Source of the DNA: Dyella acidiphila
GTDB taxonomy: Bacteria > Pseudomonadota > Gammaproteobacteria > Xanthomonadales > Rhodanobacteraceae
Direction of reading: 5' to 3'
DNA: 64,000 nucleotides
Assembly (NCBI RefSeq): GCF_014863405.1
Contig: NZ_JACZZA010000012.1
Coordinates: forward strand, 248,001-312,000
Part shown: positions 1 to 64,000 of the stretch, piece after piece
Layout of the letters: the number at the start of each line of letters is the position of its first letter
Position numbering within the stretch: position 1 is the stretch's first letter
Notes under the pieces: generated by a model
Seen by the model: only the letters and a program-made list of their open reading frames with translations
Told to the model about the DNA's origin: nothing
The model's database searches: none
Program-made: the position numbers and the translations under genes

Positions 1-231
1 CTGCAACGTGTCGTCGGCGGCACCCGCGAGCTTCATCTGCGCCAGCGAAGCCACATGCGTATGGCTCAGCGTGCTGACGAGATTGTTGTTGACCGCCTGG
101 TTTACGCGCGGCATTTCCGCCGTATTGATGCCGGCGAGTGCGGCATTGACGGTGGCTGCCAGGGTGAGCGAAGGCAAGGCCGCAAGGGCTGCCGTCATCG
201 CCACTCCGCTCAAAGCGTGCTGGATCTTCAT
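1..231 (-). CDS. Secreted protein N-terminus, likely S53 (sedolisin/kumamolisin) protease propeptide, partial
   Basis: The minus-strand frame opens with ATG at 231 behind a GGGGAGA ribosome site and runs off the window edge after 77 codons. The protein starts with a clear Sec signal peptide: a short basic N-terminus, a hydrophobic stretch at residues 8-24, and a likely cut after LTLAA. The mature part contains TAEMPRVNQAVNNNLVSTL, which resembles the pro-kumamolisin activation segment that begins pseudomonalisin-type S53 peptidases. No catalytic residues lie in this fragment, so the family call is an inference. Secretion is well supported. Confidence 0.5.
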   Translation of the reverse strand, partial: MKIQHALSGVAMTAALAALPSLTLAATVNAALAGINTAEMPRVNQAVNNNLVSTLSHTHVASLAQMKLAGAADDTLQ

Positions 232-437
232 CTGGATCTCCCCACTCAGGTCGAAAGAAAAGGTGTGATCCCCCTGATTTGGCAAGCTCTGGTGCGAGGC
301 CGTCGCAAACCCCTCCACACGTGGTGGCGATAAGCCGGCGTAAGACATTGATGGCCCCGAAGCGAAACCCCTGGCAGTCATCGCTCCGCGAGAACAAATA
401 GCAGGAACTTTTGGCGGGGATTGGCCATGACAAATTT

Positions 438-454
438 CCGCCATTTACTGGCGG
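438..454 (-). terminator. Possible weak terminator after the LuxR-type regulator
   Basis: CCGCCA and TGGCGG form a perfect 6-bp stem around a 5-nt loop, about 40 nt beyond the stop codon of the minus-strand regulator. Read on the minus strand it is followed by AAATTTGT, a poor T-run. The rest of 232-493 shows no gene. Confidence 0.3.
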
Positions 455-493
455 GATGGCGCCGTGTCGGGTTTCCGTCAGTACGCGGCGGAA

Positions 494-1546
494 TCAGTTG
501 CCGGATCGGCGCGTTGCACGCATGGCTGCGTTCCACCCGGCCTGGAATCGCGTGTTCGCCTTGAGCCGTTTCTGCAGCAAAGAGATGCGGCGTTCGAACG
601 TGCGCTCGGAAATTTTCAGACGACTGGCGATCACTTGATCTTTCAGGCCATTGGCCAACAGCGCAATGAGTTGTTCCAGTTCCGCCGATTCGGCGTTGCG
701 CGCGTGAATATCCAGCGAGTTGTCGCTACCGACTGGCGCGGCCAGCTGCCACAGCATTTCGAAATGCGCGCACAACGTGTCGAGCAGCAGGGATGGGCGA
801 AGCAGCAGTCCCGAATCGTTGGCGCTCTTCAGATGCAAGGGCACCAGGCCCATGCGCCGATCGATGATCGCCGCCTTGATCGGTACCCCGTCGTAGAGAC
901 GTTGTTCTTCTCCGGCGGCCAGACATTCCTGAATATGCTGCGGGCCGCCTGGCCAATCCAGCTTGGTAGTATCGCAGATGGTGCGGCAGATCACGTTGCG
1001 GTCGCGCATGGAGACATGCATGGCGTTGTGCGATTCGAACGGGTTCACATACGGCGGGCGGTCGAATTCCAGGATCTCGTGCTTGGCGCTTTCGTAGAAC
1101 TGACCGATGACGCGCATCAGCGTCTCGCGTCCGGTAATCAGCTCGACACTCAATTCATCGCCTTTGTCGCTGCCACTGGACGGCCGTATCTTGGCCAGTC
1201 GTTCGGCCAGGCCCAGCGCAGCCTGCAGGCCGCTTTGCCGCAAGGCGACCAGGGCGCCGAAGGCCAGTTCGGGTGCAACCGGCTGGTATCGCGCAATACG
1301 TTCCGGTGAACGGGTGACCAGGCCCTTGGCCTCCAGTTCGCCCAGCAACTGGCGGCTATGCACGGCCGAAAAGTTGCTGGCGGCGACTACATCGGCCGAG
1401 CTGGAACCGGGTCGTTCAAGCAAGGTTTCATAAACCTTCAGTTCGTCTGCGGTCATGTCCAGCGCCCGCAGCGCTTCTGTTTCCGTGCGGGGTGACTGGC
1501 TTTGTGTGTCAGCGCCCTTTGCTGCCATTCGACCAAGCTTGCTCAT
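494..1546 (-). CDS. LuxR-type transcriptional regulator with N-terminal winged-helix (TrmB-like) domain
   Basis: A regulator of about 350 residues. Residues 25-90 look like a TrmB/MarR-type winged helix (ADELKVYETLLERPGSSSADV followed by a LLGELEAKGLVTR helix). The C-terminus (LANGLKDQVIASRLKISERTFERRI) is a LuxR/GerE-type helix-turn-helix. The middle part resembles the effector region of TrmB-like regulators. The ATG at 1546 has GGA 8 nt upstream and is preferred; an in-frame TTG at 1558 would add four residues. It is divergent from glmS and may control the secreted-protein gene ahead of it or the polysaccharide genes, but no target can be read from sequence. Confidence 0.75.
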   Translation of the reverse strand: MSKLGRMAAKGADTQSQSPRTETEALRALDMTADELKVYETLLERPGSSSADVVAASNFSAVHSRQLLGELEAKGLVTRSPERIARYQPVAPELAFGALVALRQSGLQAALGLAERLAKIRPSSGSDKGDELSVELITGRETLMRVIGQFYESAKHEILEFDRPPYVNPFESHNAMHVSMRDRNVICRTICDTTKLDWPGGPQHIQECLAAGEEQRLYDGVPIKAAIIDRRMGLVPLHLKSANDSGLLLRPSLLLDTLCAHFEMLWQLAAPVGSDNSLDIHARNAESAELEQLIALLANGLKDQVIASRLKISERTFERRISLLQKRLKANTRFQAGWNAAMRATRRSGN

Positions 1547-1897
1547 GGTGGAGTCCAATGCTTTTGTGGCTAGCCGTCCAAAGAATACGCGAATTCATCA
1601 TAAGGTCACCTTGTTCAGGTGCGGCTTGCGTGCCTTCGTCGCGAAACGTCGCGCCGATTCACAAGCCAGAACGCTACCTGACGCTGAACACTTGCCCGGC
1701 TTGCGAGGCGCGTCCGGGAAAGTGTAGATATGTGCCCCGCTTTGAAGAATTGACGCGATCGCTTCTTCGTTGCGGCAGCAAGATGAACGCGGCGGTTGAC
1801 CGCTGAGGCGCAAGCCTGTCGAAGCGGCAAGCCGGCAGGGCTGCCCGGTTCATCGACATTTCCGTTGTCCATTGCGCGCACTGAGGAGTGACGGCTC
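1547..1897. other. Intergenic region between the LuxR-type regulator and glmS
   Basis: About 350 bases with stop codons in all long frames. It must hold divergent promoters for the regulator and glmS. No clear -35/-10 pair or glmS-ribozyme-like fold was recognised. The only firm element is the glmS ribosome site CTGAGGAG just before 1898. Confidence 0.4.
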
Positions 1898-3727
1898 ATG
1901 TGTGGAATCATCGCCGCGGCCGCTCAACGAGATGCGGCACCGCTGTTGATCGCCGGCCTCAAGGCCCTCGAATACCGTGGCTACGACTCGGCCGGCCTGG
2001 CCGTGCAGGAAGACCAGCAACTTCGCCGCGTACGAGCCAAGGGCAAGGTGCGCGAGATGGAGGCTCTCTATCTCGCCGATCCGTTTGCCGGCAGCACCGG
2101 CATTGCCCATACGCGCTGGGCCACGCATGGCGTGCCCAATGAAGAGAACGCACATCCGCATATGATCGGGCGGGTGGCGCTGGTGCATAACGGCATCATC
2201 GAAAACCACGCATCGCTGCGCACCCGGCTGCAGGCGAAGGGCTATGCATTCACTTCCGAGACCGATACGGAAGTGATGGCGGCGCTGATCGATGCGCATC
2301 TGTCCAAGGGCATGTGCCTGCGCGAAGCAGTGCTGGCCACGGTGCAGGAACTGGAAGGCGCCTACGCCATCGCCGTGATCAGCAGCGACGAGCCAGGGCG
2401 CGTCGTGGGCGCCCGTCGCGGTGCGCCGCTGCTGGTCGGCATGGGCATCGGCGAACATTTCCTCGGCTCGGATGCGCAGGCACTGATCCAGGTCACCAGC
2501 AAGATCGTCTATCTTGAAGAAGGCGATGTGGTGGAGATCAGTCGCGCCAGCGCACAGATCTATACCGGCGACGGCATGCCGGTGAAGCGCGCGGTGCACG
2601 AGAGCGAGCTTTCGGCCGATGCGGTGGAACGCGGTGAATACCGCCACTACATGCAGAAGGAAATCTTCGAGCAGCCGCGTGCGGTGGCCGACACGCTGGA
2701 AGCACGCATCGGCTCCGGCGGCGTGCTGTCCAATATCTTCGGCGTGGATGGTGAAAAACTGCTGGCGAAGGTGAAGGGGTTGCACATCATCGCCTGCGGT
2801 ACCAGCTACCACGCCGGCATGGTGGCCAAATACTGGATCGAGGACTACGCGCGGCTGCCGGTCAGTGTCGAGGTGGCCAGCGAATACCGCTATCGCGAAG
2901 CGGTGGTGCCGCAAGGCACCTTGCTGATCGCCATTTCTCAATCCGGCGAGACCGCCGACACACTGGCCGCCTTGCGCGAGTCGCGTCGACGCGGTTACCT
3001 GGGCACGCTGGCCATCTGCAATGTGCCCGAATCTTCGGTAGTGCGCGAAGCGGATCTGAAGCTGATGACGCGGGCTGGCCCGGAAATCGGCGTGGCATCC
3101 ACCAAGGCGTTTACCACGCAACTCGCGGCGCTGGCTTTGCTGACCCTGCATCTGGCCAACGAGCAAGGTATGGATGCTGCGCGCTACAGCGAACTATGCG
3201 AACAGCTGCAACGTCTGCCGCGGGCGATCGACGAGGCTTTGCAGATCGAGCCGCAGATCGTGCAACTGGCCGAGCGATTCGTCCATCGCCGCCACGCCCT
3301 GTTCCTCGGCCGTGGCATGCATCATCCGGTAGCGCTGGAAGGCTCGCTCAAGCTGAAGGAAATTTCCTACATCCACGCCGAAGCCTATCCGGCGGGGGAA
3401 CTCAAGCATGGGCCGCTGGCGCTGGTCGATGAGGACATGCCGGTGATTGCAGTGGCGCCGAATGGCCCGCTGCTCGACAAGCTCAAATCCAATCTGCAGG
3501 AGGTACGTGCACGTGGCGGCGAGCTGATCGTGTTCGCCGACAAGGCGGCGCATATTGATGGCGCGACCGCGGGCGGCAGCATCCTGCGCATCGACGCAGG
3601 CGGCGACTTCATCGCACCGGCTGTCTTCACCGTGCCACTACAACTACTCGCGTACCACGTTGCGGTTTTGCGTGGCACCGATGTGGATCAGCCGCGAAAT
3701 CTGGCCAAGTCCGTAACTGTCGAGTAG
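1898..3727 (+). CDS. glmS: Glutamine--fructose-6-phosphate aminotransferase (isomerizing)
   Basis: GlmS makes glucosamine-6-phosphate from fructose-6-phosphate and glutamine, the first committed step to UDP-GlcNAc. The 609-residue length is typical. After the initiator Met, Cys2 (MCGII) is the N-terminal nucleophile of the glutaminase domain. Two SIS sugar-isomerase domains follow, with ISQSGETADTLAAL near residue 347 and the C-terminal DQPRNLAKSVTVE signature that closes the family. A strong GAGG ribosome site precedes the ATG. It lies just ahead of the exopolysaccharide cluster, whose amino sugars draw on the same pool, though about 490 bases separate the two. Confidence 0.98.
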   Translation: MCGIIAAAAQRDAAPLLIAGLKALEYRGYDSAGLAVQEDQQLRRVRAKGKVREMEALYLADPFAGSTGIAHTRWATHGVPNEENAHPHMIGRVALVHNGIIENHASLRTRLQAKGYAFTSETDTEVMAALIDAHLSKGMCLREAVLATVQELEGAYAIAVISSDEPGRVVGARRGAPLLVGMGIGEHFLGSDAQALIQVTSKIVYLEEGDVVEISRASAQIYTGDGMPVKRAVHESELSADAVERGEYRHYMQKEIFEQPRAVADTLEARIGSGGVLSNIFGVDGEKLLAKVKGLHIIACGTSYHAGMVAKYWIEDYARLPVSVEVASEYRYREAVVPQGTLLIAISQSGETADTLAALRESRRRGYLGTLAICNVPESSVVREADLKLMTRAGPEIGVASTKAFTTQLAALALLTLHLANEQGMDAARYSELCEQLQRLPRAIDEALQIEPQIVQLAERFVHRRHALFLGRGMHHPVALEGSLKLKEISYIHAEAYPAGELKHGPLALVDEDMPVIAVAPNGPLLDKLKSNLQEVRARGGELIVFADKAAHIDGATAGGSILRIDAGGDFIAPAVFTVPLQLLAYHVAVLRGTDVDQPRNLAKSVTVE

Positions 3728-4221
3728 TCGATGTACGGCGCTGTTTGTGTATGTGAATTTGATGAACATAAATCGGCTGTTAATCGTAATTGCTTGCCGT
3801 TGTCTGACGCCATTCTGTCGAAAGCTGGCGCGACAATTGCGCGATGTGAACTCGCGCACATTGCACGCATCGCGTGGCCGATGTCTTGCCAATGTCATGC
3901 TGACCTGAATGATGTTTCTGCGTGGTGTCAGCAGGTGAACGTTTCGGCGCTGTTCACTGTGAAGCTGTTCGATCATGCAATGATTCAAAAGTCCCTGATG
4001 CGTTGTTCTGGCAATGGCTCCTGTAACGGATGGCGTGCATCACATCTGTTCCGCGAGTGCCAGGACGCAAGCCGCTTCAAGGTCGATGCACATGTTCTTT
4101 GCAGTAGCTAGCGCGATTCCGGAATCCATCCAAGCACGCGGATTCCAGATCGGACAGGGGGCTTCAATCGTTGGCGTCGTCATGGCGCCGATCGGCCTAA
4201 GTCCGGGAGTGTGCCAGCATC
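3728..4221. promoter_or_regulatory. Long leader/promoter region of the exopolysaccharide operon
   Basis: About 490 bases between glmS and the phosphatase gene, less GC-rich than the flanking genes and without a convincing frame. It contains a CRP/Clp-like palindrome at 3844-3861 and a smaller dyad, TTCACTGTGAA, near 3954. Its length and position at the head of the plus-strand polysaccharide genes suggest the main regulatory region of the operon. This is inference; no unambiguous -35/-10 pair was found. Confidence 0.45.
3844..3861. promoter_or_regulatory. Candidate CRP/Clp-family binding site
   Basis: ATGTGAACTCGCGCACAT has a perfect TGTGA left half, the standard 6-nt spacer and a right half GCACA that differs from TCACA at one base. 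In Xanthomonas the CRP-like protein Clp controls exopolysaccharide genes, so the placement is plausible. It lies about 360 nt before the first gene. Confidence 0.4.
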
Positions 4222-4656
4222 GTGTTCAAGCGGATATTGATCGTTTGCATGGGGAACATCTGTCGCAGTCCCGCGGCGGAGTACCTCTTCCGCGAGCGCA
4301 TGGGCGAACGCGGCATCGAGCTCTGCAGTGCAGGGATCGTGGCGATGGTCGGCGATCCCATGGACAAGACCGTACTGCAACTTCTGCGTGAAAGCGGCGT
4401 CGACGGCACGCCGCACCGCGCTCATCAACTGACGCCTTCGATGCTGCTTCAGGCCGATCTTGTGCTCGGCATGGAGCAGAAGCATGTCGATGCGATCGTC
4501 AAACTTGCGCCCGAAGCGCGCGGCAAGGTCTACCTGCTCGACAAGTGGCTGGGTGGACGCGACGTTCCCGATCCCTACGGCCACTCCCGCTCCATCTTCG
4601 AGCGCGTTTACGAAATGATCAGCGGCGGCGTGGATAGTTGGGCGGCCTATTTGTGA
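4222..4656 (+). CDS. Low-molecular-weight protein-tyrosine-phosphatase (Wzb type)
   Basis: A 144-residue cytoplasmic phosphatase that would dephosphorylate the tyrosine autokinase encoded just downstream, the usual Wzb-Wzc pair of capsule and exopolysaccharide systems. The phosphate-binding loop CMGNICRS, matching CX5R(S/T), sits at residues 9-16, and the general-acid loop VPDPYG near residue 116. Translation starts at GTG 4222; the resulting start MFKRILIVCMGNICRSP is the standard family N-terminus, with GGGAG 12 nt upstream. It is the first gene of the cluster, 37 nt before the kinase gene. Confidence 0.93.
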   Translation: MFKRILIVCMGNICRSPAAEYLFRERMGERGIELCSAGIVAMVGDPMDKTVLQLLRESGVDGTPHRAHQLTPSMLLQADLVLGMEQKHVDAIVKLAPEARGKVYLLDKWLGGRDVPDPYGHSRSIFERVYEMISGGVDSWAAYL

Positions 4657-4693
4657 TTCCCCTTTTCCTTCACGTGATGGATTGATCGCTCGC

Positions 4694-6892
4694 ATGTTCA
4701 ATACTCAAATCCCTTTGGAGCGTGACGGTGAGATCGGACTGGGCGAAGTGCTCGGTACGCTCAAGGACAACCGTTGGCGCATCGCCATCATCACGGCCGT
4801 ATTCATCGGCCTCAGCATCGTGTACGCCCTGGTGGCCACGCCGATCTATCAGGCGACTGCCATGGTGCAGGTCGAGCAGAAGGTGCCGGACCTGCCCGGG
4901 CTCAGTGCGCTGACCCAGATGCTGGGCGCGGAAAATCCGGTGGCAACGACCGAGTCGGATCTGATCACTTCGCGCATGGTGGTCGGTGCGGCGGTGGAAA
5001 AACTCAAGCTGGCCATCGACAGCAATCCGCGGCGCTTTCCGCTGTTCGGCAATTACTTCGCGCGCCGCTACGCCAAAAACAATCCCGGCAAGGTCGCCCC
5101 CGCACCGTGGGGATTGTCCGGCTACGACTGGGGCGGCTCCAAGCTGGAGATCTTTCAGCTCGATGTTCCGGATGACCTGCTGGACAAGCCGCTGGAACTG
5201 ACTGCTGGCGAAGGCGGCATCTACGTGCTGCAGGATGACGACCACAACGTGCTGGTGATCGGCCGGGTGGGCCAACCTTCACGCGGCCACGGCGTGACCA
5301 TCGAAGTGCAGACGCTGGCTGCCAATCCGGGCATGCGTTTCCGTGTTCTGCGCCATCGCGACCTGACGGTGATCGGCGATCTGCAGAAGAAAATCGATGT
5401 GAAGGAAGACGGCAAGGATTCCGGCATCCTGCGCATGACCTATAGCAATCCCGATCCCAAGCTGGCCACCGATGTGCTTGAACAGGTCGGCCAGCTGTAC
5501 GTACGCCAGGACGTCGACCGCAATTCCGCGCAAGCCACCAACAGCCTGAAGTTCGTGAAGGAGCAGCTGCCTGGCGTGCGGATGGAGCTGGAGAAGGCCA
5601 CCACCGCGCTGAATGCCTTCCAGAACCAGATGCATTCGGTCGACATCAACATGCAGACCCAGGCGCTGTTGAACCAGAATGTTTCCATCCAGGCCAGCAT
5701 CGAGCAGCTGCGTCTGCAACAGGCCGACATCCAACGCCAATTCACGCCTGAGCATCCGCAGTACAAGGCGCTGGCGCAGCAGATCGGCGAAATGGAAGGC
5801 AAGAAAGCGCAGATCGACAAGCAGATCAACAGCCTGCCGGATGCGCAGAAGACCTTGCTGAAGCTCAACAGCGACGTGCAGGTCACCAACCAGACCTACA
5901 GCAGCCTGCTGAACCAGGCGCAGCAGCTGGACATCGCGCGCGCCGGCACCGTGGGCAATGTGCGCATTGTCGACAATGCGGCGGTGGATATTTCCAACCC
6001 GGCGTGGCCGAAGAAGATCATCGTGGTGCTGGGCGGCGCGATCCTCGGCTTCGTGATCGCACTGATGTACGTCTTCATCCGCCAGGTGCTCAACCGCGGC
6101 ATCGAAGATCCGGCCATCATCGAAAACCTGGGCCTGCCGGTGTACGCCACCATCCCGGTCAGCACGCGGGAACTGGCGCTGGAGAGCAAGCGCAGCCACG
6201 GCGGCTCCAGGCAGCATCTGCTGGTGACCGACGCCCCCGCCGACCTGGCCGCCGAAGCGCTGCGAAGCCTGCGCACCAGCTTGCACTTCGCGCGCCTGGA
6301 AGCCAAAAACAATGTGCTGATGATCTCCGGCGCCAGCCCGGATACCGGCAAGACCTTCGTCTCCGCCAATCTTGCTGCGGTGGTCGCGCAGAGCGGCCAG
6401 AAGGTTCTGCTGATCGACGGCGACCTGCGCATGGGCACGCTGCACTCGGTGGTGGGCGGTCGCGCCGATGTCGGCCTGTCGGAACTGATTTCCGGACAGG
6501 CCGAGCTGATGGAAGTGATGCGGCCGGTTGCGCCGCTGAACAACTTGTACTTCATCAGCCGCGGCCGAGTGCCGCCGAATCCCTCCGAGTTGCTGATGAA
6601 TGCGCGCTTCTCGATGCTGCTCGATCGCCTCAAGCCGATGTACGACCTGATCATCATCGATACGCCGCCGATCCTGGCGGTGACCGATGCGGCGATCATC
6701 GGCAATCACGCCGGCACCGGCCTGATGGTGGCCCGCTTCGGCGTCAACCAGCCGCGCGAACTCAGTCTGGCCAAGCAACGTTTCGAACAGAACGGCGTCG
6801 CCATCAAGGGCGCCATCTTCAATGCCGTGGAGAAGCGCAGTACGGGTTACTACTCGTATGCCTACTACGCTGTCGACCCGGCGACTACATGA
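4694..6892 (+). CDS. Polysaccharide chain-length regulator/tyrosine autokinase (Wzc/GumC-Wzc type)
   Basis: An inner-membrane co-polymerase and BY-kinase of 732 residues that controls chain length and export through cycles of tyrosine phosphorylation. Visible parts: Wzz domain with a first membrane helix at about 28-50; a long periplasmic coiled coil (about 190-400); a GNVR-type segment near 419; a second helix about 440-465; Walker A ASPDTGKT near 546, Walker A' LLIDGDLR near 572 and Walker B LIIIDTPP near 652; and a C-terminal tyrosine cluster STGYYSYAYYA. The ATG at 4694 is chosen over TTG 4682, which would add four unlikely residues. It follows its cognate phosphatase gene. Confidence 0.95.
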   Translation: MFNTQIPLERDGEIGLGEVLGTLKDNRWRIAIITAVFIGLSIVYALVATPIYQATAMVQVEQKVPDLPGLSALTQMLGAENPVATTESDLITSRMVVGAAVEKLKLAIDSNPRRFPLFGNYFARRYAKNNPGKVAPAPWGLSGYDWGGSKLEIFQLDVPDDLLDKPLELTAGEGGIYVLQDDDHNVLVIGRVGQPSRGHGVTIEVQTLAANPGMRFRVLRHRDLTVIGDLQKKIDVKEDGKDSGILRMTYSNPDPKLATDVLEQVGQLYVRQDVDRNSAQATNSLKFVKEQLPGVRMELEKATTALNAFQNQMHSVDINMQTQALLNQNVSIQASIEQLRLQQADIQRQFTPEHPQYKALAQQIGEMEGKKAQIDKQINSLPDAQKTLLKLNSDVQVTNQTYSSLLNQAQQLDIARAGTVGNVRIVDNAAVDISNPAWPKKIIVVLGGAILGFVIALMYVFIRQVLNRGIEDPAIIENLGLPVYATIPVSTRELALESKRSHGGSRQHLLVTDAPADLAAEALRSLRTSLHFARLEAKNNVLMISGASPDTGKTFVSANLAAVVAQSGQKVLLIDGDLRMGTLHSVVGGRADVGLSELISGQAELMEVMRPVAPLNNLYFISRGRVPPNPSELLMNARFSMLLDRLKPMYDLIIIDTPPILAVTDAAIIGNHAGTGLMVARFGVNQPRELSLAKQRFEQNGVAIKGAIFNAVEKRSTGYYSYAYYAVDPATT

Positions 6893-6932
6893 GGACGACG
6901 CACAGCTCAGAGCACATACGAGAGCAGAACCT

Positions 6933-6963
6933 GACGATCGGCCTCAAGCATGGGCCGATCGTC
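6933..6963. other. Perfect hairpin between the autokinase and sugar-oxidoreductase genes
   Basis: GACGATCGGCC and GGCCGATCGTC form an uninterrupted 11-bp stem around a 9-nt loop. No T-run follows on the plus strand, so it is not a classic terminator. It lies in a 222-base spacer inside an otherwise tight operon and could stabilise or attenuate the transcript. The rest of the spacer holds no convincing frame. Confidence 0.6.
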
Positions 6964-7114
6964 GTCACTCTGAAGCAGGCTGGATTCTCCGGTTTGCCGT
7001 TTTGCACAGAAACGGGCCACAAACCGACGAAGCAATACATGAGGCTGATTGCGCAGCAAGCGCGTGCGCATCTCCAGCGGTGTCCGGGATTAGGCGAGAT
7101 CGGGAGCGGTTTGA

Positions 7115-8660
<1,546 letters not shown>

Positions 8661-8664
<4 letters not shown>

Positions 8665-9773
8665 TCGACTTTATCGACCTGAAGGCACAGCAGGTACGCC
8701 TCAAGGATCGCATCGCCGCCGGCATCGCCCGCGTGCTCGCCCATGGCCAGTACATCCTCGGGCCGGAAGTGGCCGAGCTGGAGGAGAAACTGGCGGCCTA
8801 TGCGGGCGTGCCGCATTGCATTTCAGTCGCCAACGGCACCGATGCCTTGCAGATTGCGCTGATGTCGCTCGGCGTCGGTGCGGGCGATGAGGTGATCACA
8901 CCCAGCTTCAGCCATATTTCCACGGCCGAAGTGGTGCCGGTGCTGGGCGCGAAGCCCGTGTATGTGGATATCGATCCGGCCACCTACAACCTCGATGTCA
9001 ACGTGCTGGAAGCGGCCATCACGCCGCGTACCAAGGCGATCATCGCGGTGTCGCTGTATGGCCAGTGCGCCGACTTCGACCGTATCAACGCGATGGCGGC
9101 AAAGCACGGCGTTACGGTGATCGAGGATGGTGCGCAGAGTTTTGGTGCGACCTATAGGGGCCGCAAGAGCGGCAACCTCAGCGCGATTGCCTGCACCAGC
9201 TTCTTCCCCAGCAAGCCACTTGGCTGCTACGGCGATGGCGGGGCGATCTTCACCGCCGATCCTACCCTGGCCAAAGCACTGCGCCTGATTGCCCGGCATG
9301 GCCAGGATCGCCGCTACCACCATTCCCGCATCGGCGTGAACAGCCGCCTGGATACCTTGCAGGCGGCGATCCTGCTGCCCAAGCTGGAAATCCTCGACGA
9401 AGAAATGGCGCTGCGCAATCAGGTGGCGGAGCGTTATGCGCGTTTGCTCGACGGCATCGATCACATTGGTCTGCCTCGCATCGAAGCGCATAACACCTGC
9501 GCCTGGGCGCAGTACACCGTGCGCGTGCCCAACCGGGAGCCTTTGCGTGCCCAACTGCTGGAGCAAGGCATTCCGACGGCCGTGCACTATCCATTGCCCC
9601 TGCATCGGCAGCCGGCGCTCGCCGACGGCCGCACCTGGCACATGGCGAAAAGCGACGAAGCGGCAGAGCAAGTAATGAGCCTGCCGATGTCGCCCTATCT
9701 CGATGCCGCTACGCAGAGTGTCATTGCCGACGCGCTGGTATCAGGCGTGATGGTCGAACTGGCCGCGAACTGA
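8661..9773 (+). CDS. DegT/DnrJ/EryC1/StrS aminotransferase (WbpE/WlbC-like)
   Basis: A PLP-dependent sugar aminotransferase of 370 residues. The PLP-binding lysine lies in [15 protein letters not shown], the strongly conserved motif of the family, near residue 184; [10 protein letters not shown] near residue 57 binds the cofactor phosphate. It should install the 3-amino group after oxidation by the WbpB-like enzyme. The ATG at 8661, overlapping the upstream stop, gives [11 protein letters not shown], the normal family start; the frame stays open further upstream but inside the acetyltransferase gene. Confidence 0.94.
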
Positions 9774-9816
9774 CTCGCATGCACACGCCGCCTACGACAC
9801 GAGCGATCGTCAGGTC

Positions 9817-11055
9817 ATGAAAATCGCCCTGCTGACCAACGCCTACCCTTATCACCCCGGTGAGCAATTTATCGAGGACGAGATCCAATATTGGGCGAAG
9901 AACCCGGCTGCGCACGTCACCGTATTGCCGGCGGTGGCACGGGGCGAGCCGCGGTCCTTGCCGGACGGCGTGGCACTCGATCTGTGCATGGCAAACGGCG
10001 GACTTGGCGCGCGGCTGCTGGCCATGTCGACGGCGCTGTTCTCTGCCACGTATTGGCGTGAGCTGGCATATCTGCGACGCTCGGGAAAACTGGACCTGTA
10101 TACGATCGCGCGTGCCTTGCTGCATACATCGAAAGTTGTCGCGCAGGCCGCCAGCCTGCGTCGCTACATCGAGCGCCATGGCCATATCGATGTGGCCTAT
10201 TGCTATTGGAACGACACGCAGTCCTATGCCGCCATCACGGTCCGGGCCATGGGTGGCGTCAACAAGGTCATTTCGCGCATCCACGGCATCGATCTGCACG
10301 AGATGCGCAGACCGCATAACTACATGCCGCTCAAGCGCCAGTTTATTCACGCCTATGACCGGGTCTTCACCACCTCGCGCGAAGCCCAGGCTTATCTGGA
10401 ACAGACTTACGGCGCGTCAGCCGACAGTATTTCGGTGAGTCCGCTGGGAGTGCCGCTGGCCGAGGCACTTTCCAAGCCCAGCGGCTCAGGCACGGTGCAT
10501 ATCGTATCGGTGTCCTTCTGTGTTCCGGTCAAGCGCCTGGATCGGATCATCGAAGCCTTGCGCCTGTTTGCCGAGCGGCATGTAGACGTTGCCCTCAGCT
10601 GGACGCATATCGGTGGCGGCCCGCTGCTGCAGCAGACCAGGGACTTGGCCGCGGCTCAGTTTGCCGGCGTCAGCAATGTCGCTTTCGAATTTCTCGGCGA
10701 GATGGTGAATGGCACGGTCAAGAAGTACTACCTGAATACGCCTGTCGATCTGTTTATCAATATGAGCGAATCGGAGGGCGTGCCGGTTTCCATCATGGAA
10801 GCGATGAGCGCGGGTGTGCCGGCCATTGCGCCGGATGTCGGCGGTATTTCCAATCTGGTTTCGAACCAGTGCGGCGTGCTGCTCGGCAAGAGCCCGAGCA
10901 TCGATGACATTGTCGAAGCGATCGCCAAAGTGGCGCTTGGCGACAAGAAAGAAGTGTTGCGCACCAATGCGCGCAAGATGGTCGAAGAAAAATTCAGCTC
11001 CGACAAAAACTATGCGGGATTTGTTGCGAACGTGCTTGCGATCGGAGCGAGCTGA
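9817..11055 (+). CDS. Glycosyltransferase family 4 protein
   Basis: A 412-residue GT-B fold transferase without membrane helices. The C-terminal half carries the GT4 donor-binding region: ISVSPLGV near residue 205, then MSESEGVPVSIMEAMSAGVPAIAPDVGG at about 313-340, with the EGVP-x4-EAM-x-G pattern. The donor and acceptor sugars cannot be read from sequence. It follows the diamino-uronic acid genes by 43 nt and precedes the flippase, so it should assemble the repeat unit on the lipid carrier at the inner face of the membrane. Confidence 0.88.
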   Translation: MKIALLTNAYPYHPGEQFIEDEIQYWAKNPAAHVTVLPAVARGEPRSLPDGVALDLCMANGGLGARLLAMSTALFSATYWRELAYLRRSGKLDLYTIARALLHTSKVVAQAASLRRYIERHGHIDVAYCYWNDTQSYAAITVRAMGGVNKVISRIHGIDLHEMRRPHNYMPLKRQFIHAYDRVFTTSREAQAYLEQTYGASADSISVSPLGVPLAEALSKPSGSGTVHIVSVSFCVPVKRLDRIIEALRLFAERHVDVALSWTHIGGGPLLQQTRDLAAAQFAGVSNVAFEFLGEMVNGTVKKYYLNTPVDLFINMSESEGVPVSIMEAMSAGVPAIAPDVGGISNLVSNQCGVLLGKSPSIDDIVEAIAKVALGDKKEVLRTNARKMVEEKFSSDKNYAGFVANVLAIGAS

Positions 11056-11155
11056 CCTGCGTTGACAGCGTTGCAAGGTGAAACTGATTTCCACATACGT
11101 AAATGGAGACTAAGCAAATTCAGCTGGAAAACGTCAGGTTTTGAAAGGTAGATAC

Positions 11156-12613
11156 GTGAATATAAAAACAATCATGGCGTTCGCTTTCGGCCCTGTCGCT
11201 GCTGCAGGCCTCGGCTTGTTGACGGTTCCCGTCATTGCATGGATCTTTCCGCCGGCTGACGTAGGTCGACTGAATATTGTTCAGATCTCGGTATCGTTTG
11301 GCGTACTACTCTTCAACCTCGGCCTGGACCAGGCATACGTCCGGGAATACCACGAATGGAGTGATCGTGGCGCGCTGTTGAAATCCTGTTTCGCGCCCGG
11401 CTTCGCATTACTTCTGCTGGTGATGCTGATCACGCTTCCGTTCGAACGACGGATCTCGATGTGGCTGTTCGGTCTGGATCACGTCGCCTACTACTGGGTT
11501 TTAGTTGCATGCGTGATTGTGAGTTTCATTTCACGGTTCCTGTCACTCATCTTGCGTATGCAGAGTCGAGGTCTCGCCTTTTCCATGAGTCAGGTCATGC
11601 CAAAGATCGTGCTGCTGCTGACACTCTGCGTGTTGGCATGGCCGGCGTTTGCCAAGTCATTCGCCGAGCTGGAAGTGGCCTATCTGGTGTCGCTGCTGTC
11701 GGTGCTGTCCCTGTACACCTGGAACACGCGGCGTGACTGGGTGCCGGCGCTGAATGCCGCCGCCTCGCGCAGCGAGGTCCGTGGTTTGCTTCATTTCGGC
11801 GTGCCGTTGATCTTCGCTGGCGTCGCCTATTGGGGACTGGATGCCACCAGCAGCCTGGTGCTCCGTTCGCTATCCAATTTCTCGGAACTGGCGGTGTATT
11901 CGGTGTCGATGAGCTTCGCCGGTGTAGGCATCGTGTTCCAGACGATCTTTACCGTGCTGTGGGCGCCGATGGTCTATAAGTGGGTGGCGCATGGCGTGGA
12001 CATGCGGCGGGTCGACCATATCGCCCAGCAGGCACTTGCAGTGGTATGCGCGATATGGATTCTGAGCGGCGTGTTCTCCTGGGTGGCGGATCTGATTCTT
12101 CCGGCGCGCTACGTGCAGGTGAAGTACTTCATGCTGTGCTGCATTGGACAACCCTTGCTCTACACGCTGTCCGAGGTGACATGTGTAGGCATTGGCATCA
12201 CGCGCAAGTCGATGCTGTCGCTGTGGTCTACGCTGTCTGCGCTGGTGGTGAATGTTGCCGTCAGCGTATGGCTCGTGCCCAGGCATGGCGCGGCCGGCGC
12301 GGTGGTTGCGAATGCGCTGGCGTTCCTCATTTTTTTCGTCGCCAGGACCGAGGCATCGGCCCATGTGTGGCGACGGTTTCCGCGCACCCGGCTCTATCTA
12401 TTTGTTACCGCTGCCGTGGGGCTGTCGATCGCTACGCTGGTGTTCGGTCCGAAGCTGCCGGTGCCGTTTGGCTTCGTGTGGCTGGCCATGTTGCCTTTGG
12501 TCGGCTGGCATTTTCGCGCCGAATGGCTGGACATGTATCGCTCGCTGCATCGGGCAGCGAGTGCGGAAGGCACGCCCTTGCTGGCGGGTAGGGGGCCGAA
12601 TGTTCGCTCCTGA
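11156..12613 (+). CDS. Oligosaccharide flippase (Wzx-type)
   Basis: A polytopic membrane protein of 485 residues with about 12-14 predicted hydrophobic helices, of the MOP/polysaccharide-biosynthesis superfamily. It would flip the lipid-linked repeat unit to the periplasm. The N-terminus ends in FGPVAAAGLGLLTVPVIAWI, typical of Wzx. GTG at 11156 is preferred because AAAGGT lies 8 nt upstream; the longer TTG start at 11141 would absorb this ribosome site into the coding region. Confidence 0.88.
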   Translation: MNIKTIMAFAFGPVAAAGLGLLTVPVIAWIFPPADVGRLNIVQISVSFGVLLFNLGLDQAYVREYHEWSDRGALLKSCFAPGFALLLLVMLITLPFERRISMWLFGLDHVAYYWVLVACVIVSFISRFLSLILRMQSRGLAFSMSQVMPKIVLLLTLCVLAWPAFAKSFAELEVAYLVSLLSVLSLYTWNTRRDWVPALNAAASRSEVRGLLHFGVPLIFAGVAYWGLDATSSLVLRSLSNFSELAVYSVSMSFAGVGIVFQTIFTVLWAPMVYKWVAHGVDMRRVDHIAQQALAVVCAIWILSGVFSWVADLILPARYVQVKYFMLCCIGQPLLYTLSEVTCVGIGITRKSMLSLWSTLSALVVNVAVSVWLVPRHGAAGAVVANALAFLIFFVARTEASAHVWRRFPRTRLYLFVTAAVGLSIATLVFGPKLPVPFGFVWLAMLPLVGWHFRAEWLDMYRSLHRAASAEGTPLLAGRGPNVRS

Positions 12614-12756
12614 GTATTCGATTCTCTGCCGCGTTGCAGGCGCCCGCCCGGAGGTGTTTATAGCGTAGCCCATCGCCGTGCTGGAACGCGGCATACCAAC
12701 TTTCATTTCACTGACGCATAGGGGGTGCGACATGCAGGCTGGCTGAGGGTCAGGCA

Positions 12757-14034
12757 ATGAAGCGGATCAATTTATTTGTCTTTGCGACACATCATTTGTC
12801 GAACAATGTCGCGGCCCAGCGCTTCAAAGGGCTGCTGAAATACCTCGATCCGGCCAAGTACCGGGTGTTTATCTTTACGCGCGAGCCCGCCGCGGCTGCG
12901 CATGCTGCCGATCTGCCGCCCGGGCTGGATGTCACGGTGTTTCCCCTGGCCGGCCATTGCGTAGGCAGCGAATCCTCGGTGTCGTCGTCGCTGTTGATGC
13001 TGGCTGCCGCCTTCATACGCCCGCTGCCCTTGCTGCTTGCGCGCTTCGATGCACCGTCGCGTCCCTGGTTTATCTCGGCGTTGAAAGAAGCCGATCGTCT
13101 GTGTCGCGAAAAGCTGGCCATGGGCGAACGCTGTGTGGCGATCGGTACCTATTCCCCCATCGACGCGCTGATTGCCGCGGCAACCCTGGCGCATCGATAT
13201 GGCATTGTCTGCCTGCAGGACTTCCGCGATGGCCTGGTGTTCGAGCCGCTGGGCAAGCCGGGCTGGCTGCGCACCGCGATCAGAAAGCTGGTCGAGCGCC
13301 GGGTGGTGGAAGTCAGCGATCTGATCACGTCGGTCAGCGGTCCGCTGGTCGACGATTTTCGCCGCCGCTATCCGGACAAAACCTCGAAAGTGCTGCCCAA
13401 CGGCTACGACCCGTCGGATTTTGCCGGCCTGGTCAACGATGCCGACAGCGAAAAGCAGGCGGCGGCAATCATGGCCCGCTATGTGCCCGCGGGCGCTACG
13501 TTGATCGGGCACTTCGGGCGGATCGGCGCCAGCGATGCCTCGGCATCGACCAGCCTGGACTGCTTTATCGATGCGATGAATAACACGGTCGCCGGGATGG
13601 CGAATGTCCACGTGATGTTCGTCGGTGCACTGACGCCATCCGAGCGCGCGTCGATGGAGCGGGCGAAGTTTTCCATCAGCGTACTGGAGCCGGTCGAACG
13701 CAGGCTGGCGCTGCAGCTGATGAAGCAATGCGACAAGCTGTTGCTGCTCACCGGTTCGCGCGCAAGTTGCGCCACCGGCAAGATCTTCGAATACCTGGCC
13801 GCCGGCGCCGACATCCTGTGCATTTCGGCGGTACGCAATGCGGCTACCGAGATCCTTGCAGAGACCGGCGCCGGACAGACGCTATTGACCCGCGATCTTG
13901 CCGGCGATGCCGGCGCCTTGCGCAAGTTGCTGGCGCCGCCCGCCGAACGCGCAAGCCGCAACATCAAGGCCTATAGCAAGGTTGAACAGGCCGGCATGCT
14001 GGATAACTGGATTTCCCAAATGGTGCTGACATGA
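12757..14034 (+). CDS. Glycosyltransferase (GT4-like)
   Basis: A 425-residue protein with GT-B features: an N-terminal half resembling acceptor-binding domains and a C-terminal half with VLPNGYDPSDF near residue 210, GHFGRIGA near 248 and IFEYLAAGADILCIS near 345, the equivalent of the E-x7-E donor region, here weakened. It overlaps the polymerase gene by 4 nt (ATGA). Sugar specificity is unknown. About 140 non-coding bases separate it from the flippase gene. Confidence 0.75.
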   Translation: MKRINLFVFATHHLSNNVAAQRFKGLLKYLDPAKYRVFIFTREPAAAAHAADLPPGLDVTVFPLAGHCVGSESSVSSSLLMLAAAFIRPLPLLLARFDAPSRPWFISALKEADRLCREKLAMGERCVAIGTYSPIDALIAAATLAHRYGIVCLQDFRDGLVFEPLGKPGWLRTAIRKLVERRVVEVSDLITSVSGPLVDDFRRRYPDKTSKVLPNGYDPSDFAGLVNDADSEKQAAAIMARYVPAGATLIGHFGRIGASDASASTSLDCFIDAMNNTVAGMANVHVMFVGALTPSERASMERAKFSISVLEPVERRLALQLMKQCDKLLLLTGSRASCATGKIFEYLAAGADILCISAVRNAATEILAETGAGQTLLTRDLAGDAGALRKLLAPPAERASRNIKAYSKVEQAGMLDNWISQMVLT

Positions 14035-15347
14035 GTCCCGCCGATAATCGCTCGCTGGTGCCACCGATGCCGCCAACCATGCAGCAGGCGCGCTTGCCTA
14101 GGGCCAATGCCTATCAATTTACCGTGCGGCATATGTTCCTCGGCGTGGCGATGCTGTTGCTGCTGTTCACCGTGGTGGTGCCCAACTCGCTGCCGGTGAC
14201 CACCGCGGTGACCATGGCCATGGCATTTCTGCTGGCCGTGCCGGGCATCCGCTTCAGCGCGTCGCTGAGGAACCTGCTGGCGCTATATGCCTGCACGGTG
14301 ATGGTGACCGTCATCTACATCATCGTGGGCGGTCTGCACGGTGCGCCGCTACAGGCCATGGTCGAGGTATCGGCGGTCTATATCGCCGCGCCGCTGGCCT
14401 GGATGGTCATTGCCGAGGCGTTGCACCGCCAGCTTGGTACCGAGCGCCTGATCGATTGGTTCATCGTGCTCAGCATCCTGTGCGTGGTGAGCGTGGCGGC
14501 GTTCTTCTACCTGTTCCTTACCCGCGGTGCAGCGGCGGTATCGTTCTTCTTCCAGGGCGCCAACGTCAATCTGGCCGAAGGCTTCTCCGGTGCGACCATG
14601 CATGTATACGGGTCGCTGATCTTTCTGGCCGGCGGATTCTTCAGTTCGCCCGAGCTGATCAAGAACAAGCTGCTGCGATTCTCGCTGCTGATGGCGCTGC
14701 TGATCTGCGCGATCACCTCCGGCCGCTCGGCTCTGATCATCTCGGTTCCGATCGGTCTGCTGATCGGCTGGATGCTGTCGTCGCGCACGGTCGAGCATGT
14801 GGGCAAGTCGGCGATGGCCCGTCTTCTGCAATATGGCTTGCCGCTGCTGATCGCGTTTATCGCAGCGTTGTATCTGCTGCAGGCTTATACCCAGATCAGC
14901 CTTTCATCCGTACTCAACATCGTGTTTGACAAAGTTGCCTCCGGTGGCGGCAGGGCGCGTGCCGACATGTCGCGTTCCTTGTACGCGGGTATTTTCGACA
15001 ACGGGGGACTTGGGGCTGGCCATGGTGTGGGTGTTTCGTTTGTCAGTGATCCGCTGCATCCCTGGCGCTACGAAGTGGTGTGGCTGGCCACCATCTACCG
15101 TGTCGGCATCGTGGGGTCGTTGATCTATGTGATGCCATTCCTGCTCTACGCCATCGGGGTGACCCGCATGGCGCTGGCCCGCCTGCTGCCGGTGCGGCAC
15201 AAATTCCTGTTCAGCGGCTTCGTGTGTGCGTTTCTCGCCACCAATACCAATCCCTATATCGAAGCCTTCGCGCTGCAGTGGATGTACGTCATCCCGTTGG
15301 TGCTCTGGTACATCGAATATCCTTTGATCCTGCGACGGGTGTCCTAA
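14031..15347 (+). CDS. O-antigen/exopolysaccharide polymerase (Wzy-type)
   Basis: A 438-residue integral membrane protein with about 10-12 hydrophobic segments and a larger hydrophilic loop around residues 300-345 (RARADMSRSLYAGIFDNGGL...GHGVGVSF), the usual position of the periplasmic loop in Wzy/WaaL proteins. It should join repeat units at the outer face of the inner membrane. Assignment rests on topology, the loop and its place between glycosyltransferase genes; polymerase families share little sequence. Confidence 0.8.
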   Translation: MSPADNRSLVPPMPPTMQQARLPRANAYQFTVRHMFLGVAMLLLLFTVVVPNSLPVTTAVTMAMAFLLAVPGIRFSASLRNLLALYACTVMVTVIYIIVGGLHGAPLQAMVEVSAVYIAAPLAWMVIAEALHRQLGTERLIDWFIVLSILCVVSVAAFFYLFLTRGAAAVSFFFQGANVNLAEGFSGATMHVYGSLIFLAGGFFSSPELIKNKLLRFSLLMALLICAITSGRSALIISVPIGLLIGWMLSSRTVEHVGKSAMARLLQYGLPLLIAFIAALYLLQAYTQISLSSVLNIVFDKVASGGGRARADMSRSLYAGIFDNGGLGAGHGVGVSFVSDPLHPWRYEVVWLATIYRVGIVGSLIYVMPFLLYAIGVTRMALARLLPVRHKFLFSGFVCAFLATNTNPYIEAFALQWMYVIPLVLWYIEYPLILRRVS

Positions 15348-16444
15348 TGAAGCGCATCAAGGTGCTGCTGTTTTCCAAGTATTCCAGGCTTGGTCCAAGT
15401 TCCCGGCTGCGCAGCCTGCAGTATCTGCCATTACTGCAGGAATACGGCATCGACGTGCAGGTGCACGCGCTGTTTCCGGATGCCTATCTGGAGGAGCTCT
15501 ATCGCGGCAGCTCGTCGGCTGCCTGGTATCGCGCCTGGTGGCACGGCATGCAGCGCCTCATGCAGCTGCTCCGGCGCAGCGACCACGATTTGACGTGGAT
15601 CGAAGGCGAGCTGTTTCCCTACCTGCCCAACTGGATCGAATCGGCACTGGCGCGCTCGGTCACGCCGTACGTGGTCGATTACGACGATGCACTGTTTCAT
15701 AAATACGATCTCTCGCAGAGCCCGTTGATCAGGCGGATGCTGGGCAGAAAGATCGATCATGTGATGCGCGGCGCCACCTGCGTGATCGCCGGCAACGGCT
15801 ATCTGGCCGCACGTGCCCTGCAGGCGGGCGCGACCCGCACGGCCATCATTCCCACCGTGGTGGATGACCAGCGCTATACCACGGTGACGCATGGCAATGA
15901 CCGGCAGCCGGTGATCGGCTGGATCGGCTCGCCTGCCACCGAAAGCTATGTGCTGGACAATCGCGAGGTATTGGAGCGTGTCTGCACCAAGCACGGTGCA
16001 CGCCTGATGCTGGTCGGGCCGCATCCGGGAGTTGCCCAGCAATTCAACGGCCTGGATCCGGAAGTGACGACCTGGTCCGAAGACAGCGAGGTCGCGCTGA
16101 TCAACCGCATGGATATCGGCATCATGCCGCTGCGCGACGGGCCGTGGGAGCGCGGCAAATGCGGCTACAAGATCATCCAGTACATGGCCTGCGGCCTGCC
16201 GGTGGTGGCATCGGCCGTCGGCACCAATAACGCGATCGTGCAGGATGGCGAAAACGGCTTCCTCGCCGACGAGCCGTCCGCATGGGAAGAGCGTTTGGGC
16301 CAGTTGATTACGGACTGGTCCTTGCGTTCGCGCATGGGCAGGTCTGGCCGCATGCGCGTGGAGAACGAATACAGCCTCAAGGCACAGGCACCACGACTTG
16401 CAGAAGTACTGCGCAACGCAGGGCAGGGCGCATGTGCGGCTTGA
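15347..16444 (+). CDS. Glycosyltransferase family 1/4 protein
   Basis: A 365-residue GT-B transferase. The start MKRIKVLLFSKYSRLGPSSR and the C-terminal donor site (GKCGYKIIQYMACGLPVVASAVG near residue 270-290) are typical of exopolysaccharide glycosyltransferases. ATG at 15347 shares a base with the polymerase stop (TAATG), so translation is likely coupled. The 3' end overlaps the asnB-like gene by 13 nt. Confidence 0.88.
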   Translation: MKRIKVLLFSKYSRLGPSSRLRSLQYLPLLQEYGIDVQVHALFPDAYLEELYRGSSSAAWYRAWWHGMQRLMQLLRRSDHDLTWIEGELFPYLPNWIESALARSVTPYVVDYDDALFHKYDLSQSPLIRRMLGRKIDHVMRGATCVIAGNGYLAARALQAGATRTAIIPTVVDDQRYTTVTHGNDRQPVIGWIGSPATESYVLDNREVLERVCTKHGARLMLVGPHPGVAQQFNGLDPEVTTWSEDSEVALINRMDIGIMPLRDGPWERGKCGYKIIQYMACGLPVVASAVGTNNAIVQDGENGFLADEPSAWEERLGQLITDWSLRSRMGRSGRMRVENEYSLKAQAPRLAEVLRNAGQGACAA

Positions 16445-18396
16445 CCGGTTTCTGGCATTTGCGCGGCGCGAGCCGTGAAATCCTGCGTAGCCAAGCGGAA
16501 CAGATGTCGAGGCAGTTGACGCATCGCGGCCCCGACGACAGTGGCGTGTGGTGCGACGAAGCGGCCGGCATCGTGCTGGCGCAGCGACGGCTTTCGATTC
16601 TCGATCTGTCGGAGGCCGGCCATCAGCCGATGCATTCGGCCTGCGGCCGCTACGTCATCGCGTTCAACGGCGAGATCTACAACCATCTCGAGCTGCGCCA
16701 GCGCCTGGCGGCGGAGGGTGCGGCGCCGACATGGCGCGGACACTCCGACACCGAGACCATGCTGGCCTGTTTTGTCGCCTGGGGCATCGAGCGAACCCTG
16801 CAGCTGAGCGTCGGCATGTTCGCCTTTGCCGCCTGGGATCGGCAGCAGCGCACGCTGGTGCTTGGACGCGATCGCATGGGCGAGAAGCCGCTGTATTACG
16901 GCTGGTGCAAGGACACGCTGCTGTTCGGTTCGGAATTGAAGGCTCTGAAAGTGCATCCCGCTTTCAACGCGCAGATCGACCGCGATGCGCTGACCCTGTT
17001 CCTGCGCCATGACTGTGTGCCCGCGCCTTACACCATCTACCAGGGGGTACTGAAACTTCGCCCGGGCCACCTGCTGCAGATCTCTCTCGACGCGCCGCGC
17101 GATGCGCAGCCGACGCCGTATTGGCATTACAACGATGTGGTGAGCCAGGGCCTGAGCGAGCCGTTGGCTTGCAGCGACAGCGAGGCCGCCGATGCGCTGG
17201 AGCAACGGTTGCGTGCAAGCATTTCATCGCAGATGCTGTCCGACGTACCGCTGGGCGCATTTCTCAGCGGCGGTATCGACAGCAGCACCATCGTTGCCTT
17301 GATGCAGGCATCGAGCCACCGCCCGGTCAAAACCTTCACCATCGGCTTCGACGAGAACGGCTACGACGAAGCCGTGCATGCCAGCGCGGTGGCGGGGCAT
17401 CTGGGCACCGAACACACCGAACTGTATGTCAGCCCCGAAGACGCCCTGGCGGTTATCCCGCGCCTGCCTTCGATTTTCTGCGAGCCGTTTGGCGACAGCT
17501 CGCAGATCCCGACCTTCCTGGTCAGCGAATTGACCCGGCGCGAAGTGACGGTTGCACTGAGTGGCGACGGCGGCGATGAATTGTTCGGCGGCTACAACCG
17601 CTATCTGACGGCACGCACCACCTGGAAACGCATGTTGCATATGCCGCGCTTTGCGCGGAAGGCGGTGGCCGGCACCTTGCGCACGATCCCACCGGTTGCC
17701 TGGGATCGGATGATGGAGCATGCCGGGCCGCTATTGCCCAAGAAATGGCGCCTGGCGGCGCCGGGCGACAAGGCCCACAAGCTGGCCGAAGCGCTGATGG
17801 CATCCAATGGCCAGGCCTTCTTTCTCAACGTCGCCAGCCGCTGGAAAGAGCCGGCCAATATGGTGATCGGCTCGCGCGAACCGTCGACCTTGCTGACCGA
17901 TGCAGAGGCGTGGCCGGAAGCGAGCAATCTGGCGCAATGGATGATGGCGATGGATGCGCAGAGCTATCTGCCCGACGACATCCTGGTGAAGGTCGACCGC
18001 GCCGCGATGGCCAATAGCCTGGAAACGCGGGTGCCGATGCTCGATCACCGCGTGGTGGAACTGGCCTGGCGGCTGCCGCTGCATCAGAAGATCCGCCACG
18101 GGCAGGGCAAGTGGCTGCTGCGCCAGGTGCTGTACCGGCATGTACCAAAGGAATTGGTCGAGCGCCCCAAGATGGGCTTTGCCGTGCCACTGGATCGCTG
18201 GTTGCGCGGCCCCCTGCGTGACTGGGCGGAAAGCCTGCTCAGTGAAAGCCGGCTGCGCCAGGAAGGCTACTTCGAGCCGCATTCGATCCGGCAGAAATGG
18301 GAAGAACACTTGAGCGGCCGGCGCAACTGGCAGTACGCACTGTGGACGGTGCTGATGTTCCAGGCATGGCTGGAGGCCAGCCAGCAGTCGGCGTGA
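16432..18396 (+). CDS. asnB: Asparagine synthase-family amidotransferase (glutamine-hydrolysing)
   Basis: A 654-residue protein with both AsnB domains: an N-terminal glutaminase starting MCGLTGFW (Cys2 nucleophile, RGPDDSG near residue 32) and an ATP-pyrophosphatase domain with the PP-loop LSGGIDSS near residue 278. In the family it activates a carboxylate with ATP and amidates it with glutamine nitrogen. Inside polysaccharide clusters such enzymes are commonly proposed to amidate uronic acid residues, which fits the uronic sugar genes nearby; free asparagine synthesis is the alternative. It starts inside the previous gene at ATG 16432, which places Cys2 correctly. Confidence 0.9.
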   Translation: MCGLTGFWHLRGASREILRSQAEQMSRQLTHRGPDDSGVWCDEAAGIVLAQRRLSILDLSEAGHQPMHSACGRYVIAFNGEIYNHLELRQRLAAEGAAPTWRGHSDTETMLACFVAWGIERTLQLSVGMFAFAAWDRQQRTLVLGRDRMGEKPLYYGWCKDTLLFGSELKALKVHPAFNAQIDRDALTLFLRHDCVPAPYTIYQGVLKLRPGHLLQISLDAPRDAQPTPYWHYNDVVSQGLSEPLACSDSEAADALEQRLRASISSQMLSDVPLGAFLSGGIDSSTIVALMQASSHRPVKTFTIGFDENGYDEAVHASAVAGHLGTEHTELYVSPEDALAVIPRLPSIFCEPFGDSSQIPTFLVSELTRREVTVALSGDGGDELFGGYNRYLTARTTWKRMLHMPRFARKAVAGTLRTIPPVAWDRMMEHAGPLLPKKWRLAAPGDKAHKLAEALMASNGQAFFLNVASRWKEPANMVIGSREPSTLLTDAEAWPEASNLAQWMMAMDAQSYLPDDILVKVDRAAMANSLETRVPMLDHRVVELAWRLPLHQKIRHGQGKWLLRQVLYRHVPKELVERPKMGFAVPLDRWLRGPLRDWAESLLSESRLRQEGYFEPHSIRQKWEEHLSGRRNWQYALWTVLMFQAWLEASQQSA

Positions 18397-18460
18397 TGAC
18401 TGTCTGCCATGGTCAAGCGCGTTCCGCTTCAGGCGAAGCGCCAGGACATGAAGAGGGTGT

Positions 18461-19636
18461 ATGAAAGCCGTTCTGTTTGCCAACACCGACTGGTATCTCT
18501 ACAACTTCCGGCGCTCGCTCGCGCTGTCCTTGCGTCGCGCCGGCTACGACGTGCTGCTGATTTCGCCGGAAGGCCCGTATGGCCGGAAGCTGCGCAATCT
18601 CGGCCTGCGCTGGCAGCCGCTGCCGATGGAGCGGCGCAGCCTGAATGTGTTCCGTGAGCTGGCCTTGCTGGGGTACCTGGTGCGGCTGTTGCGCCGCGAG
18701 CAGCCGAATATCGTGCACGGCTTCACCATCAAATGTGCCGTATACGGTTCGCTGGCAGCGCGCATGGCCGGCATTCCTGCACGTGTGAACGCGGTGGCGG
18801 GAATGGGCTATGTGTTTACCAGCAATCAGCTGAAGGCGCGGATTCTGCGTCCGGTGGTGCGCCGCCTGCTGCGGCTGGCGCTTGGCGGAAAGGGTGCGCG
18901 ACTGATCTTGCAGAACGCGGATGACGCGACGTTGTTCAAGCAGGCCGGTCTGGTCGATCCGGCACATATCCGCCTGATCCGCGGCTCGGGCGTGGACTGT
19001 GCTCAATTTGCTGGCGTTGCGCCCGAACCTGCCGCCGGCGGACGCCTGCGCGTACTGCTGGCGTGCCGTTTGTTATGGGATAAGGGCGTCGATGAGTATG
19101 TCGCGGCCGCGCGGCAACTGCGCAAACAAGGCCGGCCGATCGAAGCGCTGCTGGCGGGCAATTCGGATCCGGGCAATCCAGCAGCGATTCCGGATTCCAC
19201 CGTGCGCCGCTGGGTGGACGAAGGCGCCATCACCTGGCTGGGTCATGTCGACGATATGCGTCAACTGCTCGGATCCGTGCAGGTTGCGGTGTTGCCGAGC
19301 TATCGCGAAGGCCTGCCGCGAAGCCTGATCGAAGCCGCCGCCTGCGGCTTGCCGCTGATTACGACCGATGTGCCCGGATGCCGCGAAGTGGTGTCCGACG
19401 GTGTCGACGGCTTGCTGGTGCCGGTCAAGGACGGCGCGGCGCTGGCGGATGCGATCCGGCGGCTGCAGGACGATCCTGCGCTGGCGCGGAAGCTGGGCGA
19501 AGCGGCGCGCAGCAAGGCGCGTGCACAGTTCGACGAACGCATCGTCATTCAATGCACCATCGATGTTTACACGGAACTCTGCCATCCGCAGGAGCAGCCG
19601 GAGCCGGACAGCCAGGGCAGGCACCTATCGCATTAG
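18461..19636 (+). CDS. Glycosyltransferase family 4 protein (PglA/CapM-like)
   Basis: A 391-residue GT-B transferase. The N-terminus (FANTDWYLYNFRRSLALSL) and VHGFTIKCAVYGSLAAR near residue 86 match the PglA/WbpH-like branch; LPSYREGLPRSLIEAAACGLP near residue 280-300 is the E-x7-E donor site. It likely adds one sugar of the repeat unit. It is the last glycosyltransferase on the plus strand of this cluster, 64 nt after the asnB-like gene. Confidence 0.9.
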   Translation: MKAVLFANTDWYLYNFRRSLALSLRRAGYDVLLISPEGPYGRKLRNLGLRWQPLPMERRSLNVFRELALLGYLVRLLRREQPNIVHGFTIKCAVYGSLAARMAGIPARVNAVAGMGYVFTSNQLKARILRPVVRRLLRLALGGKGARLILQNADDATLFKQAGLVDPAHIRLIRGSGVDCAQFAGVAPEPAAGGRLRVLLACRLLWDKGVDEYVAAARQLRKQGRPIEALLAGNSDPGNPAAIPDSTVRRWVDEGAITWLGHVDDMRQLLGSVQVAVLPSYREGLPRSLIEAAACGLPLITTDVPGCREVVSDGVDGLLVPVKDGAALADAIRRLQDDPALARKLGEAARSKARAQFDERIVIQCTIDVYTELCHPQEQPEPDSQGRHLSH

Positions 19637-19689
19637 GTCACTCGTCGGCGCGCTTGCCGCCGACGTCTTCTTCAATGGGAGGAATTGCC

Positions 19690-21129
19690 ATGCCAGCGTC
19701 GCCACACACGGTCAACGTATTGAATTTTCTTCCGGAGGCCGAGCGCGCCAGTATCCGCGCGGGCACCAGCACCTATGACTGCACGAGCGGCATCCAGGCG
19801 GCGATCGACAGCGGCGACAAGGTGCTTATTCCTGCCGGGATTTATCACGTCAGGCAGCTGAATCTTAAATCCAACCTGGAGCTGTATGGCGAGGGGCCGA
19901 CCAGCGAGTTGATCGCGTATGACAGTTCGGTAGCCTGCGAATTCATGCTGGTTACCTATGTGCGCGATGGGGGCACTCCCAACGTGGATGACAACATGCG
20001 CAACATCCTCGTGCATGATCTCAAGCTCAACGGGCGCGTTAGCGAATTTACCTACTCGCAGTACTTCTATCTCTTTGCCGTCAACGCCACCTCGGACCTG
20101 ACGGTCGAGCGCGTGGTGTTTTATGGCTTCCGCGGAGATGGCATGTACGTAGGGTCGGGGACCCTGAAGACCACGGAACGACACAATCAGCGCGTCATCG
20201 TGCGCGACTGCCTGTTCGACGGGGCGGTGAAGGACAACCGCAACGGCTTGTCGATCATCGACTGCGATCAGCTGACCGTGACCGGTTGCACCTTCACCAA
20301 TATCGGCAACAGCAAGCTGTCCCATTCGGTCGGGGCGATCGATTTCGAGCCGGATCACAACTGGAGCATCTACCGGAACGTACTTATTTCGCAGTGCAAG
20401 TTCACCGACATCGATACCGTGAACACGGCGGGGATCACATTCTTCAACGGGCACCAGAGTGGCGAGAACATCCACGACTGGAAGGTGACGAACTGCCAGT
20501 TCACCAATTGCTACTGGGGTATCTGCTGCGCAACCAAGCCGAAGACAGCGGAAGATGTGCCGGACAATCTCTCGGTATTGAACTGCCAGTTCCTCAATTC
20601 GGTGCGCTTCGACATCACCCTCGGCGGCTTGAGCTATACACAGATCAGCAAATGCACGTTCGAGCGCTCGCCGCCGGGATCGGGGCCGGGTGGGGACTCG
20701 ATCCGGTTGGGCTCCAATACTTGGCGAACCAACAAGAACGCGATCAACACCGTCATTACCGGCAACACCTTCAACGGCATACGCCCGCAGATGGGGGCAA
20801 TCGGCGTGTATGGTGCGAAGGGGCTGGTGTGCGCAGGCAACACCTTTATCGACATCTACGGACCCTGTGTGAGCTTCGCCGAAGACGAATCCGACGATGC
20901 CGGCCGCTATATCGGCGATGTGATCATCTCCGGCAACAAGGTCCGGCGTGCCGGCACGCTCAGCTCAGGCCGTGCCATTCCCATGTCGTTTCTGGGTACC
21001 AACAACCAGCTGCGGGTGGTCAAGGGCAATATGAGCCTGCAGGGATCCTTCAACTACGACAACGATATCCAGCAGGGCATTGTGGAAATCGAGGATGCGG
21101 CGGATATCCAGTTCATGGGTACGAGATAG
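19690..21129 (+). CDS. Right-handed parallel beta-helix protein, possible polysaccharide lyase/hydrolase
   Basis: A 479-residue protein with a strong GGGAGG ribosome site. Residues 8-70 follow the pattern of pectate-lyase-superfamily and phage tailspike beta-helices (VNVLNFLPEAE, SGIQAAIDSGDKVLIPAGIYH, LNLKSNLELYGEG). The rest repeats short NCxF/GCTF-type strands (LTVTGCTFTNIG, VTNCQFTNCYWG, VLNCQFLNSVRF). No signal peptide is visible, so it is either cytoplasmic or exported by another route. Such proteins in polysaccharide clusters are lyases, hydrolases or epimerases acting on the polymer. No catalytic residues could be assigned. Confidence 0.8.
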   Translation: MPASPHTVNVLNFLPEAERASIRAGTSTYDCTSGIQAAIDSGDKVLIPAGIYHVRQLNLKSNLELYGEGPTSELIAYDSSVACEFMLVTYVRDGGTPNVDDNMRNILVHDLKLNGRVSEFTYSQYFYLFAVNATSDLTVERVVFYGFRGDGMYVGSGTLKTTERHNQRVIVRDCLFDGAVKDNRNGLSIIDCDQLTVTGCTFTNIGNSKLSHSVGAIDFEPDHNWSIYRNVLISQCKFTDIDTVNTAGITFFNGHQSGENIHDWKVTNCQFTNCYWGICCATKPKTAEDVPDNLSVLNCQFLNSVRFDITLGGLSYTQISKCTFERSPPGSGPGGDSIRLGSNTWRTNKNAINTVITGNTFNGIRPQMGAIGVYGAKGLVCAGNTFIDIYGPCVSFAEDESDDAGRYIGDVIISGNKVRRAGTLSSGRAIPMSFLGTNNQLRVVKGNMSLQGSFNYDNDIQQGIVEIEDAADIQFMGTR

Positions 21130-21145
21130 GCGCCGCATGAAAAAC

Positions 21146-21171
21146 GACGCCGCAGCAAAGGCTGCGGCGTC
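21146..21171 (-). terminator. Bidirectional intrinsic terminator between converging genes
   Basis: GACGCCGCAGC and GCTGCGGCGTC form a perfect 11-bp stem with an AAAG loop. A-rich sequence on the left means that minus-strand transcripts end in GTTTTT after the stem, so it terminates the WecA-type gene. It may also serve the beta-helix gene arriving from the left. Confidence 0.85.
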
Positions 21172-21195
21172 GAGGGTCATCGGGGAAAACGCAGT

Positions 21196-22293
21196 TTAGG
21201 TACGGATGGGTTTGTTGCTGACCCGCGCGGGCGCGACAAGGCGCGTGGCTTGGCGATTCCGATGGGCATCCTGACGTGCCCGCACGCTGGTGACGGTCAG
21301 GATGTACACCATCATGGTCAGGCAGAACGCCGTAAGGTTCAGGCCGGCAGAGGTCGCCGAGTGGCTGATAAGCGCGCCCATGGTGGCGATGCCGACGGCC
21401 AGGGCAATCAGTGCCAGCAGGGTTTTGCGCGGACCCAGGCCAGCGTCCATAAGAACGTGATGGACATGCCCGCGATCGGGCTTGAACGGCGACTTGCCTT
21501 GGCGAATACGCCGCAGCATCACCGCGAAGGTGTCGAACACCGGCAGTGCCACGCACCACAGCACATCGACCGGCGACAGATGCGTCTGCGAGGTCTGGCT
21601 GATGCGCACCAGCGACCACGCCAGCAGATAGCCGATCAGCATGCTGCCGGCATCGCCGAGGAAGATCTTGCGGCCGGCGAAGCCGAGATTGGCGATCAGG
21701 TAAGGCAGCGAAGCGGTTGCCAGCAAGGCCAGCAGCAGCATCATCTCTTGCAGTGCCGGCGGATGGGCGAACAAGACCATGGCTGCAATGCTCACCAGCT
21801 CAAGGCTGCCGGCAAGGCCGTCGATGCCGTCCATCAGGTTAAATGCGTTCATCAGGCCGATCACTGCAACCACCGTCAACGGCGGCCCGAACCAGCCGAG
21901 TTCCACCTGATAGCCGAAGATGTGCCCCAGCGTGTGAATGTAGACACCGGTGCTGGCAATGACGGTCAAGGTGGCCAGCGCCTGGATCAGCAGGCGATCG
22001 CGCACGCTGAGGTCGAAGCGGTCATCCAGCGCGCCGAGCAAGGTCAGCATCATGGCGGTGTCGATCAGGATCTTCACAAACCAGTGGAACTGGCCGTAGG
22101 CGGCGGCGCCCACGATTACGCCCATGAAGATGGCGATGCCACCCACCAGCGGGACGTCGCCGTTGTGCTGCTTGCGTTGGTCGGGATGGTCCATCAGACC
22201 AAGCATGACGGCATATCTTCGCAGCATGAAGATGGCGATGGCCGAGGTGCAGGCGCCGACCAGACAGTCGAAAATTACGCGTGGCTCTAACAT
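21196..22293 (-). CDS. Undecaprenyl-phosphate sugar-1-phosphate transferase (WecA/MraY family)
   Basis: A 365-residue inner-membrane enzyme with about 11 hydrophobic helices that starts repeat-unit synthesis by loading a HexNAc-1-phosphate, probably GlcNAc-1-P, onto undecaprenyl phosphate. Signature motifs are present: GALDDRFDL near residue 88, NAFNLMDGIDGLAGS near 145, FLGDAGSMLIGY near 205 and the HVHHVL histidine motif near 275. The start MLEPRVIFDCLVGA at 22293 fits the family; the open frame reaches 22404 but the extra residues are not membrane-protein-like. It is transcribed opposite to most of the cluster. Confidence 0.92.
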   Translation of the reverse strand: MLEPRVIFDCLVGACTSAIAIFMLRRYAVMLGLMDHPDQRKQHNGDVPLVGGIAIFMGVIVGAAAYGQFHWFVKILIDTAMMLTLLGALDDRFDLSVRDRLLIQALATLTVIASTGVYIHTLGHIFGYQVELGWFGPPLTVVAVIGLMNAFNLMDGIDGLAGSLELVSIAAMVLFAHPPALQEMMLLLALLATASLPYLIANLGFAGRKIFLGDAGSMLIGYLLAWSLVRISQTSQTHLSPVDVLWCVALPVFDTFAVMLRRIRQGKSPFKPDRGHVHHVLMDAGLGPRKTLLALIALAVGIATMGALISHSATSAGLNLTAFCLTMMVYILTVTSVRARQDAHRNRQATRLVAPARVSNKPIRT

Positions 22294-22648
22294 GGCACTT
22301 TGATTCCCGTCGCGGTCAGAAGGTCCCCCCGGGCCTGCGCGATTTACTTGGTAAGTGGTACAGCCAGCGAGCGTTGCAAGGCACAACCAGCTGCGTCTAT
22401 CCATCCGCGATCATCAGATCGCTGCCATCTCCTGCATGAAACATGTGAGGTTGAAGCACACAGGCCTGCATCGACTGCTGCGACAACAGGCCTGGCTTTA
22501 ACCGCCACTTCTGGAACCTATCACCTCTGGATATCAATTTGTGTTGCGGCAAACGGATGTGTTCAGTGCGTAACCATCTAGTTGTTGATTAGGTCAACGC
22601 GCTGTTAAAAAGATTCCAGTACTCAGCTGGTAACGAGATTGCAGCAAA
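22294..22648. other. Spacer between the WecA-type gene and the export lipoprotein gene
   Basis: About 355 bases with no convincing frame. Both flanking genes are on the minus strand, so it may hold a promoter for the WecA-type gene. GTTGATTAGGTCAAC near 22583 forms a small dyad and the minus strand there reads TTGACC, but no well-spaced -10 box follows. Confidence 0.35.
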
Positions 22649-23761
22649 TCAGTGGCTCTCGCTCACGGAATAGTTGGTGTAGGCCGCGCTGCTGATCAGG
22701 CTGGCCGACGGCAGCAGCTGGCTCAGCACACGGTTCCAGCGGGTAATGCCTGCAGGGCCGACGAACACCACGTCGCCTGGCTTCACCCTGAACTCGTCGC
22801 CCAATGTGAACGCGGCAGGTGAACGAGCATCGAGCTGAAAGACTTTCGCGGGTGCATTGTCCAGATCGTTCGCACCACGGATCACATAGACCTGCTTGCC
22901 GCTGGCCGTGAGTGGATTGAGGCCGCCGGCGCGGCCCAGGGCCTGGGTCAGCGTAAGCGCATCGGAGGTACCGAAGTTGACCGCCATCGGCCGTATGACT
23001 TCACCCATCAAGTACACCTCGCGGGTGTCGTTGTAGGGCAGGAACAGGCGATCGCCATCCTTCAGGTAGATATCGCGCGAGAGGCTCCTGGCACCGTTCA
23101 GGGCGGCCAGATCCAGATGGTAGTCGTGGCCGTCGCGGCTCAGGATCAAGTCGGTGATATTGGCCTGCGTAATATTGATATTGGCGGTACCGAGCGCTTG
23201 CCACAGCGTCAGCGGTACGGCATTGATCGGCTGCGGATCCGTCTTGATGAAGGCGCCCTGGATCATCACGTGCTGGCTGTTGTAGCCAACCACGTTCACA
23301 TCTACCTGGGGGTCCTTCACAAAGGTGGAGAGCTTGCTGGTGATGGATTGCCGCAGCTGCTCGATGGTCATGCCGGCGACATGGACCGCGCCGATATAGG
23401 GATAGAACAGCGTACCGTCCGAGCGCACGAGGCGGCCATTGGCAGCGGTCTGCTGCTGCACGCCGGCAGGCGACGTCAGCTCCGGATGATCCCACACGGT
23501 GATGTAAAGCGTATCGCCTGCGCCGATGTGATAGGGCTCTGGCCGATACGACAGCAAGGCGTCAGGTACCGCTGCGCTCAGCGATACGGGACTGTTCGTC
23601 GCAAGCAGCTGCGGCGTGATCATCACCAGCTGAACCTGGCTGTTGTCCGTGGGTGTGCCGCGCACCAATCCTTTGTCTGTTACGTATTGTCCGGGCGCTA
23701 TGGCGCAGCTCTGGAGCAGAAGTGCAGAGCTGAGAACGAGCAAGGGGGGTAGGATTTTCAC
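22649..23761 (-). CDS. Polysaccharide export outer-membrane lipoprotein (Wza/GumB type)
   Basis: A 370-residue export protein. From GTG 23761 the protein begins MKILPPLLVLSSALLLQSC, a lipoprotein signal peptide with lipobox LLQSC, so the mature protein is acylated on Cys19. The Poly_export domain follows (PYHIGAGDTLYITVWDHPELT, GTLFYPYIGAVHVAGMTI), then SLBB-type segments (IQGAFIKTDPQPINAVPLT, VYLMGEVIRPMAVNFGT). It would form the outer-membrane channel working with the Wzc-type kinase. The frame is open to 23797, but only the 23761 start gives a proper signal peptide; AGGATCC lies upstream. Confidence 0.92.
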   Translation of the reverse strand: MKILPPLLVLSSALLLQSCAIAPGQYVTDKGLVRGTPTDNSQVQLVMITPQLLATNSPVSLSAAVPDALLSYRPEPYHIGAGDTLYITVWDHPELTSPAGVQQQTAANGRLVRSDGTLFYPYIGAVHVAGMTIEQLRQSITSKLSTFVKDPQVDVNVVGYNSQHVMIQGAFIKTDPQPINAVPLTLWQALGTANINITQANITDLILSRDGHDYHLDLAALNGARSLSRDIYLKDGDRLFLPYNDTREVYLMGEVIRPMAVNFGTSDALTLTQALGRAGGLNPLTASGKQVYVIRGANDLDNAPAKVFQLDARSPAAFTLGDEFRVKPGDVVFVGPAGITRWNRVLSQLLPSASLISSAAYTNYSVSESH

Positions 23762-24442
23762 GGTTAGCGGGATCCTTTTGAGAAGGTGTGCCACCAAGGC
23801 AAGGATTCACCGGCATGTCGGTGAATTGCCATCGAGTTCAGCTTTGTGAAGCACGCCGTCGACAACAATCGAACGGCGCTTCAAAAAACTTCCCCGAGTC
23901 CCTTCGCTAGTGATTTCGACCGCGTGTATGTAAGCGGGATATCAAAAGGGCGGTACTTGATGCCATAGGTGTCGTGAACAGAGCATTTACGCTTCGCGGA
24001 AAAATGTCGTCGATGCGGCATGCAACTTGCGCCGTGGTCAAAGCGTCTTCTCATACGTGAACCACGAGAAAATGAGATCGGAAGAACAATAGAAATAGAC
24101 GTCCGTAGCGATGCGAGTCGTGCTTTCATTGAGAGATCACACTCGACGGAGCGTTGAATTCGCAAGGCCGATGCGCAAGAAGTATTGGCCATCAAGATGA
24201 ATGCGTATGCCATGCATCAGCCAAGGCCGGGCGTGGCACTTTGCTGCGAATGCTGCCGTCGTGCTTTTCGGCAGTGTATGCCGTGCCGACACCAGCTTAT
24301 TCATGATCAAGGCGCCGTCACGCGGCGCAATCGTTCCGTCGCCATCCATGCTTGATCGGTGACATTGATGCGGTAATCCACATCGCTACACGAGTCCAGG
24401 GGGAAAAGTGTCGAAACCTACAACTGGATAGAGATAGCCAAC
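23762..24442. other. Divergent regulatory region between export lipoprotein and UDP-glucuronate epimerase genes
   Basis: About 680 bases without a convincing gene. It separates the minus-strand lipoprotein gene from the plus-strand epimerase gene and should carry promoters in both directions. A hairpin GCGCCG-tcacg-CGGCGC lies at 24312-24328, without a T-run. A 110-codon minus-strand frame at 23881-24213 has no recognisable features and unusual composition. Confidence 0.4.
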
Positions 24443-25450
24443 ATGAAAGTACTCATCACAGGCACCGCCGGCTTCATCGGATCGCATGTCGCCGCCAAAC
24501 TGCTTGACCGCGGTGACCATGTCATAGGTATCGACAATCTCAACGACTATTACGATGTCAATTTGAAGAAGGCGCGGCTGGCGCGCTTGTCCGATCGGGC
24601 CAATTACACCCATGTGTATGCCGACCTGGCCGATCGCGCCGCCATCGAAGCTGCCTTTGCGACGCACAAGCCGCAGCGTGTGGTGAATCTTGCTGCACAG
24701 GCCGGCGTGCGATATGCCGCAAAGAATCCCCATGTCTACGTAAGCAGCAATGTCACCGGATTCCTGCATATTCTGGAAGGCTGCCGGCATCACGGGGTGG
24801 AGCATCTGGTCTTTGCATCCACCAGCTCGGTATATGGCGCCAACACGGCCATGCCGTTCTCCGAGCACGAATCCACCGAGCACCCCTTGACGCTCTACGC
24901 GGCCAGCAAGAAGGCGAACGAGCAAATGGCGCATAGCTATGCGCATCTCTACGGTATTCCATGCACCGGCCTGCGCTTCTTTACGGTATACGGCCCGTGG
25001 GGCAGGCCGGACATGGCGCTATTCCTGTTCACCAAGGCGATGCTGGCCGGAGAGCCGATCAAGGTCTTCAATCACGGCAAGCACAAGCGCAGCTTCACTT
25101 ATGTGGACGATATTGCCGAAGGCGTGGTGCGGACGCTGGACGTGGTGCCGGACAAGTCGGCGGCATGGAACGGCAACGACCCCGATCCGGCCAGCAGTGG
25201 TGTAGCGCCATATCGCATCTACAACATCGGCAACGAGCAGCCGGTGCAGCTGCTGCGCTACATCGAAGTGCTGGAGCAGTGCCTCGGCTGCAAGGCAAAG
25301 ATGGAGATGTTGCCGCTGCAGGCGGGCGACGTGCCGGATACCGAGGCCGATGTCTCGGCCCTGGTCGAGGCCGTCGGTTATCGCCCGCAGGTATCGGTGG
25401 AGGCGGGCGTGGCGAACTTCGTGAACTGGTATCGCGAGTATTACGGCTGA
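24443..25450 (+). CDS. UDP-glucuronate 4-epimerase-like NAD-dependent epimerase
   Basis: A 335-residue short-chain dehydrogenase/reductase-family sugar epimerase. The NAD-binding motif [10 protein letters not shown] is at residues 6-15 and the catalytic YxxxK as YAASK near residue 152. [16 protein letters not shown] and the length match UDP-glucuronic acid 4-epimerases, which supply UDP-galacturonic acid. This would add a second uronic sugar to the polymer precursor set. It stands alone, with 680 bases before it and 430 after it. Confidence 0.92.
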
Positions 25451-25763
25451 GGGCTGCGGTCCTTGTCTGCAGCTGAATCGTCGGCCACAACACTTGCTGC
25501 ACTGCAGCTCGATGTAGCCCGCGCTTGGCAGTCCTCTTTGAATGTTGCTGATGGCAATTGAGATGGTCCGCTGGCAATGGCCTGCTGGACCCATGTAAAT
25601 CATTTACTTACAAGGCAGAGCGTGAATATTCGCAGCTCTTTCGATAACTGCTTCAGCCAGCTCCAGGCTGGCTGATATTCCCTGTTTAACATCATTGCTC
25701 CAATTCGGCGCATTTCCTCATCAACCCTTCAGAGTTCTGACATAAGAATCAGTCCAATTCGTT
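25451..25763. other. Non-coding stretch after the epimerase gene
   Basis: No frame of interest. CAGCCAGC-tccag-GCTGGCTG at 25654-25674 is a perfect 8-bp hairpin followed by ATATTCCCTGTTT; it may be a weak terminator for the epimerase transcript. AT-rich sequence around 25590-25650 could be a promoter. Confidence 0.4.
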
Positions 25764-25855
25764 CGACGCATACCGCAAGGGTAGCCAGGGAAGGTGAGCT
25801 GCCAGGATGGCTGTCCGCCCTTGATGCTGCGTCGGTATTCGATGCTTCAAGGGGG
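25764..25855 (+). promoter_or_regulatory. Structured leader before the polysaccharide deacetylase gene
   Basis: Three nested stems are visible: CGACGCA (25764-25770) with TGCGTCG (25828-25834), CAAGGG (25776-25781) with CCCTTG (25818-25823), and AGCCA (25783-25787) with TGGCT (25808-25812). A second CAAGGG at 25848-25853 could compete for the same CCCTTG, giving two exclusive folds close to the translation start. It matches no riboswitch class that I can name. Confidence 0.4.
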
Positions 25856-25887
25856 TGGCATCCTGACTAATGAGGCGTGGCCTATAT

Positions 25888-26868
25888 ATGCCGGGCATAT
25901 TTACTATCTCGCTGGATCTTGAGTTGTATTGGGGTGTGCGCGACAGCCGCAGCTTCGAGAATTACGAAGCCAACTTGAGCGGCGAGCGCGAAGCCATTCG
26001 CGGCATGCTCGACCTGTTCGATGCGCATGGCGTGCATGCCACCTGGGCCACTATCGGCTTTTTGTTCTTCAACGACATTGTCGAATTGCGACAACACCTG
26101 CCTGGTGTATTGCCCGACTATCGTCGCCGGCAATTGTCTTCTTATCTTTATATCGACGAGCGCAGCTGGGGCCATGATGACGCCTACCATTTCGCGCCCG
26201 ACATGATTGAATTGATACGCAGCCGCCCCGGCCAGGAAATCGGCACACATACCTTTTCGCATTACTACTGCCTGGAAGACGGACAGACCATCGAATCCTT
26301 CCGTGCGGATCTGCAGGCGGCCGTGGAGGCCGCCAAGGCCAAGGGCATTCCCACCAGCAGCCTGGTATTTCCGCGTAACCAAGGCAATCCTTCTTATCTG
26401 GCGGTGCTCGAGGAACTGGGTATCTCCTGCTATCGCGGCAACGAGACTGCATCGTTTTACAAGCCGAGAAACCAGCAGGAACAGAGCTCGTGGGTGCGTG
26501 CGCTGCGCCTGCTCGATTCCTACGTAAACTTGAGCGGCTACAACACCTACAACCTGGAAGAATGTGCGCATAGCCGCCCGTTCAATGTTCCCGCCAGCCG
26601 CTTCTTGCGTCCCTACTCACGCTCCTTGGCGCCGCTGGATGGCTTGCGTCTGCATCGCATCAAACGCGCCATGCGCGATGCGGCGATCGGAAACCGGCTG
26701 TTCCACCTTTGGTGGCATCCGCATAATTTCGGTGCCGACGTAAGCGAGAACCTGGCCTTCCTGGAGAAGATCCTGGCTTACTACGACGAGCTCCATAAGC
26801 GCTACGGCATGCAGTCGTGCAATATGGGCGAGATAGCGCACGCGCTGGAACGCATGCATGTCGCTTAA
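25888..26868 (+). CDS. Polysaccharide deacetylase family protein
   Basis: A 326-residue carbohydrate esterase 4-like protein. The start MPGIFTISLDLELYWG carries the conserved metal-site Asp (SLD). HATWATIGFLFF near residue 51 and EIGTHTFSHYYC near residue 115 give the T-H-x-F-x-H metal-binding pattern. RWHPHNF-like WWHPHNF near residue 275 fits the second half. It probably removes acetyl groups from amino sugars of the polymer or its precursor; no signal peptide is seen, so cytoplasmic action is possible. ATG 25870 is an alternative start six codons earlier. It overlaps the next gene by 11 nt. Confidence 0.87.
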   Translation: MPGIFTISLDLELYWGVRDSRSFENYEANLSGEREAIRGMLDLFDAHGVHATWATIGFLFFNDIVELRQHLPGVLPDYRRRQLSSYLYIDERSWGHDDAYHFAPDMIELIRSRPGQEIGTHTFSHYYCLEDGQTIESFRADLQAAVEAAKAKGIPTSSLVFPRNQGNPSYLAVLEELGISCYRGNETASFYKPRNQQEQSSWVRALRLLDSYVNLSGYNTYNLEECAHSRPFNVPASRFLRPYSRSLAPLDGLRLHRIKRAMRDAAIGNRLFHLWWHPHNFGADVSENLAFLEKILAYYDELHKRYGMQSCNMGEIAHALERMHVA

Positions 26869-27628
26869 GACAAGGATTGTGCTGCTTGCCGGCGATGGAT
26901 TGTCTACACGTGGGATGTATCACGGCCTGAAGGATGAATTCGATATCGTCGCGGTGGTGCTCGAACAGAAACCCTCCGCGCTGAAGATGCTGCGCTATCG
27001 TGCGCGTACCCTCGGCATCCTCCAGACCCTGGGGCAGCTCGGCTTTATTATTTACAGCCGGCTGCTAGGTCGCGCTTCGCATGCACGCATTGAGCAGTTG
27101 CTGCAAAAGCATGAATTATCGGATGCGCCGATTCCCGAGCAGGTGATTACCCATATCGCCAGCGCCAACGAGCGCGGGGTGGCAAAGCGCCTGCAAAAAC
27201 TGTCGCCGCACGCCGTGGTAGTGAATGGCACGCGCATCCTGTCGAAAAAGCTGCTTGCTTCGGTGGAAGCGCCCTTTATCAACACGCATATGGGCATCAC
27301 GCCGACCTACCGCGGCGTGCATGGCGGCTATTGGGCCTTGGCCAGCGATGACCTCGCGCACTGCGGCGTGACCGTTCATCTGGTGGACCCAGGTGTCGAT
27401 ACTGGCGGCGTGCTGTATCAAGCGCTGATCAAACCGGAGATGGAGGACAACTTCGCTACCTATCCGGTATTGCAGTTGGCAGAAGGTGTGCCGCTGATGC
27501 GGGCTGCTTTGCGCGATGTTGCCGCGGGGCGCCTAACGTCGCGCGCCGGCGAGGGACCGTCTCGACAGTGGTATCACCCGACCTTGTTCGGGTATTGGAC
27601 AACCCGGCTCAAGCGTGGCGTCAAATGA
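26858..27628 (+). CDS. Formyltransferase-family protein (sugar N-formyltransferase-like)
   Basis: A 256-residue protein with the formyltransferase core: INTHMGITPTYRG near residue 138, equivalent to the N-x-H-x-S-x-LP-x-YRG motif, and DPGVDTGGVLY near residue 178 with the catalytic Asp. It is shorter than Fmt and lacks its C-terminal tRNA-binding domain. Overlap with the deacetylase gene suggests a joint task: a deacetylated amino sugar could then be N-formylated from formyl-tetrahydrofolate. That pairing is inference from position. Confidence 0.85.
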   Translation: MSLKTRIVLLAGDGLSTRGMYHGLKDEFDIVAVVLEQKPSALKMLRYRARTLGILQTLGQLGFIIYSRLLGRASHARIEQLLQKHELSDAPIPEQVITHIASANERGVAKRLQKLSPHAVVVNGTRILSKKLLASVEAPFINTHMGITPTYRGVHGGYWALASDDLAHCGVTVHLVDPGVDTGGVLYQALIKPEMEDNFATYPVLQLAEGVPLMRAALRDVAAGRLTSRAGEGPSRQWYHPTLFGYWTTRLKRGVK

Positions 27629-27698
27629 GCGAAGCAGCCCCGATTTGTCTGTTCCTAATGGCATAGTTCTTCCAGCATCCAAGGGAGAGAGGGGACGC

Positions 27699-27746
27699 TG
27701 ACCTGCTTAGGTCAACTTGCCTGCTAGGCAACTAGTTCACTTGAAC
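27699..27746. promoter_or_regulatory. Three consecutive short palindromes (possible operator)
   Basis: TGACCT-gctt-AGGTCA (27699-27714), TTGCCT-gct-AGGCAA (27717-27731) and GTTCACTTGAAC (27735-27746) follow each other with centres about 17 bases apart. They end 56 nt before the start of the secreted DUF1579-like gene and probably bind a dimeric repressor or activator. Confidence 0.5.
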
Positions 27747-27802
27747 ACGAAGATCAGGCAGGCCTAGACTTCCGCGCTCGACCACGCGACGGGAAGGAAA
27801 GC

Positions 27803-28390
27803 ATGAAGACGTCAACGACGCTTATCGGCCTCCTAGTGATGTCGGCGTGCTCAGCCGCCATGGCCTCTCATGGCGGTGGAACGGATACATCGACCGCGCC
27901 AGTGGCAACAAGCGCCACGGCTCCATCGCAAATGTCCCTGCTTTATCCGCGAATCGGCACCTGGCAGGTGGTCATTCGAACCGTGCCGAGCAAAAGTCTT
28001 CCGAAGGGCGGTCTTGATAAGGGTGTCGCGACAATCAAGCAAGGTCCCGGTGGTTTTTCTATCGTCCAGGACTTTTGGTCGCGCGGAACCGGCGGATACA
28101 CCGTAGGCCAAAGCTACACGTGGTGGGATGCCAACGCGAAGGCGTACAAGAGTGTGTGGTGCGACAACATGCAAGGCTGCGTGGAATTCACCACTGCAGT
28201 CGATGGCAACTCCTGGACAGTGGAAATGGATGGCGAGGCCAACGGCGAGAAAGTACATACCGTAATACGCGCCACCATGAGCAAGGATCACAACGCCATC
28301 CACGAAGAGGTGGCGAATTCCTATAACGGAGGCCCTGCCAGGACGGAAACAGTCAGCGAATATAGGCGTGTTACGTCCGGTGCGACATAG
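27803..28390 (+). CDS. Secreted DUF1579-like protein of unknown function
   Basis: A 195-residue protein with a Sec signal peptide (MKTSTTLIGLLVMSACSAAMA, likely cut after AMA) followed by a Ser/Thr/Ala-rich linker and a domain of about 140 residues. MSLLYPRIGTWQVVIRTVP and GGYTVGQSYTWWDANAKAYKSVWCD resemble DUF1579-type lipocalin-like proteins. GGGAAGGAAAG forms a good ribosome site. No function is known; it stands alone behind three palindromes that suggest regulated expression. Confidence 0.75.
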   Translation: MKTSTTLIGLLVMSACSAAMASHGGGTDTSTAPVATSATAPSQMSLLYPRIGTWQVVIRTVPSKSLPKGGLDKGVATIKQGPGGFSIVQDFWSRGTGGYTVGQSYTWWDANAKAYKSVWCDNMQGCVEFTTAVDGNSWTVEMDGEANGEKVHTVIRATMSKDHNAIHEEVANSYNGGPARTETVSEYRRVTSGAT

Positions 28391-28647
28391 GCGCGGTAAG
28401 TTGCACCGTTCTCGTCCCGGAATTTTGCGTCTTACGTAATAAGTGGCGGCATGGGCGCATTCAACCTGCCGTAACCGCTTGATCGGGCGCGTCGCCGTGA
28501 AGGGAGTCTTCACCGCAAACAGGAGTCCGTTAGCCGTTCCTGCGGCCATTAGTCGAAGAATGCTCCTGTGTCGATTCCAGGCCGGCTAATTCGTCGCATG
28601 CATGAAGGCGCCTATGTCGGCCGCCTCTTCCCGTTGAGGAAATTGCC

Positions 28648-29004
28648 ATGTCCTACATCGATGGTTTCGTGATCGCCGTACCCAATGCCAACCGCGAGCG
28701 ATTCATTGGATACGCCGGCGCTTTTGACAATATTTTCCTGGAGTTTGGCGCCATTCGAGTGATGGAATGCTGGGGTGATAGCGTGCCCGATGGCAAGCTC
28801 ACCGACTTTCGCCGCGCTGTGCAGGCGAAGGAGGACGAAGCCGTGGTGTTCTCCTGGATTGAATGGCCCGACAAAGCCACCCGTGATGCGGGCATGGAGA
28901 AAGTCATGAAAGATCCACGCATGGACGCCGCCAGCGAGATGCCCTTCGATGGCAAGCGCATGATCTTTGGCGGTTTCGTGCCGGTGGTCAGCCTGCCGGA
29001 ATAG
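28648..29004 (+). CDS. DUF1428 domain-containing protein
   Basis: A 118-residue cytoplasmic protein of the dimeric alpha-beta barrel type. MSYIDGFVIAVPNANRERF, VMECWGDSVPDGKLTDFRRAV and MPFDGKRMIFGGFVPVV cover the whole DUF1428 pattern (YdgI/PA0269-like unknowns). Ribosome site TTGAGGAAATTGCC. It is preceded by about 260 non-coding bases and is the last core-like gene before the accessory island. Confidence 0.88.
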   Translation: MSYIDGFVIAVPNANRERFIGYAGAFDNIFLEFGAIRVMECWGDSVPDGKLTDFRRAVQAKEDEAVVFSWIEWPDKATRDAGMEKVMKDPRMDAASEMPFDGKRMIFGGFVPVVSLPE

Positions 29005-29012
29005 AAGCCCTG

Positions 29013-29034
29013 GTTTTGCCCATTGAGGCAAAAC
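29013..29034 (+). terminator. Possible terminator after the DUF1428 gene
   Basis: GTTTTGCC and GGCAAAAC form an 8-bp stem with a 6-nt loop, 8 nt after the stop codon, followed by GCTTTCT. The tail is a weak T-run, so efficiency is uncertain. Confidence 0.5.
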
Positions 29035-29040
29035 GCTTTC

Positions 29041-29126
29041 TAGCCAAACTTTGCTTCTCGAATCTCATAGTTTGGCCGCGCCGGCCAAACTATGGTTCCG
29101 TGTGCGCGATCTCACATAGTTTGGCC
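29041..29126. repeat. Palindrome array, left copy (CATAGTTTGGCC type)
   Basis: Four half-sites alternate in direction: TAGCCAAACTTTG (29041-29053), CATAGTTTGGCC (29066-29077), GGCCAAACTATG (29083-29094) and CATAGTTTGGCC (29115-29126). The middle two form a perfect 12-bp inverted repeat around GCGCC. An array with the same geometry but other arm bases lies at 38791-38844. Confidence 0.8.
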
Positions 29127-29254
29127 ACATCCGAGCGTAAGATCAGAGCCATTGGCTGTTGCTTTGCCTAAGGTGCAACAGGAAATGGTGAGGCTGCTTG
29201 TGGTCTCGGGTGGGGGTGCCAGGGAAGGCGAAGCCATTCGTGAACGTTTCCCTT

Positions 29255-29944
29255 TTAGTCCCGTGTACTCAACAACACTCGCCCAAAATCCTGAAGTGCT
29301 GGCCTCGAAAGCTTATAAAGCGCGGCAGGCCGCCCTGCACCCGTATGTGCTCGTGCCCCCCGCGCCTTAACGATCATTCCTTGCTCAGCCACCTTACGCC
29401 GAAAGGTCGATTGATCCAGCTGCTGATCCAGCACGGCCTCGTATACCGCCATGAGCTGGGGAAGGGTGAAAGTGTCGGGTAGCAAAAACGCAGGCAACGA
29501 CGAATAGGCAGCTTTGCCGCGAACACGCTCAAGCGCTTGGGTCACGATGGCTCGGTGATCGAAAGGCAGATCTGGACAAGGGCGCACTGGCACCCATCGG
29601 GTGCGCTGCTCATCCAGCCCAGTGACCTTGTGCTCCGGGACCAGCGCTAGGTAGGCCACGGATAGCGACCAGCCACGCGGATCACGATCGGTGCTGCCGA
29701 AGGTACAAAGCTGCTCCAGATAGGCCACTTCCCCGCCGGTCTTGGTACGGAACACCCTGCGTACCGTGTCCTCCAGCGAACGGTCCTTATCCATGTGAAC
29801 GAATCCGCCGGGAAGCGTCCAAACGCCGGGCGCAACAGCCGCGTCAGCCGCCCGCTGGGCGAGCAGCAACCGCAGCACCCCGTCCTTCAGGGTGAGGACG
29901 ACCACATCGGTGGTGACGATCGGGTTGGGGAAATCGTCGATCAT
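29255..29944 (-). CDS. NrtR-type transcriptional regulator (degenerate Nudix domain plus winged helix)
   Basis: A 229-residue protein of the NrtR architecture. The N-terminal Nudix fold (GVWTLPGGFVHMDKD) lacks the catalytic glutamates of the Nudix box: the usual REL-x-EETG reads RRVFRTKTG. NrtR proteins likewise bind ADP-ribose or related NAD metabolites without hydrolysing them. The C-terminal half (LPDTFTLPQLMAVYEAVLDQQLDQSTFRRKV...GRPAALYKLS) is the NrtR winged helix. It is divergent from the J-domain/VWA genes, with a palindrome between them, so it probably represses that operon and itself. Confidence 0.88.
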   Translation of the reverse strand: MIDDFPNPIVTTDVVVLTLKDGVLRLLLAQRAADAAVAPGVWTLPGGFVHMDKDRSLEDTVRRVFRTKTGGEVAYLEQLCTFGSTDRDPRGWSLSVAYLALVPEHKVTGLDEQRTRWVPVRPCPDLPFDHRAIVTQALERVRGKAAYSSLPAFLLPDTFTLPQLMAVYEAVLDQQLDQSTFRRKVAEQGMIVKARGARAHTGAGRPAALYKLSRPALQDFGRVLLSTRD

Positions 29945-29988
29945 GGAACGACGCTCCAGTTTCTTTCATTTTGCAAAGAAGTGGGTAC

Positions 29989-30003
29989 TTTTGGTAACTA
30001 AAA
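29989..30003. promoter_or_regulatory. Candidate NrtR operator
   Basis: TTTTGGTAACTAAAA is a near-perfect palindrome (six of seven arm positions match) in the 132-base region between the NrtR-type gene and the divergent operon. NrtR boxes in other proteobacteria have comparable TTAGT/ACTAA cores. The region is far more AT-rich than the genes around it. Confidence 0.5.
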
Positions 30004-30076
30004 CAACAGCTTTAGGGAGCATATTCCTCTATTAATTATTTAATTGCAAATAACAAATATTTGATAGCATATCTCC

Positions 30077-31132
30077 ATGGACCTCCTTACTGCCTCTGCT
30101 GCTGATTTACTCGCCGCCTCCGACGCGGTTTGGGATGAGGGGCTTATTGCCGCGGCTTCCGATCGGCTGGTAACACTGCGTCGCCTTGCTGGCCGTTGGC
30201 ATCCCGATCATTGCGCTGACCCTGATGCGGGCGCCGTATTTTCCCGGATCCAATGGCAGCGCCGGCGGCTAGGTGGAGCCTCACGGGTTCTTGCTTCCGA
30301 TCGCTGTGCAACCGAGGCTCATCCGGTTTTTGAAAGCACGATGGCAGTCGATGGTCGACATTGGACCATGCGCTATCTGGCTACCTATGCCGATGAGCTG
30401 GGCGCGGTCTACATTGGCCAACGCACGTTGTTAGAAGTGTTCCCGCTGGGTCTTGCTGATTTGGCCGAACGCAGCGCCGCGCAATCCGCTCGCTGGATGT
30501 TCGTCTCCAGCGACATGGAGAGCCAGATCCGTCCGTGCCTGCCCGCGCCTGCCACGCTGCATCGAACCGCGGATTCGGTACTCGTTGTGCGTCCGCGCGA
30601 TCCAGACTTGGTGCGCCTTGCGGACGTGATGGCCCATGTCGGCACCGTGCCTCCCGAACACGTAGCCTGGATCGGCAGTGGGCTGTGGAATGTGGCCTGT
30701 TATCTGGAATACGCGCAGCGTGCGCATCCGGTCATCGACGGGTCAACGGTGTGGATCGACGTTGGTCGCCATCGCGTATCGCTGCTTGGTGGCTGGGCAT
30801 ACGCCGGCGCTATCGGAGAGCGCTGGGCGGCTCTTCCCGCGAACGCTTTGGCGGACGTCACACCTGTCTGGCGCGCTGATCCCGTTCAACGAAGCGCTCT
30901 GGGGCATATCAAGATTCGGCGCTTACTAAGAGAATTGCTTGGCGACATCACCGGCATGGGTCCTGTGCCGCCATCTGCCCCCGCGCCACTGGTGGCCTTC
31001 GCTCGCAGTCCTGCCGCGGGCACCGCCGTCGATCAATACCGGTCTTGGAAAAAGGCTGTAGAGGCCACTTTCGGTCCCTCTCGGTTTTCTGCCTGGGACC
31101 TCCCCACAAACGTCATTTATCCGGAGAACTGA
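30077..31132 (+). CDS. Protein with N-terminal J-domain-like segment and kinase-like C-terminal part, unknown function
   Basis: A 351-residue protein that I cannot assign to a named family. Residues 30-60 (LVTLRRLAGRWHPDHCADPDAGAVFSRI) look like helices II-III of a J domain with the HPD tripeptide at about 42-44, which in DnaJ proteins stimulates Hsp70. Around residues 200-242, VAWIGSGLWNVACYLEYAQRAHPVIDGSTVWIDVGRHRVSLLGGWAYA resembles the catalytic-loop region of a degenerate protein kinase (HPVID in place of HRD). It is 1 nt ahead of the VWA gene and divergent from the NrtR-type regulator. Little Shine-Dalgarno sequence precedes the ATG. Confidence 0.6.
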   Translation: MDLLTASAADLLAASDAVWDEGLIAAASDRLVTLRRLAGRWHPDHCADPDAGAVFSRIQWQRRRLGGASRVLASDRCATEAHPVFESTMAVDGRHWTMRYLATYADELGAVYIGQRTLLEVFPLGLADLAERSAAQSARWMFVSSDMESQIRPCLPAPATLHRTADSVLVVRPRDPDLVRLADVMAHVGTVPPEHVAWIGSGLWNVACYLEYAQRAHPVIDGSTVWIDVGRHRVSLLGGWAYAGAIGERWAALPANALADVTPVWRADPVQRSALGHIKIRRLLRELLGDITGMGPVPPSAPAPLVAFARSPAAGTAVDQYRSWKKAVEATFGPSRFSAWDLPTNVIYPEN

Positions 31133-31133
31133 C

Positions 31134-31652
31134 ATGGGCTCAGCACGTTGGAATCCTGCCGATTGGGACCGTTACGCCGCCACGACCAGCACCAAGTCGC
31201 GCGATGCCATTTTCGCTTCGCGCGGGATGAATTCTGCTTTCGATCCAAAGACGATAACGATGCGCGAGTCGGTTGATTCCGACGTCAATCCACAGTCGAC
31301 GCCGCTGATCGTTGCGCTCGATGTCACCGGATCGATGGGCACGATTCCGGAGGCGCTGATCAAAGGCAGCCTGGGTACGTTCATTGAAGAGGTTTACAGT
31401 CGCAAGCCCGTTACCGATCCGCACCTGATGTTCATGGGCGTGGGCGATGCGTTCTTTGATCGTGCGCCACTGCAGGTGACTCAGTTCGAAGCAGATCTGC
31501 GTATCGCAGAACAGCTGGCCGCCATGTTTCTGGAAGGCGGTGGTGGCGGCAACAACAGCGAGTCGTACCATCTGCCTTGGTACTTCGCCGGTCTTCGCAC
31601 GAAAATCGACTCCATGGCCAAGCGCCATAAGAAGGGTTATGGGTCTCGATGA
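31134..31652 (+). CDS. VWA-domain protein, C-terminally truncated
   Basis: A 172-residue fragment of a von Willebrand factor A-type protein. The metal-site motif appears as ALDVTGSMG near residue 60, with the rest of the Rossmann-like fold following (HLMFMGVGDAF). The frame stops abruptly after SYHLPWYFAGLRTKIDSMAKRHKKGY, where relatives known to me continue with the next core strand. The last four codons and the stop appear to come from foreign DNA that begins near 31641. It is probably a non-functional remnant, co-transcribed with the J-domain-like gene upstream. Confidence 0.7.
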   Translation: MGSARWNPADWDRYAATTSTKSRDAIFASRGMNSAFDPKTITMRESVDSDVNPQSTPLIVALDVTGSMGTIPEALIKGSLGTFIEEVYSRKPVTDPHLMFMGVGDAFFDRAPLQVTQFEADLRIAEQLAAMFLEGGGGGNNSESYHLPWYFAGLRTKIDSMAKRHKKGYGSR

Positions 31653-31903
31653 CTGATTGGGCGAGAGAACACGGCTACCCACGGCAAGCCGTGTATGCGG
31701 TGTTATCAGGCCGGTCGCGCTGCACTCGCGGCCGCGGGCATCAAATCGCCATTGCGCTCGGGATGAAAGCGGACGCATCACTTGGCTTTGGACTGAAAGG
31801 TAGGCAACAGGGTCGAAGGCCCGTCAACACGAATGGCCCTCTCTTAACTGAAGCAGGGCCATTGGTTGTTTCTTCTACGTTAGAGAAGGAGGTGTCCCCA
31901 TGA
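31649..31903 (+). CDS. Phage-type DNA-binding protein fragment (BcepMu gp16-like), 5'-truncated
   Basis: An 84-codon frame beginning MTDWAREHGYPRQAVYAVLSGRSRC and continuing RGRGHQIAIALGMK, the core of small Mu-phage-type DNA-binding proteins (BcepMu gp16 family). Family members normally have about 15-20 more residues before this point. The reading frame continues upstream as VSM before running into VWA gene sequence, so the first part has been lost. The tail after residue 45 is not recognisable. Whether it is expressed is unclear; ATG overlaps the VWA stop. Confidence 0.5.
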   Translation: MTDWAREHGYPRQAVYAVLSGRSRCTRGRGHQIAIALGMKADASLGFGLKGRQQGRRPVNTNGPLLTEAGPLVVSSTLEKEVSP

Positions 31904-31932
31904 CTACATAAGTGCGTCTGGGGCCACAAATG

Positions 31933-31960
31933 CAAAACCCCGGTGTCTAGACCGGGGCTT
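31933..31960 (+). terminator. Hairpin upstream of tnsAB, possible terminator
   Basis: CCCCGGT and ACCGGGG form a 7-bp stem around GTCTAG, preceded by AAAA and followed by CTTTG. It could end transcription of the truncated operon before the transposase gene. A second hairpin, GCACCGC-GTAA-GCGGTGC (32025-32042), lies further on in the tnsAB leader. Confidence 0.5.
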
Positions 31961-32123
31961 TGCTAAATCAGCGCTTGCGAGTCACGCCTGATTCCACTGT
32001 GCCCCCTTTCTCTCTCGAAATCAAGCACCGCGTAAGCGGTGCTGGGATAGGTGCGCGCCGAAACTCAGGCAGTTCTGCGGTCGGTGCGCCCCGCCACGTA
32101 TTTCGGCACATGGAGGATTCAGG

Positions 32124-34622
32124 ATGTCTTTCACTGCGCAAGACCGTGGGCAGTGCCCTCAAACAGGTCAATCGTCAGAACACGCCGAAGAGCACATATG
32201 CCAATTGCAACACGGCGCCATGCCAATACCAGCAAAGCCGTTCGGTGAGTTGGAACTGGACCAGTACTTATTGACGTGGCAGATCATCGGGCCGGCATCC
32301 GATTACATTCGGCGGAGCGCTGCAGGCTTATCGCGTGATGTGCGCCCCAGCAAGCACTCTTCGTGTGTGGTGGAGTTCCAGTCGCTCAAAAACGGCGTCA
32401 CTGTATCGACAGAGAGTCGAACTGGCGAATTGCCGTACGCGTTCGAGCTCGATTACGACAACTCTGTGTTGGCGTACTACGAACAACCGCCTGCCGTCGA
32501 GGTGAGTCGTCATACCAAACGCGGATACCGGCGACTCACACGATATACACCCGACTTCCTCGTGCTAACCAAGGACGGACCCAGGGTGGTACAGGTCAAA
32601 CTGCGCAGCGAACTCGAGCGCATCTTTGCCGACAAGCAAGACTGGGTAAGGCAAGAGGACGGATCATTCCAAGACGTGGTCGCCGCAGAAGCGTTCGAGA
32701 CTATGGGCCTTCCGCACGTCGTGGTGGCAATCGATGAAGTGGATCAACTACGCGCAGCCAATCTTGGTCTGATGCGTCGCGCCATGCGCGAAGTAGCCAT
32801 TGACGAGGCGGTGCTGGAGAGGAGCGTTTCAGCACATATGGAACAGAGAGGTTTATCACCGTTGGCGGATCTCGCGCATGCGATCGGTCAGCACGATCTG
32901 ACTCCGTTGATCAGATTGGTGGCACGCCACCTCCTCTACACCGACATTGGCCGATATTCACTGACCCATCCAGAGACATGCCTCGTCGCGCGCGAGCCGG
33001 CGCTGCTCAATGAAAACTATGTCGAGGCGTGGCAGCACCTCAAGCTTGAGTTCCAGGGGCGGTGCGACGGTACAGCACAGCAGTATGACTTCCCCCTGGA
33101 AAAGCATCTGGAGAAAGGTTTGGCTGCCGTAGAAAAACTAAAAGCGGGCGAGAACGGTCGGTCCGCGCGTAGATGGCGGCTGAAGATCCGTGAAGCCGAG
33201 GCTGAAGGGGTTAATGCAGTCGTCGCGCTATCGCGGGAATACATGAAGCGTGGCAACCGGAATCCAAAGCGTCCCGAACAAGTTCAGCTCGCGACTGAGT
33301 ACATCCGCTCTCAATGGGCTGGACAAGAAAAACCGTCCCCGCCTGCTCTGTATCGCGGCTTCAAACTGGCGGCTGAGGAAGCGCTGCCGATGGCGAAGCC
33401 GTTGTCGAAGGTTAGCTTTTATAACCTGCTGGATCGCGCCGGGCCATCTCTCGCGTACCAGCGCGGAGGCAATCGCGCTTGTCATGCGGCCGAGCCGCCC
33501 ACGGATGTCGCCATGCGCGCATTACGACCGGAGCGACCGTTCGAACTGGCCACTTGTGACCACTATCTGTGCGACCAGTACTGTGTCGTGCTTACCGCAA
33601 ACGGTATGGAATATGCGATGCGGCCCTGGCTTACGATACTTCGAGACATCTATAGCGACTTCCCGCTCGCGTTTTGGTTGCGCTTGGGCGCTCCGAGCAA
33701 GCGCAGCGTTGCGCTGATTCTGCGCCAGTGCGTGCGCCTGCACGGCCGCCTGCCAGAAGGCATCGTGGTGGACAGCGGCTCCGATTTCCGGTCGGTGTAC
33801 TTCTCAGCGCTTGCAGCTCATTGCGGCTTCAATTTGATATTCCGCCCCGTCGGACACCCACGATATGGGGCGGAGGCGGAAAGATTCTTCGGGCAGTACA
33901 AGACCTTGTGGTTGGCGGCGCGCCCAGGAAACTTGGTGAACCTCAAGGAGGTCCGGTGCGTCTCGGGGTCCCATCGCCCGGAGGCAGTCGCCACTATGTC
34001 TTTGTTCGATCTGTGGCAGGATTTTTCGACGTTTGCCGATTGGTCAAAAGGGTACGCGACGGATTCCGCACTTGGGTCGCCGGCCGAGCGCATGACAAGC
34101 GGTCTTGAGAGATTTGGCTGTTCGGGACTCCCCACGACGTTCGACGACAACTTTCTGATCGCAACGGCCGTTGACGCCGGTGAGTACACGCTCGATCCGC
34201 AACGCGGCTTGCACATAGGTGCATTTCACTACTGGAGTCCCACACTTGTCCGGGCTGATCGACCGAAGATTCCGGTCCGTCCCGATCCACAAGATCCGTA
34301 CCGCATCTACGCGCAGGTGGCCGGTACATGGGTAGCTTGTTTTGCTTCCCCCGAGCCCTCGTATGCACTGAAGTCGGGTTTGCAACAAGTAGTTGAGGGC
34401 GTGCTGCAACTCGATCGATATGAGCTGAACAAAGCTATTCGTGAAGATTCGGATAGGTTACTCGCCAGGGCAATCCAGCGGCGCAGCACCGGGCCTTCGA
34501 CACCTTTGGTGGAAGCGGCGGGTTTCGTACCACAGCGAATCTCACACAACGCGGAAGCCTCCAGCTTTTTTGCGGATGTGCTTGACGACTCGCTACCGGA
34601 ACTTGCGGAGGCGACATGGTGA
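32124..34622 (+). CDS. tnsAB: Fused TnsA-TnsB transposase (Tn7-like)
   Basis: An 832-residue protein joining two Tn7 transposition functions. Residues about 100-165 form a TnsA-type restriction-like endonuclease: FELDYDNSVLAYYEQPP (Glu near 107), YTPDFLVL (Asp near 142) and VVQVK (QxK near 156), which cuts the non-transferred strand. Later come helix-turn-helix segments and a DDE integrase core with Asp in ATCDHY near 478, Asp in VVDSGSDF near 548 and Glu in AEAERFFG near 584, which joins the transferred strand. All catalytic residues appear intact. GGAGG lies 7 nt before ATG 32124. The stop overlaps the tnsC start by 7 nt. Confidence 0.88.
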   Translation: MSFTAQDRGQCPQTGQSSEHAEEHICQLQHGAMPIPAKPFGELELDQYLLTWQIIGPASDYIRRSAAGLSRDVRPSKHSSCVVEFQSLKNGVTVSTESRTGELPYAFELDYDNSVLAYYEQPPAVEVSRHTKRGYRRLTRYTPDFLVLTKDGPRVVQVKLRSELERIFADKQDWVRQEDGSFQDVVAAEAFETMGLPHVVVAIDEVDQLRAANLGLMRRAMREVAIDEAVLERSVSAHMEQRGLSPLADLAHAIGQHDLTPLIRLVARHLLYTDIGRYSLTHPETCLVAREPALLNENYVEAWQHLKLEFQGRCDGTAQQYDFPLEKHLEKGLAAVEKLKAGENGRSARRWRLKIREAEAEGVNAVVALSREYMKRGNRNPKRPEQVQLATEYIRSQWAGQEKPSPPALYRGFKLAAEEALPMAKPLSKVSFYNLLDRAGPSLAYQRGGNRACHAAEPPTDVAMRALRPERPFELATCDHYLCDQYCVVLTANGMEYAMRPWLTILRDIYSDFPLAFWLRLGAPSKRSVALILRQCVRLHGRLPEGIVVDSGSDFRSVYFSALAAHCGFNLIFRPVGHPRYGAEAERFFGQYKTLWLAARPGNLVNLKEVRCVSGSHRPEAVATMSLFDLWQDFSTFADWSKGYATDSALGSPAERMTSGLERFGCSGLPTTFDDNFLIATAVDAGEYTLDPQRGLHIGAFHYWSPTLVRADRPKIPVRPDPQDPYRIYAQVAGTWVACFASPEPSYALKSGLQQVVEGVLQLDRYELNKAIREDSDRLLARAIQRRSTGPSTPLVEAAGFVPQRISHNAEASSFFADVLDDSLPELAEATW

Positions 34623-35713
34623 TCGCGGCTGATTGGATCCCAGCAGCGCTCGAGGCATTGAAGACGACGAAGGTTCTGCACCGAAATTACGAGTTCGCAC
34701 GCAAACAACTCACCGGAGCGCACCATGCAGTCATGAAGGGAGATCTCATTGTTCAGGTTGGGCCATCTCGCGTTGGGAAAACGCGCTGTGTGAAAGATGC
34801 CTTCAACGTTCACGAACCGAATTGGCCAAGCGACGATCAACGGATGCCTGTCGTGATAGTCGAAGCCAGCAATGACAGCAAGAACGGCGAATTTTCCACC
34901 AAAGCCTTCATGGCTGCGTGCTTACGTGCGATTCACCATCCTATCTACGGCATTTCTGATGAAGATGATCCTTGGGAGGAGCGACTGCAGGCAAAAATCC
35001 ACAGGACTCCGGAAGGTACACTTCGTTCCGCGTTCGAGACAGCCATAGCACTTCGTCGAACCGAACTCATCGTCTTCGATGAAGCTCACCACGTCAGGTA
35101 CGCGCCGGGTGGAGATGCTGCCGCCGCACGAATCTTGGATTCCTACAAATGCCTTGCGAACCGTACCAACATAAAGCTCGTTCTCACCGGGTCGTACCAA
35201 TTGCTCGATCTGCTGGTGCTTGCGCCACATTTGCTGGGTCGCCAGATTCCGCTCGAATTTCCTCGATACCATGCGGACGTACGCAATGATGTCGCAGCGT
35301 GGCAGCAGGTTCTACGGACCTATTCCAAGCATCTGGCTTTCGACAACGATGAGTCGCTGTCTGACTGGGGTGACTATTTGTTCGAGGGTTCCCAAGGATG
35401 TGTTGGTCAGCTTCTATCGTGGCTCAAAGCTGCTCTGACTGTCCTTTTGACCACCAACGGAGTGGTGATGACGCGTGACGTGCTGGAGCGGACGCGCAAA
35501 CCGGCGGCTCAAGAGGCGTCGATTCTTGCAGAAATCGTGAAGGGTGAATTGCAGTTGGTACGCGTCAAGCGCGCCTCCGCACAATGCGAAACACATACTG
35601 AGGATGGTGGCGCCAGGAAAGCGAGTAACGAAAAGGAAATCAAGCGCAAGGAGCAGGCGCGTAAGCCCTTCCAGCGCAAGTCCAGGCGCAATCCTTTGGG
35701 TGGCCGGACCTAG
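34616..35713 (+). CDS. tnsC: TnsC-like AAA+ transposition ATPase
   Basis: A 365-residue ATP-binding protein that in Tn7-like systems links target selection to the transposase. Walker A QVGPSRVGKTR is near residue 48, Walker B ELIVFDEAHHV near 150 and a sensor-1-like VLTGSYQL near 187. The C-terminal 60 residues are Lys/Arg-rich. ATG 34616 overlaps the end of tnsAB, implying coupled translation; tniQ follows after 3 nt. TniB/TnsC and IstB-like ATPases are related, but the neighbours decide for TnsC. Confidence 0.88.
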   Translation: MVIAADWIPAALEALKTTKVLHRNYEFARKQLTGAHHAVMKGDLIVQVGPSRVGKTRCVKDAFNVHEPNWPSDDQRMPVVIVEASNDSKNGEFSTKAFMAACLRAIHHPIYGISDEDDPWEERLQAKIHRTPEGTLRSAFETAIALRRTELIVFDEAHHVRYAPGGDAAAARILDSYKCLANRTNIKLVLTGSYQLLDLLVLAPHLLGRQIPLEFPRYHADVRNDVAAWQQVLRTYSKHLAFDNDESLSDWGDYLFEGSQGCVGQLLSWLKAALTVLLTTNGVVMTRDVLERTRKPAAQEASILAEIVKGELQLVRVKRASAQCETHTEDGGARKASNEKEIKRKEQARKPFQRKSRRNPLGGRT

Positions 35714-35716
35714 CGA

Positions 35717-37000
35717 GTGCGAAGCCTGCTTCCACTAGCGATGGAGGGCTGCCATACCCAAGACATTGAGGCATTGCCTTCGTACATGCTTCGGCTAGCG
35801 GCTGTGCATGGCGTAACTCTCGGGGACCTCATACGACACGTTGCCCGCGGCACGCTGGAAGAGAATGCGTTGGTGGCGGCGTCTCGCGGCCAGCCGATCT
35901 CCACGCTAGTGCGACCCAATGCCACGTCCGTACTTTTCGCTTCGGTCATCGCTGAAACACGCGCCGAAAACATCTATAACCTAGAAAGAGGGACGTTTGC
36001 GTTGCTTAGCCCAGCATTAGCTCGGTCACCAAGCACTTTTACGCATCGATTACGCTGGTGTCCTGCTTGTTTCCGCGAGCAACGGCTAGAGGCGGGAAAT
36101 GCATATTTCAAGCTTGCCTGGTTCCTCGCAGCCATAGGAGCATGTGATCGGCATAGAATTATCCTGCGCGATTGCTGCCCGCACTGTGGGCAATGCCCAA
36201 AACCTTGGAGCGAATGGACTCGCTTCGATCGTTGTCAGAACTGCAATGAGCGCATGGATGTAGTAACCACTTCGGACGCGGTTACACATGACCCGGAGCT
36301 TCTGGCGTCCGATCTGATCGCATTGGTTGGTGAAATAGCCGTTGCGACCGGTCCGTTCCAAGTAGGCGCCGCATGTCGGTACTTGAACCGGGTGTTCGAC
36401 GAAGCCTGGCAACATGAGAAAGAGGGTGAACTGTGGAACAGGGTGCCCCGGGATGACTGCATCAGATATTGCAATCCGGAGGAACCGATGACTTTGGGCG
36501 TCGTGCGCAGGCTTGCCTACCAACTCGAAATCCCGATAGCAGATTTTTTGCGAGGCGTTGACGGAGCCAACCAATCATTCGGGTTTGCGGCAACCTGCCC
36601 ATTGCCTCGGTCTATGCGAGCAGCGCATCGTCAAGGCGTGATCGATGCGCCGATTCTGGTAAAGCAGATGGAACTGTTCTTAGACGATGGGGTTACACCG
36701 GTATCCTTGCGCGAAGTTGCACGGCAGCTGGGTGTTTCAGTCGGTGCGCTGCGTTACCACGCTCCCATGCTTGCATCGAAGCTCGTCGCACGAAGCGAAC
36801 AGTATCGACGCACGATCCACACTCAAAAGGATACTGCGGTTGTTCGAGCTGTGTTGGACGGAGTTCGCTCGTGGTCAGTAGGAAGCGTATCCCCCATAGC
36901 AAAGAAGCCTCTCTTGCGGATGCTTAGAAACCAGACCGGTCTTCCGAAGGAGAAGCTTCGCAAGGCAATTCAGCGGTTGCTTCGTGACCAAGTAGCGTAA
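35717..37000 (+). CDS. tniQ: TniQ/TnsD-family target-selection protein
   Basis: A 427-residue protein with a TniQ N-terminal domain (LPSYMLRLAAVHGVTLGDLI) and a zinc-binding region with RWCPACF near residue 113, CDRH near 143, CCPHCG near 152 and CQNC near 174. The C-terminal half contains helix-turn-helix-like segments (SLREVARQLGVSVGALRYH). In Tn7-like elements such a protein reads a target sequence, or recruits a guide complex, and recruits TnsC. It starts at GTG 35717, 3 nt after tnsC. At this length it is intermediate between short TniQ and full TnsD, so direct DNA targeting is possible. Confidence 0.83.
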   Translation: MRSLLPLAMEGCHTQDIEALPSYMLRLAAVHGVTLGDLIRHVARGTLEENALVAASRGQPISTLVRPNATSVLFASVIAETRAENIYNLERGTFALLSPALARSPSTFTHRLRWCPACFREQRLEAGNAYFKLAWFLAAIGACDRHRIILRDCCPHCGQCPKPWSEWTRFDRCQNCNERMDVVTTSDAVTHDPELLASDLIALVGEIAVATGPFQVGAACRYLNRVFDEAWQHEKEGELWNRVPRDDCIRYCNPEEPMTLGVVRRLAYQLEIPIADFLRGVDGANQSFGFAATCPLPRSMRAAHRQGVIDAPILVKQMELFLDDGVTPVSLREVARQLGVSVGALRYHAPMLASKLVARSEQYRRTIHTQKDTAVVRAVLDGVRSWSVGSVSPIAKKPLLRMLRNQTGLPKEKLRKAIQRLLRDQVA

Positions 37001-37213
37001 TCATGGTGCCATGAGCAAACAGTGGGCTACTGCTTGCCGCGGACAATCCTTGCGACCGCTGTCACGACCGAGGATGCTTCGAAGAGCCGAGTACGAAGGC
37101 GATCCATCAGCTCCCGCTGCTGACGAGCGTTGCGAGTTTCCTTGGCGGTGACCACACTCGACATCGGGAATGGGCGATGCGATGGCGATGGTGGCCGCGT
37201 AGCCGCCGACCAC
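37001..37213. other. Non-coding stretch after tniQ
   Basis: No gene is seen. Several loosely related GGCGA/GACCAC motifs occur here (for example TTGGCGGTGACCAC near 37143), similar to the ordered repeats that begin at 37214. They may be degenerate transposase-binding sites. Confidence 0.35.
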
Positions 37214-37289
37214 GGTCAGGTTCGCTGGCGAAGCTGGTCAGTTGCTGTGGCGACCGTGGTCAGATGGTTGGCGTTTGCACCTTAGGACA
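37214..37289. repeat. 22-bp periodic repeats, candidate TnsB-binding sites and transposon end
   Basis: GGTCAG begins at 37214, 37236 and 37258, exactly 22 bp apart, and each copy is followed about 12 nt later by TGGCG (37226, 37248, 37269). Read on the minus strand the units are CTGACC-x-TCGCCA-like. The sequence ends at 37285-37289 with GGACA, which on the minus strand is a 5'-TGTCC terminus. Tandem 22-bp sites and TGT ends are the hallmark of Tn7-family ends. Confidence 0.6.
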
Positions 37290-38750
37290 CGGTAGTACTC
37301 CTCATGGTCCACCAAACGGTTGGCGACCGGTACACGGAGGCTCCATGTATTCGAACCTTTCCCAGTGGCGACGCATACGCAAACGAGTACTGGTGATCGG
37401 AGAATCCAAGCGTTCAGTGGCAAAAAAAGAGGGAATGAGCAGGGCGACGCTAAGGAAAATTCTTGCACATGAGTCGCCTCCCGGGTACGGTGGTAGACGA
37501 GACCGAAAGCCAAAGCCTAAGCACATGCCTGCCCCACTAGCGCGCAGACGGTTGCGTACGGACGCGGTGAAGTGGCGATGGATGGAATGGGTATACGATC
37601 TCGAACGAAAAGCGTTTGAAGAGGGAACTTTGTCTGCTTCTTTGTCCCATGCCAGCGGCAGTTCTCGTAAGAGAATTCTTGTCGTCATGGCGTCAGAGCA
37701 GGGATTTTCTGCCCACGCTATTGAGAAGCATCTTGGCTTGTCTCGTACGACCGTCAGGAATTACCTTCTGAAATTCAAGGCAGGCGGACTCGAATCGCTA
37801 CTGGCAATAAAACCAAAGCCACGAATGGCCGACAACCAGTCTTTTGGGAAGGCGTTGTTTCAACTGCTCCACGAACCACCTTCGCTATCAGGTTTCAATC
37901 GAACGACATGGCGGATAGAGGACCTTAGAAAGACCTTGACTGGTCGTGGGCTCCCTGTTTGCGATGAGGTTATCCGTGAGGCGCTATGGAAGTCAGGGTT
38001 CCGCTGGAGATCAGCCAAGGTCGTCCTGACTAGCAACGACCCAGCCTATCGCGAGAAGCTAGCTTACGTCCGTAAGGTCTTGTTCAATCTAGGAGACGAC
38101 GAGCGGTTCTTCTCCATCGACGAATACGGTCCGTTTGCGATCAAGGCGAAACCGGGACGCGTTCTGGTCGGTCCCGGCGAGAGTCCAAGTGTGCCGCAAT
38201 GGCAGAAGTCAAAGGGCTGGCTTATAACGACGGCGGCGTTGGAACTCTCCCGTAACCAGGTGACACATTTCTACTCCCGAGCGAAGAACACGCTAGAGAT
38301 GATCAAGATGGCGGAGACGCTGCTTGATAAGTACAGGGGAGCAAGAACGCTCTACCTTTCTTGGGACGCCGCTTCGTGGCACATGTCGAAGAAATTGCTG
38401 GCATTCGTTGAAGCTCACAACGCCGAAGGCGACGGCTCTCCCAGGATTGAGCTCGTCCCGTTGCCCGCCTCTGCCCAATTCTTGAATGTCATCGAATCGG
38501 TGTTCAGCGGCATGGCCCGGGCGATCATTCATAACAGTAATTACCCGTCCGTGAAGGCGGCGACCGAGGCCATCGACCGCTACTTCGAGGAGAGGAACCA
38601 ACACTTCGCCGAGAACCCCGAACGAGCCGGGAACAAGATTTGGGGCAAGGAGCGGACAGCGGCTACCTTCGACCTATCTAACAACTGCAAGGACCCTAAT
38701 TACCGTTAGAACGGAGTCGAGGCGGTTTGCGGACAGCGCATGGGAGCTCG
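37290..38750. mobile_element. IS630-family insertion sequence
   Basis: One transposase gene with short flanks. An imperfect inverted match, with gaps, exists between about 37297-37335 and 38707-38750 (shared blocks CTCC, CATG, GTCC, AAAC, CGAC and ACGG), which may be diverged terminal repeats. The exact ends and the expected TA duplication could not be fixed. Confidence 0.5.
37345..38709 (+). CDS. IS630-family transposase
   Basis: A 454-residue transposase with a perfect GGAGG 4 nt before ATG 37345. Two helix-turn-helix segments precede the catalytic domain: SVAKKEGMSRATLRKILAH near residue 25 and AIEKHLGLSRTTVRNYL near 130. The DDE triad is visible as FFSIDEYG (Asp near 256), YLSWDAASWH (Asp near 339) and LNVIESVF (Glu near 382), typical of the IS630/Tc1 group. 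The extra N-terminal helix-turn-helix makes it longer than the usual 340-residue IS630 transposase. The frame is open upstream to 37177, but that part has no ribosome site. Confidence 0.88.
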   Translation: MYSNLSQWRRIRKRVLVIGESKRSVAKKEGMSRATLRKILAHESPPGYGGRRDRKPKPKHMPAPLARRRLRTDAVKWRWMEWVYDLERKAFEEGTLSASLSHASGSSRKRILVVMASEQGFSAHAIEKHLGLSRTTVRNYLLKFKAGGLESLLAIKPKPRMADNQSFGKALFQLLHEPPSLSGFNRTTWRIEDLRKTLTGRGLPVCDEVIREALWKSGFRWRSAKVVLTSNDPAYREKLAYVRKVLFNLGDDERFFSIDEYGPFAIKAKPGRVLVGPGESPSVPQWQKSKGWLITTAALELSRNQVTHFYSRAKNTLEMIKMAETLLDKYRGARTLYLSWDAASWHMSKKLLAFVEAHNAEGDGSPRIELVPLPASAQFLNVIESVFSGMARAIIHNSNYPSVKAATEAIDRYFEERNQHFAENPERAGNKIWGKERTAATFDLSNNCKDPNYR

Positions 38751-38790
38751 GCTTCAATCAGCTCGGAAAATTTGCTGTGCAACGGAAGAT

Positions 38791-38844
38791 GGTCACTTTA
38801 TGCTTTCAAGGAGATCATAAAGTGGCCAAAGCGGCCACTTTATG
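38791..38844. repeat. Palindrome array, right copy (CATAAAGTGGCC type)
   Basis: Half-sites GGTCACTTTATG (38791-38802), CATAAAGTGGCC (38816-38827) and GGCCACTTTATG (38833-38844). The last two form a perfect 12-bp inverted repeat around a 5-nt spacer. Orientation, spacing and the outer CATA/TGGCC frame equal those of the array at 29041-29126, but three arm bases differ with matching changes in both arms. Confidence 0.8.
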
Positions 38845-38883
38845 GTTTGCCGCACAACAGAAATGAGCGGGTTCCCGCATTGG

Positions 38884-38956
<73 letters not shown>

Positions 38957-39104
38957 ATGCATGAGGCATGCGAATGCTGCTGCAGATGAGGGGCCAATGT
39001 TAATGGGCGCGGCTTGCACCGTCGAGAGTGGTGGGCGGGACGGGGCACATCCATGTAACAGCGCAGGGGTTAGGCTTGGCATCCCCTACGTGCGGAGCAT
39101 TCCG

Positions 39105-39476
39105 ATGACTGTTGAAGCGATTGCCAAGCGTCTGGTCGAGCTATGCCGCGAAGGTAAGTACGAAGAGGCGCAGCGTGAGTTGTATGCGGAGGATGCGCAG
39201 AGCATCGAGCCGGATGGATTGCCGCCGGGTGCCTTGGGCAACGTGAAAGGGTTGAAGGCGATTTATGAAAAGACGCATCAGTTTCAGGCGGCGGTTGAGC
39301 AGGTGCATGGTGGGCATGTCAGCGATCCGGTTGTCGCGGGGAACTGGTTCAGTTGCGAGATGACGCTGGACGTGACGATGAAGGGCAGGGGGCGTGTGGT
39401 GATGAGTGAGATCTGCGTTTATCACGTGCGGGATGGGAAGGTTGATCGGGAGCAGTTTTTTTACGATATGGGGTAG
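39105..39476 (+). CDS. SnoaL/NTF2-like fold protein
   Basis: A 123-residue protein of the nuclear transport factor 2-like fold: MTVEAIAKRLVELCREGKYEEAQRELYAEDAQSIEP is the usual helical start with the cone-forming first strand, followed by IYEKTHQFQ and a C-terminal VVMSEICVYHVRDGKVDREQFFYD. Such proteins bind small ligands or act as isomerases; no function is implied here. ATG 39105 has CGGAG 8 nt upstream. The open frame continues to 38961, but the extra residues are not family-like. Confidence 0.82.
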   Translation: MTVEAIAKRLVELCREGKYEEAQRELYAEDAQSIEPDGLPPGALGNVKGLKAIYEKTHQFQAAVEQVHGGHVSDPVVAGNWFSCEMTLDVTMKGRGRVVMSEICVYHVRDGKVDREQFFYDMG

Positions 39477-39547
39477 GTGCTGCTCGATTCTGGCGTCTTG
39501 GCTGAGGCTTCGAACTGGCGTCTTTCGTGTGGGCCAAAGTCACTGGG

Positions 39548-39565
39548 TCCCGGCTTTCGCCGGGA
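39548..39565. repeat. Xanthomonadales-type short hairpin repeat
   Basis: TCCCGGC-tttc-GCCGGGA within GGGTCCCGGCTTTCGCC and followed by TGACG. This sequence is familiar as a dispersed intergenic hairpin repeat in Xanthomonadales genomes. Confidence 0.6.
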
Positions 39566-39627
39566 TGACGGTTAGGTTGTTGGGGTGTATTTCTGCAGAT
39601 GGTTTGTTTGCCCGAGTGAACACAAAA

Positions 39628-39652
39628 AAAGCCCCGCTTTCGCGGGGCTTTT
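39628..39652 (-). terminator. rpoD terminator (bidirectional)
   Basis: GCCCCGC and GCGGGGC form a 7-bp stem with loop TTTC. Seven As to the left give minus-strand transcripts a TTTTTTT tail just after rpoD; TTTT on the right could also end plus-strand transcription from the SnoaL-like gene. Confidence 0.9.
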
Positions 39653-39675
39653 CGTTGATCTAACTTGCTGCGCGA

Positions 39676-41532
39676 TCAATCGATATCGAGGAAACTGCGC
39701 AGTTGCTCGGAGCGGCTGGGATGACGCAGCTTGCGCAGTGCCTTGGCTTCGATCTGGCGGATGCGCTCGCGGGTGACGTCGAACTGCTTGCCGACTTCTT
39801 CCAGCGTGTGATCGGTGTTCATGTCGATGCCGAAGCGCATGCGCAGCACCTTGGCTTCACGCGGGGTGAGGCCGGCGAGCACGTCGCGCACGGTTTCCAC
39901 CAGGCCGGTTTCGGTCGCCGAATCGATCGGCGAGCTGGCGTTGGTGTCTTCGATGAAATCGCCCAGATGCGAATCTTCGTCGTCGCCGATCGGGGTTTCC
40001 ATCGAGATCGGTTCTTTGGCGATCTTCAGCACCTTGCGGATCTTGTCTTCCGGCATGTCCATTTCCTTGGACAGTTCTTCCGGCGTCGGCTCGCGGCCGA
40101 ACTGCTGCAGCATCTGGCGCGAGATGCGGTTGAGCTTGTTGATCGTTTCGATCATGTGCACCGGAATACGGATGGTGCGCGCCTGGTCGGCGATCGAACG
40201 GGTAATGGCCTGGCGAATCCACCAGGTGGCATAGGTGGAGAATTTGTAGCCACGGCGATATTCGAACTTGTCCACCGCCTTCATCAGGCCGATGTTGCCT
40301 TCCTGGATCAGGTCGAGGAACTGCAGGCCGCGGTTGGTGTACTTCTTGGCGATGGAGATCACCAGACGCAGGTTGGCCTCCACCATTTCCTTCTTGGCGC
40401 GGCGGGCCTTGGCCTCGCCTACCGACATGCTGCGGTTGATTTCCTTGATGTCGGTGAGCGGCAGGAACAGCTTCTTTTCGATCGACTGCAGTTTTTCCTG
40501 CTCGGCGTCGATGTGCTCGCGGAAGTTCTTGATGTTGGGCGACCACTTCTGGCGCTTGCGGCCGAGCTCGTTCGCCCACTCGAGGTTGCCCTCGTTGCTG
40601 GGGAACGCCTTGAGGAATTCGGCCTTGGGCATCTTCACGTGCTTGACGAAGATCTCCATCAGCACGCGCTCGTGATGGCGGATGTCGCCCACCACTTCGC
40701 GCAGCTTGCGCACGAAGCTGTCGATCAGCGCGGACGGCAGCTTGAGCTTGAGGAATTCCTCGGCCATCTGGTCGCGCAGCTTGGTGACTTTCTTGTCGCT
40801 GATGTCGGTCGCCTTGGGGGCGGCCTTCTGGAACTTGCCGTAGTAGTCGCGCAGCAGTTCCATGCGGCGCTTCACTTCTTCCGGATCGGGGCCGCTCGGG
40901 CCTTCGTCCTCGTCGCTGTCGGCTACGTCGTCGTTCTCTTCTTCCTCGTCGGCATCGGCGTCGGCGCCCAGTTCCTCGGCTTCGGCCAGGGCGGCGTCGG
41001 CGGCCTGCTCGAGGTCGGCGAAGCCGGCCAGGATCTCGCTGAGGCGGCGCTTGCCGTCCAGATGCTGGTCGTATTCTTCCAGCAGCAGCTCGATGGTCAG
41101 CGGGAAGCTGGCCAGGGCGGTCTGCACCTGGGTGAGGCCTTCTTCGATGCGCTTGGCGATGGCGATTTCGCCTTCGCGGGTCAGCAGTTCCACCGTGCCC
41201 ATTTCGCGCATGTACATGCGCACGGGGTCGGTGGTGCGGCCCACTTCGGCGTCCACGGCGGACAGCAGGGCGACGGCTTCTTCGGCAGCGGCTTCGTCGT
41301 CGGTGGACGCGCCGGGGGCGTTGTCGGCCAGCGGGTCGGCGTCCGGGGCGGCGTCGTGCACGTCAATGCCGACACCCTTGAGCACCGCCATGATGTCTTC
41401 GATCTGCTCCGGATCGACGATGTCGTCGGGGAGGTGATCGTTGATCTCGGCGTAAGTCAGATAGCCCTGCTCCAAACCCTTGGAGATGAGCGCTTTAATT
41501 TCCGACTGTTGCTCGTGGGCTTTGTTATTCAT
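39676..41532 (-). CDS. rpoD: RNA polymerase sigma factor RpoD (sigma-70)
   Basis: The 618-residue primary sigma factor. Region 1.1 starts after [16 protein letters not shown]; region 1.2 reads [21 protein letters not shown]; a non-conserved acidic stretch follows (about 190-215, rich in Asp/Glu). Region 2 has [20 protein letters not shown] with [19 protein letters not shown], for -10 recognition. Region 4 ends [29 protein letters not shown], the -35-binding helix. Length and ending are standard for gammaproteobacteria. Confidence 0.99.
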
Positions 41533-41560
41533 ACCGACCGCCGCGGGATAGGAACCAATC

Positions 41561-41566
41561 AGTATA
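41561..41566 (-). promoter_or_regulatory. Candidate -10 element of rpoD
   Basis: On the minus strand CGCTATACTGATTG contains TATACT, 28 nt upstream of the rpoD start. No equally good -35 box is found at 16-18 nt. Confidence 0.4.
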
Positions 41567-41697
41567 GCGATGTGCTGCTTTTTTGACCAGTTTCAAGTGG
41601 AAAATATCGGATCTGCACGCACGCAAAAATCGCGCCAAATCGCGGACTTCGGCGTGGATACGAGGCTTGAGTGGCAATTCGTTCGCACGCTGAGGCT

Positions 41698-42138
41698 TCA
41701 ACGCACATCGAGCCAGAAAGTTACCGGGCCATCGTTCACCAGGTGCACTTGCATATGGGCACCGAAGCGTCCGATTTCCACCCTTGGATGGGCCTGGCGG
41801 GCCAATTCCACCAGCCGCTCGAACCATTGGCGCCCATGTTCGGGCGGCGCCGCGCTGGTAAAGCTGGGGCGCATGCCCGAGCGGGTATCGGCGGCCAGGG
41901 TGAACTGGCTGACCAGCAGCAGGCCGCCACCGGTGTCGGCGAGGGAACGGTTCATCTTGCCGGCCTCGTCGGAGAACACGCGGTAGCCGAGCAGGCGTTC
42001 CAGCATGCGCTTGGCTTGTGCTTCGCCGTCCTCCGGCTGCACGGCAACCAGTGCCAGCAGGCCGGCATCGATGGCGCCCACGGTTTGCTGGTCGACGTCG
42101 ACGCGTGCGGAAAGGACACGCTGGATCAGAGCGATCAT
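41698..42138 (-). CDS. dtd: D-aminoacyl-tRNA deacylase
   Basis: A 146-residue enzyme that hydrolyses D-amino acids (and glycine) mischarged on tRNA. Both signature motifs are present: [12 protein letters not shown] near residue 76 (SQFTL) and [12 protein letters not shown] near the end (NxGPVT). The ATG at 42138 gives the standard [13 protein letters not shown] start; an upstream extension of the frame to 42705 is not conserved in type. It lies between rpoD and the lipid A acyltransferase gene, in opposite orientation to the latter. Confidence 0.96.
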
Positions 42139-42348
42139 GGGCGATGAGCTGGCGGCAGATGAAGTACGACAACTGTGCAGGGCAGCGGCTGGGGGGTAAA
42201 GAGGCGGATCGGCGATCGTTTTTGTCCGCGCAGGACGACGCGGGCCTTGGCTAGTCAACGGCAGGAAATGCCGACGCTTGAGCCAGCCCTCGCCACCCAT
42301 CCCGCCTGCCTTTACCCTTACGCGTCCGATTTCGCTGCCGGCTGGCCC

Positions 42349-43233
42349 ATGCGTCCCGATATTTATCTCGTCTACTTGCTGCTGCGCCTGCTTGGGCTGC
42401 TGCCCTTGCGTTGGCTGCAGGCGATCGGGGCGGGTTTCGGGCGGCTGGCTTTGCGGCGCGGCGGCAAGATGGCGCACTACACGGCGGTGAATCTGGCCAT
42501 TACGCGGCCGCAGCTGGATGAGCGCAGCCGTGCCGCGCTGGTGCGCGAGGCGATGGCCGAGGGCGGCAAATCGATCACTGAAATCGTGAAGATCTGGGGT
42601 TCCGGCGCAGAGCACGCGCTGGGGCTGGTGCGTGAGGTTCGCGGCGAGGCGTTGTTCGATGCGGCGCTGGCCTCCGGCAAGGGCGTGATCATCGCGGCGC
42701 CGCATCTGGGCTGCTGGGAGTTGCTCAACTATTGGCTATGCCGCAAGACGCCGATGGCGATTCTGTATCGCCCGCCGCGCATTGCCGCGGTGGAGGCGCT
42801 GCTGCGCAAGGTGCGCGGTGCCCTGGCGCCGGAGCAGGTGCGGGCGGAGGGCGCCGGTGTGCGCGCCTTGTACAAGCGGCTGGCGGCGGGCGGCACGGTA
42901 GGCATCCTGCCGGACCAGAAGCCGCGTGCCGGCGAAGGGGAATTCGCGCCGTTCTTTGGCCGCGAGGCGCTGACCATGGTGCTGCTGCCCCGGCTTGCAG
43001 CGCGTACCGGCGCCACGGTGCTGTTTGCATTTGCCGAGCGGCTGCCGCGTGGCGAGGGTTATCGCATTCACTTCCTGCCGGCGCCGGCTGGTCTGGCGGA
43101 AAATGATTTGCCGCATGCCTGCGCGGCGCTCAACCGTGGCGTGGAAGATTGCGTAAAGCTCGCCTTTGCGCAGTATCAATGGCATTACAAGCGCTATTCG
43201 GCGGATAACCGGCCCAGCCCCTACGATCGGTAA
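42349..43233 (+). CDS. Lipid A biosynthesis acyltransferase (LpxL/LpxM/HtrB family)
   Basis: A 294-residue inner-membrane acyltransferase that adds a secondary acyl chain to lipid A. One N-terminal membrane helix ([18 protein letters not shown]) is followed by the catalytic HX4E motif APHLGCWE near residue 128 and [20 protein letters not shown] near residue 190, both typical of the family. ATG 42349 is preferred because the membrane helix then starts at residue 5, as in relatives; ATG 42268 is an alternative. Whether it is the LpxL- or LpxM-like paralogue cannot be told. Confidence 0.9.
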
Positions 43234-43263
43234 ATCGCGCAACTGGTGCGAGCGCAATCCGGG

Positions 43264-43590
43264 CTACGAGCGATCCGTGTCGACGCGGCGCAGGAATACC
43301 GTCATCTCTTTTTCCGCCTGCTTGTCGCCGCGCTTCTGAGCCACCTCGATTCCCTGTCGCCACGCATTCGCGGCAGCGGCGGCATCGCCCACGGCAAGGC
43401 AGGCTTTGCCGAGCAGTTTCCATGCGGCGGAATACTGTGGATCGAACGATAGCGCCTGCCGAAAGGCCTCTGCCGCGGCGGCATGATCGCCTTGTTCCAG
43501 CAAGGCATTGCCCAGCGAAAAGCGCAGCAGCGCGCCGTCGCGGGGGCCGTTGCATTGCGCCTGCAGGCTGGCGATCAGCGCGGCGTTCAT
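43264..43590 (-). CDS. Tetratricopeptide-repeat protein
   Basis: A 108-residue protein with about two and a half TPR units: GALLRFSLGNALLEQGDHAAAAEAFRQALSFDPQ and SAAWKLLGKACLAVGDAAAAANAWRQGIEVAQ, ending in a short charged tail. It probably mediates protein contacts. The start ATG overlaps the stop of the GT39-type gene upstream (ATGA), so it belongs to that transcript. Specific partners are unknown. Confidence 0.82.
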   Translation of the reverse strand: MNAALIASLQAQCNGPRDGALLRFSLGNALLEQGDHAAAAEAFRQALSFDPQYSAAWKLLGKACLAVGDAAAAANAWRQGIEVAQKRGDKQAEKEMTVFLRRVDTDRS

Positions 43591-45311
43591 GGCTGCTGGC
43601 CGTAGGCCGCGCCGGTCGAAGCGGGATAGATGGTGGGCTGCTGCGCCGGTTCGGCTGGCACATGGCCGGCGCGCAGATCGGCCAGGGTGGTGGCCGGCCA
43701 CACTTCCACCCAGGAGGAGCGGAACGGCTGCACCAGCAGCGCGTAGCGCAAGGCGCGCGTATCCAACTGATCCGGGTGGGTGATGATCAGGCCATTCGGA
43801 TGGGTGGCGGCGAAGTGGGCGATGTCCTCACCGTTCCATAGTTCGGTGATGGGCTGGCTCAGGCGTCCCGCGAAATGGAACTGGCCCTCGTAGTTGCCCA
43901 CGATGGCGACGGCCTGCCGATCGGCCTGCGCGCCGGAGAGCAAGGCCGCGGTGGGGCCGAGATCGTACTTGTGCCACAGCGTCAGCGTGAACAAGGTATT
44001 GAGCGCAAGCACGCCGACCAGGCCGGCCAGCGCCACGCGCCGCATCTCGCCGCGCCCGCGCAACAGCAACAGGCCGCCGAGCAGCAGGAACATCACGCTG
44101 AAGTTGCGGCTGTAGGGCGCTGCGCCTTCGATCCACTCGCTGTGCAGGCGATGGCCCGGGGCAAGTGCCGGCAGCGCGAACAGCAATACGGCGAACACGA
44201 TGCTGCCCACGCCCAGCGGCCAACTGCCCAGCCAGTAGCTGGTGGCCAGTTTGTCGTGCCGCTCGCGCAGCACCGCGATGGCGCCGGCCAGCAACAGCAT
44301 CCAGCCGGCGAATTCCGGCAGCAGGTAATACCACTGCTTGCCGCTGATCACCGAGAACACCACAAAAGACGGCACCAGCCAGCACAAGGCAAAGCGCAGC
44401 CCGCTATCGAGCGGCCTGCGCAGGGTGCCCAGCGCCACCCACACGCGCGGCCACGCGCTGAACGGAAACAGCAGCATCGGCAGCGATATGAGGTACCAGC
44501 CGATCCAGTGCGGATGGCTTTGCAGCTTCTGGTCGGTTTGCACGCCCTTCACTACGCGCCCGGCGGTCTGCGTAAAGAACAGGCGGTGGCGATAGGCTTC
44601 GCCGCCGCTGAAGCCGGCGGGTATCGCCCATGCCAGCAGCATCGCCAGGCCCAGCAGTACGGCCAGCGCGCCGCGCGCATACCAGCGGGCGCGATGCTCG
44701 CGTGCCCAGTCGTTCCAGAGCGGGCCGAGCAGCCAGGGGAAGACGATATGCAGCAGCATCACCGGGCCCTTGGTGAGCAGGCCGGCGCCGATCAGCAGGC
44801 CGAACAGCAGCCAGCGCGGTTCGGCGCGTTGCGCCTTGGGCGTGAGGCAGAGCAGAGCGCCCAGCACGCAGTCGACCAGCAGCACCTCGTACATGATCTG
44901 CAGGCCGAACAAAAACGCATACGCCAGCGCCATCGACATCCATGGCGCTGCCTTGGCCACCCACGGACGATTCGGAAACAGCCGGCTGGCGAGCATCCAC
45001 ACGAGCACCAGCTGCACGCCGCCGAAGAACACTTCCAGCAACCGCGGCCACACGTCGTTGACGCCGAACACGAACCAGCCGGCATGGATCAGCCAGAACA
45101 GCAGCGGCACTTTCTCGCTATACGGCTCGCCATTGATATGCGGCACCAGCCAGTGGTGGCCCTGCCACATCTCCCACGCCACCGCGAGCGTGCGGGTGGA
45201 ATACAGCGGCATCGGGCCGTGCGAGAACATCGCAATCAGCGCGACGGCGGTCCACAGCGGCAGCCAGGGCCACAAGGCGCGCAGGTCTTCGGATCGGCGA
45301 TAGCTGTTCAT
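43587..45311 (-). CDS. GT39/ArnT-like membrane glycosyltransferase
   Basis: A 574-residue inner-membrane protein with about 12 hydrophobic helices and the GT-C layout of ArnT/PMT-type transferases, which use polyprenyl-phosphate sugars. The first periplasmic loop, after helix 1, reads LYSTRTLAVAWEMWQGHHWLVPHINGEPYSEK; the family's Asp-Glu pair (DETR) is replaced by Tyr-Ser, so the usual catalytic acid is missing. ATG 45311 (MNSYRRSEDL) is chosen over 45332. It overlaps the TPR gene by 4 nt. It may modify lipid A or the core, or be altered in activity. Confidence 0.85.
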   Translation of the reverse strand: MNSYRRSEDLRALWPWLPLWTAVALIAMFSHGPMPLYSTRTLAVAWEMWQGHHWLVPHINGEPYSEKVPLLFWLIHAGWFVFGVNDVWPRLLEVFFGGVQLVLVWMLASRLFPNRPWVAKAAPWMSMALAYAFLFGLQIMYEVLLVDCVLGALLCLTPKAQRAEPRWLLFGLLIGAGLLTKGPVMLLHIVFPWLLGPLWNDWAREHRARWYARGALAVLLGLAMLLAWAIPAGFSGGEAYRHRLFFTQTAGRVVKGVQTDQKLQSHPHWIGWYLISLPMLLFPFSAWPRVWVALGTLRRPLDSGLRFALCWLVPSFVVFSVISGKQWYYLLPEFAGWMLLLAGAIAVLRERHDKLATSYWLGSWPLGVGSIVFAVLLFALPALAPGHRLHSEWIEGAAPYSRNFSVMFLLLGGLLLLRGRGEMRRVALAGLVGVLALNTLFTLTLWHKYDLGPTAALLSGAQADRQAVAIVGNYEGQFHFAGRLSQPITELWNGEDIAHFAATHPNGLIITHPDQLDTRALRYALLVQPFRSSWVEVWPATTLADLRAGHVPAEPAQQPTIYPASTGAAYGQQP

Positions 45312-45395
45312 GGGGGCGAGCTCTAAGGCCATCCGTGCTGGATGGTCGGAATTTTACCGAGTTGGAAAGATGAACTGGCTGTAAGCGGAAGCCGC

Positions 45396-46421
45396 TCAGG
45401 CCGGTCCCCAATAGCCCACACGCCGGCGCAGCTTCAACTTACGCCAGAAATTCAGTGGCTTGGACTTGCGGTTGCGGCCGCCCGCCGCGACAAAGGCATC
45501 GATCGCCTGCAGCACGCGCTCGCTCGAATGCCCGTCCCGATAAGGATGGATGGCGTCGCCGAAGGTTCTGATGGCCTGCATCAGTTCCGCTGGGCGCGAC
45601 AGCGCGCGCTCGATCGCCGGCTGGAACTGAGCCGCGTCGTCGATATCGATCAGCTGCGGTCCGGGCGCCCGGTTCTTGAAGGTCACCACCGGCTTGCCGG
45701 TGAGCAGAAATTCGCTCAGTGCCGAAGAAGTATCCGAACACATCATGTCCACCTGTGGGAACAGGTCCAGGATGTTGTCGTTCTCGGCAAAGCTCAGGTA
45801 TTCGTTCTGCAGCGCCTTGTACTTGGCGGTGGTCTGCGGATCCATCTTGGGATGGAAGGTGACGATCCAGCGCCAGCGCCCGTCGCGCGACAGCCGCTTC
45901 ACTTCTTCGTACAGCGTTTCTGCCGCGCTCCACGAAGGCGAGAAGGTGGAGTGATAGAGGATCACCGGCGGCTGGCGCACCGGCGGCAACGCGCCGGCGA
46001 TTTCCCGCATGAAGGGATCGAGCTTGGGCCAGCCGGTTTCGGTTACGCTGAAGTGGCCGAGTTTTTCGGCCAGGGCGCCGAACTGCGCGGTGTCGCGCGG
46101 ACCGGTGGTGCAATACAGGTCGAAGAAACCGCGGATATACACATGCCTGGGCTTGCCGGCATTGAAGCCATGGAACACTTCCACCTTCACGCCGGGAAAG
46201 AAATGCGGCAGGTGATTGCCGGGCGTGATCACCGCCAGCGGCTTCCAGCGGCGCACCTCCTTTACGCTGAGCAGACGCTCGCCTTCGAGCAGATCTTCGG
46301 CACCGGGGCCGTCGAAAAACCAGGCCGCTTCGTCGCCGCGCGCGCGGATCGCATCCTGCACCGGGCGCAGGATGGCCAGGGCGTAGCGTTCCGATCCGTA
46401 CAGCAGATAATGCTTGGGCAT
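45396..46421 (-). CDS. CDP-glycerol glycerophosphotransferase-like/surface glycan transferase
   Basis: A 341-residue GT-B-like protein. MPKHYLLYGSERYALAIL, PGNHLPHFFPGVKVEVFHGFNAGK near residue 68 and VDMMCSDTSSALSEFLLTGKPVVTFKN near residue 235-262 resemble the CDP-glycerol:poly(glycerophosphate) glycerophosphotransferase family, which in Gram-negative bacteria also contains Kdo- and phospho-sugar transferases. It is translationally coupled (TGATG) to the glycosyltransferase gene upstream. The substrate is not predictable. Confidence 0.75.
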   Translation of the reverse strand: MPKHYLLYGSERYALAILRPVQDAIRARGDEAAWFFDGPGAEDLLEGERLLSVKEVRRWKPLAVITPGNHLPHFFPGVKVEVFHGFNAGKPRHVYIRGFFDLYCTTGPRDTAQFGALAEKLGHFSVTETGWPKLDPFMREIAGALPPVRQPPVILYHSTFSPSWSAAETLYEEVKRLSRDGRWRWIVTFHPKMDPQTTAKYKALQNEYLSFAENDNILDLFPQVDMMCSDTSSALSEFLLTGKPVVTFKNRAPGPQLIDIDDAAQFQPAIERALSRPAELMQAIRTFGDAIHPYRDGHSSERVLQAIDAFVAAGGRNRKSKPLNFWRKLKLRRRVGYWGPA

Positions 46422-47239
46422 CAGTGGTCCAATCCGGCACGCGTCAAGGCGGCCGAGGCGGTATCGCGGGACGCCGGATTCTGCCGCATTTCGTAGTAGC
46501 GCATGCGCTTGTACACCGCGTAGTTGGCCGCGGTCTGTGCGATGGCGTAGCCGCGCCAGCCGTCGAGGAAGGCCAGCCGCAGCAGATAATCCTTGATGAA
46601 AGCCAGCACGAATACGAACGGCGTCTGCCACATGCGCGCGGGCTTGTCCTTGTCGAGCCAGTCGCGGCACTTCAGTTCCGAGTACAACAACACCTTCAAT
46701 TGCTTCTCGACCAGGCTGGGATTGTTGTCGTGCAGAAAGGGCGCATGAAACGTGACCGAGGACCCGTTGAACTGCAGCGACTCGTGCACCCGCACGTCGC
46801 TCCAGCGCGCGCGTTCGCGGTGATAGAAGCGGGCCATCTTCTCGCCCACGGCCGGGCGGTACCAGCGCATCGGCCGTCCCATGTAGATGAGATGGCGGCG
46901 CAGCACGGCGGCAGCGGCATCGCCCGCCATCAGGGCCGGCAGCTGCTGCTGCAGTTCGTCGGCCAGGGCTGGCGTGAGGTACTCGTCCGCATCCAGCGCA
47001 AGAATCCACGGATGGCTGCATTGCGTGGCGGCGAAGTTGCGCTGCGGGCCGAAACCCAGCCATTCCTGCTGCACCACGCGTGCGCCGTGGGCTTGGGCGA
47101 CGGCGACGGTGTCGTCGGTGCTGCCGCTATCGATCACCAGCTTTTCGGCGGCAAAGGGCACGCTGTCCAGGCAGCGCGCGATTTTTTGCGCCTCATTGCG
47201 GGTCATCACAACGAGCGTGAACGGTAGGGGGAGCGCCAT
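46421..47239 (-). CDS. Glycosyltransferase family 2 (WaaE/KdtX-like, LPS core)
   Basis: A 272-residue GT-A transferase. TLVVMTRNEAQKIARCLDSV near residue 8, VIDSGSTDDT near 34 and ALDADEYLTP near 84 (the DxD metal-binding motif) are typical of WaaE-type core glucosyltransferases, as is YHRERARWSDVRVHE near 150. ATG 47239 (MALPLPFTLVV) is preferred; ATG 47248 is three codons earlier. It is divergent from the O-antigen ligase gene. Confidence 0.87.
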   Translation of the reverse strand: MALPLPFTLVVMTRNEAQKIARCLDSVPFAAEKLVIDSGSTDDTVAVAQAHGARVVQQEWLGFGPQRNFAATQCSHPWILALDADEYLTPALADELQQQLPALMAGDAAAAVLRRHLIYMGRPMRWYRPAVGEKMARFYHRERARWSDVRVHESLQFNGSSVTFHAPFLHDNNPSLVEKQLKVLLYSELKCRDWLDKDKPARMWQTPFVFVLAFIKDYLLRLAFLDGWRGYAIAQTAANYAVYKRMRYYEMRQNPASRDTASAALTRAGLDH

Positions 47240-47477
47240 GCGCCGCATTCTAGCGGAAGCCCTGCTACAGGCGCGGTGCAATGGCCTGAAATGCCTAATC
47301 AATCACCCGAATCGAAATATGTAGCCTAATAGTTCATTGCGTTTCAGCCGTGTTTAGGCAACATGCGCGGGGTATTCGGGCTGGTCCTATGGATGCCGCG
47401 CGAAGTAGGAAGCCCTCCGGTGTGACCAAATGGCAAGTGGGGCGTTGTGTAGTGAACTTTGGGAAAATCGCGCCTGC

Positions 47478-48740
47478 ATGCAGATGAAAGAGCCAATCGT
47501 CGAGTCGCCGCCGGAACGCCCGTTCCGCCTGCAGTCGGATTTGCCCAAGTGGGGCTATCGTTGGCTGCTGCTCGGCATGTGGTGGCTGCTGGTCGGCCTG
47601 GCGGCGAGCCCGGTCGGCAACAAGGTGTGGAACCCGGGCAAGCCGTATCACGACAGCCTGCTGGTGCTGTTCATGGCGCCGGCGCTGTGGTGGGTGTTGA
47701 AGCGGCACCGCGCGTTCGGCCAGCGCATCGCGCAAAGCGTGGATGTCTGGCTGCTGCTGGTCTTCCTGGCCTGGTCGAGCGTGTCGTCGCTGTGGGCCAA
47801 CTACGGGCATATCGGCGATAACCTGTTCGTCGCCGTTTATGTGCTGCTGTTCGTGCTGACCTGGGCGGCGGTGGCCGCCGGCAATCCGCAGTGGTTCCGC
47901 CATCTGCTGTTCTGGGGCGCGGTGGGCCTGGCCCTGAGCGCGCTCGGGGCGGAAGTGACCTTTCCGTGGCGCATCCTGCATACCAACATGTGGCAGGAAC
48001 AGGGGCGCCTGGTTTCCTTCGGCTCGCTCGACAATCCGAACCTGGCCGGCTTCGCCTATGGCGCGGCCATCGTCTGGCTGGCGCAGACCACGGTGCGCGG
48101 GCGCTGGATGCACGCGCTGCAGATCGTATCGCTGCTGATGCTGGCGATTTTCGTGGTGACCACCTACAGCCGCGCGGCATGGCTGGCGGTGCTGGCAGCG
48201 CAGATATGCATGCTGCTGACGGCCCGGCACGGTCACGTCAAGCTGCGCGCACTGGTCATCCTGGCGATCGCAGCGCTGGCCATCGGGCTGGGCGGCTGGC
48301 ATTACGTGGAGCAGCGCGGCATGTCGTACCGGCCGCAGATCTTCCAGCAGGCGTGGGACCTGATCCGGGCGCATCCCTGGCACGGGCTCGGCATGGGCAG
48401 TCACTACGAGATCCAGATCGGCGATCTGAACTGGTCGCACAGCCACAATGCCTTCACGCATAACGCCATCATGCTCGGCCTGCCGGGTGGCCTGTTGTGG
48501 GTGGCGATGTGGCTGATCGTGGGCTGGCGCGGCTGGCTGTTCCGGCACATCGGCACCGGTCGCTGCCTGCTGGCGCTGTGGGTGTTTTCGACCGTGGCGT
48601 TCCAGTTCGACGCCCCGGAGCTGATGCAGAAGCCCAGCGTGGAATGGCTGATGGGCTGGCTGCCGCTGGCGATCAGCATGGGCCTGGCGTGGCGCGTGCA
48701 GAACATCCGGCACCGCCGCCGACAAGAGGTACGCGCATGA
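47478..48740 (+). CDS. O-antigen ligase/polymerase family membrane protein
   Basis: A 420-residue membrane protein with about 11-12 hydrophobic segments. The large periplasmic loop (GMSYRPQIFQQAWDLIRAHPWHGLGMGSHYE...SHSHNAFTHNAIMLG, residues 275-335) contains the conserved GLG and H-N motifs of Wzy_C/WaaL proteins, whose His takes part in ligation. It probably attaches a glycan to the lipid A-core. ATG 47478 or 47484 (MQMK) may be used; longer frames are not needed. It is coupled to the next gene by an ATGA overlap. Confidence 0.87.
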   Translation: MQMKEPIVESPPERPFRLQSDLPKWGYRWLLLGMWWLLVGLAASPVGNKVWNPGKPYHDSLLVLFMAPALWWVLKRHRAFGQRIAQSVDVWLLLVFLAWSSVSSLWANYGHIGDNLFVAVYVLLFVLTWAAVAAGNPQWFRHLLFWGAVGLALSALGAEVTFPWRILHTNMWQEQGRLVSFGSLDNPNLAGFAYGAAIVWLAQTTVRGRWMHALQIVSLLMLAIFVVTTYSRAAWLAVLAAQICMLLTARHGHVKLRALVILAIAALAIGLGGWHYVEQRGMSYRPQIFQQAWDLIRAHPWHGLGMGSHYEIQIGDLNWSHSHNAFTHNAIMLGLPGGLLWVAMWLIVGWRGWLFRHIGTGRCLLALWVFSTVAFQFDAPELMQKPSVEWLMGWLPLAISMGLAWRVQNIRHRRRQEVRA

Positions 48741-49591
48741 GCGCTGCGGTGAAGCCGCATAAGGTGTCGCTGATCGTGATCACCTACAACTGGCCGCAGG
48801 CGCTGAAGCAGGTCTTGCTCAGCGTCGCGGCGCAGACGCGCCTGCCCGACGAAGTGATCGTGGCCGATGACGGCTCCACCGAAGATACGCGCCAGCTGGT
48901 CGCCTCGATGGCGGCCGCCTTTCCGGTGCCGCTGCGGCATATCTGGCAGGAGGATCTGGGCTTTCGCGCCGCGCGCTGCCGCAATCGCGGCATTGCCGCC
49001 AGCCATGGCGACTACATCGTGCTGATCGATGGCGACATGGTGCTGCATCCGGCCTTCATCGCCGATCACCTGATGCTGGCCGAGCCGGGCTATTTCCTGC
49101 AGGGCGGCCGCTTCAAGACCAGCGCCCGCGAGACCGAGCGCCTGCTGGCCGACGGCCGTCCGGTATTTGCGCCATGGGCGGATGCCGACTTCCAAGTGTT
49201 CGACGGCATCCGCCGCCTTTACGCGTTCCGCGCACCGGGGCTGGCGCGCTGGAAGGCCAAGGCCCGCAATGGCGGCCGTGTGATGAGCTGCAATATGAGT
49301 TTCTGGCGCGAGGATCTATGGCGCGTCAACGGCTTCGACGAGCGCATGGAAGGCTATGGTGCGGAAGATCGCGAACTGGTCGCACGCCTGGAGAATGCCG
49401 GCTTGCGCCGCCGTCAGCTGAAATGGTGTGCGTTGGCTGCGCATCTGGAGCACAAGACGCGCGCGCAGGTCGATGTGAACGACATGAGCCTGCCCAACAA
49501 CCGCGTCTACCGCGCCACCATCACCGAACGTATTACCCGCTGCGAGCTGGGTATCGATCGCCACCTGGGCGATCCGGAGCTCACCGGCTGA
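48737..49591 (+). CDS. Glycosyltransferase family 2 protein
   Basis: A 284-residue GT-A transferase with VSLIVITYNWPQALKQVL at residues 10-27, VIVADDGSTEDT near 40, IVLIDGDMVLHP near 94 (DxD) and FDERMEGYGAEDRELVARL near 198 (the ED acceptor-site motif of family 2). It follows the O-antigen ligase with a 4-nt overlap, so it likely works in lipopolysaccharide assembly. The 3' end overlaps the convergent gene by 11 bases. Confidence 0.88.
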   Translation: MSAAVKPHKVSLIVITYNWPQALKQVLLSVAAQTRLPDEVIVADDGSTEDTRQLVASMAAAFPVPLRHIWQEDLGFRAARCRNRGIAASHGDYIVLIDGDMVLHPAFIADHLMLAEPGYFLQGGRFKTSARETERLLADGRPVFAPWADADFQVFDGIRRLYAFRAPGLARWKAKARNGGRVMSCNMSFWREDLWRVNGFDERMEGYGAEDRELVARLENAGLRRRQLKWCALAAHLEHKTRAQVDVNDMSLPNNRVYRATITERITRCELGIDRHLGDPELTG

Positions 49592-50594
49592 GTTCGGCCA
49601 GCGCACGGCCGATGCGCTGCGGGAATTCCTCGCGATTGCGTAGAAACCACGCTCTGGCGTGTTCGCCGAGCTGCTGGATCTGCGCGTCGCTCATCGCCAT
49701 GGCCTGCGCGATAGCTTGCTCCATCGCGGTCTCGTCGAAGTGATAAGTCGCGGCATGTCCCATCGTGCCGCTGCGTGTGCCGGGCACCAGCAGTCCCCGC
49801 TCGGGGGTGATCATTTCATTCATAGGTGCGGTATCGGTGGCGATCACCACCGCGCCTACACCCATCGCTTCCACGATGTAGTGGCCCCAGCCCTCGGCTT
49901 CCGAGGGACAGATATGGAAGGCGTTGCTGTTCTGCAGTGCCTGCAGCGCATCCTGGCTGAGGTATTCCACGCAGTGGCGGATATTCGCCTGCGGCGCTCC
50001 CGGCTGTGCGCAGGCGGGGTTTTGCACCACCGTCAGCAGCGGCCATTCCGGATGCTTGCGCCACAAGGCGAGCAGGCGCTCGGTACCTTTGATGCGGCTG
50101 CCGCCGGCAAGATGGAAGAAAGTGCGTTCGCGCGGTAGCTGCGGCGCGTAGCAGTCATCGCTGTCGAAGCCGACATACGAGGTTGTGCAGCCCATGCTGC
50201 GGAACAGTTGCTCGGCATGCCTGGTCTTCGCCCACACCTGATCGATGCGGCGCAGATGCGCGGCATCCTTGCTGTCGAACCACTCCGGATTGGGCAGCGC
50301 GATGTTGCAGCGGGCCAGCGGCAGGTGCAGCGGCCACAGGTGCTCGAACATGATGTTGAGGTCGTAGGGCGCGTGTCCGCGCCAGCGCGCCCAGCGATGG
50401 CGCCAGTGACTGAACCACACGCGCCGCCCGCGTCCATGCCGCCAGCGCTGCTGTTCGTCCTGCTCACCCAGCGGCGTGATGTGCACGCTGCAGCCATTGG
50501 CCTTCAGCGCCTCGGTCAGCAATGCGGCATCGCGCGACAGACCCAGGCCGTTGTCGCGCACGACCAGGTTGACGCTTGGCGGGGTGCGGATCAT
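49581..50594 (-). CDS. Glycosyltransferase (GT4-like), paralogue of the next gene
   Basis: A 337-residue GT-B-like protein starting MIRTPPSVNLVVRDNGLGLSR. The donor site is CPSEAEGWGHYIVEAMGVGAVVIATD near residue 230-255 (E-x7-E pattern). NIALPNPEWFDSKDAAHLRRIDQVWAKTRHAEQLF is shared almost word for word with the neighbouring gene, so the two arose by tandem duplication. ATG 50594 overlaps that gene's stop. Probable role in lipopolysaccharide or surface glycan synthesis. Confidence 0.83.
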   Translation of the reverse strand: MIRTPPSVNLVVRDNGLGLSRDAALLTEALKANGCSVHITPLGEQDEQQRWRHGRGRRVWFSHWRHRWARWRGHAPYDLNIMFEHLWPLHLPLARCNIALPNPEWFDSKDAAHLRRIDQVWAKTRHAEQLFRSMGCTTSYVGFDSDDCYAPQLPRERTFFHLAGGSRIKGTERLLALWRKHPEWPLLTVVQNPACAQPGAPQANIRHCVEYLSQDALQALQNSNAFHICPSEAEGWGHYIVEAMGVGAVVIATDTAPMNEMITPERGLLVPGTRSGTMGHAATYHFDETAMEQAIAQAMAMSDAQIQQLGEHARAWFLRNREEFPQRIGRALAELSR

Positions 50595-51613
50595 CGCGTC
50601 GCTTGTTTGTGCGGGACGGTGGCCGCGGCGTCCGCAATGGCGGCCAGAAAGCGCTGCCGGAAGGCCTGGCGATTGCTCTCGTACCATGTGCGCGCCGCTT
50701 GTCCGAGTGCTTCCTGCTCATCGATCGGCATCGCGATGCAGCGTTCGATCGCCGCCCGCATGGCGTCGAGATCGAAATCGTAGAGCGTGGCCAGTTCCTG
50801 CGTGCCGGCCGCGTGTGCGGCGACCAGTACGCCGCGTTGGGCCGTGACCAGTTCGTTCATCGGCTCGGCATCGGTGGTGAGGGTGACGCAGCCGGTGCTC
50901 AGGCTTTCCGCCAGCGAGTGACCATAGCCCTCGGTCTGCGACGGGCACAGGTGGAACCTGTTCGCGTTGTGCAGGCGCTGCAGTTCGGCCTCGGGCAGAA
51001 ATTCGCGGATCAGGGTCACATTGGCCGGTGGTTCGGCCAGTTCCACGCGCTTGCGCCGCCATACCACGGTGAGCTGCGGCCACTCCGGATGCTGCGCCCA
51101 CAGATCCAGCAAGGGCTGCGTGCCCTTGTTGCCACTGCGGCCCGGGGCGTGGAAGAACGTCGGCTGCCGCTTTACACGGGTGTTCTGGCAATCGATGCCG
51201 GTGAAGCCGATCGGTATCACGCGGCAGCCGAGCTTGCCGAAAATCGCTTCGGCGTGACGCGTCTTGGCCAAGATCAGATCGATCTGCGGCAGCTCCGGCA
51301 GCCATTCGGCGCGGAACCATTCCGGATTGGGAATCAGGATATTGATGTGCGCCTGGTCGAAAGATTCCGATCGCACATGCTCAAGCATGATGTTGATGTC
51401 GTAGCGCGCATTGAGCTCGCCGTGGAACCAGCCGCGCAACAGGCGGCGCAGGCGCGCATGCAGGCGGCGCAGGCGATTGCTGAGCCGGCTGCGATGGCCC
51501 AGGCCGGTGATCGTCACATCGTGGCCGCCCTCGCGCAGCAGGGCGGCAAGCAGGTGCATGTCGCGGCTGAGGCCGGCACCGTTGTCGCGTGCAATAAGGT
51601 TGATATTGCTCAT
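50591..51613 (-). CDS. Glycosyltransferase (GT4-like)
   Basis: A 340-residue paralogue of the downstream gene: MSNINLIARDNGAGLSRDM at the start, ILIPNPEWFRAEWLPELPQIDLILAKTRHAEAIF near residue 90, and CPSQTEGYGHSLAESLSTGCVTLTTD near 225-250 as donor site. It has diverged over much of its length, so the two probably transfer different sugars or use different acceptors. It is coupled to both its neighbours: overlap with the following gene, and 37 nt from the GT39-type gene upstream. Confidence 0.85.
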   Translation of the reverse strand: MSNINLIARDNGAGLSRDMHLLAALLREGGHDVTITGLGHRSRLSNRLRRLHARLRRLLRGWFHGELNARYDINIMLEHVRSESFDQAHINILIPNPEWFRAEWLPELPQIDLILAKTRHAEAIFGKLGCRVIPIGFTGIDCQNTRVKRQPTFFHAPGRSGNKGTQPLLDLWAQHPEWPQLTVVWRRKRVELAEPPANVTLIREFLPEAELQRLHNANRFHLCPSQTEGYGHSLAESLSTGCVTLTTDAEPMNELVTAQRGVLVAAHAAGTQELATLYDFDLDAMRAAIERCIAMPIDEQEALGQAARTWYESNRQAFRQRFLAAIADAAATVPHKQATR

Positions 51614-51649
51614 GGCTGCCAGGTGGTCGGCGGAAGGGGCGGCTGCGGA

Positions 51650-53368
51650 TTATTCACCAGTATCTTCGTCCGTGCTGGCCGGCGGCGGGGTGCATCCGGG
51701 CACGACCGCGTCGGCTTTGAACAGCCACCAGTCGCGGCGGTTGGCATGGCCTATGTTGATGGCCTTGCTGCGTTCCACACAGCGTCCCATCGACGGCGCC
51801 TCGGCGAAGATCCAACGCGTGGCTGGCGCCGCGGCCTGCCATTGCACGGCCTGGGCAAACTGGTCCGAGGTGGCGGCGCTGAAACCGAAGTCGACTGCAG
51901 GGCGGTCGAGCATCAGCATGTTCTGTTCTTTCCAGTCGACCAGGGCGATCTCGTCCTGTGGCGCCAGATGCGCGCGCACGTTCGCCATCAGGTCGGCGGC
52001 CGAACTGCTGCCGTTGAGCAGCGGATAGGCCCACAAGCCCCACACCGCCCACAACACCAGCATGCCGCCGGCGACAGCGAGGTGAACCCGCCGGCGGAAC
52101 CACGCCAGCAACAGCCACTGCGCAGCGCCGATTACGATGCACATCCACCACAGGCTGCCGACCGGGCCGTCGAAGCCGCGTTCGTAGGCAAGCCTGGCGG
52201 TGAAAGCGGGATGGGCAAGCAAGGCATAGCCGCCCAGCCCCAGCATGGCGCCGCCGACAATCAGCAGGAAGGCGATGCACAGCGCGCGCAACCAGCGAGT
52301 GGACAGCATCGCTTCCAGATACGGCGCGGTGATCAGTGCCAGCATCGGCACGATCGGCAGGACGTATACATCGCGCTTGCCGGCCGAGGCGCTGAAAAAC
52401 AGCAGCACCAGCACGATCCAGCCCAGCGGCAGCAGGATCCGCGCATCTTTCGCTTTCAGCGCCTGCCACCAGCGCACCACGCTGCCTGGATAGGTCAGCG
52501 ACAGCGGCAGCCAGTTGTAGAGCATGATCGGCAAGTAATAGAACGCCGAATGGATGTGGTGCCAGGCGTGCGCGTAGCGTCCGGCGGTCTGATGGAACAG
52601 GATGTTGTTGACGTAGGCGGCGTAGCGCGGATTGTCAGCGTGCATGCGCGCGGCCAGCAGCATCGGCAACAGCCACAGACCGATCGCCGCCAGCGTGGCT
52701 GCCAGCCCCAGCAGCCAGCGCCACCATGCGCCCGGCGCCATCTTGGCGACGCCGTCCCAGCGTCGCACGGCAGCCCACAGGTAAGGCAGCAGCATGAACA
52801 GGGCGAGGAAGCCCACACCCTTGGTGATCACGCCCAAGCCTGCGCAAAAACACCCGAACCAGTACATGCGCCAGTTCGGTCCGCATAGCAGATGCCGCAG
52901 CAGGCCCCAGTTCGCCGCCGTAATCCAGAACACCACCAGCGGATCGATCTGCGCGCGCTTGGCCTGGAAGACGAACTGGATGCACATCAGCGTGGCGATC
53001 GCTGCGTACGTGCCGACCTTGCGATCCCACAGCCGCCGCCCGAGGTCGTAGACCAGCAGCAGGCAGCCCAGCGCCGACAGAAACGAAGGCAGCATGAAGG
53101 CAATGCGCCAGTTGCGCACGAGCTCGAAGCTGGCCGCTTCCAGCCACATCAGCATCGGAGGTTTGTCGGCGTAGAGCTCCACGCCGCGATGCGGGAACAG
53201 CCAGTCGCCGTTTTCCACCATCTGCTTGGCGGCGAGGGTGAAGCGCGGTTCGTCCGAGGGCCATGGGTTGCGCAGGCCGATGCCCAGGCCGAGCATCAGG
53301 ATTGCGAACAGCAGCATCAGCCAGAACCGGCGGCGCTCTTGCGGGGTGGCGTGGGTGATCGCATGCAT
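51650..53368 (-). CDS. GT39/ArnT-like membrane glycosyltransferase
   Basis: A 572-residue GT-C membrane protein with about 12 helices. After the first helix the loop reads NPWPSDEPRFTLAAKQMVENGDWLFPHRGVELYADKPPMLMW, retaining the Asp-Glu pair that the other GT39-type protein of this window lacks. It should use a polyprenyl-phosphate-linked sugar to modify lipid A, core or another envelope glycan. ATG 53368 (MHAITHATPQERRRF) gives a start typical of the family; an upstream extension to 53428 is not. It heads the minus-strand run of three transferase genes. Confidence 0.88.
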   Translation of the reverse strand: MHAITHATPQERRRFWLMLLFAILMLGLGIGLRNPWPSDEPRFTLAAKQMVENGDWLFPHRGVELYADKPPMLMWLEAASFELVRNWRIAFMLPSFLSALGCLLLVYDLGRRLWDRKVGTYAAIATLMCIQFVFQAKRAQIDPLVVFWITAANWGLLRHLLCGPNWRMYWFGCFCAGLGVITKGVGFLALFMLLPYLWAAVRRWDGVAKMAPGAWWRWLLGLAATLAAIGLWLLPMLLAARMHADNPRYAAYVNNILFHQTAGRYAHAWHHIHSAFYYLPIMLYNWLPLSLTYPGSVVRWWQALKAKDARILLPLGWIVLVLLFFSASAGKRDVYVLPIVPMLALITAPYLEAMLSTRWLRALCIAFLLIVGGAMLGLGGYALLAHPAFTARLAYERGFDGPVGSLWWMCIVIGAAQWLLLAWFRRRVHLAVAGGMLVLWAVWGLWAYPLLNGSSSAADLMANVRAHLAPQDEIALVDWKEQNMLMLDRPAVDFGFSAATSDQFAQAVQWQAAAPATRWIFAEAPSMGRCVERSKAINIGHANRRDWWLFKADAVVPGCTPPPASTDEDTGE

Positions 53369-53546
53369 AGGCGCGGCGTTCTTACTTCCGCTCGCCGGTA
53401 GGGAGCAGGTTGGAGTGAAGGGCGGCATTGGCCGGAGGCTGCATGATTGCCTTGAATGCTTTTGACGGGCTTATCGAGATAGCGGCTTGTCGCAAGACCG
53501 GCCCCTCGCCTTGCCCGCGCCCCGGCGGGAGCGAGAACAAAGAGCT

Positions 53547-54842
53547 TTAGCGCCGCTCGAACGCGGCATAGTACATGCCGTCGAGATCGCCATCGCCGGG
53601 CAGGATCTGCCAGCCGCTGACGGCGGCCTGCCCGACCGGCAACTGCAGCGGCACGGCCTGCGCATCGTCGCGGCCGGCAAAGAAGCCTTGCACGACCGCC
53701 TCGTTCTCGGCCCGCAGCAGCGAGCAGGTGATGTAGACCAGCCGTCCGCCCGGCGCGAGCAGCGGCCACAGTGCGGCCAGAATGCGCTGCTGCTGCGCAG
53801 CCAGCGCATCGATATCGCTGGCGCGCCGGTGCAGGCGCACATCCGGGCGCCGGCGCAGCACGCCGGTGGCCGAGCAGGGCGCATCGATCAGGATGCGGTC
53901 GAAGGCTTGCCCGTCCCACCAGGCAGAGGGATCGCCGGCGTCGCCCACGCAGACCTCGGCCTGCAATCCCAGGCGCTCCAGGTTTTGTCGGATGCGGGTG
54001 GCGCGGCTGGCGTCGAATTCCACCGCGGTAAGTGCGAGATCCGCGCGCTCCAGCAGATGGCAGGCCTTGCCGCCCGGCGCTGCACAGGCATCGAGCACGC
54101 GCTGGCCGTTGCGCACTTGCGCGATCTCGGCGGCAACTTGGGCGGCGCCGTCCTGCACGGCGAACAGGCCCTGGGCGAAACCCGGCATGCGAGTGACATC
54201 GCTGCTGTGCGGCAGCACGATGCCGTCGGCGAGCCACGCATGCGGGTCAGCCGTGTAGCCTTCCGCGCGCAGTTGCTGCACCAGCGCATCGCGTTCGATC
54301 CGGCGACGATTCGCACGCAGCATCAGCGGCGGTTCGCGATTGCTGTCGGCGAGCACGGCCTCGTGCTGGGCCGGCCAGTCGCCGGCAATCGCCTTGGCCA
54401 GCCATGGCGGCATGGCGTAACGCGTCTGCGGCGCGGCATCGAGGGCGGCCAGCAGCGTCTCGCGCTCGCGCTGCCAGCGGCGCAGCACGGCATTGACAAG
54501 GCCGGCCAGGCGCGGGCGCTGCAGTGCACGGGTGGCTTCCACCGTGGCGGCCACTGCGGCGTAATCCTGCAGCTGCAGGATTTCCAGCTGCACCAGGCCC
54601 AACACCAGCAGCGCGTGTACTTCGGGTTCCTTGCTGCGCAAGGATTTGTCCAGCAGACGATCGAGTGCTGCATCGAAGCGCAACCACCAGCGCGCACCAT
54701 CGCTGAGCAGCGCCATCAGCAGGGCGCGATCGCGCGGATCGCGCAGCAGCGGAGCCTTGCGGTCCATCGCCTCGCGCAGCGATTTGCCGCGCAGGGCGAC
54801 ATCCGCCAACGCCTGCGCGGCGAGTGCGCGGGTATCGTTCAT
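53547..54842 (-). CDS. rsmB: 16S rRNA m5C967 methyltransferase RsmB
   Basis: A 431-residue enzyme with an N-terminal NusB-like RNA-binding domain (residues 1-140: [22 protein letters not shown]) and a SAM-dependent methyltransferase domain. [15 protein letters not shown] near residue 249 binds [15 protein letters not shown] near 320 and [12 protein letters not shown] near 370 provide the two cysteines. It methylates C967 of 16S rRNA. The start overlaps the fmt stop by 4 nt, forming the conserved def-fmt-rsmB operon. Confidence 0.96.
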
Positions 54843-55771
54843 CGCGCGCCGCGCAGTTCGGGACGCGCGTTGAGATAGTCGGCGGCGGTGATGCGCTTGC
54901 CGCCGGCGCGCTGCAGCGCGGTGACGCGCAATACGCCGTCGATGCAGGCGATATCGATGCCGTCGCGGCGTGCCTCCACCACCGTGCCGGGATGGGCGGA
55001 CAGATCCTGCGTTACCGCATGTGCGGCCCAGATGCGCACGTTTTCGCCAGCGATTTCACCCTCGGCCACCGGCCAGGGATCGAAGGCGCGCACCTGATGT
55101 TCCAGCGCCAGCCCCGGCTTGTTGAAATCGAGCTTCGCCTCGGCCTTTTCCAGCTTGTGCGCATACAGCACACCTTGCCCGGACTGCGGCTGCGACGGCA
55201 GCGTTTCGCCGGCCAGGGTGCGGCACAAGCCTTCCATCAGCACATCCGCGCCGAGCAAGGCCAGGCGATTGTGCAAGGTGCCGCCGGTGTCGCTGTGCTG
55301 GATTTCCGTGCGGCGTTCAAGCAGCACCGGGCCGGTGTCGAGGCCGGCTTCCATCTGCATCAGATCAACCCCGGTTGCGGTATCGCCGGCGAGGATCGCG
55401 CGCTGGATCGGCGCGGCCCCGCGCCAGCGCGGCAGCAGGCTGGCATGCACGTTCCAGCAGCCCAGCCGCGGAAGGGCCAACACCTTGGGCGAGAGGATCA
55501 GGCCGTAGGCCACCACCACCATCAGGTCGGGCCGATAGGCCGCCAGGGTCTGGCGTGCTTCCACCGTTTTCAGGCTTTGCGGTTGCTCTACCGGAATGCC
55601 GGCCGCCAGCGCCGCTTCTTTTACCGGGCTGGGGGTGAGTTTGCGGCCGCGCCCGGCGGGCCGGTCCGGCTGCGTATACACCGCGACCACTTCGGCACCG
55701 CTGCTGCGGCAGGCTTCAAGGCAGGGAACGGAAAACTCCGGCGTGCCGGCGAAAACAATACGCAGGCTCAC
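54839..55771 (-). CDS. fmt: Methionyl-tRNA formyltransferase
   Basis: A 310-residue enzyme that formylates initiator Met-t[21 protein letters not shown] starts the catalytic domain; [24 protein letters not shown] near residue 105 and [13 protein letters not shown] near 140 are the active-site motifs (Asn, His, Asp). The C-terminal domain (after residue 205) is complete. GTG 55771 overlaps the def stop (GTGA) and gives the normal family N-terminus; the frame remains open upstream only inside def. Confidence 0.96.
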
Positions 55772-56277
55772 GCGTTGGCGGCCTGCTTGCGCTGCTTTTC
55801 CATGCGCTTGAGCAGGATCGAACGCTTCAGCGGCGACAGGTAGTCGACGAACACCTTGCCGGCCAGATGATCCATCTCGTGCTGGATGCACACCGCCAGC
55901 GGGCCTTCCACTTCCAGCTCGAAGGTTTTGCCTTCAACGTCTTGCGCGCGCACCTTCACTTTCAGGGCGCGGGTGACGTCGGCATAGATGCCGGGGAAGG
56001 ACAGGCAGCCTTCCTGGTACACCTGGGTGCCGTCCTTTTCCAGGATCTGGGCATTGATCAGGGCCAGCGGCTGGTTGCGCTCCTCGCTCATGTCCGCCAC
56101 CAGCACGCGCTTGTGCACGTTGACCTGGGTGGCGGCCAGGCCGACACCGTTGGCGGCGTACATCGTCTCGAACATGTCATCGACGAACTGCTTCAATGGG
56201 GCATCGAAGACCGTGACCGGCTCGGCCTTGGTACGCAGCCGCGGATCGGGGAATTCAAGAATGGTCAATACGGACAT
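55768..56277 (-). CDS. def: Peptide deformylase
   Basis: A 169-residue metallopeptidase that removes the N-formyl group from new proteins. All three motifs are present: GVGLAATQ near residue 46, EGCLSFPG near 90 and QHEMDHLAG near 133 (HEMDH and the Cys bind the metal). ATG 56277 has GAGG 8 nt upstream; a GTG three codons earlier is less likely. First gene of the def-fmt-rsmB operon and divergent from the LysM gene. Confidence 0.97.
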
Positions 56278-56405
56278 GGGGCTCACCTCGGGCGCCAGAT
56301 TTGCGGGCGAATTGGTAAAAAGCCAGCCCGGGCGCGGTCTAGAATGTGCTTATTGTACGTGGTTCAACATGTTGTCGGCGCACGTTTTTGCCAACTGGGC
56401 ACGTG

Positions 56406-56433
56406 TTGCTTGGGTTAACGGTTCGGTTACACT
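56406..56433 (+). promoter_or_regulatory. Candidate sigma-70 promoter of the LysM gene
   Basis: TTGCTT (56406-56411), 16-nt spacer, TACACT (56428-56433), placed 35 nt before the LysM-protein start codon. Confidence 0.5.
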
Positions 56434-56468
56434 CGGCCGAGCATCGGGGGCAAGGGGGATTCCCGTTT

Positions 56469-57617
56469 ATGATTAGAAAGTCCATTGGGCTGCTGGCCAG
56501 CATGCTGGTCACAGTGGCCGTTTATGCGGCCGGTACCCAGCTTCGCGCCGATCACCCCGACAGCTACACCGTGCGTCGCGGCGATACCCTGTGGGGCATT
56601 TCCGCGCGCTTCCTTTCCAAGCCCTGGCTGTGGCCGGAAATCTGGCAGGCCAACCCGCAGGTGCGCAATCCGCATCTGATCTACCCGGGCGACGTGCTGG
56701 ACCTGTCCTTCATCAACGGCGGCCCGTCGCTGCGGCTGGAGCCGGCCATTCACCGTGAAGGCGAGGCGATTCCGGCCATCCCGGTCGAACAGCTGAAGCC
56801 GTTCCTGCGCGATTCGCGCGTGGTCGATCCGGATGACGTGAAAAACGCGCCGTACGTGATGGGCTTCGAGGAAGGCGATATCACCGGCACTTCCGGCCGC
56901 AACCTGTACGTGCGCAACCTCAAGGCGGTGCCCGGCCAGCGCTGGGCGATCGTGCGCCCCACCCATGTGTTCCGCACCTACGGTGGCTCGGAAGACCAGG
57001 AAAGCGACGAGATGGCGGCCAACCTGGTCGACAGCGACGTCGCCACCGCCAGCACGCCGTGGAATGAGGAGTGGACCACCGATCTGGGCAACGTCACCCC
57101 CAACCACACGTTCCGCGGCAAGACTCTGGCCATGGAAGTGGAAGTGATCGGCCAGGCCGAAGTGCTGCGCGACGGCGATCCCTCGACCCTGCTGCTGCTC
57201 AGCTCGATCATGGAAGTTCGCGCCGGCGATCGCCTGATGCCGGTCGACGACAACCCGTACGACCCGTACTACTACCCGCATCCGCCCAAGACCCTGCCGG
57301 CTGACGGACGCGTGATTGCCTTCTCGCACGAGCGCATGACCCAGGTCGGTCCGAACGACGTGGTGGTGCTTTCGGTGGGCTCGAAGGACGGCGTCGACAA
57401 CGGCACCACCTTCTCGCTGTGGCAGCCGGGCGAACAGGTCCACGACGACGTGGCGCACGATGTCTGGAACCGCCACGCCTTCAAGCCGGTGACCTTGCCG
57501 GATGAATACGTCGGCCACGTGATGATCTTCCGCACCTTCGACCGCGTCAGCTACGGCATCGTGATGGACGGCCTCAAGCCGGTGAAGGTCGGCGCCAGGG
57601 CGAAGATGCCCGAGTAA
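56469..57617 (+). CDS. LysM peptidoglycan-binding domain protein
   Basis: A 382-residue secreted protein. A signal peptide (MIRKSIGLLASMLVTVAVYAAG) precedes a LysM domain at about 33-80 (YTVRRGDTLWGISARFLSKPWLWPEIWQANPQVRNPHLIYPGDVL). The remaining 300 residues are a conserved but unnamed beta-rich region. This gene commonly sits between def and dprA in gamma- and betaproteobacteria. It likely binds the cell wall; the catalytic role, if any, is unknown. A strong terminator follows. Confidence 0.9.
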   Translation: MIRKSIGLLASMLVTVAVYAAGTQLRADHPDSYTVRRGDTLWGISARFLSKPWLWPEIWQANPQVRNPHLIYPGDVLDLSFINGGPSLRLEPAIHREGEAIPAIPVEQLKPFLRDSRVVDPDDVKNAPYVMGFEEGDITGTSGRNLYVRNLKAVPGQRWAIVRPTHVFRTYGGSEDQESDEMAANLVDSDVATASTPWNEEWTTDLGNVTPNHTFRGKTLAMEVEVIGQAEVLRDGDPSTLLLLSSIMEVRAGDRLMPVDDNPYDPYYYPHPPKTLPADGRVIAFSHERMTQVGPNDVVVLSVGSKDGVDNGTTFSLWQPGEQVHDDVAHDVWNRHAFKPVTLPDEYVGHVMIFRTFDRVSYGIVMDGLKPVKVGARAKMPE

Positions 57618-57667
57618 GGCCGCTTCACGAGCACCGGGCTGGCCCCAGGTTGCGACAAAACCCACAG

Positions 57668-57700
57668 CACGGCGCGGCAAACCCGCGCCGTGACTGTTTT
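57668..57700 (+). terminator. Intrinsic terminator after the LysM gene
   Basis: CACGGCGCGG and CCGCGCCGTG make a perfect 10-bp stem with loop CAAAC, followed by ACTG and TTTT. Confidence 0.8.
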
Positions 57701-57722
57701 GGGGCTCGCTTAGACTCGCGGC

Positions 57723-58859
57723 ATGAATGAACACGAATCATGGCGGGACTGGCTGGTTGTCCTGCGTACGCCGGGCATCGGCCCAGGCGGCCTAAGAGAG
57801 CGCCTGGGCGCGGCGCGGGGGCAGATCGGCCAGGTACTTGCCCAGCTGCGGCGCCACGCCGCGACGCTCGATCTGGAGGCCCAGGCATGGCTGCGCCAGC
57901 CGGACGAGGCACGCCTTGCCGCCGACCTGGCCTGGCTGGCCGAACCAGGGCATCGGCTGCTGTGCTGTACGGAGGCGGATTTTCCGCCCCAGCTGGAAAC
58001 CATCCCCCAGCCACCGGCCGCCCTGTTCCTCAGCGGCGACGCCAGTCTGCTGCTGCGACCGCAGGTGGCCATCGTGGGTGCGCGCAGCGCCAGCGGTGCC
58101 GGCCGCGAGACGGCGCGCCTATTTGCCAGGCAGCTGGCCCATGCCGGCTTTGTCGTCACCAGCGGCCTGGCCGAGGGCATCGACGCGGCCTCGCACGAGG
58201 CCGCATTGGCTGCGGGGCAGCCAACCGTGGCGGTGATCGGCACCGGGCCGGACTTGGTCTATCCGCGCAAGCACCGCGGGCTGTCGGCGCAGGTGGCGGC
58301 CCAGGGCGTACTGGTCAGCGAATTTCCGCCCGGCACGGCCGCCCGTGCCGACCACTTTCCGCGCCGTAACCGCATCATTGCGGGGCTATCGCTCGGCACC
58401 CTGGTGGTGGAGGCCGGCCTGCACTCCGGCTCGCTGATCACTGCCCGTCTGGCGGCCGAGCAGGGGCGGGAGGTATTCGCGGTGCCCGGTTCCATACATA
58501 ATCCGCTCGCCCGCGGCTGCCACCGCCTGATCCGGGATGGTGCGCGGCTGGTCGAAAGCGCAGCCGAAATCATCGAAACCCTGGTTCCCGCGGCACGGGC
58601 GCTTGGCGCCGAGCTGGCCCTGCGCCTGGAGCAGGTGCCGGCGGCCGGTGACCGGACGACGACGAGCGGTTGGCGTGGCGACCCGCAATACCGGCAATTG
58701 CTGGAGGCGCTGGGTCACGATCCGGCGGCTCTGGACGAACTGGCCGAACGCACCGGGCAAACTGCCGCCGCGCTGTCATCCATGCTGCTCATGCTGGAGC
58801 TGGAAGGTTGTGTCGAAGGCCTGCCAGGCGGCCGCTACCAACGCTTGCCGGGTGTCTGA
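57723..58859 (+). CDS. dprA: DNA-processing protein DprA
   Basis: A 378-residue DprA/Smf protein, which loads RecA onto incoming single-stranded DNA in natural transformation. An N-terminal SAM-like segment (RTPGIGPGGLRERL) precedes the extended Rossmann fold: VAIVGARSASGAGRETA near residue 115, VTSGLAEGIDAASHEAAL near 142, SEFPPGTAARADHFPRRNRIIAGLS near 198 and HSGSLITARLA near 235. A C-terminal winged-helix segment (LDELAERTGQTAAALSSMLLMLELEG) is complete. No Shine-Dalgarno sequence precedes the ATG, whereas TAGACT at 57711-57716 looks like a -10 box, so the message may be leaderless. Confidence 0.95.
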   Translation: MNEHESWRDWLVVLRTPGIGPGGLRERLGAARGQIGQVLAQLRRHAATLDLEAQAWLRQPDEARLAADLAWLAEPGHRLLCCTEADFPPQLETIPQPPAALFLSGDASLLLRPQVAIVGARSASGAGRETARLFARQLAHAGFVVTSGLAEGIDAASHEAALAAGQPTVAVIGTGPDLVYPRKHRGLSAQVAAQGVLVSEFPPGTAARADHFPRRNRIIAGLSLGTLVVEAGLHSGSLITARLAAEQGREVFAVPGSIHNPLARGCHRLIRDGARLVESAAEIIETLVPAARALGAELALRLEQVPAAGDRTTTSGWRGDPQYRQLLEALGHDPAALDELAERTGQTAAALSSMLLMLELEGCVEGLPGGRYQRLPGV

Positions 58860-58986
58860 ACGCATTGCATGGAGCGTGCTTTGACAAGGCTCAGCTTGAC
58901 AGTCGCCGAGCCGGCATGCTTCCAACTATATATAGAGCGGCCTCCTCCATACGGTCGCGAACGCAACACCTGGAACCCCACGCCAC

Positions 58987-61473
58987 ATGGCAAAAAACCT
59001 GCTTATCGTCGAATCGCCGGCCAAGGCCAAGACGATCAACAAATATCTCGGCAAGGACTTTCAGGTCCTGGCTTCCTATGGCCACGTGCGCGATCTGAAG
59101 CCCAAAGAGGGCGCGGTCGATACCGAGCACGACTTCGCCATGAAGTACGAAGTGATCGAGCGCAACGAGAAACACGTCGATGCGATCGCCAAGGCGGCCA
59201 AGGTGGCCGACGACATCTACCTCGCCACCGACTTGGATCGCGAGGGTGAAGCGATCAGCTGGCACATCAGCGAGATCCTCAAGGAGCGCGGGCTGGCCAA
59301 GGGCAAGCAGATGCACCGCGTGGTGTTCTCGGAAATCACGCCCAAGGCAATCAAGGCCGCGGTAGCCGCGCCGCGTATGTTGTCGCACGACCTGGTCGAT
59401 GCGCAGCAGGCGCGCCGCGCGCTCGACTACCTGGTCGGTTTCAATCTTTCGCCGGTGCTGTGGCGCAAGGTGCAGCGTGGCCTGTCCGCCGGCCGCGTGC
59501 AGAGTCCGGCGCTGCGCATGATCGTGGAGCGCGAAGAAGAGATCGAAGCCTTCGTCGCCCGCGAGTACTGGACGGTAGAGGCGCAGCTCAAGCATCACGA
59601 AGGCGATTTCAGCGCGCGCCTGACCAAGCTCAACGGCAAGAAATTCGAGCAGTTCGACCTCACCAACGAGGCCGACGCTCTGGCCGCCCGCGACGCGCTG
59701 AAGGAAGCCGCCCGCGGGCAGCTCACCGTCAGCGAGGTCGGCAGCAAGGAGCGCAAGCGTCGTCCCGCGCCGCCGTTCACCACCTCGACCCTGCAGCAGG
59801 AAGCCGCGCGCAAGCTGGGCTTCGGCACCAGTCGCACGATGAAGGTTGCGCAGGGGCTTTACGAAGGCGTCGGCCTCGGCAGCGAGGGCAATGTCGGCCT
59901 GATCACCTACATGCGTACCGACTCCACCGCGCTGTCCGAGGATGCCGTGGGCGAGCTGCGCCAGCTGATCGGCCGCGACTACGGTAACAAGGCGCTGCCG
60001 GATCAGCCGCAGGTGTATCGCACCAAGTCCAAGAACGCGCAGGAAGCGCACGAAGCGATCCGTCCCACCTCGGCCATGCGCACGCCGCGCGAGGTTGCGC
60101 AATTCCTCAACGACGAGCAGCGCAAGCTGTACGAGTTGATCTGGAAGCGCACCGTCGCCTGCCAGATGATCCACGCCACCATGAACACGGTGTCGGCGGA
60201 TTTCGACGTCAAGCATGTCAAAGGCGGCGACGCTGCCTTCCGCGCCACCGGTACCACGGTCGTCGATCCCGGCTTTCTGGCCGTGTACGAAGAAGGCCGC
60301 GACCAGAAGACTGCCGAGGACGACGATGAAGGCCGCCGGCTGCCGCGGCTGGAAAAGGGCGAGCAGGTGCCGCTGCAGGACATCCTCGCCGATCAGCATT
60401 TCACCGAACCGCCGCCGCGCTATTCCGAAGCCAGCCTGGTGAAGGCGCTGGAGGAATACGGCATCGGTCGTCCGTCCACCTACGCCAGCATCATCCAGGT
60501 GCTGCAGAACCGCGAATACGTGCTGCTGGACAACCGGCGCTTCCGTCCCACCGACGTGGGCCGCGCGGTAAGCAAATTCCTGACCCAGCACTTCACCCAG
60601 TACGTCGATTACGACTTCACCGCCAAGCTCGAAGACGAGCTCGACGCGGTGAGCCGCGGCGAAGAAGCCTGGGTGCCGCTGATGCAGCGCTTCTGGCAGC
60701 CGTTCAAGCAGCAGGTGGAAGAGAAAACCGAATCGGTCGACCGCAGCGAAGCCACCGGTGCGCGCGAGCTGGGTGCCGATCCGAAATCCGGCAAGCCGGT
60801 ATCGGTGCGCCTGGGCCGCTATGGGCCGTATGCGCAGATCGGCGACAAGGACGTGGACGAGAAACTGCAGTTCGCCTCGTTGCGCCCGGGCCAGAGCATG
60901 CACACGATCACGCTGGACGAGGCGATCGAGTTGTTCAAGCTGCCGCGCAAGCTCGGCCAGGCCGAGAACGGCGATGAAGTGACGGTGGGCGTCGGCCGTT
61001 TCGGCCCGTTCGTGAAGCAGGGCAGCACCTATGCCTCGCTCAAGGCGGAAGACGATCCGTACACCATCGAGCTGCCGCGTGCGCTGCAGATCGTGCAGGA
61101 AAAGCTGGAGCTGATCGCCAACCGCATCATCCGCGACTTCGGCAATGGCGTGCAGATCCTCAACGGTCGCTTCGGTCCGTACATCACGGACGGCGAGAAG
61201 AATGCGCGCATCCCCAAGGATCAGGAGCCGAAGGACCTGACCGAGGCGCAGTGCATGGAGTTGCTGGCCGCGGCGCCGGTCAAGAAAGGCCGTTTCGGCA
61301 AGAAGACGGCGACCAAGAAGGCGGAGCCGGCGGCGAAGAAAGCGGCCGCCAAGAAGGCCCCGGCTAAGAAAGCCGCTGCCAAGAAAACCGCGACCAAGAA
61401 AACCGTTGCGAAGAAGACCGCCAGCAAAAAGACTGCCGTAAAGAAAGCCGCAAGCAAAAAAACCAAAGCGTGA
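58987..61473 (+). CDS. topA: DNA topoisomerase I
   Basis: The 828-residue type IA topoisomerase that relaxes negative supercoils. The TOPRIM domain begins NLLIVESPAKAKTINKYLG, with the acidic metal site in TDLDREGEAISWH near residue 80. The catalytic tyrosine is in GLITYMRTDSTAL near residue 310. After the core come repeated topoisomerase-C segments (VSVRLGRYGPYAQIG, VTVGVGRFGPFVKQG, VQILNGRFGPYITDG). The last 65 residues are almost only Lys, Ala and Thr, a tail that should bind DNA non-specifically. An AT-rich TATATATAG upstream (58927-58935) may be its -10 region. Confidence 0.97.
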   Translation: MAKNLLIVESPAKAKTINKYLGKDFQVLASYGHVRDLKPKEGAVDTEHDFAMKYEVIERNEKHVDAIAKAAKVADDIYLATDLDREGEAISWHISEILKERGLAKGKQMHRVVFSEITPKAIKAAVAAPRMLSHDLVDAQQARRALDYLVGFNLSPVLWRKVQRGLSAGRVQSPALRMIVEREEEIEAFVAREYWTVEAQLKHHEGDFSARLTKLNGKKFEQFDLTNEADALAARDALKEAARGQLTVSEVGSKERKRRPAPPFTTSTLQQEAARKLGFGTSRTMKVAQGLYEGVGLGSEGNVGLITYMRTDSTALSEDAVGELRQLIGRDYGNKALPDQPQVYRTKSKNAQEAHEAIRPTSAMRTPREVAQFLNDEQRKLYELIWKRTVACQMIHATMNTVSADFDVKHVKGGDAAFRATGTTVVDPGFLAVYEEGRDQKTAEDDDEGRRLPRLEKGEQVPLQDILADQHFTEPPPRYSEASLVKALEEYGIGRPSTYASIIQVLQNREYVLLDNRRFRPTDVGRAVSKFLTQHFTQYVDYDFTAKLEDELDAVSRGEEAWVPLMQRFWQPFKQQVEEKTESVDRSEATGARELGADPKSGKPVSVRLGRYGPYAQIGDKDVDEKLQFASLRPGQSMHTITLDEAIELFKLPRKLGQAENGDEVTVGVGRFGPFVKQGSTYASLKAEDDPYTIELPRALQIVQEKLELIANRIIRDFGNGVQILNGRFGPYITDGEKNARIPKDQEPKDLTEAQCMELLAAAPVKKGRFGKKTATKKAEPAAKKAAAKKAPAKKAAAKKTATKKTVAKKTASKKTAVKKAASKKTKA

Positions 61474-61489
61474 TTCGCGCAATCCACTT

Positions 61490-61510
61490 CCTCTCCCCGG
61501 CGGGGAGAGG
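61490..61510. repeat. GC-rich hairpin repeat, first arm of a larger inverted repeat
   Basis: CCTCTCCCCG and CGGGGAGAGG around a single G, directly followed by GTTGGGGTGAGG. About 85 bases later CCCCTCACCTCAATCCTC (from 61592) and AGAGGAGGGGAAG form an imperfect inverted copy. Similar sequences are dispersed intergenically in this bacterial order. It may also end topA transcription. Confidence 0.55.
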
Positions 61511-61638
61511 GTTGGGGTGAGGAAACACCCTCGCGCCATGCTTTCATCGAAGCGGGGATCGCTTCCAGGCAAAGACCGGGGCAAGCCTTGGCCCCTCACC
61601 TCAATCCTCTCGCCGCAGAGGAGGGGAAGAAAAGCGAC

Positions 61639-62211
61639 ATGCCCGCGCTGTACACCCTCACCCAGCTACCGGACGCCGCCCAGTCGATGCACGAGGGCGG
61701 CGTTATCGCCTATCCCACCGAAGCGGTCTTTGGTCTCGGCTGCGATCCGCACAATCGCGTCGCCTTCGAGCGCATCTTCACGCTCAAGCAGCGGCCGGCC
61801 ACCCAGGGTGTGCTGCTGATCGCCGCCGACTTCGCGCAGGTCGAGCGCTACGTGGACATGGCCAAGGTGCCCGCCGGCGTGCTGGCCCAGGTTCGCGCCA
61901 GTTGGCCCGGGCCGTTCACCTGGGTATTCCCACGCAGCGCCGAGGTGCCCGAATGGGTGGCTGGCACCCATCCGGGCATTGCCCTGCGGGTCAGCGCGCA
62001 TGCCCCGGCGGCAGCCCTGTGCCGGGCGTTTGGCGGCGCGCTGGTGTCCACCAGCGCCAACCTGCACGGCAAGCCGCCGGCACGGGAGCTGGCGACGGTG
62101 CTCGAGTACTTCGGCGATGCGCTCGATGGCGCGGTCGATGCGCCGCTGGGCGGCGCAGCGCAGCCCACCACCATTCGTGACGCGCTGACCGGCGCTATCA
62201 TCCGAACCTGA
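61639..62211 (+). CDS. tsaC: Threonylcarbamoyl-AMP synthase (TsaC/YrdC)
   Basis: A 190-residue enzyme that makes threonylcarbamoyl-AMP for the t6A37 modification of ANN-decoding tRNAs. YPTEAVFGLGCDP near residue 28 (the YPTET-like start), KQRPATQGVLLI near 54, ASWPGPFTWVFP near 93 and ALVSTSANLHGKPPA near 136 are the known substrate-binding motifs. ATG 61639 gives the standard TsaC length; the frame extends upstream into the hairpin repeat region without support. It follows topA, a conserved neighbour pair. Confidence 0.94.
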   Translation: MPALYTLTQLPDAAQSMHEGGVIAYPTEAVFGLGCDPHNRVAFERIFTLKQRPATQGVLLIAADFAQVERYVDMAKVPAGVLAQVRASWPGPFTWVFPRSAEVPEWVAGTHPGIALRVSAHAPAAALCRAFGGALVSTSANLHGKPPARELATVLEYFGDALDGAVDAPLGGAAQPTTIRDALTGAIIRT

Positions 62212-62366
62212 ATCCTGCAGTAAAGGGACGCTGGGACGGTCGTTGCCGATTCAGCCGCAACCCTGAGGATGGGGGCCGCAGGAAATCAACCCTCGCCACG
62301 GTAGTAGCCGGCCTTCTGGCCGGAGCGAGGCGTATTGCATCGGGACAGTAACCAGGAGCGCATGGC

Positions 62367-63749
62367 GTGGCGATCGTCTACGACACCTATCAACGCGATG
62401 AAGCAGAGCGTCTGCTGCCGCTGCTGAAGGTGGACGATGCCCAGCGCGTGATCGCCGTGCACGAAGGCGATGTGATCACCGCCGCGCAATTCCTGGCGCA
62501 TGTCGAGCGTGTTGCGGCGCTGTTGCCGGAAGCATCCGCCGCGGTCAATTTGTGCGAAGACCGCTACGCCTTCATGGTGGCCTTTTGCGCCATCGCCTTG
62601 CGCGGGCAGGCGAATCTGCTGCCGCCTTCGCGTGCGCCGCATGCGGTGGAGGAAGTGATGGCCGCGCATCCGGGCTGCCATGTCGTGGGCGACCGGCCGC
62701 TGGCGCCGGCACCCGAGCGTTATCACGCATTGCCCGAGCTTGCGCTCGATGCCGCGGTGGCGACACCGGCTGCGTGGCCGTCGATTCCGGCACTGCAGAC
62801 CGCGGTGGTCGGCTACACCTCGGGCTCCACCGGTTCGCCGCGCCCCAACGCGAAAACCTGGGGCAGCCTGGACGCCAGCACGGCCGGCAATCTGCGCATG
62901 CTGCAGCAGGCGGTCGGCGAACAGTTCGCGGTGGTCGCCACGGTGCCGCCGCAGCATATCTACGGCATCGAAATGTCGGTGCTGCTGCCCTTGCTTGGCG
63001 ACGTGCAGGTGCATTCCGGCCGGCCGTTTTTCCCGGCCGATATCGCCACGGCGCTGGCGCAGATGCCTGCGCCGCGCGTGCTGGTCACCACGCCGGTGCA
63101 TTTGCGCGCACTGGTGGCCTCGGACATACCTCTGCCGCCCTTGGCGGCGATCTTGTCCGCCACGGCGCCGATGCCGCCGGAGCTGGCGGCGCAGGCGGAA
63201 CGCTGTTTTGGCGCGCCGGTGCTGGAAGTGTTTGGTTCCACCGAAACCTGTGCCTTTGCATCCCGGCGCGTTACGGCGGACAGCCGCTGGTCGCTGTATC
63301 ACGGCGTGCATCTGCACCCGCAGCCGGATGGCACGCAGATCGAGGCGCCGCAGCTGGATACACCTGCCGTACTGGCCGACATCGTCGCCCTGCACGACGA
63401 TGGCCGCCGTTTCGAATTGTGCGGGCGCCACGCGGACCTGCTGGAAATCGCCGGCAAACGGGCCTCGCTCGGCGATCTCACCCGCCGCCTGCTGGCCATC
63501 CCCGGCGTGGAGGACGGCGTGGTGTTCCAGCTGGATGAGCCCGATGCCATCGGCATCCAGCGCATCGCCGCACTGGTGGTGGCGCCGGCGCTGGACGAGC
63601 AACTGATCGTGGATGCCTTGCGCGCCTCGATCGACCCGGTCTTCCTGCCGCGTCCCCTGCGCCTGGTCGCGAGCCTGCCGCGCAACGAGACCGGCAAACT
63701 GCCGCGTGCGGCCTTGCTGGATCTGTTGGCGCGCCGCACGGTGGCCTGA
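62367..63749 (+). CDS. AMP-dependent synthetase/ligase (acyl-CoA synthetase-like)
   Basis: A 460-residue adenylate-forming enzyme, at the short end for the family. VGYTSGSTGSPRPNAKTW near residue 150 is the P-loop motif, VFGSTETCAFASRR near 290 the A5-type motif, and ELCGRHADLLEIAGKR near 352 carries the hinge Asp/Lys region; LPRNETGKLPRAAL near the end contains the catalytic Lys. GTG 62367 with AGGAG about 10 nt upstream is the start; an ATG five bases earlier is out of frame. It resembles the aryl-polyene/xanthomonadin-type ligases (XanA2-like) of Xanthomonadales, an uncertain analogy since no other pigment genes are present. Confidence 0.82.
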   Translation: MAIVYDTYQRDEAERLLPLLKVDDAQRVIAVHEGDVITAAQFLAHVERVAALLPEASAAVNLCEDRYAFMVAFCAIALRGQANLLPPSRAPHAVEEVMAAHPGCHVVGDRPLAPAPERYHALPELALDAAVATPAAWPSIPALQTAVVGYTSGSTGSPRPNAKTWGSLDASTAGNLRMLQQAVGEQFAVVATVPPQHIYGIEMSVLLPLLGDVQVHSGRPFFPADIATALAQMPAPRVLVTTPVHLRALVASDIPLPPLAAILSATAPMPPELAAQAERCFGAPVLEVFGSTETCAFASRRVTADSRWSLYHGVHLHPQPDGTQIEAPQLDTPAVLADIVALHDDGRRFELCGRHADLLEIAGKRASLGDLTRRLLAIPGVEDGVVFQLDEPDAIGIQRIAALVVAPALDEQLIVDALRASIDPVFLPRPLRLVASLPRNETGKLPRAALLDLLARRTVA

Positions 63750-63844
63750 TTGCCGTCACGGCAGCGGCTGGTTCGCTTCATGGGTGAAGCCGTCTCGCGG
63801 TGATTCCGCATCGAGCGGCAAGCTCGTGCAACCCCACCCCGGCT

Positions 63845-63865
63845 CTCCCCTGTCAAGCAGGGGAG
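63845..63865. repeat. Short GC-rich hairpin
   Basis: CTCCCCTG-tcaag-CAGGGGAG, an 8-bp perfect stem in a CCCCACCCCGGCTC context, about 95 nt after the AMP-ligase gene. It belongs to the same type of dispersed repeat as the one at 61490 and may act as a terminator. Confidence 0.5.
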
Positions 63866-63901
63866 GCAGTCATCAGGCTCGGCCCCTGTTCCCGTCACCG
63901 C

Positions 63902-63907
63902 TACAAT
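63902..63907 (+). promoter_or_regulatory. Candidate -10 element of purD
   Basis: TACAAT lies 46 nt before the purD start codon in otherwise GC-rich sequence. No strong -35 element is evident at the usual distance. Confidence 0.4.
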
Positions 63908-63953
63908 GCCCAGCTTGCGCCCCGGCGGCGCCCGCAATCTCGGAGTCAACGGC

Positions 63954-64000
63954 ATGAAAGTCCTGGTTATCGGCAACGGCGGCCGCGAACACGCGCTGGC
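63954..64000 (+). CDS. purD: Phosphoribosylamine--glycine ligase, 5' end only
   Basis: The last 47 bases of the window read ATG AAA GTC CTG and translate to MKVLVIGNGGREHAL, the highly conserved N-terminus of PurD (GARS), the second enzyme of purine synthesis. CGGAG lies 9 nt upstream. The rest of the gene lies outside the window. Confidence 0.9.
   Translation, partial: MKVLVIGNGGREHAL

Follow-up and report, generated by a model that had tools for sequence, protein, structure and literature searches.

The window, meaning the whole stretch of 64,000 nt analysed here (all coordinates are counted from its first letter), carries tnsAB, tnsC and tniQ as contiguous genes free of internal stops in the ORF list, and these sit in an island that also holds remnants of older elements besides an IS630-type transposase gene (Table 1). 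Judged by sequence, the TnsAB, TnsC and TniQ/TnsD genes form an operon that is intact and in which the catalytic residues expected of TnsA and of TnsB are in place.

Table 1. Features of the tns cassette and the surrounding island, in window coordinates.
Feature	Position	Strand	Basis
DUF1428 gene; older island or host flank	28648..29004	+	Pfam DUF1428 E 4.9e-45
Remnant, right end of older Tn7-like element, three CATAGTTTGGCC-type sites	29042..29094	-	sites 29042 (2 mismatches), 29066, 29083
Remnant, left end of another element, AGTTTGGCC type, terminus TGTGCGCGATC or TGCGCGATC	29101..29126	+	one site left, 29115-29126
NrtR-type NUDIX regulator; cargo or island gene	29255..29944	-	Pfam NrtR_WHD E 4e-19, NUDIX 8e-9
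Gene with possible DnaJ-like N-terminus (weak); cargo or island gene	30077..31132	+	Pfam DnaJ E 0.22 only
VWA-like gene, truncated, 169 of 307 aa	31134..31640	+	307-aa homologue in G015, L050:9659-10582
Recombination scar, VWA-like gene joined to gp16-like gene	31641..31645	.	comparison with G015, G004
BcepMu gp16-type HTH gene, 5' end missing	31646..31903	+	NCBIfam TIGR04111 E 1.2e-17
tnsAB, fused TnsA endonuclease and TnsB DDE transposase, 832 aa	32124..34622	+	ORF, Pfam, PDB alignments, fold
tnsC, AAA+ regulator, 365 aa	34616..35713	+	Pfam AAA_22 E 9.4e-12, TniB 1.6e-7; PDB 8fcu_Q
tniQ/tnsD, 427-aa predicted target selector, zinc-binding TniQ core and helical C-terminal extension	35717..37000	+	Pfam, alignments, fold
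IS630-family transposase gene, passenger beside right end (ORF opens 37177)	37345..38709	+	NCBIfam transpos_IS630 E 3.9e-43
Tn7-like right end, terminus TGTGCGG and three CATAAAGTGGCC-type TnsB-like sites	38791..38856	-	sites 38791 (1 mismatch), 38816, 38833
ACAGA, candidate 5-bp target duplication, partner not found	38857..38861	.	sequence
tRNA-Ile(CAU) gene, proposed attachment site	38881..38956	-	ARAGORN, Rfam, E. coli matches

The TnsA part of TnsAB is recognised by Pfam (Tn7_TnsA-like_N, E 4.6e-8, residues 112-174), residues 83-292 align with the TnsA part of chain 9bw1_M at E 7.7e-15 and residues 345-771, the TnsB part, align with the same chain at E 6.2e-38. The TnsAB model matches this TnsAB chain in Foldseek at E 3e-45, with 25% identity in the fold alignment. 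Residues E97, D144 and K159 and residues D479, D550 and E586 are invariant in all 16 fused TnsABs aligned and, from the 9bw1_M alignments, we take them to be the two catalytic sets; both lie within a single protein, as expected of the fused-TnsAB subfamily. TnsC is of the same family as the TnsC of that subfamily, matching the TnsC of 8fcu (chain Q; also in 8v32 and 9bw1) at E 3.7e-28 in a PDB search where a chain of similar E (9g0f) is labelled only AAA+ ATPase and the remaining five matches have E of at least 0.37. The TniQ (Pfam TniQ, E 1.3e-17) has eight residues, C115, C118, C143, H146, C154, C157, C173 and C176, that are invariant in 10 of 10 rows aligned, and its likeness to the TnsD chain 8v32_J extends over most of its length (residues 11-383 in the alignment; Foldseek E 3.1e-16 over 449 columns for the model). 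It seems to be a long TnsD with a C-terminal extension predicted to bind the target, as in the subfamily; it is the one TniQ, of the long kind, adjoining tnsC, and a second short TniQ was not seen. The 9bw1 TnsAB and 8v32 TnsD chains presumably come from PmcCAST, a tRNA-homing CAST of type I-B2. A TnsA-TnsB fusion followed by TnsC and a 427-residue TniQ/TnsD, as claimed by the sequence-only reading, is confirmed by ORFs, Pfam, alignments and folds, and the outcome which that reading had offered as its first refutation, no TnsA fold in the first 200 residues, fails because the fold is present in the N-terminal part (9bw1_M alignment and fold comparison).

The right end at 38856 lies 24 bp from the 3' end of tRNA-Ile(CAU), and this short distance behind a tRNA gene recurs as a like geometry in the relatives. 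When 230 relatives were searched, matches to the window's right end stopped at 38856/38857 in eight and four further right-end matches stopped at 38854-38868. Exact copies of CATAAAGTGGCC occur only twice in the whole genome, both inside the right end. ARAGORN labels the tRNA as Met, from its CAT anticodon, and a tRNA-Met target was considered and rejected: the best three E. coli matches listed are annotated tRNA-Ile, and so the earlier naming of the nearby tRNA as tRNA-Ile was right, in the form of tRNA-Ile(CAU). A left end and a second copy of the duplication to go with 38856 were sought in the window and not found, and so the idea of a complete compact module, put forward from the letters alone, is not supported and proves wrong. 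Its limits at 31641-37289 need correcting too, 31641 being the junction behind the truncated VWA-like gene and the right end being at 38856; other features occupy both 31641 and 37289 and neither is accepted as a transposon end. The left end at 29101-29126 was rejected as a partner of 38856 (its repeat type differs and there is no common 5-bp duplication), as was 37111-37276 as an end of the window element, since it has matches at places in many relatives.

The island is composite. Its DUF1428 gene and the neighbouring old right end are common to genome G014, where the same end aligns with the remnant, and 28471-29098 is 85% identical in DNA to locus L064; the terminus TGCGCGATC is also found at left ends in G014 and G851. 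The stretch 29259-31640 shares 80% DNA identity with G015. The name VWA for the truncated gene is our assumption, with a weak ViaA match (E 0.19), and Pfam gave no match for this gene, its G015 homologue or three small genes of relatives. The gp16-type gene is 83% identical in DNA over 130 bases to L048, and G004 has a longer copy upstream of tnsAB (L048:9271-9630, 119 aa). Comparison across this junction suggests that the tns element has probably lost its left end, presumably at the scar. An absence of cargo, as first described, is inexact, an IS630-type transposase gene sitting between tniQ and the right end; in G851 a homologous IS630 part lies beside the same end type (81% DNA identity for the 3' part and right end, 89.5% amino acid identity over 172 aa). 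PADLOC run on nine proteins showed no clear defence gene.

The sequence-only reading had proposed a comparison of insertion sites among relatives, and this reveals repeated insertions at tRNA-Ile. In 15 of the 38 genomes surveyed, the relatives being a sample, a related TnsAB or TniQ gene shares a contig with tRNA-Ile and lies no more than 25 kb away, in every case on the 3' side of the tRNA; in 22 genomes the distance is greater or the cassette stands on a different contig, and one (G111) has no match. At 17 loci an end is seen beside a tRNA, and in 16 of these the first site lies 35-41 nt behind the discriminator base. The rule applied had alternatives fitted to the same 17 loci, and it failed to pick up L059, where inspection by eye does show a site. 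A less fitted count gives a near-palindrome of at least 10/12 at offset 30-52 in 17 of 30 distinct tRNA-Ile 3' flanks against 80 of 5000 random places, two of the 17 (L010, L013) resembling terminators. The tns genes have the opposite orientation in G020 and G514. No tRNA was found in G359, G237, G212, G284, G314 and G030 within stretches of 18 to 40 kb each, and 13 named loci scanned for tRNAs gave one tRNA-Ile (Frateuria, the same element as in G020), one undefined tRNA and none in 11. A sequence scan of genome contigs with a single TnsAB as query returned no relatives, and one of viral contigs with query A2 none either. Phage records gave four short matches.

Stacked insertions with 5-bp duplications are observed in two relatives, G851 and G014, the duplications standing at 2 of the 17 loci examined. 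In G851 both transposon ends and the duplication were found, TCCTT flanking, left and right, an insert that lies directly against an older end of the type seen in the window. In G014 TTTTT, a simple run, occurs at the end next to the tRNA and again at two other ends. A script search of the 16 other loci, for many of which the stretches were short, found credible ends only in G014, with a match in G004 that is not credible and none in 14.

A TnsAB tree holds, as separate clades, five rows (four cyanobacterial plasmid relatives and the 9bw1 chain) and 23 proteobacterial rows, the branch with the latter having support of only 83/85. The tRNA-Ile site belongs to 12 of 17 rows in the window's clade (support 99/99) versus none of six in the other proteobacterial clade. 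The TnsB of Tn7 and the TniA-like protein encoded in this genome branch outside every fused row; their place is unsure because these two long branches meet. The earlier suggestion of an unclassified Tn7-like branch is not supported, the tree appearing to set the window's proteins beside the cyanobacterial fused-TnsAB group from which the I-B2 and I-D CASTs derive. For that cyanobacterial group a tRNA-homing TnsD is described in PMC11406308 and PMC10293859.

Overall it seems likely that these genes form the core for transposition of a Tn7-like transposon free of CRISPR, a Rhodanobacteraceae member of the fused-TnsAB tRNA-homing subfamily, working in the following way. TnsAB would bind the TnsB sites in the transposon ends, its TnsB part cutting and joining the 3' ends and its TnsA part cutting the 5' ends, and the element would therefore be a cut-and-paste transposon. 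With its zinc-finger core and helical C-terminus the long TniQ, which is a TnsD, would bind the tRNA-Ile(CAU) gene in the 3' half and would load TnsC, which would pass the site to TnsAB. Insertion, some 24 bp behind the tRNA, would duplicate 5 bp and as a rule leave the tniQ-side end toward the tRNA; the tRNA would stay intact, and therefore later elements could use the same site and displace older ones from it. The tRNA-adjacent element may then have lost its left end, probably through a deletion that would have joined a truncated gp16-type regulator to a truncated VWA-like cargo gene of an older element. That the long TniQ itself selects the tRNA-Ile site, as had been suggested, appears well supported by comparison (the like geometry at tRNA 3' ends, the proximity in 15/38 genomes, the 5-bp duplications at 2/17 loci and the TnsD likeness), and the target choice may be ascribed to it. 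Most likely a CRISPR-free fused cassette inserts here just behind one tRNA gene by means of a DNA-reading protein.

The right end at 38856 need not belong to these tns genes, and two different elements could be stacked at the same tRNA, in which case the tns genes' own ends would be lost and their target only guessed. The composite island fits such an arrangement, as do the window-type ends in G022, G845 and G372, which have no TnsAB, TnsC or TniQ within the stretches fetched; moreover the nearest TnsAB relatives at tRNA-Ile (G374, G283, G039) have ends of the CATAGTTTG and not the CATAAAGTGGCC type, and so the window's right end could be that of another element. However the relative G049 has the CATAAAGTGGCAC type, and so end type varies inside the clade, while the order tnsAB-tnsC-tniQ, right end, tRNA 3' end is kept, with orientation, in G374 (over two contigs), G283, G039, G325, G319, G313 and G004. 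The window TniQ also groups (SH-aLRT 99, seven members) with those of four tRNA-Ile elements, one tRNA-Gln and one CAU-tRNA element. We consider two stacked elements unlikely, and the right end would belong to the tns genes. It is very unlikely that ordinary islands with tRNA-using integrases explain the position at tRNA-Ile and that the tns genes are passengers. tRNA genes are common island sites and G032 and G876 each have two tRNA-Ile copies kilobases apart, but the tRNA-side ends are TnsB-type repeat arrays of like spacing and not integrase att cores, G851 and G014 show 5-bp duplications, and sister elements have similarly built ends, in similar geometry, behind tRNA-Gln or tRNA-Arg.

Even less probable is a CAST of I-B2 or I-D kind that has lost its cas genes or borrows Cascade in trans. 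The closest solved relatives of TnsAB, TnsC and TnsD do presumably come from one CAST system. Against this, Cas1 (PF01867) and DevR (PF01905), which we take to be a Cas7-type family, had no match in the whole genome (99.97% complete), the window contains no 12-mer in three copies spaced 40-100 bp apart, the tRNA was the sole Rfam match there, the single TniQ adjoining tnsC is of the long kind and the cyanobacterial rows form a separate clade. The claimed lack of CRISPR and cas thus held in what was searched, and the element would not class as a type I-B2 or I-D CAST, marked by Cascade, array and short TniQ. Least probable of all is an element of Tn5053/Tn402, Tn6022 or Tn7 proper. The TniB and TniQ Pfam matches are common to Tn5053-like elements, but a TnsA domain is present and fused, which does not suit the TniA of Tn5053/Tn402 that comes without TnsA, and among seven proteins scanned there was no match to TnsE, a resolvase (such as TniR) or a tyrosine recombinase. 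For Tn6022 a comM target and a TnsF selector are expected; here an IS630 transposase gene lies behind tniQ and the end is at a tRNA. Tn7 itself follows a TnsA, B, C, D plan, inserting with a 5-bp duplication at a fixed distance behind a conserved gene, its target being glmS. The window's tns cassette shares that plan with Tn7 (plasmid R721), but in Tn7 TnsA and TnsB are separate, TnsE is present and TnsB is very distant, whereas in the window TnsAB is fused and the end is at tRNA-Ile.

The window element probably belongs to the known fused-TnsAB, tRNA-homing subfamily. Hsieh and Peters reportedly dealt with non-CRISPR fused-TnsAB elements of cyanobacteria in 2022. PmcCAST (Tn7744, I-B2), to which the TnsABCD homing complex in PDB 9bw1 and 8v32 presumably belongs, resembles the window element in fused TnsAB, TnsC family and long TnsD, but in the window CRISPR-Cas was not found and a second short TniQ not seen, the host is proteobacterial and TnsAB is 25% identical. 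A tRNA attachment site is described for the PmcCAST group in PMC11406308, and the target of PmcCAST is given as tRNA-Val in PMC10293859, in contrast to tRNA-Ile(CAU). CyCAST (Tn7745, I-D) also has fused TnsAB, and experimental insertion driven by its TnsD some 30-33 nt behind a tRNA gene is reported in PMC10293859; it differs from the window element in its tRNA-Leu target, Cascade I-D and cyanobacterial host. The non-CRISPR cyanobacterial fused-TnsAB elements have the same TnsAB, TnsC, TniQ plan, and the group's non-CRISPR targeting systems are called unstudied, both according to the review PMC11406308. Two CAST types arose in the fused-TnsAB group, and a proteobacterial clade in which a single tRNA site dominates, with several sister sites and clear stacking, offers a comparison set for the part of TnsD that chooses the tRNA; it could yield tools for protein-guided insertion without CRISPR and helps explain the variable tRNA-Ile island in this family. 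We would give an even chance to a broader proposal in which tRNA-Ile(CAU) serves throughout this bacterial family as a docking post for a CRISPR-free Tn7-like clade whose TnsD recognises no more of the tRNA gene than its 3' half, and therefore a self-splicing group I intron sitting at the anticodon would be no block, with relatives having switched to tRNA-Gln or tRNA-Arg at about the same distance. If true, the docking at tRNA-Ile and the tRNA switches would provide a natural series for the tRNA-reading code of TnsD, with no need of RNA guides.

The tns module of the window is real, as the sequence-only reading had held: three contiguous, intact genes encode a fused TnsAB, a TnsC and a TniQ, and the expected TnsA and TnsB residues are joined by matches of both fold and sequence. 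By Pfam, TnsAB matches Tn7_TnsA-like_N (E 4.6e-8), with Mu-transpos_C under its cut-off and rve weak, TnsC matches AAA_22 and TniB, and the third protein of the operon matches TniQ. In sequence alignments PDB chain 9bw1_M matches the TnsA part (residues 83-292, E 7.7e-15) and the TnsB part (residues 345-771, E 6.2e-38) of TnsAB, the chains after it being much weaker for the whole protein (E 3.4e-6 or worse). In fold, 9bw1_M is again matched by the AlphaFold2 model of TnsAB, built from 12 rows with mean pLDDT 75.8 (757 columns, E 3e-45), and TnsD chain 8v32_J by that of TniQ, built from 10 rows with mean pLDDT 80.6 (449 columns, E 3.1e-16). The titles of the two entries name a TnsABCD-DNA transpososome and a TnsD-TnsC-DNA complex, and we take both chains to be of the type I-B2 CAST PmcCAST. 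Residues E97, D144 and K159 of TnsA and D479, D550 and E586 of TnsB do not vary in any of 16 rows and, from the alignments, are presumably catalytic. The same genome (G000; G numbers denote genomes surveyed, L numbers stretches of DNA taken from them) has on contig C12 (L002) another TnsB/TniA-like transposase, unfused and 609 aa long, and a fused TnsAB-TnsC-TniQ relative is found in a Gram-positive genome, Bacillus sp. OV166 (L144).

Features of the element and its island, in window positions
Feature	Position	Strand	Remark
Old right end	29042-29094		also present in G014
Left-end remnant	29101-29126		AGTTTGGCC type
NrtR, possible DnaJ-like and VWA-like genes	29255-31640
BcepMu gp16-type HTH gene	31646-31903
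tnsAB	32124-34622		intact ORF, contiguous with tnsC
tnsC	34616-35713		intact ORF
tniQ	35717-37000		intact ORF, contiguous with tnsC
Repeat between tniQ and IS630 gene	37111-37276
Right-end sites, CATAAAGTGGCC type	38791 (one mismatch), 38816, 38833		site search
Right-end terminus TGTGCGG	38856
tRNA gene	38881-38956	minus	ARAGORN

An IS630-type transposase gene and then the transposon end follow 3' of tniQ, and exactly 24 bp separate this right end from the tRNA gene. ARAGORN labels the tRNA Met from its anticodon, an identity dropped because tRNA-Ile is the annotation of all three E. coli matches listed (81.6% identity), and so the gene is read as tRNA-Ile(CAU). A search of 230 genomes with 37000-38880 gave eight relatives with a match ending at 38856 or 38857 (G851, G022, G845, G825, G392, G372, G811 and G382) and four further ones with a match ending at 38854-38868 (G300, G768, G035 and G846). 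Matches to the repeat at 37111-37276 are found at places in many genomes of the family. Close relatives G039 and G049 have a gene of uncharacterised kind 3' of tniQ (L056:6647-7225, L057:14558-15688), which is absent from the window and in G039 has no Pfam match.

The guess that the long TniQ itself recognises the target, possibly the nearby tRNA-Ile, is in its tRNA part well supported by comparison, through a shared tRNA-Ile site and like spacing in relatives. A tRNA-Ile 3'-half pattern allowing up to 2 mismatches was run on 38 genomes that carry related TnsAB or TniQ genes, and 15 have a tns gene within 25 kb of tRNA-Ile on the same contig (G000, G374, G283, G039, G325, G020, G319, G313, G277, G004, G011, G026, G790, G824 and G514); the reversed control pattern gave zero matches across the 38. 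These include G374 with tniQ near tRNA-Ile and tnsAB on another contig, G026 with a stop inside its TnsAB match and G277 with the tRNA present as its 3' half only. The tns genes lie on the tRNA 3' side in all 15, in reversed orientation in G020 and G514. In 22 of the 38 the two are farther apart or on different contigs, contig breaks being possible (for example in G797), and G111 has no match to the pattern. Transposon ends also stand 3' of tRNA-Gln(CTG) in G049, of tRNA-Arg(CCG) in G274 and G224, and of another CAU tRNA in G111. Where an end is seen beside a tRNA, the first site is 35-41 nt behind the discriminator base at 16 of 17 loci, by a rule whose alternatives were fitted to the same loci and which misses L059, where the site is visible by eye. 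Less fitted is the test for a near-palindrome (at least 10 of 12) at offset 30-52, found in 17 of 30 distinct tRNA-Ile 3' flanks, not a frequency since many loci were chosen for holding elements, against 80 of 5000 random places; two of the 17 are terminator-like.

What TniQ reads is suggested by split tRNA genes. Rfam scans of five sources found a group I intron (RF00028) after the anticodon of the tRNA-Ile gene in four (G015, G004, G283 and G514), and the tRNA alone in the fifth, the window. Since the tns elements of G004 and G283 stand behind such intron-split genes, and in G277 the tRNA 3' half alone precedes an end at a longer spacing of 46, the 3' half may well be the part recognised by TniQ. 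In G514 a tRNA-Ile(CAU) with group I intron lies directly 3' of tniQ on the same strand (L099:9650-9918), and a second tRNA-Ile without intron some 12 kb off (L148:8273-8349) has an end about 23 nt past its CCA; a copy of the attachment gene may be part of the element itself.

In a midpoint-rooted tree of 30 rows (TnsAB and outgroups) the window joins G374 (98/98) within a proteobacterial clade of 17 (99/99). Twelve of these rows stand at tRNA-Ile and one each at tRNA-Gln, another CAU tRNA and a contig end, and for two the stretch examined has no tRNA. A second proteobacterial clade of six rows (100/99) has none at tRNA-Ile and two at tRNA-Arg, the other four having no tRNA in the stretch examined, and the branch joining all 23 proteobacterial rows is modestly supported (83/85). 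The 9bw1 row groups apart from these with four rows from cyanobacterial plasmids (100/100); Tn7 TnsB and the TniA-like protein of the same genome fall outside, their exact place being unsure as long branches meet there. A quick 30-row TniQ tree agrees: the window groups there with four tRNA-Ile elements, one tRNA-Gln element and one CAU-tRNA element (seven rows in all, SH-aLRT 99). Counting labelled rows only, this tree needs at least two Ile/Gln/Arg label changes.

The plan of a fused TnsAB with a tRNA-directed TnsD is already known, since its features are described in three papers. I-B2 and I-D CASTs are there said to originate in a subfamily with fused TnsA-TnsB, whose TnsD uses different tRNA genes and whose various non-CRISPR targeting systems are called unstudied (PMC11406308), CyCAST TnsD is reported to drive insertion some 30-33 nt past a tRNA-Leu gene (PMC10293859), and insertion downstream of tRNAs is noted (PMC8649781). 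A proteobacterial tRNA-Ile clade of fused-TnsAB elements appears in no title or abstract start among the matches listed, most subscription papers lying outside that search, which is not to say that none has been published. The window's element is worth following as material for comparing how different TnsD proteins select their tRNA genes.

Insertions at the site can be stacked. In G851, read by hand, the tRNA is separated from an older right end of the same type as the window's by a younger insert that has TCCTT at both sides; IS630 sequence (89.5% amino-acid identity over 172 residues) still adjoins the older end. A scripted duplication search of 16 other loci gave credible ends only in G014, a match in G004 not being credible and 14 giving none. 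In G014 TTTTT, as a simple run weaker evidence, occurs before the tRNA-side end and after two further left ends, an older right end starting directly after the second of these. The window shows such stacking in decayed form: its old-end remnants are followed, ahead of the tns genes, by NrtR, possible DnaJ-like and VWA-like genes, the last cut at 31640 and longer in G015 (307 aa), and by a gp16-type gene with its 5' end cut, longer (119 aa) and upstream of tnsAB in G004. The truncated genes are most simply read as the trace of a deletion that would have taken one end from each of two elements, the left from the younger and the right from an older. Across the whole genome, exact CATAAAGTGGCC is confined to the right end next to the tRNA, and therefore this copy is probably unable to move on its own, though its genes look intact.

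The gp16-type HTH family is named from the Mu-like phage BcepMu, and the window and G004 genes (L048:9271-9630) share 83% DNA identity over 130 bases, despite TnsABs only 28% alike. In G015 the NrtR, possible DnaJ-like and VWA-like genes also occur as a set, some 94 kb away from the rpoD region. Two tRNA-Ile copies lie some 20.7 kb apart in G032 (L150:10582-10657, L062:13291-13366), each followed by end-like sequence as judged by eye, and two about 7.3 kb apart in Dyella ginsengisoli (G876, contig C94).
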